Position numbers and translations under genes: made by a program
The notes under the pieces: generated by a model
The model's database searches: none
What the model saw: only the letters and a program-made list of their open reading frames with translations
Told to the model about the DNA's origin: nothing
Source: Thermoplasmata archaeon
GTDB taxonomy: Archaea; Thermoplasmatota; Thermoplasmata; Lutacidiplasmatales; UBA184
Reading direction: 5' to 3'
DNA length: 39,000 nt
Assembly (NCBI GenBank): GCA_027315455.1
Contig: DAHUXZ010000020.1
Span: forward strand, 1-39,000
Shown here: positions 1-39,000 of the stretch, in pieces
How positions within the stretch are numbered: the first letter of the stretch is position 1
Layout: each line of letters begins with the position of its first letter

Positions 1-322
1 GCGTCAGCGCACGCAGGCAGCGCAACTGCTCTACGTTCGCGACCGTCGCCCCGTCCGGCGTCGTCGTCACCGCCACGGTGAAATCCGGGCTGCCCGGTGC
101 CGGCTGCGGCTGGAAATACAGCGTCCGCCCCTCGACCCAGTAGGCCGAGCATCCACGGCAGTAGAGGTCGTGGTAGCCCGACGGTACGCGAACGTTGTAC
201 CGCGTCCCGATGCGTCGGGCGAGGCTCACATAGCGCTGAGGGAAGACCGAGCCAGGACGACGCGACTCCGCCGCGGCCAGACCGAAGAGATCCGCGATGC
301 GTTCCTGGGCGATGCGGATCAT
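1..322 (-). CDS. rnp4: RNase P protein component 4 (Rpp21/Rpr2 family), 3' end cut by window
   Basis: Protein subunit of archaeal RNase P, which removes 5' leaders from pre-tRNAs. The frame opens with ATG at 320-322 and stays open to base 1. Near the N-terminus it reads IAQERIADLFGLA, then RYVSLARRIGTRYNVRVP and YCRGC, the helical segment followed by the first zinc-ribbon cysteine pair typical of this family. A later cysteine (LRCLR) near the window edge would begin the second pair, whose remainder lies outside. The start overlaps the stop of the upstream zinc-ribbon gene as ATGA, so the two are probably translationally coupled. It is too short for the ORF list only because the window truncates it. 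Identification rests on motif order and spacing; fairly confident. Confidence 0.85.
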   Translation of the reverse strand, partial: MIRIAQERIADLFGLAAAESRRPGSVFPQRYVSLARRIGTRYNVRVPSGYHDLYCRGCSAYWVEGRTLYFQPQPAPGSPDFTVAVTTTPDGATVANVEQLRCLRALT

Positions 323-672
323 CGCCCCGGTGCGCCGGCCCCGCCGCCCGCGGCGGGGGACGGGAGGGGCGCGAGGCATACGGGGCAGATCACCGCAGCG
401 GTGGATATCAGGCTGTTGCAGCGGGGACAGTGCGCTGCCTTTCCGGCGAGGCCCGGGGGGATCCAATCCATCGCGGGGATCACGACGGGAGGGGCCGACG
501 GGAGGTAGGGCGGCGGGGGGATCGCTCCCGGAGGGGGCGCGGGCCAAGGCACGGCCGGCCCGGGCGCGGGGGTCCAAGCGGCCGGGTCGGTCTGGGGGAC
601 GGTGTGGCCGCACTTCCGGCAGAAGAGCGCCCCCGGCTCGGCGGCCGTGCCGCAGTGGGGACAGACGATCAC
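319..672 (-). CDS. double zinc-ribbon protein with proline-rich linker
   Basis: About 117 residues. Two zinc ribbons, CPHCG...CRKCG near the N-terminus and CPRC...CPVC near the C-terminus, flank a proline/alanine-rich, probably disordered linker of about 40 residues. I chose the GTG at 672 rather than the longer open frame from 744, because the first CxxC begins four residues after it and an AT-rich box (692-700) lies about 24 nt upstream, as expected for a leaderless archaeal transcript. No membrane segment or catalytic motif is visible. It heads a minus-strand operon with the RNase P subunit (ATGA overlap), so a role in RNA or ribosome-associated processes is possible, but this is only context. 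Function unknown. Confidence 0.75.
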   Translation of the reverse strand: MIVCPHCGTAAEPGALFCRKCGHTVPQTDPAAWTPAPGPAVPWPAPPPGAIPPPPYLPSAPPVVIPAMDWIPPGLAGKAAHCPRCNSLISTAAVICPVCLAPLPSPAAGGGAGAPGR

Positions 673-681
673 GCTCCGGTA

Positions 682-700
682 AAGTATATGCGCTATTTGA
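682..700. promoter_or_regulatory. back-to-back divergent TATA boxes
   Basis: The plus-strand box aagtatatgc (682-691) is centred about 29 nt before the TTG at 716. On the minus strand tcaaatagc (revcomp of 692-700) is centred about 24 nt before the GTG at 672. Both spacings suit leaderless archaeal transcripts, and the 20-bp AT-rich island is the only one in this stretch. Confidence 0.55.
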
Positions 701-715
701 CCGTCCTGCCGACCG

Positions 716-1531
716 TTGAGAACCCGGGCCGTTGCTCTCGCCACCCGCGATCCGTCGCTCTATGCGGACCTCGCGTCGGTGTTGCGCGAACGCCACGTCC
801 CGACCGTCAGCGTGCTCCCCGGGGACCGCATTCCCGAGAACGTCGCCGTCGTCCTGACGAGCCCGTCGGAGGCGGGGGAGATCTCGGCGCGCGCCCACGT
901 GCTCGCGGTCCCCCCCGAAGGGGACCGCACCGCGCTCTGGGCGGAGGTGCAGAGCGTCCTGGGCGCGGCGTCTTGCACCGGCGAGCTCATCGTCGGCATC
1001 GATCCCGGACCCCGGCCGGGGTACGCGATCCTGGACGGCGACGCGTGCATCGGGCAGGGCATCCTCGAGGACCCCGAGTCGGTCGGCCGGCTCGGGTCCC
1101 ACCTGCGCCGGCGCTTCTCGGCCCGGTCGATCCGCTTCCGGGTGGGCCGCGGGGACCGGCTCGCCCGGGACCGCATCGTGAACGCCCTCCTCCCCATCCA
1201 TCGACCGGTCGAGCTGGTCAATGAGCAGGGCACGACCCCGCGCGGCCTGCGCCGGCCGCGCGACGCGGCGGCCGCCCGGCAGATCGCGCGCAGCGCGGGC
1301 CGTCCGGTCCACACGGAGGTCGAGCTGATCGTGACCCCGGGAGAGGTGGCGAACCTGCAGCGGCTGAGCCGCGAGGGCAGCGGGGGCCAGTTCACGATCA
1401 CCCGCCACGAGGCGGGCCGGGTCCTGCGCGGCGAGATCACGTTCTCCGACGCGCTCGCCGCCGCCGAGCGGCGCTACGGCCGGGCCGGGACGACCGGGGA
1501 CGTCGACCGGCCGGGCTCCGAACGCTCTTAA
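716..1531 (+). CDS. RuvC/YqgF-like RNase H-fold protein with N-terminal extra domain
   Basis: 271 residues, TTG start. The C-terminal two thirds carry the RuvC/YqgF fold signature: strand 1 with IVGIDPGPRPGYAIL around residues 92-106, an acidic residue after a strand in VELVNEQGT, and an Asp leading a helix in RRPRDAAAARQIA. This gives the D-E-D set used by RuvC-like and YqgF-like nucleases, so catalysis on nucleic acid is possible. The first 80 residues look like a small alpha/beta (receiver-like) domain with no recognised phosphorylation site. The TTG is supported by a TATA box about 29 nt upstream. Downstream, gltX starts 24 nt after the stop. I do not know a characterised homologue; Holliday-junction or RNA nuclease activity would be inference from fold alone. 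Confidence 0.7.
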   Translation: MRTRAVALATRDPSLYADLASVLRERHVPTVSVLPGDRIPENVAVVLTSPSEAGEISARAHVLAVPPEGDRTALWAEVQSVLGAASCTGELIVGIDPGPRPGYAILDGDACIGQGILEDPESVGRLGSHLRRRFSARSIRFRVGRGDRLARDRIVNALLPIHRPVELVNEQGTTPRGLRRPRDAAAARQIARSAGRPVHTEVELIVTPGEVANLQRLSREGSGGQFTITRHEAGRVLRGEITFSDALAAAERRYGRAGTTGDVDRPGSERS

Positions 1532-1532
1532 G
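1525..1532 (+). promoter_or_regulatory. possible TATA box of gltX
   Basis: The AT-rich octamer ctcttaag overlaps the stop of the preceding gene and is centred about 27 nt before the gltX ATG at 1556. That would give a nearly leaderless mRNA. It is weak as a box. Confidence 0.4.
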
Positions 1533-1555
1533 ACGGCCCCGCTGGTGCCGGGGCG

Positions 1556-3289
1556 ATGGTTCTTCCCCCCGACATGGAGGACCGCATCCGCCGGCTCGCG
1601 CTCCAGAACGCGGTCGAGCACTCCGGGACGGCCCGTCCGGGACCGGTGCTCGCGCGGCTTCTCGCGAGCGCGCCGGAGCTGCGTCCGCACGGCCGCGAGC
1701 TCGAGGGGCTCGTCGGTACGGTCGTCGCAGAAGTGGTCGCGTGGTCATCCGCCGATCAGGCCGCCGCCCTCGCCCGACTGGGGGGGCCGGCGCCCGAGCG
1801 CTCCGCACGTCCCCGGTCCGAGACCGGCACGTTCCCGCCGCTCCCCGGGGCCGTGAAGGGCCACGTGGTCCTGCGGATGGCGCCGTTCCCGTCGGGCTCG
1901 CTCCACATCGGGAACGCCCGAATGATCTTCGTCAACGAGCACTACCGGCGGGAGTACGACGGGAAGCTCCTCCTCGTCTTCGACGACACGGTCGGCTCGG
2001 AGGAGAAGCGGATCGACGCCGAACTGTTCGATGTGATCCTCCGCGACATTGCGACGGCGGGGGTGACGCCGGATGAGGTCCTGTACAAGTCCGACCGCAT
2101 CGAGCGGCACTACCCCTGGGCGCGTCGGGTGATCGAGGCCGGGAAGGCCTACGTCTGCCGGTGCCCGCCGATCACGCTCCGTGAGCGCCGGGCCCAGGGC
2201 CTCGCCTGCCCCGAGAGGGCCCAGAGCCCCGGCGAGTCGCTCGACCTCTGGGAACGGATGCTCTCCGGAGGGTTCGCGCCGGGAGAGGCCGTCCTCAGGC
2301 TCCGGACGGACCTCGCGGACCCCGACCCCGCCTTCCGCGACCGGGTCCTCTTCCGCATCAGCGACCTCGACCACCCGCGCGTGGGGCACCGGTATCGGGT
2401 CTGGCCCCTCCTCGAGTTCTCCTGGGCGGTCGATGACGTCGAGCTCGGGGTCACGCATGTGCTCCGGGGGAAGGACCTGGTCATGGAGGACCGGATGGAG
2501 AGCTACCTCTGGGACGTCCTCGGGGTTCGGGGCCCGCCGTTCATCCACTGGGGCCTCCTCCGCGTCCGCGAGGCGAAGATCTCGAAGAGCAAGTCCTACG
2601 CCGAGGTGAAGTCCGGCCTCTATGACGGCTGGAACGACCCCCGCACCTGGTCGATCGGCTCGCTGGCGCGCCGGGGGATCACGACCGAGGCGCTTGAGCG
2701 GTTCACCCTCTCCTTCGGCCTCTCGCTCGCGGACATCGAGGTCCCCGCGGAGACCCTCTATGCGGAGAACCGGGGGGTGATCGACGCGACGACGAGCCGG
2801 CGCGCCTTCGTGGCCCGCCCGATCCGGGTCGACGTCGACGGCTACCCCGAGGGTCTTACGACCGTCGAGCTCGCGAACCACCCGGACCGCCCCGAGCTCG
2901 GTCGTCGCCGGGTGCGCGCGGGGCCGTCGTTCTACCTGGCACGCGCCGACGTCGAGCCGAGGCTCGGCTCGGAGGTCCGGCTGAAGGATCTGCTCAATCT
3001 CCGCCTGCCGGACGGACCCCTCGACCCTGCGACCGAGGCCATCCACGCGGTGTTCACGGGACGGGAGAACCGGAAGATCCCGCGGCTGCAGTGGGTCGCC
3101 GCCGCCGACGCGGTGGCCGTCGATCTCCTCGGGCTCGAGGGCGAGCACACGCTCGGTCTCGCGGAGGCGGCCGTCGGGGCCGCGCGCCCGTTCGACCACC
3201 TCCAGTTCGAGCGCGTGGGCTTCGTCCGCGTCGAGGCCGACTGGACCCCCGGCACGACCCCCGTGCGGGTCTGCTTCGGCCACCCCTAG
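1556..3289 (+). CDS. gltX: glutamyl-tRNA synthetase (archaeal type)
   Basis: Class I aminoacyl-tRNA synthetase that charges tRNA-Glu. In many archaea it also charges tRNA-Gln, which GatDE then amidates; no glnS is seen here. The HIGH-type motif is PFPSGSLHIGNAR (about residues 107-119) and the KMSKS-type motif is KISKSKS (about 341-347). An N-terminal helical extension of about 95 residues and a C-terminal beta-barrel anticodon-binding half (from about residue 400) give the archaeal/eukaryal GlxRS layout. At 577 residues it is of normal length. The ATG at 1556 follows a weak TATA-like box by about 27 nt. The gene sits between the RuvC-like gene and a VOC-fold gene on the same strand, which has its own AT-rich box. 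Very confident of the family. Confidence 0.96.
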   Translation: MVLPPDMEDRIRRLALQNAVEHSGTARPGPVLARLLASAPELRPHGRELEGLVGTVVAEVVAWSSADQAAALARLGGPAPERSARPRSETGTFPPLPGAVKGHVVLRMAPFPSGSLHIGNARMIFVNEHYRREYDGKLLLVFDDTVGSEEKRIDAELFDVILRDIATAGVTPDEVLYKSDRIERHYPWARRVIEAGKAYVCRCPPITLRERRAQGLACPERAQSPGESLDLWERMLSGGFAPGEAVLRLRTDLADPDPAFRDRVLFRISDLDHPRVGHRYRVWPLLEFSWAVDDVELGVTHVLRGKDLVMEDRMESYLWDVLGVRGPPFIHWGLLRVREAKISKSKSYAEVKSGLYDGWNDPRTWSIGSLARRGITTEALERFTLSFGLSLADIEVPAETLYAENRGVIDATTSRRAFVARPIRVDVDGYPEGLTTVELANHPDRPELGRRRVRAGPSFYLARADVEPRLGSEVRLKDLLNLRLPDGPLDPATEAIHAVFTGRENRKIPRLQWVAAADAVAVDLLGLEGEHTLGLAEAAVGAARPFDHLQFERVGFVRVEADWTPGTTPVRVCFGHP

Positions 3290-3294
3290 GGCCG

Positions 3295-3306
3295 GAAAAA
3301 ATCTTT
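3295..3306 (+). promoter_or_regulatory. TATA-like box upstream of the VOC-fold gene
   Basis: The AT run gaaaaaatcttt, centred about 35 nt before the ATG at 3336, stands out in very GC-rich DNA just after the gltX stop. It may serve both as a T-rich gltX termination region and as the promoter of the next gene. Confidence 0.5.
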
Positions 3307-3335
3307 GAGCCCGGGGGGCGTGCGCGCGAGCGCCG

Positions 3336-3725
3336 ATGCGCTTTCTGCACACGTCGATCACGGTCCACGACCTCGAGGAAAGCCTCGCGTTCTACACGGG
3401 GGTCCTGGGGCTCGAGTTCGAGCGGCGGCGTCGCATACCGGAAAACCACGCCGAGATCGCGTTCGTGCGGGACCCGGAGAGCGGCGCGCGGATCGAGCTC
3501 ACCCACTGGGACGGGAAGGACGCCGTGGAGGCCGGCGAGCAGCTGGACCACCTCGCCTTCGAGGTCGCGGACCTCGACCGGGTCGTCGCGGACGCGCGGG
3601 CCCGGGGGATCCGCATCGCGAAGGAACCGTTCCGCCTCGCGGGCGGCTCGGGGCGCCTTGCCTTCCTGATGGACCCCAACGACGTCTGGATCGAGCTCAT
3701 CGAGCCCGCCCTCCCCGCTCGGTGA
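3336..3725 (+). CDS. VOC-fold (glyoxalase I / epimerase-like) metalloprotein
   Basis: 129 residues, one pair of beta-alpha-beta-beta-beta modules of the vicinal-oxygen-chelate fold. The probable metal ligands are in place: His5 (FLHTSI), the Glu of RIELTH, the His of LDHLAF and the Glu of WIELIE. The sequence resembles lactoylglutathione lyase and methylmalonyl-CoA epimerase, and family resemblance alone cannot tell these apart; archaea usually lack glutathione, so methylglyoxal removal through another thiol, or an epimerase role, is equally possible. The ATG follows an AT-rich box by about 35 nt. The MFS gene begins 10 nt after its stop, so the two are probably co-transcribed. Confidence 0.85.
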   Translation: MRFLHTSITVHDLEESLAFYTGVLGLEFERRRRIPENHAEIAFVRDPESGARIELTHWDGKDAVEAGEQLDHLAFEVADLDRVVADARARGIRIAKEPFRLAGGSGRLAFLMDPNDVWIELIEPALPAR

Positions 3726-3735
3726 GGCGGGAGCG

Positions 3736-4998
3736 GTGACCGGGCCCCCCGTGGCGACGGACGTGGGTCCGCGCCGCCTGCGGGCGGTGTTCGAGACCAC
3801 GTTCTTCGTGCGCTTCGGCTTCGGGCTCACGGTCTCCATCTTCGCGTCGTACCTCGTCGGCCGGTCGGCCGGGATCGACGCCGGCGCCGTCGGGCTCGTC
3901 GGGGTCGTCAGCGCCCTCGCGCCGATCGGGGAGTTCTCGACGGTCCTCCTCTCCGGAGCGGCCGCGGACCGGTGGGGGCGGCTCCCCGTGCTGTTCGCCG
4001 GGACCGCCCTCGCCGCGACCCTCCTCGCGCTCGTCTCCCTCACCCGCTCCCCGGTCGTGCTCGGGGTCCTCAACCTGCTCTTCGGCGTCGCGAGCGGTGC
4101 GATCCTTGCGGCGAGCCTCGCGGTCGTCGGGGACGACGCCGTGCGCGGCCGGCGGGGCTACGAGATGGGGCGCTTCGACGCGGTCAATCTGCTCGGATGG
4201 ATCCTCGGCTTCGCGCTGGGCTTCGGGGCGCTCGGGGTCCTTTCCAACGCGGACCTCGTCTGGCCGTTCCGGGCCGGGGCCGCGGCGCTCGCCCTCGGCC
4301 TGGGGGTCGCCTACCTCCTCACCCGGGGGCGCACGGAGCCCGAACGGGTCGCCGGGACGGAGTCGCTCGGCCGGGCCCTATCGGCGGCGCTTCGCCGCGA
4401 CGTCCTGGTCGTCACCCTCCCCTGGTTCGTCATCTACATGCTCATCGGCACGGTCTTCGTCTTCCTCGGGACGGCGGCGACCGGCGCCGGACTGCCGGCG
4501 ACCGACCTCGCCGCCCTCATCGGCGGGGGGGGCTTGATCCTGCTCCTGACCCAGCCGTCCTTCGGCCGGCTCGCCGACCGCTACGGGAGGCTCCGCCTCA
4601 TGCTGGTCGGGACCGTCGGGTTCGTGGGGCTGCTGATCACGGCGGGGCTCCTCGCGGCGTACGGCCCCCTCCCGGTCCTTGTCGGGGCGGCGTCGGTCAG
4701 CGCGCTCGCGGCGCTCGCCTACGGCCCGGCCGCGCTCGCCGCCCTGACGGACCTTACCCACCGGTTGAGCCGGGCGACGACGATGGCCGTCTACTCCCTG
4801 ACGATCAGCCTCGGGATGCTCGTCGGCCTCCTCGCCTCGACCGAACTGTTCAGCCGGTTCGGCGCCGCGGGCCTGGACGTCTTCTTCGCCGGGGTGGCGA
4901 CGGGGCTCATCGCGCTCACGCTCGTACGCTACCACGACGTCCGCTCCGGGCGGATCGCCGAGGAGGCCGTTCCGTCCCCTACGACTCCGGCTCGATGA
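3736..4998 (+). CDS. MFS transporter
   Basis: 420 residues with about 12 predicted membrane segments in two six-helix halves. The conserved cytoplasmic loop between helices 2 and 3 reads GAAADRWGRLPV, the MFS motif A, and a second copy (GRLADRYGRLRLM) occupies the equivalent loop of the C-terminal half. It starts at GTG 3736, 10 nt after the VOC gene, with a purine-rich GGGAG just upstream. The family is mostly drug or metabolite exporters; the substrate cannot be read from sequence. Its last 20 bp overlap the 3' end of the convergent CDF gene. Confidence 0.85.
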   Translation: MTGPPVATDVGPRRLRAVFETTFFVRFGFGLTVSIFASYLVGRSAGIDAGAVGLVGVVSALAPIGEFSTVLLSGAAADRWGRLPVLFAGTALAATLLALVSLTRSPVVLGVLNLLFGVASGAILAASLAVVGDDAVRGRRGYEMGRFDAVNLLGWILGFALGFGALGVLSNADLVWPFRAGAAALALGLGVAYLLTRGRTEPERVAGTESLGRALSAALRRDVLVVTLPWFVIYMLIGTVFVFLGTAATGAGLPATDLAALIGGGGLILLLTQPSFGRLADRYGRLRLMLVGTVGFVGLLITAGLLAAYGPLPVLVGAASVSALAALAYGPAALAALTDLTHRLSRATTMAVYSLTISLGMLVGLLASTELFSRFGAAGLDVFFAGVATGLIALTLVRYHDVRSGRIAEEAVPSPTTPAR

Positions 4999-5863
4999 TG
5001 AGGTGCTTGAGGGCGGGCGCGACGGTCCGCAGCGCGGAGGAGAGCCGGTCGATCGTCGATTCGATCTCGTCGGTGGTGAGGCCGTCCTGGAAGTTGACCT
5101 GGAGCGCGAGGAGGATGTCGTCCGGGCCGAGCATCATCGACTGGAGGCGCCGGACCCGGCGGACGCGCGCATCCCGCTCGACGATCCCGAGGAGCTCGCG
5201 GGCCATGGTCGGGGGGATCGCCTTGCCGACGAGCAGCTCGCGGCTCTCCCCGGCGAGGACGAAGCCGGCCCCGATCAGGATCACTCCCACCGCGCAGGCG
5301 GCCAGCCCATCCGCGACGTAGCTCCCCGTGCGGTCGACGATGGCGATCCCCACGAGCGCGACGAACGCCCCGAAGACCGAGACCACGTCCTGGAGGAAGA
5401 TCGTCTTGAGCCCCATGTGCGACGAGGCGAGGAGCGTCTCCACGGTCTCCTGGCTGCGTCGCAGCTCCCTGAGCGTCACCCAGATCCCCGCGAGGCTCAC
5501 GGCCAGCGTGCCGCCGACGACGAGGAGCGCCGAGGAGAGGTGGCCGACCGGCTGCGGAGAGAAGACCTGCTCCAGCCCGCTCACCAGGACGACGATCCCG
5601 GCGACGCTGAACGTCACGAGGGAGGCGGAGAACGACCAGAAGAACCGCTCCTTCCCGTAGCCGAACGGGTGGTCGTAGTCGGGGGGACGCTGGGACTGGT
5701 AGAATCCCCAGACCAGGAAGAGCCCGCCGACGAGGTCGGTGACCGTGTAGACGGCCTGGGAGAGGACGGCGTGGCTCGAGCTCTCCAGCGCGACGATGCT
5801 GTTGACCGTGAACATCACCGCGTTGAGAACCAGCGTCGCCCAGATGATCACCTGGGAGCGCAT
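4979..5863 (-). CDS. cation diffusion facilitator (ZnT9-like) transporter with altered metal site
   Basis: 294 residues: about six membrane helices followed by a cytoplasmic alpha/beta domain (from about residue 210). The loop after helix 2 reads [14 protein letters not shown], a hallmark of the CDF family and in particular of its ZnT9/SLC30A9-like branch. In canonical CDFs the transport site has Asp/His-x3-Asp in helix 2 and His-x3-Asp in helix 5. Here helix 2 reads YTVTD (Tyr39, Asp43) and helix 5 reads IFLQD (Ile155, Asp159), so two of the four ligands are missing while both downstream Asp residues remain. A divalent cation/proton antiporter is the family role; the actual substrate is uncertain. 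It is convergent with the MFS gene. Confidence 0.85.
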
Positions 5864-5958
5864 TGCGGTCGGGTCCCTCTATCCTTCATCAGCGGTTTCC
5901 TCGGTTAAGGCTACGCTTTCCCCCGCGACGCCTCCGACCCGGCCCGGCCGGCCGAACC

Positions 5959-5965
5959 GTTAAAT
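5959..5965 (+). promoter_or_regulatory. TATA box of the aldolase gene
   Basis: The sequence gttaaat, preceded by a purine/GC-rich BRE-like stretch, is centred about 36 nt before the ATG at 5998. It lies in the divergent gap with the CDF gene. Confidence 0.5.
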
Positions 5966-5997
5966 CGGCATCTCCGGTACCATCGGCGGAACGACCC

Positions 5998-6978
5998 ATG
6001 AGCGAACCCTCCGTCGCAGCTCCACGGGCCGCCGGGACGATCCCGGCCCCCGCGCACGGCACCGGCGCCCCCCGGACCCCCCGGCCCACGCTCCGCTCGC
6101 TGGGGCTCTCCCCGGGCAAGCGGACCCGGCTCAAGCGGCTCCTCTACGATCACGGCCCGGGCGGGGGCACGCTCCTCGTCCTCCCGATCGACCAGGGGCT
6201 CGAGCACGGGCCGGCCGACTTCTTCGTCAACCCGGATGCCCTGGACCCGGACTACCAGTACCGCCTCGCCCGCGACGGCCGCTTTTCCGCGATCGCGCTG
6301 CACATCGGGCTGGCGGAGAAGTACTTCCACGAGTACGCCGGGGAGGTCCCGCTCCTCCTGAAGCTCAACGGGAAGACCGCGATGCCGCCGGACACGAACG
6401 CCTTCAGCGCGCTCACCGGCACCGTCGAGGACGCGGTCCGGCTCGGGGCCGACGCCGTCGGCTACACCCTCTACGTCGGCTCGCCGGCGCAGGACCGCGA
6501 CTTCGCGCAGTTCCTCGAGGTCCGTCGGGACGCGGAGCGGCTCGGGATGCCGGTGGTCGTCTGGGCCTACCCCCGCGGCGAGGCTGTCGGGAAGCGGGGC
6601 GGAAAGGAAAGCCTCTACGCGATCGACTACGCCGCCCGCGTCGCGCTCGAGCTCGGTGCGGACGTCGTGAAGCTGAACTATCCGGTGCGGTCCGACCGGG
6701 ATCGCGACAGCCCCGCGCCGTACAACTCCCTCGACCTCGGCGCCGACGCGGCGTTCCGCAAGGTCGTCGCGAGCGCGGGCCGGGCCCTCGTCCTGGTCTC
6801 CGGCGGCGAGAAGGTCGGCGACGCGGAGCTCCTCGCCAAGGTCCGCGCCTCGCTCGAGGCCGGGGCGACGGGGATCATCTTCGGCCGCAATCTCTGGCAG
6901 CGCCCCCGCGAGCAGGCGCTGGCCCTCACCCGCGAGCTGCATGGCATCTTCCGGGAGTACGCGCAGCCCAGCGCCTAG
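5998..6978 (+). CDS. fba: class I fructose-1,6-bisphosphate aldolase, archaeal DhnA type
   Basis: Cytoplasmic aldolase of glycolysis/gluconeogenesis that interconverts fructose-1,6-bisphosphate with DHAP and glyceraldehyde-3-phosphate through a Schiff base. From the ATG at 5998 it is 326 residues. A Pro/Ala-rich N-terminal extension of about 40 residues precedes the TIM barrel, which starts around [12 protein letters not shown]. The Schiff-base Lys is probably Lys225 in DVVKLNYP, and the phosphate-binding loops near the C-terminus read LVSGGEK and [13 protein letters not shown] rejected the longer open frame from 5863 because a TATA box lies inside it. The stop is overlapped by the tsr3 start, so the two genes are probably co-expressed. 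Confidence 0.92.
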
Positions 6979-7507
6979 GCGACCGATCCCCCTCTGGCTC
7001 GCGGTCGCGGAGGAGGACCACCCGAAGGCGTGCACCGGCCGGCGGCTCCTTCGGCGCGGTCTCGCGCTCCCCCTCGGGCTCGAGCGGACGCCGCGCCACC
7101 CGCCCATCCTGCTCGACCCGCACGCGCCCGTCCCCCTCTCCATGGCGGACCGCGCCGGCGCCGAAGCGGGCGGGGTGCTCGGCATCGACTGCTCCTGGAA
7201 CCGGCTGCGGGCTCGGGGCGGCTATCCGTCCGAGCTCACCGGGCTGCGCCGGCTTCGGGTCCGCCGACGGCTTCCATTGCTGATCGCCTCGAACGCCCAG
7301 CACTACGGCCGGGTGGCGGAGCTCAACACGGCCGAGGCGCTCGGGGCCGCGCTCTGGCTGCTCGGGGAGGCGGAGCGCGGCCGGGAGGTCTTCGGTGTCT
7401 TCCCCGGGGGAGACTCCTTCGCGACGCTCAACGGCGCCCTCCTGGCGGCCTACGCCGGGTGCGGCTCGGCCGATGAGGTGCGGGCCGCCGAGGCGGAGTT
7501 CTTCTGA
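6941..7507 (+). CDS. tsr3: Tsr3 family rRNA aminocarboxypropyltransferase
   Basis: 188 residues. The family transfers the aminocarboxypropyl group of SAM to a modified uridine of small-subunit rRNA late in ribosome maturation. Recognisable blocks are [61 protein letters not shown] and a C-terminal [11 protein letters not shown]. The substrate- and SAM-binding segments of the family therefore appear complete. The only usable start in the frame is the ATG at 6941, which overlaps the aldolase by 38 bp and adds about 16 Pro/Arg-rich residues ahead of the usual N-terminus. It meets the phosphatase gene tail to tail with a 3-nt gap. Confidence 0.9.
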
Positions 7508-7510
7508 CGG

Positions 7511-8476
7511 TCACGGGGCGTCGTAGCGTCGGCCCTCGGTCTCCACGTGCTCGACCGTGAGGTCCTGGACGCCGTGGACCGGGCGGTCGAGCGGGACCCG
7601 CGCGAAGATCACGCCGCCATAGCGCTCGTAGTAGCGGGTGGTGTGGAGCGTGAGGCAGCGGCCGCCGTAGGCCGGCTGTCCGGTGATGTCGGGGTCGTGT
7701 CCCCTCAGGAAAAGCCGCGTGCCCGAGGCGCCGAGGAAGCGGGTGAGGTCCGCCGCGGTGAACGGCGCGCCGAGCCCCCGGTCGATCCCGGAGGTCGCGC
7801 AGTCGGTCCAGGTCAGATCCAGGACCGCCTCCTCGCTGCCGTTGGCGATCGCCGCGCGCCAGTCGCCGCCGCCGCGGGGGAACCCGCCGTGCGCAAGGAA
7901 CACTCCCGCGTCGAGCCGGGCGGCGAGCGGGCCGCGCTCGAGCAGGCCGAGGAGCCGGACGTAGCGATCCGGCTCCGGCCCCCAGAGGAGGTCGACCTCC
8001 TCGGGCAGGTCGTGGGGGAGCACGGGGACCGTGCGGACGCTCTCGTGGTTGCCGCGGAGGAGGAAAACGCGGCCCGGGAACTCCGCCGCCAGCCCGAGCA
8101 GGTAGAGGGCGTTCGCGACGGAGCCCTCCGGGCAGTCGCTCGGGGTGCGGTCGATGTAGTCGCCGAGCCCGATGAGCAGCGTCGAGCGGGAGGCGGCGAG
8201 GAACCGATCCGCGACGGCGAGCGTCGACCGCCAGTCGCCGTGGGTGTCCCCGAAGACGATCGCTTCGCCGGCCCCCGACCGGTCGACCTCGAGAAAGGCC
8301 GGGTGGGCCGGAACGAGGGCCTCGAGGTCGTCGAGCAGGCGGTCCGCCTCCGTCGTCTCGAGCGCGAGGATCTCCTCGGGCCGGGGGCGCTGCCCCCTCA
8401 TCGCGGTCCCGGTGATGCGGGGGGCCGGAGTTCCCGGGGTCCGGCCCTCGGTCGGGCCCCCTTTGAACCGGCGCAT
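7511..8476 (-). CDS. PPP-family metallophosphatase (Ser/Thr phosphatase-like)
   Basis: 321 residues. The three signature blocks of the PPP metallophosphoesterases are present in order: GDTHGD, GDYIDR and RGNHES. They are followed by a metal-binding His in FLAHGG and a late RGHDPD. This set binds two divalent metals and cleaves phosphate esters; Ser/Thr protein phosphatase is the most likely activity, though related proteins hydrolyse nucleotides. The ATG at 8476 is kept because a TATA-like box (revcomp of 8494-8503) lies about 24 nt upstream; an internal ATG at 8401 would remove a 25-residue low-complexity tail and is a reasonable alternative. No membrane segment is seen. Confidence 0.85.
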   Translation of the reverse strand: MRRFKGGPTEGRTPGTPAPRITGTAMRGQRPRPEEILALETTEADRLLDDLEALVPAHPAFLEVDRSGAGEAIVFGDTHGDWRSTLAVADRFLAASRSTLLIGLGDYIDRTPSDCPEGSVANALYLLGLAAEFPGRVFLLRGNHESVRTVPVLPHDLPEEVDLLWGPEPDRYVRLLGLLERGPLAARLDAGVFLAHGGFPRGGGDWRAAIANGSEEAVLDLTWTDCATSGIDRGLGAPFTAADLTRFLGASGTRLFLRGHDPDITGQPAYGGRCLTLHTTRYYERYGGVIFARVPLDRPVHGVQDLTVEHVETEGRRYDAP

Positions 8477-8593
8477 GCCCTAGGCAACAGGGTCCTAAGC
8501 CCTGCCTCGATGGCCCCGCCCGCGGCGACGGGCGGTTTGGCCGAGCTGGAGCACCCCCGCACGGGGATCGACGACGCGCGGCGAAGTTCGGAG

Positions 8594-8700
8594 TAGCCCC
8601 GGCAGGAGTCTCGGGACCGGGGGCCCGCCGCCCCCGGACCGTTCGAACCTGCGTCGCGAGATCCAGAGTCTCGCATGATTGGCCACTACACTACGGGGCT
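8594..8700 (-). tRNA. tRNA-Gln (CTG anticodon), with T-loop intron
   Basis: Acceptor stem AGCCCCG/CGGGGCT is perfectly paired, with discriminator A at 8594 and no encoded CCA. The anticodon stem CGAGA/TCTCG encloses loop CTCTGGA, giving anticodon CTG. The T stem GCAGG (8648-8652) finds its partner CCTGC only at 8602-8606. The 41 nt between them contain a 34-nt intron; removing it restores the consensus T loop TTCGAAT. The mature length is 73 nt. Read without the intron, the gene looks like a broken tRNA and could be missed by scanners that expect introns only next to the anticodon. Confidence 0.9.
8608..8641 (-). other. 34-nt bulge-helix-bulge intron in the T loop of tRNA-Gln
   Basis: The pre-tRNA folds into a strict hBHBh' motif. 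The outer helix is the T stem GCAGG/CCTGC. The 3-nt bulge AAC is cut after AA, the central 4-bp helix is TTCG/CGAG (one U-G pair), and the second 3-nt bulge ACT is cut after AC. The inner intron helix has arms GGTCCGGGGG and CCCCCGGTCC with one T-T mismatch. Cleavage between the second and third bulge nucleotides, as the archaeal splicing endonuclease does, joins TTCGAA to T. The intron sits between tRNA positions 59 and 60. Confidence 0.88.
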
Positions 8701-8726
8701 ACGGGGTCGGCCAGCGACGGGCGGCA

Positions 8727-8734
8727 CATAAACG
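8727..8734 (-). promoter_or_regulatory. TATA box of tRNA-Gln
   Basis: On the minus strand CGTTTATG is centred about 30 nt before the tRNA 5' end at 8700, the usual distance for an archaeal tRNA promoter. Confidence 0.6.
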
Positions 8735-8786
8735 TTGCCCGACGGGAGCGGCGGCCCCGCGCGCTCCCGGCGGGCCGGGCGCAAGG

Positions 8787-8797
8787 TAACAAATACG
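8787..8797 (+). promoter_or_regulatory. TATA-like box of the ABC transporter operon
   Basis: The sequence taacaaatacg is the only AT-rich patch ahead of the permease gene and would place the transcript start near 8818. Confidence 0.5.
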
Positions 8798-8825
8798 CGG
8801 GCGCGGTCGCACCCGAGTCCGCACC

Positions 8826-8831
8826 GAGGTG
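8826..8831 (+). promoter_or_regulatory. Shine-Dalgarno site deciding the permease start
   Basis: GAGGTG matches the archaeal anti-SD sequence and ends 6 nt before the ATG at 8838. It therefore favours that ATG over the GTG at 8829, which lies inside the SD itself. Confidence 0.6.
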
Positions 8832-8837
8832 GACCCC

Positions 8838-10646
8838 ATGAGGCAGCCATCGGTTGCTCCCCGGCGCGGTGAGGATCGGCCGGAGGACCGCGGGGGGCCG
8901 GGCGCCTCCCGGGGCGGCGGCCCGCTTTATCGGTTGCGCGGCGCGTTCTCCTCGCTCGCGGTCATCGCCGTCGCGCTCCCGTTCGTGCTCGGCTGGACCG
9001 GCGGAGACCTGGGCGGGGTCTCCCGGGACCTCGGCACGGCCGGCTACGACCTCGTGCTGTCGTTCACCCGGATGCTTTTCGCCTACCTTTTGTCCCTCGG
9101 GTTCGCGCTGACCTACGGCTACTTCGCCGCGAGCTACCGCAGCGGCGAGCGGGTCCTCATCCCGGTCCTCGACATCCTCCAGTCGGTCCCGATCCTCGGG
9201 TTCTTCCCGATCGCGATCACGCTCTTCGTCGCCATCTCCGGGCCCGGAAGCTGGCTCGGTCCGAACATCGCCTCGATCTTCCTCATCTTCACCTCGATGG
9301 CGTGGAACATGGTCTTCGGGGTCTACGAGTCGCTGAAGTCCCTCCCCGCCGAGCTACGGGAGGCCGCCGACTCCTTCGGGGTCCGTGGCAGCCAGCGGCT
9401 GCGGGCCGTCCTCGCTCCCGCCACGGTGAACCGCCTCGTCTACAATTCGGTCCTCTCCTGGACCGCGGGGTGGTACTTCCTGGTCGCGGCGGAGTTCATC
9501 TCGACCTCCTCCTCGTCGACCCCGCTCCCCGGGATCGGAAGTTACCTGTTGACCGCGGCGAGCGCCGGCAACGGCGACGCGCTCGTGGCCGGGATCGTCC
9601 TCCTCGTCGCCGCCATCACGGCGCTCGACATATTCGTCTGGCGGCCGCTCGGCCGCTGGGCGGAGAAGTACCGCTATGACCAGGTCCCGAGCGGCGCGGC
9701 GGAGCTCACGGGGGTCTCCCGCCCCCGCGCCGCGCCCCTCCGGCGCGCCGCCGGCTATGTCTACCGGGGGGTCCGTACCGGGGTCTCCCGGATCGGTACG
9801 CCGTTCGTCGGGCTCGCCTCCCTCGCCGCGGGGACGGGGCGCGACCGCGAGCCGAGCCGGTTCGTCCGCTCGGCGTTCCGCTACGTGGCGCTCGGCGCGC
9901 TCCTCGTTCTGGCCTGGCTGCTCCTCATCGCGCTGGGCGTCGCAGTGTACAATGTCTTCGCGACCCCGATCGCCCCGATGGTCCGCGCCCAGATCGACCA
10001 GGTCCCCCTCGCGCTCGCGGCGTCGTTCGGCCGCATCGTCCTCGCCTACCTCCTCTCCCTCGCGATCGCGCTTCCCCTCGCGATCTACCTCGTCCGCCGT
10101 CCACGGGCCTACCGCGTGGGCCTGCCGATGGTGGAGGTCATCGCCTCGGTCCCGGCGACCGCGCTCTTCCCGCTGTTCATCTTCGCCCTGCTGCCGTTCC
10201 TCGGCTTCCAGGGCGCGGCGATCCTGATGCTGATCACCGGGATGCTCTGGTACCTCTTCTTCAACGTCCTCTCCGGGCTCCGCGCGATCCCGCCGGACCT
10301 CGAGGAGGCCGCCCGCTCCTTCGGCCTGCCTCGACGGGAGTACTACCGCCGTCTCGTCCTCCCGGCCGTGTTCCCGGCGCTGATCACGGGATCGATCACC
10401 GCCTTCGGGGGCGGGTGGAACACGCTCATCATCGCGGAGTTCCTCCAATATGGCCCGACCCGGCACTTCCAGGTGCTCGGCATCGGCGCCCTGATCGATG
10501 TGGGCAACTACATCGACCCGGGCCAATCGGGCTACCCGCTCATGGCCGTCGCGCTGCTCACGATGGTCCTCACCGTGGTCGCCGTCAACGAACTCTTATG
10601 GAAGCCGCTGTATCGCCGCGCGGTCGGGAAGTACCGCTACGATTGA
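8838..10646 (+). CDS. fused double permease of an anion-type (NitT/TauT-like) ABC transporter
   Basis: About 602 residues holding two complete binding-protein-dependent permease domains in one chain, each with about five to six membrane helices. Each half has its EAA coupling loop: ELREAADSFGVRGSQRL in the first and DLEEAARSFGLPRREYYRRL in the second. The halves are joined by a hydrophilic linker of about 60 residues. This layout corresponds to what I recall as COG4986, the duplicated permease component of an anion transport system. The ATG at 8838 is fixed by a GAGGTG site. The ATPase gene follows after 31 nt. Nitrate, sulfonate or a similar anion is the family guess; the substrate is not visible, and no substrate-binding protein gene lies in the window. 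Confidence 0.9.
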   Translation: MRQPSVAPRRGEDRPEDRGGPGASRGGGPLYRLRGAFSSLAVIAVALPFVLGWTGGDLGGVSRDLGTAGYDLVLSFTRMLFAYLLSLGFALTYGYFAASYRSGERVLIPVLDILQSVPILGFFPIAITLFVAISGPGSWLGPNIASIFLIFTSMAWNMVFGVYESLKSLPAELREAADSFGVRGSQRLRAVLAPATVNRLVYNSVLSWTAGWYFLVAAEFISTSSSSTPLPGIGSYLLTAASAGNGDALVAGIVLLVAAITALDIFVWRPLGRWAEKYRYDQVPSGAAELTGVSRPRAAPLRRAAGYVYRGVRTGVSRIGTPFVGLASLAAGTGRDREPSRFVRSAFRYVALGALLVLAWLLLIALGVAVYNVFATPIAPMVRAQIDQVPLALAASFGRIVLAYLLSLAIALPLAIYLVRRPRAYRVGLPMVEVIASVPATALFPLFIFALLPFLGFQGAAILMLITGMLWYLFFNVLSGLRAIPPDLEEAARSFGLPRREYYRRLVLPAVFPALITGSITAFGGGWNTLIIAEFLQYGPTRHFQVLGIGALIDVGNYIDPGQSGYPLMAVALLTMVLTVVAVNELLWKPLYRRAVGKYRYD

Positions 10647-10677
10647 CGCGGCGGTCGCGAACGGGAGGAGGGGCCGC

Positions 10678-11505
10678 GTGGCGCTGATCGACGTCGACCA
10701 GGTCAACAAGGCCTTCCCGAGCCGGCACGGGACGATCTCGATCATGAGCGAGATCTCCTTCTCCGTCGCGAACAACGACTTCCTCGCGATCGTCGGCCCC
10801 TCCGGCTCCGGCAAGTCCACCCTGCTCCGCCTCATCCAGGGGCTCGACCGTCCCACGTCCGGGGAGGTCCGCTTCCGGGGCCGGCCGGTAAACGGGGTCT
10901 GCCACGAGATGGCGATGGTCTTCCAGAGCTTCGCGCTCTACCCCTGGCTCACGGTCACGGAGAACGTCGCCTTCGGGCTCGAGGCGCGGGGCTGGGAGCC
11001 GGAGCGCATCGAGTCCCAGGTCGAACGGTACATCAGCGTGACGGGGCTCGTCGGCTTCGAGGAGGCGTACCCTCGTGAGCTCTCCGGGGGCATGCGCCAG
11101 CGCGTCGGCCTCGCGCGGGCCCTCGCCGTCGAGCCGGCGGTCCTTCTCATGGACGAGCCGTTCTCGGCCCTCGACCCCCTTACCGCGGAGAGCCTGCGCG
11201 AGGAGGTCCTGCAGCTGTGGCGGGACCCGCAGCTCCCCCCCGAGGCCGTCATCCTCGTCACCCACAACATCGAGGAGGCGCTGGTGATGGCCGACCGTCT
11301 GATCGTCCTGTCGCGCCGGCCCGGCCGCGTCCTCGCGGGCGTTCTCGTCAAGCTCCCCCGGCCCCGGGACCGCAAGTCGGAGGCGTTCTACGAGCTGACC
11401 GACTACGTCTACTCGCTGATCACCGAGGGCCGTCCCCCCGGTTCTCGCCTCCCGTCCCCCGTCGGCGGCGCCGACACTCCGGCGACGCCCCCCGCCCGTA
11501 CGTAG
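10678..11505 (+). CDS. ABC transporter ATP-binding protein (NitT/TauT type)
   Basis: From the GTG at 10678, about 275 residues. Walker A is GPSGSGKS, the Q-loop FQSFALYPWLTV, the signature LSGGMRQR, Walker B VLLMDEPFSALD and the H-loop VTHNIEEA, so it should be an active ATPase. The GTG is preceded by GGGAGGAGG (10662-10670); the longer frame from 10498 runs inside the permease gene and was rejected. The C-terminus ends in a Pro/Ala-rich tail, where many relatives instead carry an AAA-associated C-terminal domain; that domain is encoded separately by the next gene. It powers the fused permease upstream. Confidence 0.92.
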   Translation: MALIDVDQVNKAFPSRHGTISIMSEISFSVANNDFLAIVGPSGSGKSTLLRLIQGLDRPTSGEVRFRGRPVNGVCHEMAMVFQSFALYPWLTVTENVAFGLEARGWEPERIESQVERYISVTGLVGFEEAYPRELSGGMRQRVGLARALAVEPAVLLMDEPFSALDPLTAESLREEVLQLWRDPQLPPEAVILVTHNIEEALVMADRLIVLSRRPGRVLAGVLVKLPRPRDRKSEAFYELTDYVYSLITEGRPPGSRLPSPVGGADTPATPPART

Positions 11506-11539
11506 CGCTCCGCGCTACGTGCGGTTCAAAAACGACAAT

Positions 11540-11547
11540 GCTTATAG
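11540..11547 (+). promoter_or_regulatory. TATA-like box of the AAA-associated-domain gene
   Basis: The sequence gcttatag lies 50 nt before the GTG at 11594. It suggests the third cassette gene can be transcribed on its own. Confidence 0.45.
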
Positions 11548-11593
11548 GCAGGTCCCCCAGTGGAACCCTGCGTTTCAGGAGAACGTTCTGCTC

Positions 11594-12217
11594 GTGCCCA
11601 CTGCGTACCCCAAGGCGTCGCCCACGGAGATGATGGGCCTTTTGGTCCTGCTCAAGGACCACAAGGGCGCGGAGGACGTCGCACGCCTCGCCGACGACCT
11701 CGACCTCGAGATCGACGAGATCCTCCCGTCCATCGAGTTCGCCGAGGTGCTGGGGCTGGTCAAGATCGCCGACGGCCGGGCGACGCTCACCGAGGCGGGC
11801 GAACGGCTGCTCTCGGTCTCGATCCGTGAGCGCAAGACCCTGCTCCGCGCCCAGCTCGTGCGGACGACCCTGTTCAAGGCGCTCCTCCGGGCGCTCGACA
11901 CCGCACCCGAGCACCGCCTCTCGGAGCCCGAGGTCAACCGCCTCATCGAGTTCACGACCGCTCCGGCGGACGCCCTCGTGCAGAACATCATCAACTGGGG
12001 TCGGTACGCCGAGGTGTTCCGCTTCGACTCCGATGCCCGGGTCCTTCTGCCCGCCCGCGGGCGCGCCGGGGGCCGGGGTTCACCCTCATCGTCCCGCACG
12101 CCGCCGGGCGGAGGCGCGCTCGAGCCGGACGTCGCGGCCGAGACGGCGGCGGCCGACCCCCCTCCCCGCGGGCCGGGACCGCGCCAGGCGACCTCCCTCG
12201 CCGGGGCCTGGGCCTAG
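11594..12217 (+). CDS. stand-alone AAA-associated C-terminal domain protein (ABC cassette partner)
   Basis: About 207 residues. The segment from PKASPTEMMGLLVLLKD through FAEVLGLVKIADG, LTEAGERLL and IINWGRYAEVFRFD matches the AAA_assoc_C family, normally fused to the C-terminus of archaeal NitT/TauT-type ATPases. It contains a winged-helix-like half and a helical half. Here it is a separate gene directly behind the ATPase, probably a regulatory or stabilising subunit. The start is uncertain: GTG 11594 is the first standard start after the TATA-like box, with GGAG at 11578-11581, while a longer reading from 11519 would overlap the promoter. The last 45 residues are disordered. No DNA-binding role can be claimed. 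Confidence 0.8.
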   Translation: MPTAYPKASPTEMMGLLVLLKDHKGAEDVARLADDLDLEIDEILPSIEFAEVLGLVKIADGRATLTEAGERLLSVSIRERKTLLRAQLVRTTLFKALLRALDTAPEHRLSEPEVNRLIEFTTAPADALVQNIINWGRYAEVFRFDSDARVLLPARGRAGGRGSPSSSRTPPGGGALEPDVAAETAAADPPPRGPGPRQATSLAGAWA

Positions 12218-12236
12218 TGCCCGCCCTCCGCGGAAC

Positions 12237-12245
12237 GCTTAAATC
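12237..12245 (+). promoter_or_regulatory. TATA box of tRNA-Ala
   Basis: The sequence gcttaaatc is centred 29 nt before the tRNA 5' end at 12270. Confidence 0.6.
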
Positions 12246-12269
12246 CGGTGCGTCCTGCCCCCCGCGGAC

Positions 12270-12341
12270 GGGCACGTAGATCAGCGGAAGATCGCTGCTT
12301 TCGCAAAGCAGAGGCCGGGGGTTCAAATCCCCCCGTGTCCA
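12270..12341 (+). tRNA. tRNA-Ala (CGC anticodon)
   Basis: Acceptor GGGCACG pairs with CGTGTCC (one G-U pair), with discriminator A. The anticodon stem CTGCT/AGCAG has loop TTCGCAA, giving anticodon CGC. The T arm GGGGG-TTCAAAT-CCCCC is perfect. There is no intron and no encoded CCA. Confidence 0.95.
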
Positions 12342-12802
12342 TAATCCCCTTCCCGTCGGGAGACCCGGAACGTCCTCGGCCGCGGACCTCCGGGATCGCC
12401 CACTTCATCCCCACCGGGACGCGGACTCCTCCCTCCTCCCGGTCTGGGGCTCCCTCACGGAAGCCTGAATTTCGCCACTCGCGTTCGTGCGTTGCGACGG
12501 TCACCGGGGCCCTCGGCCCCGGGTCTTTACGCGGCGGGACCGCGCCACCCGCCGTCCGGGCCTTCGTGCCGCCGGGGTCGGTCGCGCCGGGCTCCGTTCC
12601 GAGCGATCGCGCCCCGCTCGAGAGCCCCTCGAACGCGGAGGCGGGGAAGCCTCAGACCGAGCCCGTGCCGTACGCCCCGGGCGGAGCCGGTTCCATCGGC
12701 GTGGGCAGCCACCCCGCCGGACGGGCCGGCGGCCCGTCCACCGCCGCCATCGTGCCCCCGGGCGCCGACCCGCACCGCATCCTCTCGATGCGGTCGCTTC
12801 GC
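12342..12802. other. 461-bp stretch without a recognisable gene
   Basis: It lies between tRNA-Ala and the 3' end of the PKD/winged-helix gene. Open frames exist on both strands, but they are Pro/Gly/Arg-rich, lack a promoter or convincing start, and look like chance frames of GC-rich DNA. I see no repeat, RNA or mobile signature. Confidence 0.5.
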
Positions 12803-14128
12803 CTATCTCGCGGGGGGCGCCGGGGTCGTGTCGCCGAGGGCCGCCCCCAGCCGCTCTCCGCGAGGGGTCAGTCGGTAGACCCGGATCCGGCGGGCCGCCC
12901 CCTCGACGTGGGCGATCTCGGACTCGACCAGGCCCGCCGCCACGAGGCGCGCGAGGGCCCGGCTGACGGAGCTCTGTTCGGCGCCGACGGACTCGGAGAT
13001 CCCGACCTGGGTGACGGTCGGGTCACCGAGGCCCCCCGCCTCGGTGCGGGGAGCCGCCCGCAGGTGGGCCACGATGCGCAGCGCGAGGCGGCTCCCGACG
13101 AGCTCGGAGGGGCTGCGCGCGCGCTCGCGGGAGGCGGCGGCGACCCGACGTTCCGCGGGAGTCTCGGCCGCTTGGTCATCGAACGGCGCCGTCGGGGTCC
13201 CGTCCTCCGGCCCGGGGGCGTCGGCGACGGTCGTCTCGGGGTCCCACGCCGCTCCCGAAGGTTCGGAGGCCGGGGCGGATTCGGGCCCCCCTCCGCCCCA
13301 CTCCCGGCGGGACCGGGCCCGCCAGAGGAAGAACGCCGCGACGCCCACGCCCCCGACGACGCCCACCGCAAGGGCCGCGAGGTAGGCGCCGGGGCCCAGG
13401 AGCCCGGCGGGGGCGGGGGCGGGGGAGCCCGCCGAGGAGTTCGGGAGCGTGTGGGCCGGGCCGTTTCCCGAGCCCACGGAGACCGTGACCCGCGCCGTCG
13501 CGGTCGTCCCGTTCTCGTCCTCGACGGTGAAGTTGGCCCGGTAGACGCCGGGGAGGTCATAGGTGAACCGGACGTCGAGCCCGCTTCCCTGCTCCCCGTC
13601 CCCGAACGTCCAGGAGTAGTTCAGGTACGTTCCGGAACCCCCCTCCACGGACCCGTTGAGGTCGACGGTCAGGGGCGCGGTCCCGTTCGACGGCCAGGCC
13701 GTCGCCCTCACCGCGAGGGCAATCGAGAAGACGTCGATGCCGACGGAGGCGTTCACCGAGCCGGTCGACCAGGTCGCCGTCAGGACCGCCGCGAAGTGGC
13801 CGGGCCGGAGGTACTCGTGCGCGGGAGCGTCGACCGACGGGGCCGTCCCGTTCAGGTAGGCGCCGTCGCCGAACGACCACGACAGCTGCGGGAGGGTCCC
13901 CGCCGGGACGGTGGCGTTGAACTCCACGAGGAGCGGGGCGGCCCCCGAGGTGGGCAGCGCCTCCAGGGAAAGGCCGCTCCCCTGGGCGCGGACCGCGGGG
14001 GGAGGCGAGGTCGCCCGCGCGCCGGCGACGAGCAGGATCGTCAGCGCGAGGGCCGCCAGCGCGAGCCGCGGGGCGACCGTCCGATGGCCGCGTCGCCGCG
14101 TCGCGCCCCGCGCCTCCCGCCGGCGCAT
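12803..14128 (-). CDS. membrane-spanning PKD protein with cytoplasmic winged-helix domain
   Basis: 441 residues in a receptor-like order. A basic N-terminus and hydrophobic signal segment (about 22-39) come first, then two PKD domains (about 50-135 and 140-222) with the hallmark SWSFGDG and YSWTFGDG. Next are a membrane helix (about 247-270, GAYLAALAVGVVGG...), a charged low-complexity linker, and a C-terminal winged helix-turn-helix (about 345-430) whose recognition region reads AEQSSVSRALARLVAAGLVE followed by a basic wing and YRLTPRGERL. Outside-facing PKDs with an inside-facing MarR/ArsR-like domain suggest a one-component regulator sensing the cell surface; that is inference. It starts 3 nt after the stop of the large PKD gene, so the two form an operon. 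Confidence 0.85.
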   Translation of the reverse strand: MRRREARGATRRRGHRTVAPRLALAALALTILLVAGARATSPPPAVRAQGSGLSLEALPTSGAAPLLVEFNATVPAGTLPQLSWSFGDGAYLNGTAPSVDAPAHEYLRPGHFAAVLTATWSTGSVNASVGIDVFSIALAVRATAWPSNGTAPLTVDLNGSVEGGSGTYLNYSWTFGDGEQGSGLDVRFTYDLPGVYRANFTVEDENGTTATARVTVSVGSGNGPAHTLPNSSAGSPAPAPAGLLGPGAYLAALAVGVVGGVGVAAFFLWRARSRREWGGGGPESAPASEPSGAAWDPETTVADAPGPEDGTPTAPFDDQAAETPAERRVAAASRERARSPSELVGSRLALRIVAHLRAAPRTEAGGLGDPTVTQVGISESVGAEQSSVSRALARLVAAGLVESEIAHVEGAARRIRVYRLTPRGERLGAALGDTTPAPPAR

Positions 14129-14131
14129 GGC

Positions 14132-16207
14132 CTAAGGAGGCGCCGGGTCGGAAGACGTCTCCGCTTCCGGGGCCAGTAGGTCGTTCCCCTGGTGACGGAT
14201 CTCGCGGCGGTAGGCGAGCACGAGGACGAGCCCGAGCGTCGCGACCCCGATCGCCCCCGCGCCGAGGACCGGGAGGGTGCCGGCGAGGCCCCCCGACCCG
14301 CCCGCCGGGGACGACGGGAGCGCGGAGGAGTTCGAGGGCGTCGACGCCGGACCCGCGACCGTGACCGGCGCGAGGTCCGTCGTCACCGTCTCTCCGCGGG
14401 TGGTGACCGTGACGCTGGGGTAGTAGGTGCCCCGTGCGCCGTAGAGGTGGACGATCGGCTGGCCGGAGAGCGAGGATCCGAACGAGCCGTCGCCGAAGTC
14501 CCATTGGATCCCGTACGGGCCCGCCCCCCCGGTCACGGTGACCTCGAAGGTCGCCTCGGTCGAGTTCGGGAAGAGGGCGGGGGTGAGATTCTCCCGGGGC
14601 ACGAGGTGGAGCGGGAGGACCGCGCTGGCGTTCCCGTTCAGGACGATGAGGGGGACGGCGAAGGCGAAGTAGTGGCCGGCCAGGTCCTGCGCGTAGGCGC
14701 CCGCGAAGTACTCCCCGTCCTGATTGAGCGGGAGGACCACCGAGAGCGGCGAGCCGTTCCAGGTATCCTGGCCCCCGGCCAGGGTCGGGTAGAAGGTCGC
14801 GTTCGGGGCGGGGGCGCGACCGAAGACCGCGTAGGCATAGACGTACGGCCCCCGGCCTCCCGAGAACGACAGGTTGAACGTGAGGTTCAGCGGCGCCGAG
14901 CCGTTCACGGTGCTCCAGGTCGCCGTGACGGTCGGGACCCACTGCGAGGGGGTCACGTTCGCCGTCAGGTTGAAGTCGAACTCCTCGAGCCCGAGCCAGC
15001 CCCCGTCGATCCAGGGCGGGGCGCTCACGTTGGGGGGTCCGGTCAGGACGAGGGCCACCTGGACATCGAGCGTGCAGACGCCGGTGGGGTCGAAGTAGAC
15101 GCCCCAGTTCGGACCGCACGTGACGTTCGTGCCGTTGAGGGTCACCGAGGAGTTCTCGGGGAAGACGCCCTCGAGGCCGGTCGTCCCGTCCCAAACGTAC
15201 GCACTCATCTGGATCGTCTGGTTCCCGGTCGGCACCGGCAGCGGCTCGGTCGTGCGATTGACCCAGAACGTGACGTTGACCGGGTAGGGAGTCGGGGTCC
15301 GCGCGAAGCCGACCGTGAAGGGAGCACCGCTCACGGTGACGTTCAGCGGAGGGGCGCACGCATAGGACAACGAATACCAGGTCCCGTTGGGCATCTCGTA
15401 GAGGCACGCTTGGATCGCGAACGTCCCGGGGAAGTAGAACGTGTGGTTCACCTGCGCGGCCCCGCCGAAGGTGGCGTTCCCGTAGGTCGGGCCGAGGAGG
15501 GCGGTCCACGCGACCGACCAGTTGGCGGGAAGGGCCCCCGCGAGGTTCGCGTCGAAGGTGACGTTGAGCGGAGCGGTGCCACGGCTCGGGGACACGGTGG
15601 GGGCCAGCGGGTGCGGTCCGAGCACCCCCCACGCGAACTCGGGGATCTGCACGCCCGATTCCTGGGTGCAGCTCGAGTCCTCGACCACTACATCGACGAG
15701 GGTCGTGCCGGCGACGGAGAGGGTGGCGTTCCCCACGGTGGTGTTGAAGCCCGTCCAGTTGGAGTACGGGGCGACGCCGTTGGTCGGACCGAAGAGGTAG
15801 ACCAGGACCCGGTACGGGGGGAGCCCTCCGCCCCCGATGTGGATCGCCCACGAGAAGCGCAGCGGGGCGGGGCCCGAGCCGTTCGCCGGCGTGGTCGCGA
15901 CGGAGAAGTTGACGCCCTCGTTCCCCATGACCCCGCGGTAGGGGTCGCAGAACGAGGCCGCCGCGGAGGGGGCGGGCACGCCTCCGCGCGGTTCCAGAGC
16001 GGGTCCCGACGGGGATCCCGGTCGTCCCCAGTGGACCGCGACCGCCGACGGAGCCTCCGGGGACAAAGGAGCCGTCGTGGTGGCCGCGACGGTCGAGGCG
16101 CCCGGCGGGAGCGGGCCCCCGGCCGCGGGGAGGACGGTGGCCTCCGCGAGCGAGAGGGAGAGCATCAGGCACGCGAGAAGGGCCAGGGTCCTCGGGCGCA
16201 GTGTCAT
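14132..16207 (-). CDS. large secreted/anchored PKD-domain surface glycoprotein
   Basis: 691 residues from the ATG at 16207; the longer frame to 16453 was rejected because a signal peptide (LALLACLMLSLSLAEA) begins right after this Met and a TATA-like box lies about 25 nt upstream. The ectodomain is a series of beta-sandwich repeats, the clearest being a PKD domain near residue 564 (IQWDFGDGSFGSS). It carries more than twenty N-x-S/T sequons. A C-terminal membrane helix (about 642-665) is followed by a short cytoplasmic tail. It is probably an externally displayed, N-glycosylated adhesion or cell-envelope protein, perhaps the partner of the PKD/winged-helix protein encoded 3 nt downstream. No enzymatic motif is seen. 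Confidence 0.85.
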   Translation of the reverse strand: MTLRPRTLALLACLMLSLSLAEATVLPAAGGPLPPGASTVAATTTAPLSPEAPSAVAVHWGRPGSPSGPALEPRGGVPAPSAAASFCDPYRGVMGNEGVNFSVATTPANGSGPAPLRFSWAIHIGGGGLPPYRVLVYLFGPTNGVAPYSNWTGFNTTVGNATLSVAGTTLVDVVVEDSSCTQESGVQIPEFAWGVLGPHPLAPTVSPSRGTAPLNVTFDANLAGALPANWSVAWTALLGPTYGNATFGGAAQVNHTFYFPGTFAIQACLYEMPNGTWYSLSYACAPPLNVTVSGAPFTVGFARTPTPYPVNVTFWVNRTTEPLPVPTGNQTIQMSAYVWDGTTGLEGVFPENSSVTLNGTNVTCGPNWGVYFDPTGVCTLDVQVALVLTGPPNVSAPPWIDGGWLGLEEFDFNLTANVTPSQWVPTVTATWSTVNGSAPLNLTFNLSFSGGRGPYVYAYAVFGRAPAPNATFYPTLAGGQDTWNGSPLSVVLPLNQDGEYFAGAYAQDLAGHYFAFAVPLIVLNGNASAVLPLHLVPRENLTPALFPNSTEATFEVTVTGGAGPYGIQWDFGDGSFGSSLSGQPIVHLYGARGTYYPSVTVTTRGETVTTDLAPVTVAGPASTPSNSSALPSSPAGGSGGLAGTLPVLGAGAIGVATLGLVLVLAYRREIRHQGNDLLAPEAETSSDPAPP

Positions 16208-16430
16208 CGATGCATCCCGCGCGCGCCGGCTACTTAGACCTCTCGGGGCGGAAGACCGCCGGCATGCGGTGGCCGCATATCTGCGGTCTCCGAGTGCCCC
16301 TTCTCCCCCGGGGGCCGACGAGGAGGGTCGGTCACCCCCGGGCCATGTCCCACGGCCACGGCCGCTCGCGTCCGCCCTGGCTACGGTCTCCCCGTTCGGA
16401 CCGCGGGGAAGGATACGCGTCCAGTGCCGG

Positions 16431-16697
16431 GTGATCTTCTCGGTCATCCGCATCGTCCGGGCGCTCTGGGGCTACCCACCGACCTTCGGGCCGGTGTGTG
16501 ACGGGGGGAACGGGAATCTCCCGAAGCTCGGCCTCACGAACGTCGGGGCCGCCCCGAACTCCGCCTACTCGAGCGCCATCCCCGAGCTCCTCTACATCGC
16601 CTTCCAACTGAAGTTCGCCGCGATCGCTCCGGCGCTCATCATCGGGGCGTTCGCCGGCCGGGTACGGCTCAAGCCGGCCGGTGAGACCCGCGCGTAG
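16431..16697 (+). pseudogene. fragment of an ammonium transporter (Amt/MEP/Rh)
   Basis: This frame encodes an internal slice of an Amt transporter: ALWGYPPTFGP, then GNLPKLGLTNVG, then AIPELLYIAFQLKFAAIAPA and LIIGAFAGRVR. These match the family region running from the GYSLAFG segment to the TPALITGAFAERVRF helix. Only about 85 of the roughly 400 residues remain; neither the N-terminal helices nor anything after GRVRLKPAG is present in any frame nearby. The Glu of the usual AERV is replaced by Gly. I read it as a decayed remnant, not a functional small gene. Confidence 0.75.
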
Positions 16698-16886
16698 GGG
16701 CTCACCGGTCCGCCGGCCGCTCCGATGCCCCCACGGAACGACGCGTTCGGTTCCCCCGGGAGCAAGTCGGCGCCAGCCGCCGAGCCGGGCGGCGTGAGGT
16801 CAAATCCCCGGGTCGCTCGTCGGCGTCCCGTCGTGGAGCCGCCTCCGGCCGCCCCAGGGACCGCGCCCGGCCTTGCGGCGGGGTCG

Positions 16887-18062
16887 ATGCACAAGGGGCG
16901 CCAGTTCCTCTTCTTGAGCCGCGTGCTGCGCGGCATCGCCGCCGGTCTCGTGACCGTCGGCTACCCCTATCTCCTGCTCGCCGACCTTCATGCCGGAGCG
17001 ACGCTCCTCGGCGCGCTGTACGCGGCCGGTGCCTTGTCGACGGCCCTCCTCACCTACACCCTGGGCCGCCTCGGGAGCCGGGCCGCGCTGCGGGGCACCT
17101 ACCTCGCGAGCCTGTCGCTCCTCCCCGTCGCGTGCGGACTCCTCGTCCTCCCCCCGAGCCTCCCGCTCGCGGCGCTCGCGAGCGTGCTGGGCGGCTTCAG
17201 CGCGACCGGCTCCCTCGCGGGAGGCGGCGTGGGGGGAGCGGCGTTCCCGCTCCAGACGGCGCTCCTCAGCGACCTGGTCCCCGCGGACCAGCGTACCCGC
17301 TGGTTCAGCTGGTTCACGTTCGCCGCCGGGGCCGCGGCCTCGTTCGGGGCTCTCGCCGCCGGGCAGGGCAGCCTCGGCGAGGTCTTCCTCGCGGCGTTCC
17401 TCCTGAGCCTCGCGTCCGTCGCCTTCGCGCTGCCGATCCCCGTGCGTCCGATCCGCAGGGGACGGGCGCCGTCGGAGGCGAGCCGCCGGGTGATACGGAA
17501 GTTCACGGCGACGGGCATCCTCAACGGAGCCTCGCAGGGGCTGCTGGCCCCGTTCCTGATCCCGTTCTTCGTCCTCTACTTCGGGGTGCAGCGGCCCGAG
17601 ATGTCCGTCTACACGACGGTGGGGAGCCTTCTCGGCACCTTCAGCGTCCTCGCCGCTCCCTGGCTCGACCGGAACTTCGGGTTCGTCCGCGCGGTCGTCG
17701 GGACGCGGGCCGTGGCCGCGGTGCTCGCCGCCCTCATGCCGTTCGTCGCACGGACCCCGGCGCTCCTGCTCTACGTCCTCCTGCCCGCCTTCCGGGTGGC
17801 CGCGCTCCCCGCGCAGTCGGCCGCGCTCATGGACCGGCTCCCCCACGCCGACCGGTCCGAGGGAGCCGGGACGAACCAGGCCGCCCGCGTCGGCGCGGCG
17901 AGCGGGGCGACGCTCGTCTCCGGCTACGCCCTTGAGGAGGTCGCCGCGGCCGTCCCCTTCCTCGGGTACGCGGCCGCGCTGACGGTCAACGCGGTCCTCT
18001 ACGTCCGGTTCTTCGGTTGGTCGGCCGATCGCCTCTCTCCCGCGCCCGGGTCGGAGGCGTGA
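16887..18062 (+). CDS. MFS transporter
   Basis: About 391 residues with 11-12 predicted membrane helices. It begins MHKGRQFLFLSRVLRGIAAG and has two six-helix halves joined by a basic loop (RPIRRGRAPSEASRRV). Helix 5 runs into a LLSDLVPADQRTRWFSWF segment typical of the helix 4-5 loop in MFS sugar/drug carriers. I chose the ATG at 16887 because it lies directly before helix 1; the open frame from 16725, or a GTG at 16833, would add a Pro-rich tail. Its neighbours (Amt relic, methyltransferase) give no hint of the substrate. Confidence 0.8.
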   Translation: MHKGRQFLFLSRVLRGIAAGLVTVGYPYLLLADLHAGATLLGALYAAGALSTALLTYTLGRLGSRAALRGTYLASLSLLPVACGLLVLPPSLPLAALASVLGGFSATGSLAGGGVGGAAFPLQTALLSDLVPADQRTRWFSWFTFAAGAAASFGALAAGQGSLGEVFLAAFLLSLASVAFALPIPVRPIRRGRAPSEASRRVIRKFTATGILNGASQGLLAPFLIPFFVLYFGVQRPEMSVYTTVGSLLGTFSVLAAPWLDRNFGFVRAVVGTRAVAAVLAALMPFVARTPALLLYVLLPAFRVAALPAQSAALMDRLPHADRSEGAGTNQAARVGAASGATLVSGYALEEVAAAVPFLGYAAALTVNAVLYVRFFGWSADRLSPAPGSEA

Positions 18063-18190
18063 GCCGAGCGAGCGGATCGCCCTCCCGAAGGCCCCGGGGT
18101 CGCGGAGCGGCCCGGGGGCGAAGGGGGAAGTGCCCCGGCGCCCTCGGCCATCGTGGCGGCACGGGCCGACCGCGTTCTAGGGGCGGCAGG

Positions 18191-18838
18191 ATGACGACGG
18201 ACAAGGAGACGCCGGCGCGCGAGGAAGGCATCCCCCCCGGTCATCGACATCCGCACGACCACCGGGGGATGCACGAGGAGGCGTGGACGCGGGAGCGGGC
18301 GGAGGCCGTCCTCGACGCCCCCGACCGGGCGCGGTCGCAGGATCCGTTCGTCCTGTGGCGACGGGCCGGGCTTAACGCGGGGGCCGTCGTCGTCGACGTC
18401 GGCGCAGGGTCGGGGTTCTACGCCTTCCCCGCCGGTGAGATCGTCGGCCCCACGGGACGGGTCTACGCCGTCGATGTCTCGGCGGAGCTCATCGAGCTGC
18501 TCAAGGAGCGGACCGAGGCGCGGGGCGCGGCGAACGTCCGGCCCGTGCACTCGACGCCCGAGCGCATTCCGCTCGGAGATGGCCTCGCCGATTTTCTCCT
18601 CCTCGCGAACGTCCTCCACGGGGTTCCGTCGTCGACGCTCCGCGAGGCACGCCGGATCCTCAAGCCCACGGGACGCCTCGTGAACGTCGATTGGAAGAAG
18701 GAGCCCACCCCGGGCGGACCCCCGGTCGAGGCCCGGCTGACGGTCGAAGAGGCGGAGGCGGCCCTGGCGCGCCACGGCTTTTCCCCCATCGACCGCTGGG
18801 ACGCCGGCCCCTACCATTACGCGCTCCTCCTAGGGTAG
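18191..18838 (+). CDS. class I SAM-dependent methyltransferase (UbiE-like)
   Basis: About 215 residues from the ATG at 18191. SAM-binding motif I is VVDVGAGSGFYAF and motif II AVDVSAELIELL; later blocks are NVLHGVP and RILKPTGRLVNVDWKKE, typical of UbiE/COQ5-like small-molecule methyltransferases. The first 20 residues include a His-rich patch (HRHPHDH) that could bind metal. Relatives act on quinones, arsenite or other small molecules; the acceptor here is unknown. The frame is open further upstream to 18017, but that stretch overlaps the MFS gene and looks non-coding. It is likely monocistronic. Confidence 0.85.
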   Translation: MTTDKETPAREEGIPPGHRHPHDHRGMHEEAWTRERAEAVLDAPDRARSQDPFVLWRRAGLNAGAVVVDVGAGSGFYAFPAGEIVGPTGRVYAVDVSAELIELLKERTEARGAANVRPVHSTPERIPLGDGLADFLLLANVLHGVPSSTLREARRILKPTGRLVNVDWKKEPTPGGPPVEARLTVEEAEAALARHGFSPIDRWDAGPYHYALLLG

Positions 18839-19013
18839 CGCGCCGCTTTCCGGCACGGCGGAGCCGTGGGCAGCGGCGGACCCTAGGAACCCGCCCGCGG
18901 GCCGTCACGGCCCGCCTCGCGGCCGGGCCGCCCTCGGTTGCCCACGCGTGGAGGGGCGAGACACTCACGGCCCGGCGCGGAGGGGACCGAGGGGTCCCCG
19001 GTCCGTCCGACGC

Positions 19014-20762
19014 CTACCAGCCGAGCTCCTCGCCGTCGTTCTGCTCGTCGAGCCATGTCCGAAGGGGGGCGAAGTACTCGAGCAGCGCCCCGGCGTCCAT
19101 CCGCTCCTCGCCGGTCAGGGCGGCCAGCGCCTCCGGCCACGGACGGCTCGCGCCCATCGCGAGCATCCGCTCGAGGCGCTCGCCGGCGACGCGCTCGCCG
19201 TAGATCGAGCGGGCGTGAAGCGGGCCGTCCCCCCCCGCGCCCTTCAGGAGGCCGCGGTGGAACTGGAACTGCAGGATGTGCGCGAGGAAGTAGCGCATGT
19301 AGGGGACGTTCGCCGGCACGTGGTACTTGGCCCCGGGGTCGAAGGCGTCCTCGCCCCTCGGGACGGGGGGAGCGACGCCCTGGTAGCGCCGGCGCAGCTC
19401 CCACCAGGAGCGGTTGTACTCCTCCGGCGGGATCTCGCCGGAGAAGACCTTCCACCGCCACTGGTCGATGAGCAGGCCGAACGGCAGGAACGCGATCTTC
19501 TCGAGCGCGCGCTCGAGGAGGAAGGCGATGTCCCCCTCGGGGCCCGGGGCCGAATCGAGCAGCCCGATACGGGCGAGGTACGCGGGCGTCACGGAGAGGG
19601 CGATCGCGTCCCCGACGGCCTCGTGGAAGCCGTCGTGGGCGCTGTCCCGGAAGAGGAACGGCTGGCGGTTGTACGCGCGCTGGTAGTAGTTGTGGCCCAG
19701 CTCGTGGTGGATGACGCGGAAGTCCTCGGCATCGATCTCGATGCACATCTTGATCCGAAGGTCCTCGACGAAATCGAGGTCCCACGCGCTCGCGTGGCAG
19801 ACGACCTCCCGGTCGGCGGGGCGGGAGAACATCGACCGGTCCCAGAAGGTCGGCGGGAGCGGAGCGAACCCGAGGGAGGAGAAGAACCGCTCGGCGTACC
19901 GGACGATCTCGCGGGGGTCGTTCGTGCGCTGGCCGAGAAGCGCGGTAAGGTCGTAGGGGGGCGCCGTGGGACCGGGGGCGACGCGGGGAAGGAGGGCGAC
20001 CCAGTCCTGCGCCCACATGTTCCCGAGGAGATGGGCGGGGATCGGCCCGTGGCGCGGGACCACCGTCTCGCCGTACTCCTCCCGCAGACGGCGCCGGACG
20101 TAGGCGTGCAACGACAGGTAGAGCGGACGGACCTTTTCCCAGAGCCGCTCGACCTCGCGGGCGAACGCCCCGGGCGGCATGTCATACTTCGAGCGCCACA
20201 TGGCGCCCGTGTCCTCGAACCCGACCTCCCGGGCCCCGCGGTTGCCGAGCTCGACGTACCGGGCGAAATCGCCCCGCATCGGGGCCCCGATGGCGTGCCA
20301 GCCGCCCCACACGTCGGCGAGCTCCGCCGGGTCGCGGCTGACCTTGAGGATCTGGTCGAGCTGCTCGAGGGGGAGCGCCTCGGCGCGCCCCCGGGGACGG
20401 TAGCGCCCCCGTCCGTACGCCCCCTGCAGCGCGGCGACGATGCGGGTGAGCTCCTCGGCCGCCGACGGCTCCGAAGGGGCGACCAGGGGCAGGAGCAGTC
20501 GGAGCAGTCCGACCTGCCTCGCGAGCGGCCCGGCGACGTCCGCGGAGGCGAGCGGCGCGGCCCGCTTCATCCAATCGACCGTCGAGGCGATCAGTCGGGC
20601 GTTCGCGCGGGCGGCGAGCGACTCGGTCTCGGGCGTGATGTAGGTCGCGTAGACCCACTCGGCCTCCTGCGTTTCGATCGACCGGGCGAGGAGCTCCGTC
20701 TCCGCGGCGTACAGGAAGCGCTCGACCTCGGATGCCGCCGGACCCGTCGTCGGGGTCGTCAT
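19014..20762 (-). CDS. M2-family zinc metallopeptidase (ACE-like dipeptidyl carboxypeptidase)
   Basis: 582 residues, all-helical. The zinc site is HELGH (His353, Glu354, His357) with the third ligand Glu381 in GFHEAVGD. The 24-residue distance from the second His to this Glu equals that of angiotensin-converting enzyme (HEMGH...HEAIGD), which separates M2 from M3 peptidases. No signal peptide is seen, so it probably acts in the cytoplasm, trimming peptides, perhaps those released by the proteasome and LonB; that link is inference. The ATG at 20762 is supported by a TATA-like box about 26 nt upstream. Confidence 0.9.
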   Translation of the reverse strand: MTTPTTGPAASEVERFLYAAETELLARSIETQEAEWVYATYITPETESLAARANARLIASTVDWMKRAAPLASADVAGPLARQVGLLRLLLPLVAPSEPSAAEELTRIVAALQGAYGRGRYRPRGRAEALPLEQLDQILKVSRDPAELADVWGGWHAIGAPMRGDFARYVELGNRGAREVGFEDTGAMWRSKYDMPPGAFAREVERLWEKVRPLYLSLHAYVRRRLREEYGETVVPRHGPIPAHLLGNMWAQDWVALLPRVAPGPTAPPYDLTALLGQRTNDPREIVRYAERFFSSLGFAPLPPTFWDRSMFSRPADREVVCHASAWDLDFVEDLRIKMCIEIDAEDFRVIHHELGHNYYQRAYNRQPFLFRDSAHDGFHEAVGDAIALSVTPAYLARIGLLDSAPGPEGDIAFLLERALEKIAFLPFGLLIDQWRWKVFSGEIPPEEYNRSWWELRRRYQGVAPPVPRGEDAFDPGAKYHVPANVPYMRYFLAHILQFQFHRGLLKGAGGDGPLHARSIYGERVAGERLERMLAMGASRPWPEALAALTGEERMDAGALLEYFAPLRTWLDEQNDGEELGW

Positions 20763-20783
20763 GCCGACCGGCAGCCGTCAGAC

Positions 20784-20792
20784 GACAAAAGG
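20784..20792 (-). promoter_or_regulatory. TATA-like box of the M2 peptidase gene
   Basis: On the minus strand CCTTTTGTC is centred 26 nt before the ATG at 20762, implying a leaderless mRNA. Confidence 0.5.
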
Positions 20793-20833
20793 CTCCCCCA
20801 CGTCGCGACGCCCCGATCGCGGCGCGCGTCCCC

Positions 20834-23701
20834 TCAGGGAGCGGGGGGCGCGGACCGCCGCCGGCGGGAGACGACGACGGCCACCGCGACCGACGCGGCG
20901 AGGAGGACGACGACGCCGATCAGGATCAGGTCGAGGTCGCTCCCGAGCCCCGTCCCGCTCGACGCGGGGGTCACGGTCACGGTCACCGAGCCGGAGCCCT
21001 GGCCGCCCGATGCGTCGGTCACTTCGAGTGCGACGCGGAAGGTCCCGGTCGTCGTGGGCACGCAGGAGATCGAGGAGGCGTTCGCCGCGGAGCAGCCGGG
21101 CGGGAGCCCCGTCCAGCGGTAGGTGAGCCCTCCGGCGCCGCCCGTGACGTTCGCGGTGAGCGTGAGCCCGCCCTCTACCGCCAAGGAGATGGCGGGTCCG
21201 AGGTTCACGGCCGGCAGCGGGTAGACGGCCACCGCGAGGCTGGCGCTCGCCCCGGTCGCGCCGAACGTGTCGGTTACCGAGACGTTCACCGCGAACCGGC
21301 CGGGTGCGAGCGCGGTGCAGGCGACCGAGCTCGCGTTCGCGGGGATGCACCCGGTCGGCAGCCCGTTCCACTGATAGGAGTAGGTCCCGGTTCCCCCGTG
21401 GGGCGTCGCCGAGAAGGCTAGGCCGCTCCCCACGTCCGCGAGCGAGCGGTTCACCGCCAGGGTGACCGTCGGGGCGGGCAGAACGGTGAAGTTCGCGAAG
21501 GCGAAGGCGACCCCGCCATTGGCGTCGATGCCGCCGACCTCGACCGGGAACGTCCCCGCCGCGGCGAAGGTGCAGTTGACCTGGGGGCCCGAACCCGGGG
21601 GGCAGCCGGCGGGGAGCCCGGTCCAGCGGAACGTCATCGGCGGCAGCCCGCCCGACGTGATGGCGAGGAACGCGCCACTCTGGCCGACGTCCGCCCCGGC
21701 GGAGGGAAGGGCCAGGAGCGTGACGGCCGGCAGGGCCGTGACCTGGACCGTCACCGGCGGAAGGGACAGGTTCTCCGAAAGCGCGCCGGCGGTGCAGTTC
21801 GCGTCGGCGTAGACCGCGAGGTAGCCGCCGGAACCGGCCGTGTAGGTGCCCGGCAGCGCGTAGGCGTGCGGGAGGGCGAGCGTCGTGAGCGGCGCCGCGC
21901 ACGTCGCCCCTCCCGAGGCTCCGTCGCCGTACGGGACCCACAGGGTGCAGTAGCCGACGCCCGCGGCGCACGGAGAGTTCGTGATGGCGACGGCGAAGGC
22001 GACCGCCTGGCCGGTGTCGACCGAGAGGGGGGTGCCGGTCAGGTCGACCGCGGCGGTGTTGAGGGTGCGGGCCGGCGCCACGTACGAGTTCCAGTACGTG
22101 GACGAGCTCGCGAGATACTCCCCGGCGACGAAGACGCCCGTCGGGGAGGACGGGTCCCGCGCCGCCCCGAAGTAGTCCCCGAACCGGCACGCCCCCGTGC
22201 CGCAGCTCTCCGAGACGGTGCCGCTCGCGATGGTGGTCGGGGGATTGAGGGTTCCGGCGGGGGCCGAGGCCGCTCGGCCGGTGATCGCGACGCTCGGGTA
22301 GATCGACGTGGACGTCACTCCGTAGACGAGGGTGAGGTCCCCGGCCGGGTCGAGAGCGATCGCCGGGTAGTAGAGGTCCTCGCCGGCGACTCCGTAATCG
22401 AAGTCCTCGAGCACCTGGGAGGAGGTGGTGCTGAGCTCGATCAGCCTGAGGCAGGCCTGCGACGCGGTCCCGCCGTTCGGGATGCACGCATCGTTCAGGA
22501 CGAGCCAGAGATCGCCGGACTGCCAGAGGGCGGACTGGACCCGCATGTCGCCGGTGTCCAGATAGGAGGAACTGCCCGGCTCCGTCGCGGAGGGCGGCGC
22601 CAGCATGACGGTGACGCTCAGGTTCGTCTCGGTCACCGCCACGTTGGCGGGGGGCACGCCGGTCTCGGCGAACACCGCGATCGAGTTCTCGGAGCCGTAG
22701 ACGCTGCTCACGAAGTACTGGGTCGAGGTGTTCGTCAGCGACTGCACGGGGTGGATCGATTCGTAGTTCGAGTTCGGGCCGAACGCGGCGATGGAAGCCG
22801 CGCTGCCGTTGACGAGCGCGGTCTTGTTCACGACCCAGTACTCCGCCCCGTAGTAGGTCGCCCCGGAGGAGGCGAAGATGTTCCCCCCGATCCCCACGAC
22901 CCCGGCGCTGACGCCGAGGGTCGGCTGGTCGGCGAACTCGCCGCTGGCGGGGTGGATGGAGGAGTACACGGTCCACAGGCCGGAGGCGTTGGGACCCTGG
23001 GAGACCGCAAGGCGCACGATCCCGTTGCCGCTCGACGGGACGTCCAGGATGGAGGCGAACCAGCGGCCGGAGGCGTTGTCATAGAGGATCTTCGGGTCGC
23101 TCAGGAAGTCCGAGCCGCTCCCGAAGAAGGTGGAGAGCCCCACCGTCGTGACGAAAGTGCCCTGCTTCGTCCAGATCTCCTCCGCGACGTTGACCATCTC
23201 CACGACCTGGGTCGGACCCACGGCGAGGATCACGTCCGGAGGGGCGCACGCGCACTGGGAGGAATCGAGACCGCTCCACCCGGTGCCCGCGCTCGTCGTG
23301 GACGGCCCCGCAGCGAACGGGGTCGGGGCGCTCCGGGGGACCGGGGCGGCCGACGCGAACGCGGACGCGACCGACCGAAGGCGGGCCGCGGACGCGGGCG
23401 GGCTCCCGTTGAGGGCGCCGAGCGCGGCCACATCGACGACCCTCACCGGAGCGAGGGTCGCAGTCGACGTCGGCCCCTGCGCGGCGCCGAGATGCGCGGC
23501 CCGCGCCGCCGGGATGGACAGCGTCCCCGCGGATGGGCCAAAGGGGCCCCATCGGGGGAGCGCCGGAGCGCTCCCGGGGGAGAAGGCCGGGAGGAGGAGG
23601 ATCGCCACGAAGGCGATCGACAGCCCGGTGAGCAGCGCGCGACGAGCGTTCACAGCCCCGAGCGGCGGTCGCCGCGCCGTGGGAAGGGCGTCCGTGTACA
23701 T
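20834..23701 (-). CDS. 955-residue surface protein: propeller-like domain plus Cys-paired PKD-like repeats
   Basis: The N-terminal signal/anchor is ALLTGLSIAFVAILLLPAF. Residues of about 130-560 start with CACAPPDVILAVGPTQVVEMVN and have repeated YDNASGRWFAS-like blades, resembling a beta-propeller. From about residue 660 there are three Ig/PKD-like repeats spaced about 85 residues, each with W-x-GLP-x-GC and a second Cys about 10-13 residues later, followed by a G-T/R-F-x-V strand and a VTD or GID turn. A C-terminal membrane helix (about 920-940) and basic tail anchor it. Many N-x-S/T sequons suggest glycosylation. It is probably an adhesin or glycan-interacting surface protein; function not established. 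Its promoter is unusually clear and overlaps an inverted repeat. Confidence 0.85.
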   Translation of the reverse strand: MYTDALPTARRPPLGAVNARRALLTGLSIAFVAILLLPAFSPGSAPALPRWGPFGPSAGTLSIPAARAAHLGAAQGPTSTATLAPVRVVDVAALGALNGSPPASAARLRSVASAFASAAPVPRSAPTPFAAGPSTTSAGTGWSGLDSSQCACAPPDVILAVGPTQVVEMVNVAEEIWTKQGTFVTTVGLSTFFGSGSDFLSDPKILYDNASGRWFASILDVPSSGNGIVRLAVSQGPNASGLWTVYSSIHPASGEFADQPTLGVSAGVVGIGGNIFASSGATYYGAEYWVVNKTALVNGSAASIAAFGPNSNYESIHPVQSLTNTSTQYFVSSVYGSENSIAVFAETGVPPANVAVTETNLSVTVMLAPPSATEPGSSSYLDTGDMRVQSALWQSGDLWLVLNDACIPNGGTASQACLRLIELSTTSSQVLEDFDYGVAGEDLYYPAIALDPAGDLTLVYGVTSTSIYPSVAITGRAASAPAGTLNPPTTIASGTVSESCGTGACRFGDYFGAARDPSSPTGVFVAGEYLASSSTYWNSYVAPARTLNTAAVDLTGTPLSVDTGQAVAFAVAITNSPCAAGVGYCTLWVPYGDGASGGATCAAPLTTLALPHAYALPGTYTAGSGGYLAVYADANCTAGALSENLSLPPVTVQVTALPAVTLLALPSAGADVGQSGAFLAITSGGLPPMTFRWTGLPAGCPPGSGPQVNCTFAAAGTFPVEVGGIDANGGVAFAFANFTVLPAPTVTLAVNRSLADVGSGLAFSATPHGGTGTYSYQWNGLPTGCIPANASSVACTALAPGRFAVNVSVTDTFGATGASASLAVAVYPLPAVNLGPAISLAVEGGLTLTANVTGGAGGLTYRWTGLPPGCSAANASSISCVPTTTGTFRVALEVTDASGGQGSGSVTVTVTPASSGTGLGSDLDLILIGVVVLLAASVAVAVVVSRRRRSAPPAP

Positions 23702-23723
23702 CGGCTGGCGCCGTGGTCCTCGC

Positions 23724-23732
23724 GTATATTAA
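23724..23732 (-). promoter_or_regulatory. strong TATA box of the 955-residue surface protein gene
   Basis: On the minus strand TTAATATAC is centred about 27 nt before the ATG at 23701. It is the best TATA element in the window, and the mRNA would be leaderless. Confidence 0.65.
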
Positions 23733-23747
23733 TCGAGCGTTCGATTA
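23730..23747. repeat. perfect 7-bp inverted repeat at the promoter (operator candidate)
   Basis: TAATCGA-GCGT-TCGATTA has two perfect 7-bp arms around a 4-bp spacer. It sits immediately upstream of, and touching, the TATA box of the surface-protein gene, exactly where a dimeric repressor would block TBP/TFB. Confidence 0.55.
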
Positions 23748-23766
23748 TCGCCGCGGGAGGTTCATA

Positions 23767-24558
23767 TCACCGGCCGCGGTCGCGACGCGACGGGGTTCCC
23801 GGCGGGTCGGAGACCTCGCCGGCCCCGGAAGGTGCCGGGCCGCCCCGATCGTCCCGCAGCGCGCGATCGATCGATTCGGCCGAGGCGCGGTAGTCGGGCA
23901 GTTCCGCGAGGTCGATCACCGCTCCCGCGCGCAGCGGAGGATGAGGAAGGCCCTGCTCGACGATCACACGGCCCGTGCGCCAGGCGCCGTCGGGATAGTT
24001 CTCGATCCGCATCACGACGTCGAAGGCGAACCGCGCGGGGTTCGCCGGGGGCACGCTCGTGACGATGAGCGCCACCCCCCGACCGGTGAGGGCGCGGCAG
24101 AACGGGCGCAGGCCGTCGGCATCGGTCGGGTACAGCGCGCGGATGCGGTCCGTGTTCGCGACCGTAAGGCACCGGGTACCGCGCTCGCGGTCGAGCTCCT
24201 CGGCGACGCTCCTCAGGCCGGGGGGGAGGCGCAGGAAGTCGAGCAGACCGGCCAGCCCCGGTCCGCCGGCGGTGTTCTCGGCGCGCCGCATCGTCCACGC
24301 CGCGAGGTTCGAGCCGGCGTCATCGGGCGTGAGGTCCGCCGGCGCGACCGACGGGAGGTGTCGGTGGGCGGGGAGCAGCCGGGCCTGCCAGTCCTCGTCC
24401 TCCGTCCGGCGGTCATCGCCGGGCCGGATGCTCAGCCAGAGGAACTCGCGGTCGACCACGCCGGCCAGCGCGTGGGCGAGGACGTTGGTCGCACGGCGCG
24501 AGGTCCCCCAGAGGAAGAAGGAGAGCGGCGTCGCAGCGAGCTCGGCCGGTAGCCTCAC
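23767..24558 (-). CDS. uncharacterised protein, RecA/KaiC-like fold without P-loop
   Basis: 263 residues, GTG start. The alternation of strands and helices (FFLWGTSRRATNVLAHALAG, then FLWLSIRP, then TRCLTVANTDRIRALYP, then GVALIVTSVPP, then FDVVMRIEN) follows the order of a RecA-type ATPase core. The place of Walker A is taken by GTSRRATN, with no Lys/Thr, so ATP hydrolysis is unlikely. The C-terminal 35 residues are charged and disordered. I do not recognise a named family. A TATA box lies at 24599-24607, and a 7-codon reading frame ends on its start codon. It lies head to head with the two small genes at 24787-25145. Confidence 0.65.
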   Translation of the reverse strand: MRLPAELAATPLSFFLWGTSRRATNVLAHALAGVVDREFLWLSIRPGDDRRTEDEDWQARLLPAHRHLPSVAPADLTPDDAGSNLAAWTMRRAENTAGGPGLAGLLDFLRLPPGLRSVAEELDRERGTRCLTVANTDRIRALYPTDADGLRPFCRALTGRGVALIVTSVPPANPARFAFDVVMRIENYPDGAWRTGRVIVEQGLPHPPLRAGAVIDLAELPDYRASAESIDRALRDDRGGPAPSGAGEVSDPPGTPSRRDRGR

Positions 24559-24578
24559 GCGCCGCCTCGCATCGACAT
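24555..24578 (-). CDS. possible 7-codon leader ORF coupled to the next gene
   Basis: ATG at 24576-24578 lies about 25 nt after the TATA box, so it would be a leaderless start. It encodes MSMRGGA and its TGA overlaps the GTG of the 263-residue gene as GTGA. Termination-reinitiation is plausible; it could also be chance. Confidence 0.3.
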   Translation of the reverse strand: MSMRGGA

Positions 24579-24598
24579 ACCGTCGGACGCCCTCTCCC

Positions 24599-24607
24599 GA
24601 TTAAAGC
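24599..24607 (-). promoter_or_regulatory. TATA box of the 263-residue protein gene
   Basis: On the minus strand GCTTTAATC lies 45 nt before the GTG start and 25 nt before the upstream mini-ORF. Confidence 0.5.
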
Positions 24608-24745
24608 CTCTGTCGCGGCCTCGCCGACGGGCGACCCCCGAGAGGGCCGCTCCACTGGAAACCGGGGGGTCGTCGGCCAGTTGTCCGCCAAGCTTCACCG
24701 TCTGGCGCATTCGGGTGTGCCCTCACCTTCCAGAGGAACTGCGGG

Positions 24746-24755
24746 GTTTATGTAC
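24746..24755 (+). promoter_or_regulatory. TATA box of the small-gene pair
   Basis: The sequence gtttatgtac is preceded by a GC-rich BRE-like stretch and centred about 37 nt before the ATG at 24787. Confidence 0.55.
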
Positions 24756-24786
24756 GACACACGTCTGACAAACACGCGGGAAGGCC

Positions 24787-24951
24787 ATGTCCGAGAAAAC
24801 CGAGCCCGCGATCCCGCTCGCCGCGCTGGGAGCGCCCGAACTGCCCGGTGAGGACGGCGTCGACCTCCCCCTGGCCTACGTCCCTCGCATTCCGGCCTCC
24901 AATACCTACCGAGAGGTCCTCGAGCGCGCCGTGGGCTGGGGGCGCCGATGA
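24787..24951 (+). CDS. small protein of unknown function (54 aa), first of a coupled pair
   Basis: ATG to TGA, 55 codons, following a clear TATA box. It begins MSEKTEPAIPL and ends TYREVLERAVGWGRR; the middle is acidic (GEDGVDLP), and the C-terminal 15 residues could form an amphipathic helix. There are no cysteines, membrane helix or known motif. The stop overlaps the next start as ATGA, so the two products are probably made together, for instance as a small complex. It is real if codon use and conservation agree; I do not recognise homologues. Confidence 0.6.
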   Translation: MSEKTEPAIPLAALGAPELPGEDGVDLPLAYVPRIPASNTYREVLERAVGWGRR

Positions 24952-25145
24952 GCCCTTCCGAACCCGCCCCGCCGGCGCCCGAGGCGCGCAAGCTGTTCCT
25001 GGGCCGCGGGACCCCGAGGGGCTACGGCTACCGTCCCCGTCTGAGCCCCGAGGCCGCCGCGGCGTTCGCAACGTTCGTCGACAGCGCCCGGGCCCGCGCC
25101 GGGGTCGAGGGCCGGACCCTCGTCTACACCGTTCGCTGGAGCTGA
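24948..25145 (+). CDS. small basic protein of unknown function (65 aa), second of a coupled pair
   Basis: It starts on the ATGA overlap with the preceding gene. A Pro-rich N-terminus is followed by RKLFLGRGTPRGYGYRPRLS (basic and glycine-rich), then a helix (EAAAAFATFVDSARARAG) and a final strand TLVYTVRWS. The layout could suit a nucleic-acid- or protein-binding small module, but nothing specific is recognised. It ends 6 nt before the convergent rnhA stop. Confidence 0.6.
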   Translation: MSPSEPAPPAPEARKLFLGRGTPRGYGYRPRLSPEAAAAFATFVDSARARAGVEGRTLVYTVRWS

Positions 25146-25151
25146 GGGCCG

Positions 25152-25709
25152 CTACGGTCCGGCCGCAGGGCCGGCCGACGGGTCGAAGTCCTCGTCCACG
25201 GTGATGACCGGACGGTGGGGGCGGTGCCGCATCGCCGGCCCCCGTGCATCCTCGAACGCCGCCTTGGATAGCGCGTCGGCCCGGGCGTTCTCTTCGCGGG
25301 GGACCCACTCGAAGCGGACCTCCGCGAACTCCCGCCCCAGCGCCTCGAGGTGCCGGTGGTACTCCTTGAGGTGCTCCGCCCGGACGGCGTACTCCCCCCG
25401 CATCTGTCGGATCACGAGCTGGCTGTCCCCCACGAGGAGGACGGTGCCGCGGAAGCCCTTGCCGCGCAGCCACTCGAGGGCCCGGGTCGCGGCCGAATAC
25501 TCCGCCACGTTGTTGGTGGCATGGGGCGACCAGGGTGGGACGGCGAGCCCCTTCTCCTCGTAGCCCAGCCCCGCGCCCTCGATCGTGAAGCCGTAGGTCG
25601 CGACCCCTCCCCCGTGCGCCGGCTCGCAGGCGCCGTCGAAATGCACCTGGACGAGGTCGGGGTAGATGGTCGAGCCCCGCGGCAACCGTGTGTCCGGTGC
25701 ACCGCTCAC
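25152..25709 (-). CDS. rnhA: ribonuclease HI
   Basis: About 185 residues. It cleaves the RNA strand of RNA-DNA hybrids. The catalytic D-E-D-D set is Asp25 (FDGACEP), Glu70 (TNNVAEYSA), Asp95 (VGDSQLV) and Asp145 (ARADALSK). The layout and length suit the archaeal/bacterial single-domain type-1 enzymes; the C-terminal 25 residues are an acidic tail. I set the start at the GTG at 25709, which overlaps the stop of the upstream zinc-ribbon gene as GTGA; a TTG a few codons later is an alternative. The longer open frame to 26066 is a shadow of that upstream gene. Confidence 0.92.
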   Translation of the reverse strand: MSGAPDTRLPRGSTIYPDLVQVHFDGACEPAHGGGVATYGFTIEGAGLGYEEKGLAVPPWSPHATNNVAEYSAATRALEWLRGKGFRGTVLLVGDSQLVIRQMRGEYAVRAEHLKEYHRHLEALGREFAEVRFEWVPREENARADALSKAAFEDARGPAMRHRPHRPVITVDEDFDPSAGPAAGP

Positions 25710-26218
25710 AGCGAGCGCCCCCTGGTGCCGGAGACCGAGGGGGCGGACCTCTTGACCTTTGGGCAGTTGCAGTAGACCTCGTCGCGCAGGCACGGGGCGC
25801 ACCGGATCGCGCCGCTCAGGTAGAACAGCGGCTTGTGGCAGGCCCGGCACTCCCGACGCCGCCCGCATCTCGGGCACTGGGCGAGGTCCGCCGGGATCGC
25901 CGTGTGGCAGTAGCGGCAGTCCGCCGTTTCCCGGGGACCGGGGTTGTAGCGGGCGTTCCACGTGGGCGACGGGGGCTTGAGGACGCGGCGCAGGACGTTC
26001 TCGTCCGGGTTCCCGAAGAGGCCGCCGACCGTCGTCGTCTCGGGGTTCGGGCTCGCCGCGCCCCACAGGATCACCGACAGGCCGACGGGGAGGGCCAGGA
26101 TGCCCACCTCGACCGCGGGAGTGAACCGCTCGACCCCGGTGAGGAGGACCGGGGAGGCGACGAGGCCCAGCGCGAGGAGCAGGGCGGCGAGGCCGAGGTA
26201 GGTGATCGAGCGGTTCAT
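25706..26218 (-). CDS. two-helix membrane protein with multiple zinc ribbons
   Basis: 170 residues. Two membrane helices (about 7-27 and 36-54) are followed by a linker and a Cys-rich domain with four CxxC pairs: CRYC, CPRC, CRAC and CAPC. A CNC follows near the end. The layout suggests a membrane-anchored scaffold with two zinc ribbons, facing the cytoplasm by charge. Translational coupling (GTGA) to RNase HI may place it in nucleic-acid metabolism or quality control at the membrane, but this is context only. It is preceded by a good TATA box. No named family is recognised. Confidence 0.75.
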   Translation of the reverse strand: MNRSITYLGLAALLLALGLVASPVLLTGVERFTPAVEVGILALPVGLSVILWGAASPNPETTTVGGLFGNPDENVLRRVLKPPSPTWNARYNPGPRETADCRYCHTAIPADLAQCPRCGRRRECRACHKPLFYLSGAIRCAPCLRDEVYCNCPKVKRSAPSVSGTRGRSL

Positions 26219-26264
26219 CGGCCGGCGGGGCCGGAGCCTCCCCTGGTCGATTTCAGCGAGACCA

Positions 26265-26274
26265 TAGTATAAAG
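26265..26274 (-). promoter_or_regulatory. TATA box of the zinc-ribbon membrane gene / rnhA operon
   Basis: On the minus strand CTTTATACTA is a near-consensus box, which puts the transcript start near 26244 and leaves about 26 nt of leader. Confidence 0.6.
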
Positions 26275-26352
26275 AAGGTCGCGGGCGCGCGCCCCCGGCC
26301 GCGTTCCCGAGGAAAGGTTCTTCAGGGGGGTGACGACGTTCCCTTCGTCGGG

Positions 26353-26748
26353 ATGACCCAGGCGACCTACGTGCCCCCCGCGCGGACGCTGCCGCTCGGC
26401 GTCGCGATCCTTGCCATCCTCATCGGGATCCTGGGGGCGCTCCTCCTGATCGCCTCGATCCTCCTGTTCCTCCTTCTCGCCGCCCACGTCGGGTTCGGCG
26501 CGACGCCGTTCGCCTTCTTCGGCGTCTCGCTCCTCGCCGCGGTCCTCCTCCTCGTCTTCGCGATCGTCCTCCTCGTCGTCGCGAGCGGGCTCTGGCACCT
26601 GGAGATGTGGGCGCTCGTCCTCTCGATCGTCGTCCTCGCGATCCTGTGGATCTCGGACATCATCTCAGGGAAGCTCCTGACCCTCGAGAGCCTGGTCCTC
26701 CTCGCCCTCCTCGTCTACCTGTTCCTCGTGCGCCGCCACTTCCGTTAG
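26353..26748 (+). CDS. small four-helix integral membrane protein
   Basis: 131 residues, almost all hydrophobic. Four membrane helices are visible (about 15-45, 50-77, 80-105 and 108-127), with a short polar N-terminus and a basic end (VRRHFR). There are no conserved charged residues inside helices and no cysteine. Function unknown; many archaea encode such proteins. The cyclophilin gene begins 50 nt downstream with its own box. Confidence 0.7.
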   Translation: MTQATYVPPARTLPLGVAILAILIGILGALLLIASILLFLLLAAHVGFGATPFAFFGVSLLAAVLLLVFAIVLLVVASGLWHLEMWALVLSIVVLAILWISDIISGKLLTLESLVLLALLVYLFLVRRHFR

Positions 26749-26770
26749 GCGGCCCGGACGACGCGAAGTC

Positions 26771-26777
26771 GTTTTGA
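26771..26777 (+). promoter_or_regulatory. TATA-like box of the cyclophilin gene
   Basis: The T-rich gttttga is centred 25 nt before the ATG at 26799, consistent with a leaderless mRNA. Confidence 0.4.
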
Positions 26778-26798
26778 GCCGGCGGTCTTCCCCGGGCC

Positions 26799-27263
26799 AT
26801 GGCGAACCCGACCGTCACGCTGGCGACCACCCTGGGTGCGATCCGTATCGAGGTCTTCGAGGATCGGGCGCCGAAGACCGCCGGCAACTTCCTGACGCTC
26901 GTGAAGAAGGGGTTCTACAACGGCCTCACCTTCCATCGGGTCATCCCCGGCTTCATGATCCAGGGCGGCTGTCCCAAGGGTGACGGCACCGGAGGGCCGG
27001 GCTACACCATCCCGGACGAGTTCCACCCGTCGCTCAAGCATTCCGGCACGGGGATCCTGTCCATGGCGAACGCCGGCCCGAACACCGGCGGAAGCCAGTT
27101 CTTCATCACCCTCGCCCCCACGCCGTGGCTGGACGGCAAGCACGCGATCTTCGGTCGGGTCGTCGACGGTCAGGAGGTCGTCGGGAAGATCGCCGCGGTC
27201 GCCCGCGACGGCTCGGACCGCCCCCGAACCCCGATCCGGATCCAGAGCGCGACCGTCGCCTAG
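26799..27263 (+). CDS. cyclophilin-type peptidyl-prolyl cis-trans isomerase
   Basis: 154 residues, cytoplasmic, a compact single-domain cyclophilin. Catalytic and substrate-pocket blocks are [13 protein letters not shown] (with the key Arg), [30 protein letters not shown] and [12 protein letters not shown]. No signal peptide is seen. It speeds prolyl isomerisation during protein folding. The ATG at 26799 fits the common short form and the upstream box. Confidence 0.95.
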
Positions 27264-27264
27264 G

Positions 27265-27807
27265 CTAGACCCCGCCGGCGGGGTAGTCGAACGGCAGCCG
27301 CTCGCCCGGGTGCCGAAGGTCCTCGAGCGTGGTCACCACCGCCGAGACGAGGCTGAGGGCCGGCGCCACGGCCATGAGCTCGAGCACCGTGCCGTAGGTG
27401 AGGGTGACCCCGACGCCGTGGCCGGGGTCGACGGCGATCGTGGCGTGGGCGGCGAGCCAGAGGAGATAGGCGATCCCGGCGACGGCCGCCGTGATCGCCA
27501 CGGGGCCGTACGCCCGCGAGGGCTTGGAAAAGTGGCGCGCGGCCGTGAGGAGCGCGAGGACGGTGCCGGCGGCGAGGACCTCGAAGGGGGTGACCCCGAG
27601 GGCGATCGGGAGCCCGGAGAGCCTTCGTAGGGCCTCGAACGGGACCAGCGCGATCCCGATCTCGGCGACGACGAACACGGCGGACGCCATCGCCACCCGC
27701 CGGCCGAGGCCGGGCAGCCGGGCCACGGGCCGTCCCGCGGGGGCCACGAAGAGCGGCGGAGCGGTCGTTTCCCCCCGGGCGCCGGGGGGCACCATCTGCC
27801 CGCTCAC
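27265..27807 (-). CDS. four-helix membrane protein of unknown function
   Basis: About 180 residues with four membrane helices: around MASAVFVVAEIGIALV, VLAAGTVLALLTAA, VAITAAVAGIAYLLWLAA, and a weaker last one, ELMAVAPALSLVSAVV. A soluble N-terminus of about 45 residues precedes them. I chose the GTG at 27807 because it overlaps the stop of the upstream gene as GTGA; an ATG at 27795 is an alternative. It forms an operon with the single-helix Ig-like protein upstream. No known family is recognised. Confidence 0.65.
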   Translation of the reverse strand: MSGQMVPPGARGETTAPPLFVAPAGRPVARLPGLGRRVAMASAVFVVAEIGIALVPFEALRRLSGLPIALGVTPFEVLAAGTVLALLTAARHFSKPSRAYGPVAITAAVAGIAYLLWLAAHATIAVDPGHGVGVTLTYGTVLELMAVAPALSLVSAVVTTLEDLRHPGERLPFDYPAGGV

Positions 27808-28616
27808 GGGAGGGCCTCCGGTGGGAAGGCCGCCGAGATGCCGGGGCCGTCGTAGCTGACGAGGAGCTGGCCGCCGCTCGGATCGCAGCCGGCGCCCAGG
27901 TAGAACGACAGGCCCTGGGCGAACGCCGCGCCCGCGGGCGTGGCGATGGGTAGGGAGGAGGTCGCGCACGTGACGCCGGCCGAGCTCACGACCCGAACGG
28001 TGATGGTGCCCACATCCCCGAACACGGCGTGATCGCTGAACGTGATCTCGACGGGGACCTGGAGCGTCCCGTTCGGCTGGGGCGCCGGCGGTCCGGGCGT
28101 GGCGTTGAACTGGGCGAACGGTGCCCCCCAGGTAAAGTTGGTCGCGGCGCGGATCGCCGCCGAGGCGAGCCCCGCGTAGGTGGTGTTGAGCCACAGGTCA
28201 ACGGGCAGAGCCGCGTCGTGCGTGAGCAGCGTCGCGCCGACGGGGCTCGTGGCCATCGGGATGAAGATGGTGAGCGGGACGACCCCCGTCGACGCCCCGG
28301 CGATCGTGGAGTCGGGGGTCCCTCCCACCGCGAGGAGCCCGGCACCGGGGAAGCTCACGACGGCGACGAGCCGCAGGTGGGTGAAGGCGAACGGCCCGGG
28401 GTTCGACAGGTTGAACGTGGCGCCGAGCTCGACGGTGCCGTTCGGCAGGAGCAGCTGGGTCAGCCCGCCCGCGGCCCCCGGGGCCGGGCGGACCTGGGTG
28501 GCCGAATAGACCGCGAGGGCCGACACCGTCACGACCACCACGACGGCGAGGGTCGACAGACGGCGGAAAAGACGGCTCCACCGGTAGAGCCCGGGAGGAC
28601 GCGGATTCATGCGCAT
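27804..28616 (-). CDS. membrane-anchored protein with two Ig/LEA2-like domains
   Basis: About 270 residues. A basic N-terminus precedes a membrane helix (about 21-40, LSTLAVVVVVTVSALAVY), after which the chain is extracellular. Two beta-sandwich domains follow, the first with GTVELGATFNLSNPGPFAF, resembling the Asn-Pro signature of LEA-type-2/WHy domains, the second starting around GTLQVPVEITFSD. Several N-x-S/T sequons occur. The frame is open as far as 29933, but a clean TATA box at 28636-28644 sits about 24 nt before the ATG at 28616, so the long version is rejected. It is coupled to the membrane protein downstream. Confidence 0.75.
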   Translation of the reverse strand: MRMNPRPPGLYRWSRLFRRLSTLAVVVVVTVSALAVYSATQVRPAPGAAGGLTQLLLPNGTVELGATFNLSNPGPFAFTHLRLVAVVSFPGAGLLAVGGTPDSTIAGASTGVVPLTIFIPMATSPVGATLLTHDAALPVDLWLNTTYAGLASAAIRAATNFTWGAPFAQFNATPGPPAPQPNGTLQVPVEITFSDHAVFGDVGTITVRVVSSAGVTCATSSLPIATPAGAAFAQGLSFYLGAGCDPSGGQLLVSYDGPGISAAFPPEALP

Positions 28617-28635
28617 GAATCCCTGCGACCCCCTC

Positions 28636-28644
28636 GGATATAGT
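28636..28644 (-). promoter_or_regulatory. TATA box of the two-gene membrane operon
   Basis: On the minus strand ACTATATCC is centred 24 nt before the ATG at 28616. Confidence 0.6.
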
Positions 28645-28766
28645 CCTGTCTCCCGCGAGCGGCCGGTGGGTCCGGACGATCGCCCCCTCACGCGGTCGGC
28701 ATGCCAGGGGGCCGTCGCGCCCCGGGTCGAAAGGGAGATACCTTCGCCGCCGATGGGGCCGGCCGG

Positions 28767-29636
28767 TTGGCCGCGATCACCTTCGACCTGTGGCATACGC
28801 TCGTCTACCTCCCCAGGGCCGCGGAGGAGGCCTACTACCGGACCCAGGTCGCGCTGGCCGTCGACGCGCTCAACGCCGCGACCCCGGCGGCGGGGGCTCC
28901 GGCCCGGAGCGACCGCGAGCTGGCCGGCGATTTCGAGGCCGCCCTCGGTGAGGCGGTCCGTGCGGCCGGCGAGGGGCGGACCGTGACCCCTCGCACCCAG
29001 ATCCTGTGCGCGGCGGCCGTCTCCGGGCGGACGGTCGACGCCGACCGCTATCTCGCCCGCCTCGCCCAGGCGGTGCGGGCCCAGCCGTTCCGCCTCGCGC
29101 CCGGGGCCGGCGAACTGCTCGGGTCGCTGCGCGAGGACGGCTACACGACCGCCGTGATCTCCAATACCGTCGGGGAGACCGGCCGCTCCCTGCGCCCGGT
29201 GCTGCGTTCCCTCGGGCTCGAGACGGCGGTGGATCGGCTGGTCTTCAGCGACGAGCAGCCCTGGGCCAAGCCCGCCCCGGAGATCTTCTGGAGCACGCTG
29301 CGGAGGCTCGGGGAGCAGCCCGCAGAGTGCGTGCACGTGGGAGACGGCTGGGCCGACATCGAGGGGGCGAGACGCGCGGGCCTGCGCGCGGCGATCCTCT
29401 TCACCGGACTCCAGGACTACGGGCGCCACTACCGGGCGCTCCACGCCGGCCCGGGTCCGCGGGCCGCGCCGGCCACCCCGCGTGTCGGGAAGCTCGGGGG
29501 GGTCGCTCCCCTCGTGGCGAGGCTCCTCCCTCCGCGGACCCGAGGGGGCGGCCGTGCGGACGGTGCCGCTCACCGGCGGGCGTACCCTGCCCGACCGCGG
29601 AGGAACTCCGGGGTCCGACCCCGCGCTACGCGGTGA
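28767..29636 (+). CDS. HAD-superfamily hydrolase with aromatic residue at the general-acid position
   Basis: About 289 residues from the TTG at 28767; an ATG at 28701 would add a low-complexity tail. HAD motif I is FDLWHTLV: the nucleophile Asp is kept, but the second Asp of phosphatases (D+2) is Trp. Motif II is VISNT, motif III WAKPAPEIF and motif IV VGDGWADIEGA. The helical cap (about 20-110) is type C1. Aromatic residues at D+2 occur in haloacid-dehalogenase-like members, so this may not be a classical phosphatase. The TTG is favoured by a TATA-like box (28735-28744) 27 nt upstream. The last 40 residues are Arg/Pro-rich and probably disordered. Confidence 0.8.
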   Translation: MAAITFDLWHTLVYLPRAAEEAYYRTQVALAVDALNAATPAAGAPARSDRELAGDFEAALGEAVRAAGEGRTVTPRTQILCAAAVSGRTVDADRYLARLAQAVRAQPFRLAPGAGELLGSLREDGYTTAVISNTVGETGRSLRPVLRSLGLETAVDRLVFSDEQPWAKPAPEIFWSTLRRLGEQPAECVHVGDGWADIEGARRAGLRAAILFTGLQDYGRHYRALHAGPGPRAAPATPRVGKLGGVAPLVARLLPPRTRGGGRADGAAHRRAYPARPRRNSGVRPRATR

Positions 29637-29927
29637 GCGGGGACCGCCGCGCCCCTTCCGCCCTTCGGCAGCGGCCGACCCGCCGCCGACCCGTGTGTGC
29701 CCGGAGCCGATCCGTCGGTCGGCTGCCCCGGAGCGGCCGTCGAGGACCCGCGCGGTCCACGGACATGTCCACGTCTTGAGCCGGACCGCAGCGGCCCGCA
29801 CGGGCCGCGGCTCGGGGAAGAGCCCCGTCACGGTTCCCGAACTATCCGACCGGCCCCGGTGGGCACGGATGGGGCCGCACGACCACCTCTCGGCGACCTT
29901 TCGGCCCCGACGAGGCCGAGCGCCAAA
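29637..29927. other. 291-bp stretch without a recognisable gene
   Basis: It lies between the HAD gene and the 3' end of tRNA-Thr. It contains no convincing frame, promoter or repeat. A target-site copy of the tRNA 3' end, as left by an integrated element, was not seen here. Confidence 0.5.
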
Positions 29928-30000
29928 AGCCACTGGAGGGACTTGAACCCCCGACCTGCTGATTACGAATCAGCCGCTCTGCCGGCTGAGCTACAGTGGC
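29928..30000 (-). tRNA. tRNA-Thr (CGT anticodon)
   Basis: Acceptor GCCACTG/CAGTGGC with discriminator T. The anticodon stem GCTGA/TCAGC has loop TTCGTAA, giving anticodon CGT. The T arm GGGGG-TTCAAGT-CCCTC includes one G-U pair. There is no intron and no encoded CCA. Confidence 0.95.
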
Positions 30001-30022
30001 AACCGTCAGGGTCCTTGCCCGG

Positions 30023-30034
30023 GTTTTCATAAGC
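30023..30034 (-). promoter_or_regulatory. TATA box of tRNA-Thr
   Basis: On the minus strand GCTTATGAAAAC is centred 28 nt before the tRNA 5' end. It overlaps the region just after the integrase remnant. Confidence 0.6.
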
Positions 30035-30039
30035 TTGGC

Positions 30040-30320
30040 TCACGCCCCGGCCGTCAGAGCCTCGGCCGTCGCGGATTCGAATCTGCCGACCGTGGCGTAC
30101 CCCTGGGCCCCGTCCCAGCCGACGTAGTGTGCGGCCCTGTCGACCGATTCGTGCCCGGAGAGGTGCTTGAGGTCGACCCGGCTCGCACCGGCGTAGTAGG
30201 CGATCCGGCCGAAGCGCTTCGCAGCGACGAAGTCCGCCATAACCCATCGACGCCACGAGGAGCCGTTCCCTGCCTCGGGCCACGGCGAATAGGCGGGCCC
30301 GCTGCTCCGTCGTGGGCCAC
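30040..30320 (-). pseudogene. tyrosine recombinase (integrase) remnant with internal deletion and frameshift
   Basis: Two frames together give the two ends of an integrase catalytic domain. Upstream (about 30318-30205) one frame reads TTEQRARLF, then RERLLVASMGYGGLRRCEAL, the region around the first catalytic Arg. Downstream (30240-30040) a shifted frame reads RFGRIAYYAGASRVDLKHLS, then GHESVDRAAHYVG, the second catalytic-box region (GHxxxxxxxxY-like). The roughly 90 residues normally between them, including the HxxR block, are absent, and the frames meet around 30205-30215. It is therefore a dead gene. Its place directly upstream of a tRNA suggests an old integration site. Confidence 0.65.
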
Positions 30321-30528
30321 CGACGACGAGTTGCCTCGCCCGGCGGAGGGCGCCGGAGTGCCTTCTCCTCCGACAGTTAGCCAAGACGCGTTCAACGTCG
30401 TGTAGGCTGCTCGCAGCAAGGCCCGTTGCTCTGGCGTGAGAGCGTCTCTCTCCAACGCTCAAGGAACCCCGTCGGCAGCCACCCTTCTCTTCCCTCTCCG
30501 CCCGGGATTCCCGGGTCCCCGCGCCTTC

Positions 30529-31749
30529 CTACACCGCGTCGAGGGCGCGGACGAGGTCCCGCACCAGGTCGTCCGGGTCCTCGATGCCGAGGGAGAGCCG
30601 GACGAGGCCGTCGTCGATCCCGCGCGCCGCCCGCTCTTCGGGCGACAGCGAACGGTGGGAGGTCTCCGCGGGCAGGCTCGCGAGGCTCTCGACCCCACCG
30701 AGGCTCGAGGCGACGTGGAACCAGCGGAGCCCGTGGAGGAGGCGGCGGGCCGCGGGGAGGCCGCCCCGCACGACGACGGAGACCATGCCGGCGCGCCCGC
30801 GCATCTGGCGGGCGGCGATCGCCTCCTCGGCGGCGCTCGCCCGCCCGGGATAGTCGAGCCGGACCACCTTCGGATGGTCGGCGAGCGCCGCGACGACGCG
30901 GACGGCGTTCGCGTTGTGGCGCTCCACGCGCAGCGCGAGCGTGCGGAGCCCCCGGGCGAGGAGGAAGGCGGCGTGCGGGTCGAGGACCGAGCCGACGACC
31001 GCGTGGACCGCGTCGATCCGCGCGATCAGCGCCTCGGGGCCGACCACCACCCCCGCGAGGAGGTCCGAGTGGCCGCCCAGGTACTTCGTCCCGCTGTGGA
31101 CGACGACGTCGGCGCCGAGGGCGAGCGGGGTCTGGTTGATGGGCGTCGCAAAGGTGTTGTCGACGACGAGGGACGCGCCGGCCGACCGGGCCGCCCGCGC
31201 CCACCGCGAGAGGTCGTGGACCCGGAGCGTGGGGTTGGTCGGGCTCTCCACGAAGAAGACCCGGGTCGACGGCCCCGCCGCCTCCGCCACCATCTCCGGT
31301 GAGGCCGCGGGGACCCAGCGGACCCGGACCCCGAAGCGGGACAGGAGGCCGCGAAGGAGGTCGAGGGTGCCCCCGTAGAGCTCCTCCGGGGCCACGACCT
31401 CGTCGCCCGGCGCGAGGAGGGCCAACAGCGTCGTCGTGATCGCGCCCATGCCCGAGCCGAACACCCGGGCCGCCGCCCCGCCCTCGAGCCGTCGGACGAG
31501 CTCGGCCGGCACCTCCTGGGTGGGGTTTTCGAGGCGGCTATAGAGCGGGACCGCGCCGTCGCGCGCCGACTCGGAGAACTCCCCCGGGAAGTGGAACGTC
31601 GAGCTCTGGTAGATCGGGGGGACGACCGAGCCGGCGTTGCGCTCGGGACGCTCGGCGCCGTGGACCAGGGTCGTCGACGGCCCCGCCGGTTCGGCGACCG
31701 GGTCGAAGGGGGCGCGGCGCCGTGGGGCGGGCGGGGTCGGTTCGCTCAC
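30529..31749 (-). CDS. Cys/Met-metabolism PLP enzyme (cystathionine gamma-synthase/lyase-like)
   Basis: 406 residues, fold-type I PLP enzyme. Blocks: PIYQSSTFHFP, YSRLENPTQEVPAELVRRLE, ARVFGSGMGAI, VFFVESPTNPTLRV, LVVDNTFATPINQTPL and the PLP-lysine motif HSGTKYLGGHSD. The C-terminal SLGGVESLASLPAETSHRSL matches gamma-synthase/gamma-lyase members. It acts in cystathionine, homocysteine or methionine metabolism; the exact reaction (MetB, MetC, Mgl or O-acetylhomoserine sulfhydrylase type) is not decided by these motifs. Its ATG overlaps the nadM stop by 4 nt, placing it last in the lonB operon. Confidence 0.9.
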   Translation of the reverse strand: MSEPTPPAPRRRAPFDPVAEPAGPSTTLVHGAERPERNAGSVVPPIYQSSTFHFPGEFSESARDGAVPLYSRLENPTQEVPAELVRRLEGGAAARVFGSGMGAITTTLLALLAPGDEVVAPEELYGGTLDLLRGLLSRFGVRVRWVPAASPEMVAEAAGPSTRVFFVESPTNPTLRVHDLSRWARAARSAGASLVVDNTFATPINQTPLALGADVVVHSGTKYLGGHSDLLAGVVVGPEALIARIDAVHAVVGSVLDPHAAFLLARGLRTLALRVERHNANAVRVVAALADHPKVVRLDYPGRASAAEEAIAARQMRGRAGMVSVVVRGGLPAARRLLHGLRWFHVASSLGGVESLASLPAETSHRSLSPEERAARGIDDGLVRLSLGIEDPDDLVRDLVRALDAV

Positions 31750-32276
31750 GGGCGGGACCGCGGCGACGCGGGGCGGGCGAGCTGGCGCAGTCGGTGCGCG
31801 GCCTGGATCGATTCAAGGTAGGCCGCGGTCGCCGGGGGGACGAGGTCCGACCACTCCTCGCCGGCGGCCATCCGTTGACGGATGCGGGCCCCCTCGAACC
31901 GCTCCCGCTCGAACAGGGGAGGGCTCTCGACGGTGTAGCGGGCCCGCTCGAACAATAGGCGGGTCAGCGGATTGTTCGTGTAGACCCGGTCGAACGGGGG
32001 GAGGAGCGACTCCACGTGGGCGACCCAGAGGGCATGGCGGTCGATGTCGACGATGGGGACCGTCGTCACGGCGCGCAGCCCGGCCTCGTCCAGCGCGCGC
32101 GCGATCATCTCCGTCCGCTCGCCGGCCGTGAACGGGTTCTCCCAGGTGTACGACGCCTGGGCGCTCCCGAGCCCGAGGATCAGCGGCTCCTCCGGGCGCA
32201 GCGACCGGATCTGCTGGACGACGAAGAGATGGCCGCGGTGGAACGGCTGGAACCGCCCGACCAGGAGCCCGCGCAT
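31746..32276 (-). CDS. nadM: nicotinamide-nucleotide adenylyltransferase, archaeal type
   Basis: 176 residues. It joins NMN and ATP to make NAD+. The nucleotidyltransferase motif is GRFQPFHRGH (residues 7-16, the HxGH equivalent). Other archaeal NadM blocks are SYTWENPFTAGERTEMI, VDIDRHALWVAHV, VYTNNPLTRLLF and, in place of the usual ISSTxxR, FEGARIRQRM. It starts 12 nt after the four-Cys gene and overlaps the PLP-enzyme gene as ATGA, so all belong to one transcript. The C-terminal tail is Arg-rich. Confidence 0.94.
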   Translation of the reverse strand: MRGLLVGRFQPFHRGHLFVVQQIRSLRPEEPLILGLGSAQASYTWENPFTAGERTEMIARALDEAGLRAVTTVPIVDIDRHALWVAHVESLLPPFDRVYTNNPLTRLLFERARYTVESPPLFERERFEGARIRQRMAAGEEWSDLVPPATAAYLESIQAAHRLRQLARPASPRSRP

Positions 32277-32288
32277 GCTGCTGCCCCT

Positions 32289-32525
32289 TCAGTCGGGCGA
32301 GAGGTCCTCGACGTCGTCCAGGAACTCGTCGATGTGGGGACAACGGGCGGTGAGGTAGTAGCGGCAGTGGCTGCAGCGCGTATCGTTCAGCCCCGGTCGC
32401 AGCGCGGGGTTGAAGGCATAGCACGGCCGCCCGATGAACCGCTCCTCCTCGTCGGTGTCGGATAGCACCGTCGGCTCGCGCGGCAGGGCCGGCGCGTGCA
32501 CCGGGATGCGGACACTCCCTCTCAC
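32289..32525 (-). CDS. small four-cysteine protein
   Basis: 78 residues, GTG start overlapping the lonB stop as GTGA. The C-terminal half holds C-x15-C-x2-C-x7-[18 protein letters not shown], then [18 protein letters not shown], ending in an acidic DDVEDLSPD. Four closely spaced cysteines suggest zinc or an iron-sulfur cluster. I recall similar short conserved archaeal proteins without assigned function. It is fixed between lonB and nadM in an overlapping operon, which argues that it is a real gene. Confidence 0.75.
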
Positions 32526-34435
32526 GACCCCGCCGACCGGCCTGCAGGCACGGTCAGGCCGGCGCCCGGGGAGGCCTCGACCGTACGGCTCGTCGCGTGG
32601 ACCATCGCCGCGAGGCGCTCGAGGAGCGACTCCTTCTGCGCGGTCTGGCCCACGAGCGCGTACTTGAGCACGTCACGCAGCGTCCGGACCGGGATGATCT
32701 CGATCTGGCCGACATAGCGCGACTCGAGGACCAGGTCGGCCCGGTTGTCCTCGGGGATGAGGACCCGCTTGAGGCCGGAGTCCGCCGCGGCCTCGACCTT
32801 CGCGGTGACCCCGCCGACGGGCAGGACCTGGCCGCGGACGGAGAGCGAGCCGGTCATCGCGACGGACTGGTCGACGGGGACGCCCTCGAGCGCGCTGATG
32901 ACCGCCGTGGCGATCGACACGGACGCGCTGTCCCCCTCGACGCCCTCCGACGTCCCGACGAACTGGATGTGGATGTCGTGCTTGGAGATGTCCTCACCCG
33001 TGTACTTCTTGATGAGGGCGCTCACGTTCTGGACGGCCTCGCGGGCGATCTCCCCGAGCTTGCCCGTCGCGACCACGACGCCGCCGTCCCGGGTCTGGGC
33101 CGGGGTCACCTCGGCGACGATCGGGAGCACGATGCCGGAGAACTCGCTCATGCCGCTCTGGGCGTTGATCGCGGCGAGCCCGTTGACGATCCCCACGGCC
33201 GCCCCCTCGGTGGAGAACATGCGGTACTCGGCGCGGCGCTCGATGTAGCGGTCCGCGATCTGCTGCTCGAGCGAGCGGCTCGAGCGCTTCGCGCGCACGA
33301 CATGCGCGTTCGTGACGAAGCGGGCCCCTTCCGAGCTCGCGATGTCCCCGGCGACCCGCACGAGCCCCCCGAGCTCCCGCAGCCGCAGGGTCAGCTGCCC
33401 GCTGCGGCCGGCCCGCCGCTGGGCCTCCCGGACGACCTCGAGGACGGCCGGCATGTCGAAGTGCGGGATCTTCTTGTCCTTGAGGACCTCTTGGGCGATG
33501 AACCGGACGATCTTCATCCGGTTGTCCAGCGTGTCGGCCATCGTCGTCTTGACGTAGACCTCGTAGCCGTAGCCCCGGATACGGGAGCGCAGCGCCGGGT
33601 GCATCGCCTGCACGCTGTCGATGTTCCCCGCCGCGACCAGGACGAAGTCGCACGGCACGGGCTCGGTCTTCACCATCGCGCCCGCGCTGCGCTCGGACTG
33701 GCCGACGATCGGGAACTTGCGCTCCTGCAGCGCGGTGAGGAGGGAGTGCTGGCTCTCGATCTTGAGCAGGTTGATCTCGTCGACGAAGAGGACCCCGCCG
33801 TTCGCCTTGTGGATCGCTCCGACCTCGACCCGCTCGTGGGGCGGGGTCTCGAGGCCGCCCGACTGGAACGGGTCGTGCTTCACGTCCCCGAGGAGGGCGC
33901 CGGCGTGCGCGCCGGTCGCGTCGATGAACGGGGGCCGCTCGTCCCCGGAGTGGGTGACGAGGAGCTTCGCGACCCCGGTGCCGTTCTCGGTCCGGCTGCT
34001 GCCGAGGCGGACGCCGAACCAGAGGATCACGATGACCGCGAGCCCGACGAGGATCGCCATCGGGTTGTGGTCGGGGGTGATCAGGACGATGTAGGCGACG
34101 AACGCCATGATCGCGACGGCCGCGATCACGACGAAGATCGTCCGCTGCTCCTTGCGCTGGGCGGCCTCGAGCTTCTGGGCCGCCACGATCTCCTTGCCCT
34201 TGCCTCCCGGGACGACCCGGATCTTCGGCTCGTTCGGATCCTCGGTGTTGGGGTAGGCGAGGATGTCCTGGAGCTGCTCCTTGGGGAGGAAGTCGGTCAT
34301 CGCGCGGGCGAGCATGCTCTTGCCCGTCCCCGGCTCGCCGATGAGGATCATGTGCCGCTTCTGGGTCGCGGCCTTCTTCGCGACCTCCACGGCGTCGTCC
34401 TGACCGATGACCTGGTCGAGGAGGCGGGGCGGCAC
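32522..34435 (-). CDS. lonB: membrane-anchored ATP-dependent protease LonB
   Basis: Archaeal Lon-type AAA+ protease. Walker A is GEPGTGKS near the N-terminus. It is followed by the insertion with two membrane helices ([19 protein letters not shown] and [17 protein letters not shown]) that tethers LonB to the inner face of the membrane. Walker B is VLFVDEI. The C-terminal protease domain has the Ser-Lys dyad in [10 protein letters not shown] and TAKVEAA. From the GTG at 34435 the protein is 637 residues and begins [12 protein letters not shown], but LonB proteins normally have 25-35 residues before this. The in-frame upstream sequence ([20 protein letters not shown]) looks like that missing part, so translation probably begins further up, possibly at the CTG at 34544-34546. 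Confidence 0.93.
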
Positions 34436-34598
34436 TTCGACGTTGGCCGTCGATTCGTACGGGAGGACATGCCCCCAGCTTTCGAGGTCGCCCCCGGTCG
34501 CGACCTCGTCCGATTCCTTCGGGGAATCTCCCGTAACTGCCCTCAGCGGACGGACCCGGGTCCCGGCCCCCTCCGCCTATAGAAACAGAGGGGTCCGT

Positions 34599-34609
34599 CG
34601 TATAAATCG
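34599..34609. promoter_or_regulatory. bidirectional TATA element between lonB and folD
   Basis: cgtataaatcg reads TATAAA on the plus strand and TTTATA on the minus strand. It could serve lonB (transcript start near 34578) and folD (near 34630). Confidence 0.6.
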
Positions 34610-34691
34610 TTTCGCGAAACCAAGGGTGACCCGGCGCGTACGGGGGCCGGGGAGGAGCCGTCCTGCGGCGGCGGAGCGGCCGTTATCTACG

Positions 34692-35609
34692 GTGCCGGGC
34701 TCGTGGGTCGGGGGGGGCCACCTGACCCGATCGCTCGAGGGACGGCCGGTCGCCGAGGCGCTCATCGCGGCCGCGCGCGCGGCCGTGGAGGCGGGCGTCG
34801 CCCGGGGACGGCCCCGCCCCGGCCTGGCGAGCGTCCACCGCGGGGCGCAGACCCCGTTCGCCGTCTACCTCCGCCAGCAGTCCCGGGCCGCCGAACGGGT
34901 GGGGATCGCCTTCCGGACGGTCCCCCTCCGCGAGGGGGCCGCGGCGCCGGAGCTCAAGGCGACGGTCCGCGCGCTCGACGCGGACCCCGCGGTCCACGCC
35001 GTCCTGGTCGAGCACCCCCTTCCCGCCGCGCTCGACTTCCTGGGGGCGGTGGGCGCGCTCCGTCCCGAGAAGGACGTCGACGGGGTCGGGGCGGAGAACC
35101 TCGGTCGGCTCGTCGCCCGCCACCCCATCCACGCTCCGGCCGTGGCGCGCGCGGCGCTCGCGATCGCCGACCACTACCGCATACCGCTCGGACGGCGCGT
35201 GGCCGTCGTCGGGCGCTCCGAGACCGTCGGCCTGCCCCTCGCGCTCCTGCTCCTCGACCGATCGCGCGAGCGCGACGCGACGGTGACGGTGGCCCACTCC
35301 CGGACCCCGGACCTGGGCGCCGCGCTCGCCGGCTGCGAGGTCGTCTTCTCCTGCGCCGGCGCCCCGGGCCTCCTCACCCGCACCGTCGTCCCGGAGGGGG
35401 CGGCGGTGATCGACATTGGCCTCAGCACCCGGCCCGACCCACAGCGGCCCGGGGGGATACGGATCTCCGGGGACGCCGACGCGGCCTCGCTCGACGGCTG
35501 GGCGTCCGCGCTGACGCCGGTGCCCGGCGGGGTGGGGCCGGTGACCGTCGCCCGCCTGATGGCGAACGCCGTCGCCGGCTGGGAGCGCCTCACGGGGGGA
35601 CCGGAGTGA
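34692..35609 (+). CDS. folD: FolD-family methylenetetrahydrofolate dehydrogenase with altered cyclohydrolase site
   Basis: About 305 residues from the GTG at 34692 (a GTG at 34626 is also in frame). The FolD hallmarks GRPVAEALI, KDVDGVGAENLG, VAVVGRSETVGLPLALLL and TPVPGGVGPVTVARLM are present, so the NAD(P)-binding dehydrogenase half looks intact. In the active site the essential Lys of the YxxxK motif is Gln63 (YLRQQ), the Gln of LVQLPLP is Glu107 (LVEHPLP), while the Asp of KDVDG is kept. In the human enzyme the equivalent Lys56-to-Gln change removes cyclohydrolase and keeps dehydrogenase activity. It is coupled to the next gene by GTGA. Confidence 0.88.
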   Translation: MPGSWVGGGHLTRSLEGRPVAEALIAAARAAVEAGVARGRPRPGLASVHRGAQTPFAVYLRQQSRAAERVGIAFRTVPLREGAAAPELKATVRALDADPAVHAVLVEHPLPAALDFLGAVGALRPEKDVDGVGAENLGRLVARHPIHAPAVARAALAIADHYRIPLGRRVAVVGRSETVGLPLALLLLDRSRERDATVTVAHSRTPDLGAALAGCEVVFSCAGAPGLLTRTVVPEGAAVIDIGLSTRPDPQRPGGIRISGDADAASLDGWASALTPVPGGVGPVTVARLMANAVAGWERLTGGPE

Positions 35610-35968
35610 CCGGGGAAGAGGCGGCGCCCTCCGCGCCCGGGGAGGACGCTGGCCCGCTGCGCTGCCGGGACTGCCCGATGTGGTACGGGGCGGAGGACGG
35701 CGGTTGGGGGCCGTGCTCGATCAAGCACCGGCGCGGGGACCGGCGCTACCTCACCTTCGGGGGCCACGCGTGCGACGAAGGCTACGTCCCGCCGCCCGCC
35801 ATCGGGTTCGGGAACGCCGCGGAGTTGAGCGGGGTGCGCTCCACCTCGAGGGCATCGGCCGTCGGATACTCCTCGACCTCGAAGGCGGGCCAGCGCAGCC
35901 GCGGCGCGACACGGCGCAGGCGCGCGGAAGCGAGCTCGACCCGGCGCCGTCCGAAGTCGACCCGGTAG
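35606..35968 (+). CDS. small four-cysteine protein overlapping a radical SAM gene
   Basis: 120 residues; the GTG at 35606 overlaps the folD stop. A compact core, CRDCPMWYGAEDGGWGPCS followed by LTFGGHACDEGY, gives C-x2-C-x13-C-x18-C, a probable metal-binding module that I recall as a conserved archaeal protein of unknown function. After about residue 60 the frame runs on for some 60 Ser/Arg-rich residues that are antisense to the end of the convergent radical SAM gene; only the first half looks selected. Coupling to folD hints at a shared role in one-carbon metabolism (inference). Confidence 0.7.
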   Translation: MTGEEAAPSAPGEDAGPLRCRDCPMWYGAEDGGWGPCSIKHRRGDRRYLTFGGHACDEGYVPPPAIGFGNAAELSGVRSTSRASAVGYSSTSKAGQRSRGATRRRRAEASSTRRRPKSTR

Positions 35969-36918
35969 GCCGCGGGACCGAGCCCCGCGAGGCGGGCGAT
36001 GCGACCCGCCTGCCGCGCGAGGTCGAACGGGGCGGGCACCTCGACGATCCCGAGGACCACGGTGCCGTCGGCGGTCATACGGGCGAACGGCGCCTTCGTC
36101 CGCTCGGCGCGCCGCCGCAGGCGCTGCTTGAGCTGGACGCCGTCCTTGAAGCGGGAGGAGCAGTAGTGGATCGGCACCGCGAGACGGCTGTCGCGCACGA
36201 CGCGCTCGGCCACGGCCCGGCTGCCCTTGACCCCCCAGCCGTTCCGCACGTCGACCCGGTAGCCGCGCGCCCGCATCGCCGTCTCGTTCGTCTCCGAGAA
36301 CTCGAGCTCGTTGAGATTGACGAAGTCGACGCCGATCTCGTCGAGGGTGCGGAGGAGGCGCCCGAGCTCGGCCTCCTTCTCCGGGAGGACGGGGATCTCG
36401 ACCCCCCGGCGGATCCCCCAGGACGGCGCGGCCTCGAGGACGGCGCGGTAGGCGCTCCCGCTGCCGGCGAGCGGCCCCCACAGGTAGTGGGGGATGTGCA
36501 GGCGGAACTCGTCGAGACCGGCCGCGGCGAGGCGGCGGAGCTTCTCCGCGTTGGGCTCGTGGGTGTAGAGATGGATGTGGTGGTCCGCACCGAACTCCCG
36601 CTTGAGCAGGCGGACGAAGTGCTCGGTCCGGTCGATCACGCCGAGGGGGTCGCCGCCGGTGATCCCGGTCCCCGCCGCCCCGATCGCCCGGGCCTCCTCG
36701 AGGATGTCCTCGTCGCGGGTCACGAGGCGCTCGTTCGCGTAGACGACATCCTTCTGGTTCCGCCGCCCCGATACGGGGCAGTAGAAGCAGCGAAAGCGGC
36801 AGAGCCCGCTCACGAACAGGACCATCTTTCGGCCCTCGCGGCACTGCGTGCAGGCCGGGGAGAGCGGGCCCCGGTAGCTCGACGCCATCGGAAGGAGGTG
36901 GAGCCCGCCCGCGCCCAT
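35782..36918 (-). CDS. radical SAM protein (COG2108-like)
   Basis: About 378 residues. The radical SAM cluster is C-x3-C-x2-C in GLCRFRCFYCP, followed by a glycine-rich GTGITGGDPLGV motif and a partial TIM barrel (LHIHLYTHEPN-like strands). An additional cysteine pair upstream (ACTQCREG) is typical of a family related to pyruvate-formate-lyase activase, which I know as COG2108; the substrate is unknown. The ATG at 36918 is chosen because a TATA-like box (36944-36951) lies about 29 nt upstream. The 3' end overlaps the convergent four-Cys gene by 187 bp. Confidence 0.85.
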   Translation of the reverse strand: MGAGGLHLLPMASSYRGPLSPACTQCREGRKMVLFVSGLCRFRCFYCPVSGRRNQKDVVYANERLVTRDEDILEEARAIGAAGTGITGGDPLGVIDRTEHFVRLLKREFGADHHIHLYTHEPNAEKLRRLAAAGLDEFRLHIPHYLWGPLAGSGSAYRAVLEAAPSWGIRRGVEIPVLPEKEAELGRLLRTLDEIGVDFVNLNELEFSETNETAMRARGYRVDVRNGWGVKGSRAVAERVVRDSRLAVPIHYCSSRFKDGVQLKQRLRRRAERTKAPFARMTADGTVVLGIVEVPAPFDLARQAGRIARLAGLGPAAYRVDFGRRRVELASARLRRVAPRLRWPAFEVEEYPTADALEVERTPLNSAAFPNPMAGGGT

Positions 36919-36943
36919 CGCCCGCCCCGACGCCGCGACCCCC

Positions 36944-36951
36944 AAAAGGCT
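36944..36951 (-). promoter_or_regulatory. TATA-like box of the radical SAM gene
   Basis: On the minus strand GCCTTTTG is centred about 29 nt before the ATG at 36918. Confidence 0.4.
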
Positions 36952-37069
36952 TTCACGCGGGCCGTCCGGGTGGTCCCCGGTCACCTGGTGGCCCGCAGGA
37001 AAGGCCGGGGCGCATCCTCAAATCCCCCACCCGACTGCCCCGCCCCGCGAGCGGAGGGTTCCCGTACCG

Positions 37070-37828
37070 ATGGAGATGCAGCCCGGCCAGATGGCGTACG
37101 ACCGTGCGAGCACCGTCTTCTCCCCCGACGGCCGACTGTTCCAGGTCGAGTACGCCCTTCAGGCGATCCAGATGGGCGGCACGGCCGTCGCGGTCACCTA
37201 CGAGGGCGGGATCGTCTTCGTCGCCTACCGCAACCTCCCCGTGAGCGCGCTGGCCGAGGCGGCGTCGATCGAGAAGAGCTTCGCCATCGACACCGGGCTC
37301 GGCTGCGTGACCGCGGGCCTCATCGCCGACTCGCGGGTCCTGGTCGAGTTCCTGCGGCTCGAGGCCCAGCGCCACCGCATCACCTTCGGCGAGGTCGCTC
37401 CGTACACGGTGCTCGGCCACGCGCTGGGGACCCACCTCCAGCAGTTCACCCAGTTCGGGGGGACGCGACCGTTCGCGGTCTCGCTGCTCCTCGGCGGGTT
37501 CACCGACCGGACCGCCGGGCTCATCGAGCTCGACCCGAGCGGCGCGACGATCGGCTGGAAGGCCTACGCGATCGGCCGCAACCGCCGCGCCGTCGCCGAT
37601 TTCCTCGAGGAGAAGATCGGGGCCGACCGGACCGAGGACTCCGCGTTCAAGCTGGCGGTACAGGCCGTCGCCGAGGGCTCGCCCACGCCGTTCCCGCCCG
37701 AGGCGCTCGACGTGTCGATCCTCGAGCCCGAGGCCGAGCTGCGCCACCTCACCCCCGCCGAGGTCGCAAAGCGCGTCCAGGGGATGCCGTTCATCGGGCC
37801 GGCCGAGCGCGGCCCGCGCCAGAAGTAG
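37070..37828 (+). CDS. psmA: 20S proteasome alpha subunit
   Basis: 252 residues. Alpha subunits form the outer rings of the proteasome and gate entry to the proteolytic chamber. The N-terminal gate and signature are MAYDRASTVFSPDGRLFQVE followed by YALQAIQMGGTAVAV. The YDR motif and the helix H0 region mark it as alpha; there is no processed Thr1. The C-terminal tail is basic (RGPRQK). The ATG at 37070 is preceded by GGAGGG (37053-37058). Its last 38 bp overlap the 3' end of uvrC on the other strand. No beta subunit is in the window. Confidence 0.96.
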   Translation: MEMQPGQMAYDRASTVFSPDGRLFQVEYALQAIQMGGTAVAVTYEGGIVFVAYRNLPVSALAEAASIEKSFAIDTGLGCVTAGLIADSRVLVEFLRLEAQRHRITFGEVAPYTVLGHALGTHLQQFTQFGGTRPFAVSLLLGGFTDRTAGLIELDPSGATIGWKAYAIGRNRRAVADFLEEKIGADRTEDSAFKLAVQAVAEGSPTPFPPEALDVSILEPEAELRHLTPAEVAKRVQGMPFIGPAERGPRQK

Positions 37829-39000
37829 CGCGCCCCGCTGCCCCCGGCCCGTCGCCCTGCGCCCGGGCCACCTCCGCGCGCAGCCGCATCCGCCGCCGGG
37901 TGCGGTGGTAGGTCACGGCGAAGCGGTGGGCCTCGTCGCGCACGGCGCGCAGGAGGAGCATCGGCGGGAGGTTCGGGTTCGGGGTGAGCGGCTCGGCCCG
38001 CTCGGGAAGGTAGAGCTCCTCCTCCCGCTTCGCGAGGCCCACCAGCGGGATCTCCGTCGGGAGGGGGAGCGCGGCGAGCGCCTGGGCGGCAAAGGAGACC
38101 TGGCCCCGGCCGCCGTCGATGAGGAGCAGGTCCGGGAGGATCTCCGCCTCGGCGAGGCGGCGCAGGTAGCGGCGGCGGACGACCTCGGCGATCATCGCGA
38201 AGTCGTTCGTCCCTTCGACGGTACGGATCCGGTAGCGGCGGTACTCCGAGCGCGCGGGGCGGCCGCCCTCGAAGACGACGAGCGATCCCACGGCCTCGTC
38301 CCCCTGGAAGAGGGAGATGTCGATCCCCTCGATGCGGTTCGGGATCGTCGGGAGCTCCAGGAGGCTCTGCAGCGCCCGAAGGACCTCGCGGGGGACCGGT
38401 GCCGCGACCACCTGGTCGACGTGGGCGCGCGCGAGGCGCTCGGCGAGACGCGCCCAGGCGGCCGGCCGTCCCGTGGGACGGAACTGGACGCGGACGCCCT
38501 TCTCCCCTTCGAGCCAGTCGACGGTCTCGTCGATGCCGTCGGGCCGAGGCCCGTCGATGTAGAGCCGCTCGGGAAGATCGAGCCGGCTGCCGTAGTACTG
38601 GGTGAGGAACTGGCGCACGAGCTCCCCCGGATCGGGAAGGTCATGGGCCGGGAAGGCGAGGAGGTGCGGCTCGGTCCCGCGGACCTCCCCCTCCACGACG
38701 CGCAGGAGACCCACGGCGACCTTGAGGGTCCCCGGGTCGTGCGGGAGGGCGAGCGCGATGACGTCCGCCCGGCCGCTCCCCGGCCCGACCACGTGCTGAC
38801 GCTCGGTGAGGGCCGCGAGCCCGGCGATCGCGTCGCGCAGGAGCGCGGCGCGCTCGAACTCCTCGTCGGCGGCGGCGCGCCGCATCTCGACCTCGAGCTC
38901 GGGCCGTACCGCGGCGCCGTGGCCCCGGAGGATCGTGAGGGCCTTGTCGACCCGGGCGCGGTAGTCCTCGGCGCCGATCGCCCCGATGCACGGCCCGCTG
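37791..39000 (-). CDS. uvrC: excinuclease ABC subunit C, 5' part beyond window, no C-terminal HhH domain
   Basis: Nucleotide-excision-repair nuclease, C-terminal portion. At the window edge the frame reads SGPCIGAIGAEDYRARVDKA, the Cys-containing region after the GIY-YIG domain. Then come the UVR helix (EEFERAALLRDAIAGLAAL) and the RNase H-like domain responsible for the 5' incision: IEGIDISLFQGDEAVGSLVV, LLLIDGGRGQ and AHRFAVTYHR supply the catalytic Asp, Asp and His. Most UvrC proteins continue with a tandem helix-hairpin-helix domain of about 60 residues; here the chain ends about 35 low-complexity residues after the last block. UvrC is patchily distributed in archaea and is usually read as acquired from bacteria. 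Confidence 0.93.
   Translation of the reverse strand, partial: SGPCIGAIGAEDYRARVDKALTILRGHGAAVRPELEVEMRRAAADEEFERAALLRDAIAGLAALTERQHVVGPGSGRADVIALALPHDPGTLKVAVGLLRVVEGEVRGTEPHLLAFPAHDLPDPGELVRQFLTQYYGSRLDLPERLYIDGPRPDGIDETVDWLEGEKGVRVQFRPTGRPAAWARLAERLARAHVDQVVAAPVPREVLRALQSLLELPTIPNRIEGIDISLFQGDEAVGSLVVFEGGRPARSEYRRYRIRTVEGTNDFAMIAEVVRRRYLRRLAEAEILPDLLLIDGGRGQVSFAAQALAALPLPTEIPLVGLAKREEELYLPERAEPLTPNPNLPPMLLLRAVRDEAHRFAVTYHRTRRRMRLRAEVARAQGDGPGAAGRATSGAGRARPAR

Follow-up and report, generated by a model that had tools for sequence, protein, structure and literature searches.

The tRNA-Gln(CUG) gene on the minus strand of the window (by which we mean the whole stretch of 39,000 nucleotides that was analyzed) is interrupted in its T loop, at position 59/60, by 34 nucleotides. 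As judged from the sequence, we hold this insert, with high confidence, to be a genuine archaeal bulge-helix-bulge (BHB) tRNA intron that would be removed by the splicing endonuclease EndA in a Thermoplasmatota genome. The earlier note on this DNA had named the gene and its intron from the letters alone, and its coordinates, strand, and isotype all proved correct to the base (Table 1); that such an intron occurs in a euryarchaeal-type genome is likewise supported, the host being a member of the Thermoplasmatota and, to judge from its relatives, of the Lutacidiplasmatales. The notable feature is a family-wide set of introns at this same site, in a lineage whose EndA is without the expected loop. 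The note's reading of the intron stands, its inference about the enzyme lacks support, and its scope was too small.

Table 1. Interrupted tRNA genes of the window, their introns, and the promoter-like element
Feature	Coordinates	Strand	Basis or remarks
tRNA-Gln(CUG) gene, exons and intron	8594..8700	minus	sequence anatomy, fold, homologues
34-nt intron of tRNA-Gln(CUG), T loop (59/60)	8608..8641	minus	MFE fold, homologues, uninterrupted order-mates
TATA-like promoter element TTTATGT, 26-32 nt upstream of tRNA-Gln	8726..8732	minus	A+T position profile
tRNA-Leu(UAG) gene, two introns	8416..8560	minus	33 nt downstream of tRNA-Gln; missed by ARAGORN and Rfam
27-nt D-loop intron of tRNA-Leu(UAG)	8510..8536	minus	strict BHB CUC-GGCC / GGCC-AUC-GAG in MFE fold
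32-nt T-loop intron (59/60) of tRNA-Leu(UAG)	8430..8461	minus	three of four central pairs, A57.G mismatch

Anatomy, conservation, and covariation of the Gln intron

Removal of the intron yields a predicted spliced tRNA of 73 nt in which the acceptor stem (seven of seven pairs) and the T stem (five of five) are complete and the T loop reads TTCGAAT, the perfect stem and consensus loop that the note had described. The unspliced RNA, folded without constraint to its minimum free energy (MFE), forms the T stem, the central helix UUCG:CGAG between 3-nt bulges (AAC and ACU), and a long inner helix, i.e., a strict BHB, so that the proposed bulges and 4-bp helix were reproduced. The fold of the whole precursor has a z of -2.31, and equally good folds arose in two of 200 shuffles. 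Before splicing, the gene reaches 20.6 bits with the Rfam tRNA model, below the cut-off of 29; ARAGORN calls a tRNA-Gln but misplaces its 3' end at 8627. Upstream, across 77 regions preceding Gln loci, the A+T fraction at positions -31 to -28 is 0.87, 1.00, 1.00, and 0.91, with flanking A+T-rich positions at -36 to -34 (0.52-0.84) and -27 to -25 (0.52-0.73), and values of 0.1-0.3 at most others. A stricter TATA pattern matched 18 of these 77 regions, and the position profile was preferred to it.

Contigs were scanned with a conserved exon pattern able to match uninterrupted genes as well. Of the resulting 81 stretches, 80 were listed, 79 of them from Thermoplasmata archaea or Ca. Lutacidiplasma silvani (UBA184 included) and one from a Euryarchaeota. 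The insert is present in 79 of the 81 loci, the remaining two being cut by contig ends. Reading 80 loci gave 78 complete inserts (76 of 34 nt and two of 33 nt), comprising 72 distinct introns, and 77 of the 78 have all four central pairs, G-U being counted as pairing; the last of the 81 loci, examined separately, likewise carries the insert and stands outside all intron statistics. When the distinct introns were folded, a BHB, defined as a complete T stem, at least three central pairs, and both bulges open, formed in 48 of 72, as against 51 of 7200 shuffled introns, and a stricter criterion gave 36 of 72 against five of 7200. In the 24 introns that gave no BHB in the unconstrained MFE fold, a bulge was opened or filled, or the central helix was lost. 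Gln(CUG) copies read separately from same-genus genomes carry the insert in 34 of 34 cases (20 + 14), drawn from 32 of 37 genomes; in the other five (G004, G017, G020, G030, and G034) the D-arm pattern found no Gln(CUG)-type match.

Two order-mates that belong to another family (loci L068 and L069) provide the empty site: their T loop is uninterrupted, and their T arm and acceptor are identical to those of the predicted Gln ligation product. Both of these tRNA-Gln(CUG) genes instead carry anticodon-loop inserts with repeated motifs, of roughly 180 and 380 nt as judged by eye, which is very long for tRNA introns.

Covariation was scored on an alignment of 21 T arms, eight of them from Gln orthologues; a full-length pre-tRNA alignment, in which the anticodon arm was misaligned, was dropped. 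The score of 0.473, compared with 0.201 (sd 0.021) for shuffled data, was reached in none of 500 shuffles, and the named structure outscores six slid registers. Double changes occur in all 10 inner-helix pairs, and 71.2% of inner-helix cells pair. Structure is preserved by compensatory change in the inner helix and the T stem, while the central helix varies chiefly on the intron side, because its other strand is exon.

Fourteen same-site introns and their distribution

The genome from which the window derives (1.98 Mb in 87 contigs, 94% complete) gave 37 matches in a tRNA-model search, 27 of them above the cut-off. Read individually, 14 of its tRNA genes have an intron at 59/60: Gln(CUG), Leu(UAG), Glu(CUC), Arg(UCU), Asn, Gly(UCC), Arg(UCG), Ser(GCU), Ala(GGC), Ser(GGA), Ser(CGA), Asp, Lys(UUU), and His. 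Removal of the introns leaves every one of the 14 with fully paired acceptor and T stems and a TTCRAAT loop. We identified 38 tRNA genes in this genome, 14 with a T-loop intron and 18 with any intron. The difference is made up by Arg(GCG) (D loop), Tyr, Leu(UAA), and one gene on contig C21; among the loci read there was none for Trp, initiator Met, Ile, or some of the Pro, Val, and Leu anticodons. By eye, Lys(UUU) (L105, G000:C30) has an apparent D-arm intron beside its T-loop intron, and Arg(GCG) (L028, G000:C16) a D-loop intron only. The gene at G000:C21:10066-10165, which ARAGORN reports as an Arg tRNA with a 2-nt intron, resembles, on inspection by eye, a Glu(UUC) gene interrupted in the anticodon loop.

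Unspliced, five of the 14 genes were called by ARAGORN and nine were missed; spliced, 13 of 14 were called with the correct isotype, in a test in which both Leu introns were removed and the Lys D-arm intron was left in place. Tools of this type miss interrupted tRNAs, and such genomes would therefore appear to be short of tRNAs; the archaeal mode of tRNAscan-SE searches for introns of this kind. A covariance model built on interrupted T arms returned 14 matches in the same genome at E ≤5.5e-5, the next being at E 3.6; as its training set of 21 sequences contained those 14, the result shows only that no similar intron had been missed. An older search with a gapped DNA pattern, which that model supersedes, found 10 places against none in the control: seven tRNA T-loop introns, one re-reading of Gln, one place running out of the intronless Gln(UUG), and one that is not a tRNA.

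The Leu(UAG) gene adjoins Gln in the window. Its T-loop intron scores 52.7 bits (E 1.3e-6) with the covariance model, whose training set included it. At the 73 Gln loci followed by 230 nt or more of sequence, exact exon patterns for Leu(UAG) detect the T-loop insertion in 70 and the D-arm insertion in 62. The longest reading of the neighboring metallophosphoesterase frame (PF00149; 7511-8476, minus strand) begins within tRNA-Leu(UAG), and an internal ATG near 8401, just past the tRNA gene, is the likelier start. On the plus strand, 8829-12217 encodes a permease with two PF00528 stretches, an ATPase (PF00005), and a PF09821 protein (AAA-associated C-terminal domain), probably an ABC transporter set.

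Beyond this genome, the introns were followed with R1, a covariance model for such T arms that was trained on the genus. At E 0.01, every one of the 37 same-genus genomes had between 3 and 15 matches; among 24 other genomes, 17 had one to five matches and seven had none, the best being in G041 (E 1.5e-6), and three order-mates had one, zero, and two. A 389-genome sample of the phylum, searched at E 1e-4, returned 3-13 matches in all 23 same-family genomes (14 of the same genus and nine of other genera) and one or two in six of the other 366, a sample in which distant cases can be missed, since 14 candidates were scored per genome and the model is genus-trained. All 40 stretches taken from nine genomes of the family and from two outsiders parse as an interrupted T arm; L208 among them is parsed at the wrong place, and L212 and L241 each hold two genes. 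The two outsiders, G041 (L239 and L240) and G083 (L238), have T-loop introns in Arg tRNAs outside the family, the ARAGORN isotype of L239 and L240 being drawn from sequences that seem to contain a further intron. These Arg introns are apparently independent of those in the family, and site 59/60 has thus probably been used more than once.

The ends of introns in the relative G018 and in the genome under study are 0.66 identical between orthologous tRNAs (eight pairs) and 0.46 between non-orthologous ones (104 pairs). We rejected recent transposition of introns within the genome: ends from different tRNAs have a mean identity of 0.47 (largest 0.86), lower than the 0.66 of orthologues, and so give no general sign of recent spread. 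Within the family, the 14 same-site introns have apparently been inherited gene by gene.

Splicing enzymes and alternative readings

The earlier note had taken the T-loop position to imply a splicing endonuclease of broad specificity and had proposed that EndA architecture be inspected. A match to PF01974 (EndA) was found in 54 of the 61 genomes examined, mostly as two repeats in one open frame (G005 and G020 have one match each, and G011 three); two repeats per frame and no further match offer no hint that a second subunit is encoded elsewhere. The references for aligning EndA were that of A. fulgidus and the longer form 3p1y, which we take to be A. fulgidus EndA with a grafted crenarchaeal loop; L038 and L048 gave no motif and were omitted. 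An insertion between the motifs YG(S) and LSL, where such a loop would lie, is absent from all 24 aligned Thermoplasmatota EndA, including nine of the same genus, and likewise from EndA of the order-mates G037, G038, and G039. The Tyr and His of the second repeat and the Lys of VRK, presumably the catalytic residues, are present in nine of nine same-genus proteins. As predicted from their sequences, the relatives' EndA are of the fused two-repeat, alpha-prime-2 type. The proposed inspection was thus possible for relatives, whose EndA is fused and loop-less; in the genome's own assembly, EndA was found neither by the Pfam search nor with a relative's protein (at one end of which four letters were erroneous), nor was the pyrE-like neighbor (named by eye) of endA in G018. 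That both endA and this neighbor are missing from a 94%-complete assembly suggests an assembly gap. RtcB is present in all 11 genomes examined, this one included (contig C18, E 3.7e-174).

From these elements we infer that the Gln precursor would be transcribed from its own TATA-like element, that a fused alpha-prime-2 EndA would cut it at AA^C and AC^U within the two 3-nt bulges, and that RtcB would join the exons, the T loop becoming UUCGAAU. As the BHB is complete, with the T stem and conserved UUCG on one strand and the intron on the other, no broad EndA specificity would be needed here. Further, because the T stem and conserved UUC(G) are ready-made, an intron would need no more than a suitable 3' end for a T loop to be spliceable; this ready-made motif strand may explain how one position serves 14 tRNAs.

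It is very improbable that the Gln(CUG) gene is instead a dead, decayed copy bearing an insertion, and that CAG is read by Gln(UUG) through wobble. A UUG anticodon can read CAG, and an intronless Gln(UUG) that could in principle do so is present (G000:C66:839-911). A search of the genome with a Gln-type D-arm pattern, allowing at most two mismatches, matched two places, this gene and the interrupted Gln(CUG), so that a further complete Gln(CUG) gene, which the note had offered, together with a lack of spliced RNA, as grounds for regarding this copy as dead, was not found; a more divergent D arm would escape the pattern. Against decay, the exons are nearly invariant, the insert occurs in every complete homologue read (78 + 1), its pairing is preserved by differing sequences, and the promoter-like element is kept; a BHB kept across the family argues that the gene is not dead. 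Scarcely more credible is retention of the insert, giving a mature tRNA-Gln with an extended T arm. The inner helix is indeed stable in the fold, yet the contact between D loop and T loop is established structure in elongator tRNAs, and an extra T-loop helix would disturb it. Retention also accords poorly with the conserved bulges, with 14 genes interrupted at one place that each gain a TTCRAAT loop upon removal, and with the presence of EndA in relatives and of RtcB in the genome itself.

A more substantial alternative, which we nevertheless regard as unlikely, accepts the intron as true and assigns it, as the note had proposed, to an endonuclease of relaxed specificity. Part of its support comes from tRNA position 57. 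Where this is G, the intron has C opposite it in 17 of 18 tRNAs, in addition to all 78 Gln copies; where it is A, the intron has G, a mismatch, in 30 of 33, U in three, and C never, so most A57 tRNAs carry A.G at the 5' bulge edge. These counts cover the 14 tRNAs of the genome and 37 of the 40 fetched loci, three of the 37 being from outside the family, and omit L208 (misparsed) and L212 and L241 (two genes). In the genome itself, A57.G occurs in seven of eight A57 tRNAs, so that seven of the 14 introns have three central pairs and seven have all four. Unconstrained folding of six further precursors (Lys, Glu, Arg(UCU), His, Asn, and Arg(UCG)) never gave the full T-loop central helix; strictness is therefore shown for Gln and for the Leu D-loop intron rather than for the whole set. 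Passages of a 2025 structural paper (PMC12397907) add that species with an extra EndA loop tend toward diversified introns.

On the other side stand the nine same-genus EndA, which have no insertion at the site of the extra residues in 3p1y, and the two PF01974 repeats in one frame of most relatives, with no sign of a second subunit; the same passages (PMC12397907) describe loop-less alpha-prime-2 EndA as limited to the canonical BHB. Given the strict BHB of the Gln intron and the loop-less EndA of the genus, the inference of a broad-specificity enzyme is unsupported and not needed for Gln. For the intron set as a whole it stays partly open, as some tolerance in the enzyme may be needed for introns with only three central pairs. 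We advance, tentatively and as somewhat less than an even prospect, the proposal that the loop-less fused EndA handles the family-wide set of T-loop introns, many of which carry a conserved A57.G in place of the G57-C of the strict motif, and that A57.G constitutes a second accepted form of the BHB.

Relation to known systems and significance

The Gln intron resembles those of the Crenarchaeota, above all the Thermoproteales (Pyrobaculum and relatives), in combining a BHB motif with a noncanonical position, and passages of PMC4090602 list 59/60 among the archaeal noncanonical positions and report several introns per gene. However, the Crenarchaeota use many intron positions, whereas 14 genes share one here, with a few D-loop introns besides; crenarchaeal EndA is described as two-subunit with an extra loop (passages of PMC4090602 and PMC12397907), while that of the Lutacidiplasmatales relatives is fused and loop-less; and Thermoproteales introns are very similar to each other, in contrast to the introns of different tRNAs in this genome, which on average are not near-copies. 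Euryarchaeal introns at 37/38 share the BHB and the two-repeat EndA but differ in position.

The earlier note's view that noncanonical positions are uncommon outside the Thermoproteales needs updating. The Asgard Atabeyarchaeia and Freyarchaeia are rich in them, according to passages of PMC11291895, which describe, as here, a high intron load at noncanonical positions, with some introns undetected by tRNAscan-SE; they represent another phylum and differ in that 92-95% of their tRNA genes are interrupted, over half of these multiply. For the Thaumarchaeota, 107 noncanonical tRNA introns are reported in passages of PMC8450103, and according to PMC3218864 the archaea that have noncanonical introns include three thermophilic methanogens of the euryarchaea. 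For the Thermoplasmatota, the papers listed in our literature search, which covered a minority of subscription journals, included none presented as reporting T-loop tRNA introns, and in the main text of the Lutacidiplasmatales genome paper (PMC9287336) the word "intron" occurs 0 times.

In the accepted picture, noncanonical introns are tied to an EndA with an extra loop, and euryarchaea have few introns, at the canonical site. The same-site set is unexpected both for this archaeal branch and for the EndA type of its relatives; its spread at 59/60 might have persisted through disruption of the T-arm sequence that integrating elements target. The lineage, in which 14 of the 38 tRNA genes identified in this genome carry a 59/60 intron and the EndA of relatives is loop-less, offers a direct natural test of the link between noncanonical introns and EndA loops. 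If the loop-less fused EndA does handle the family-wide set, intron position and EndA loops would not be tied.
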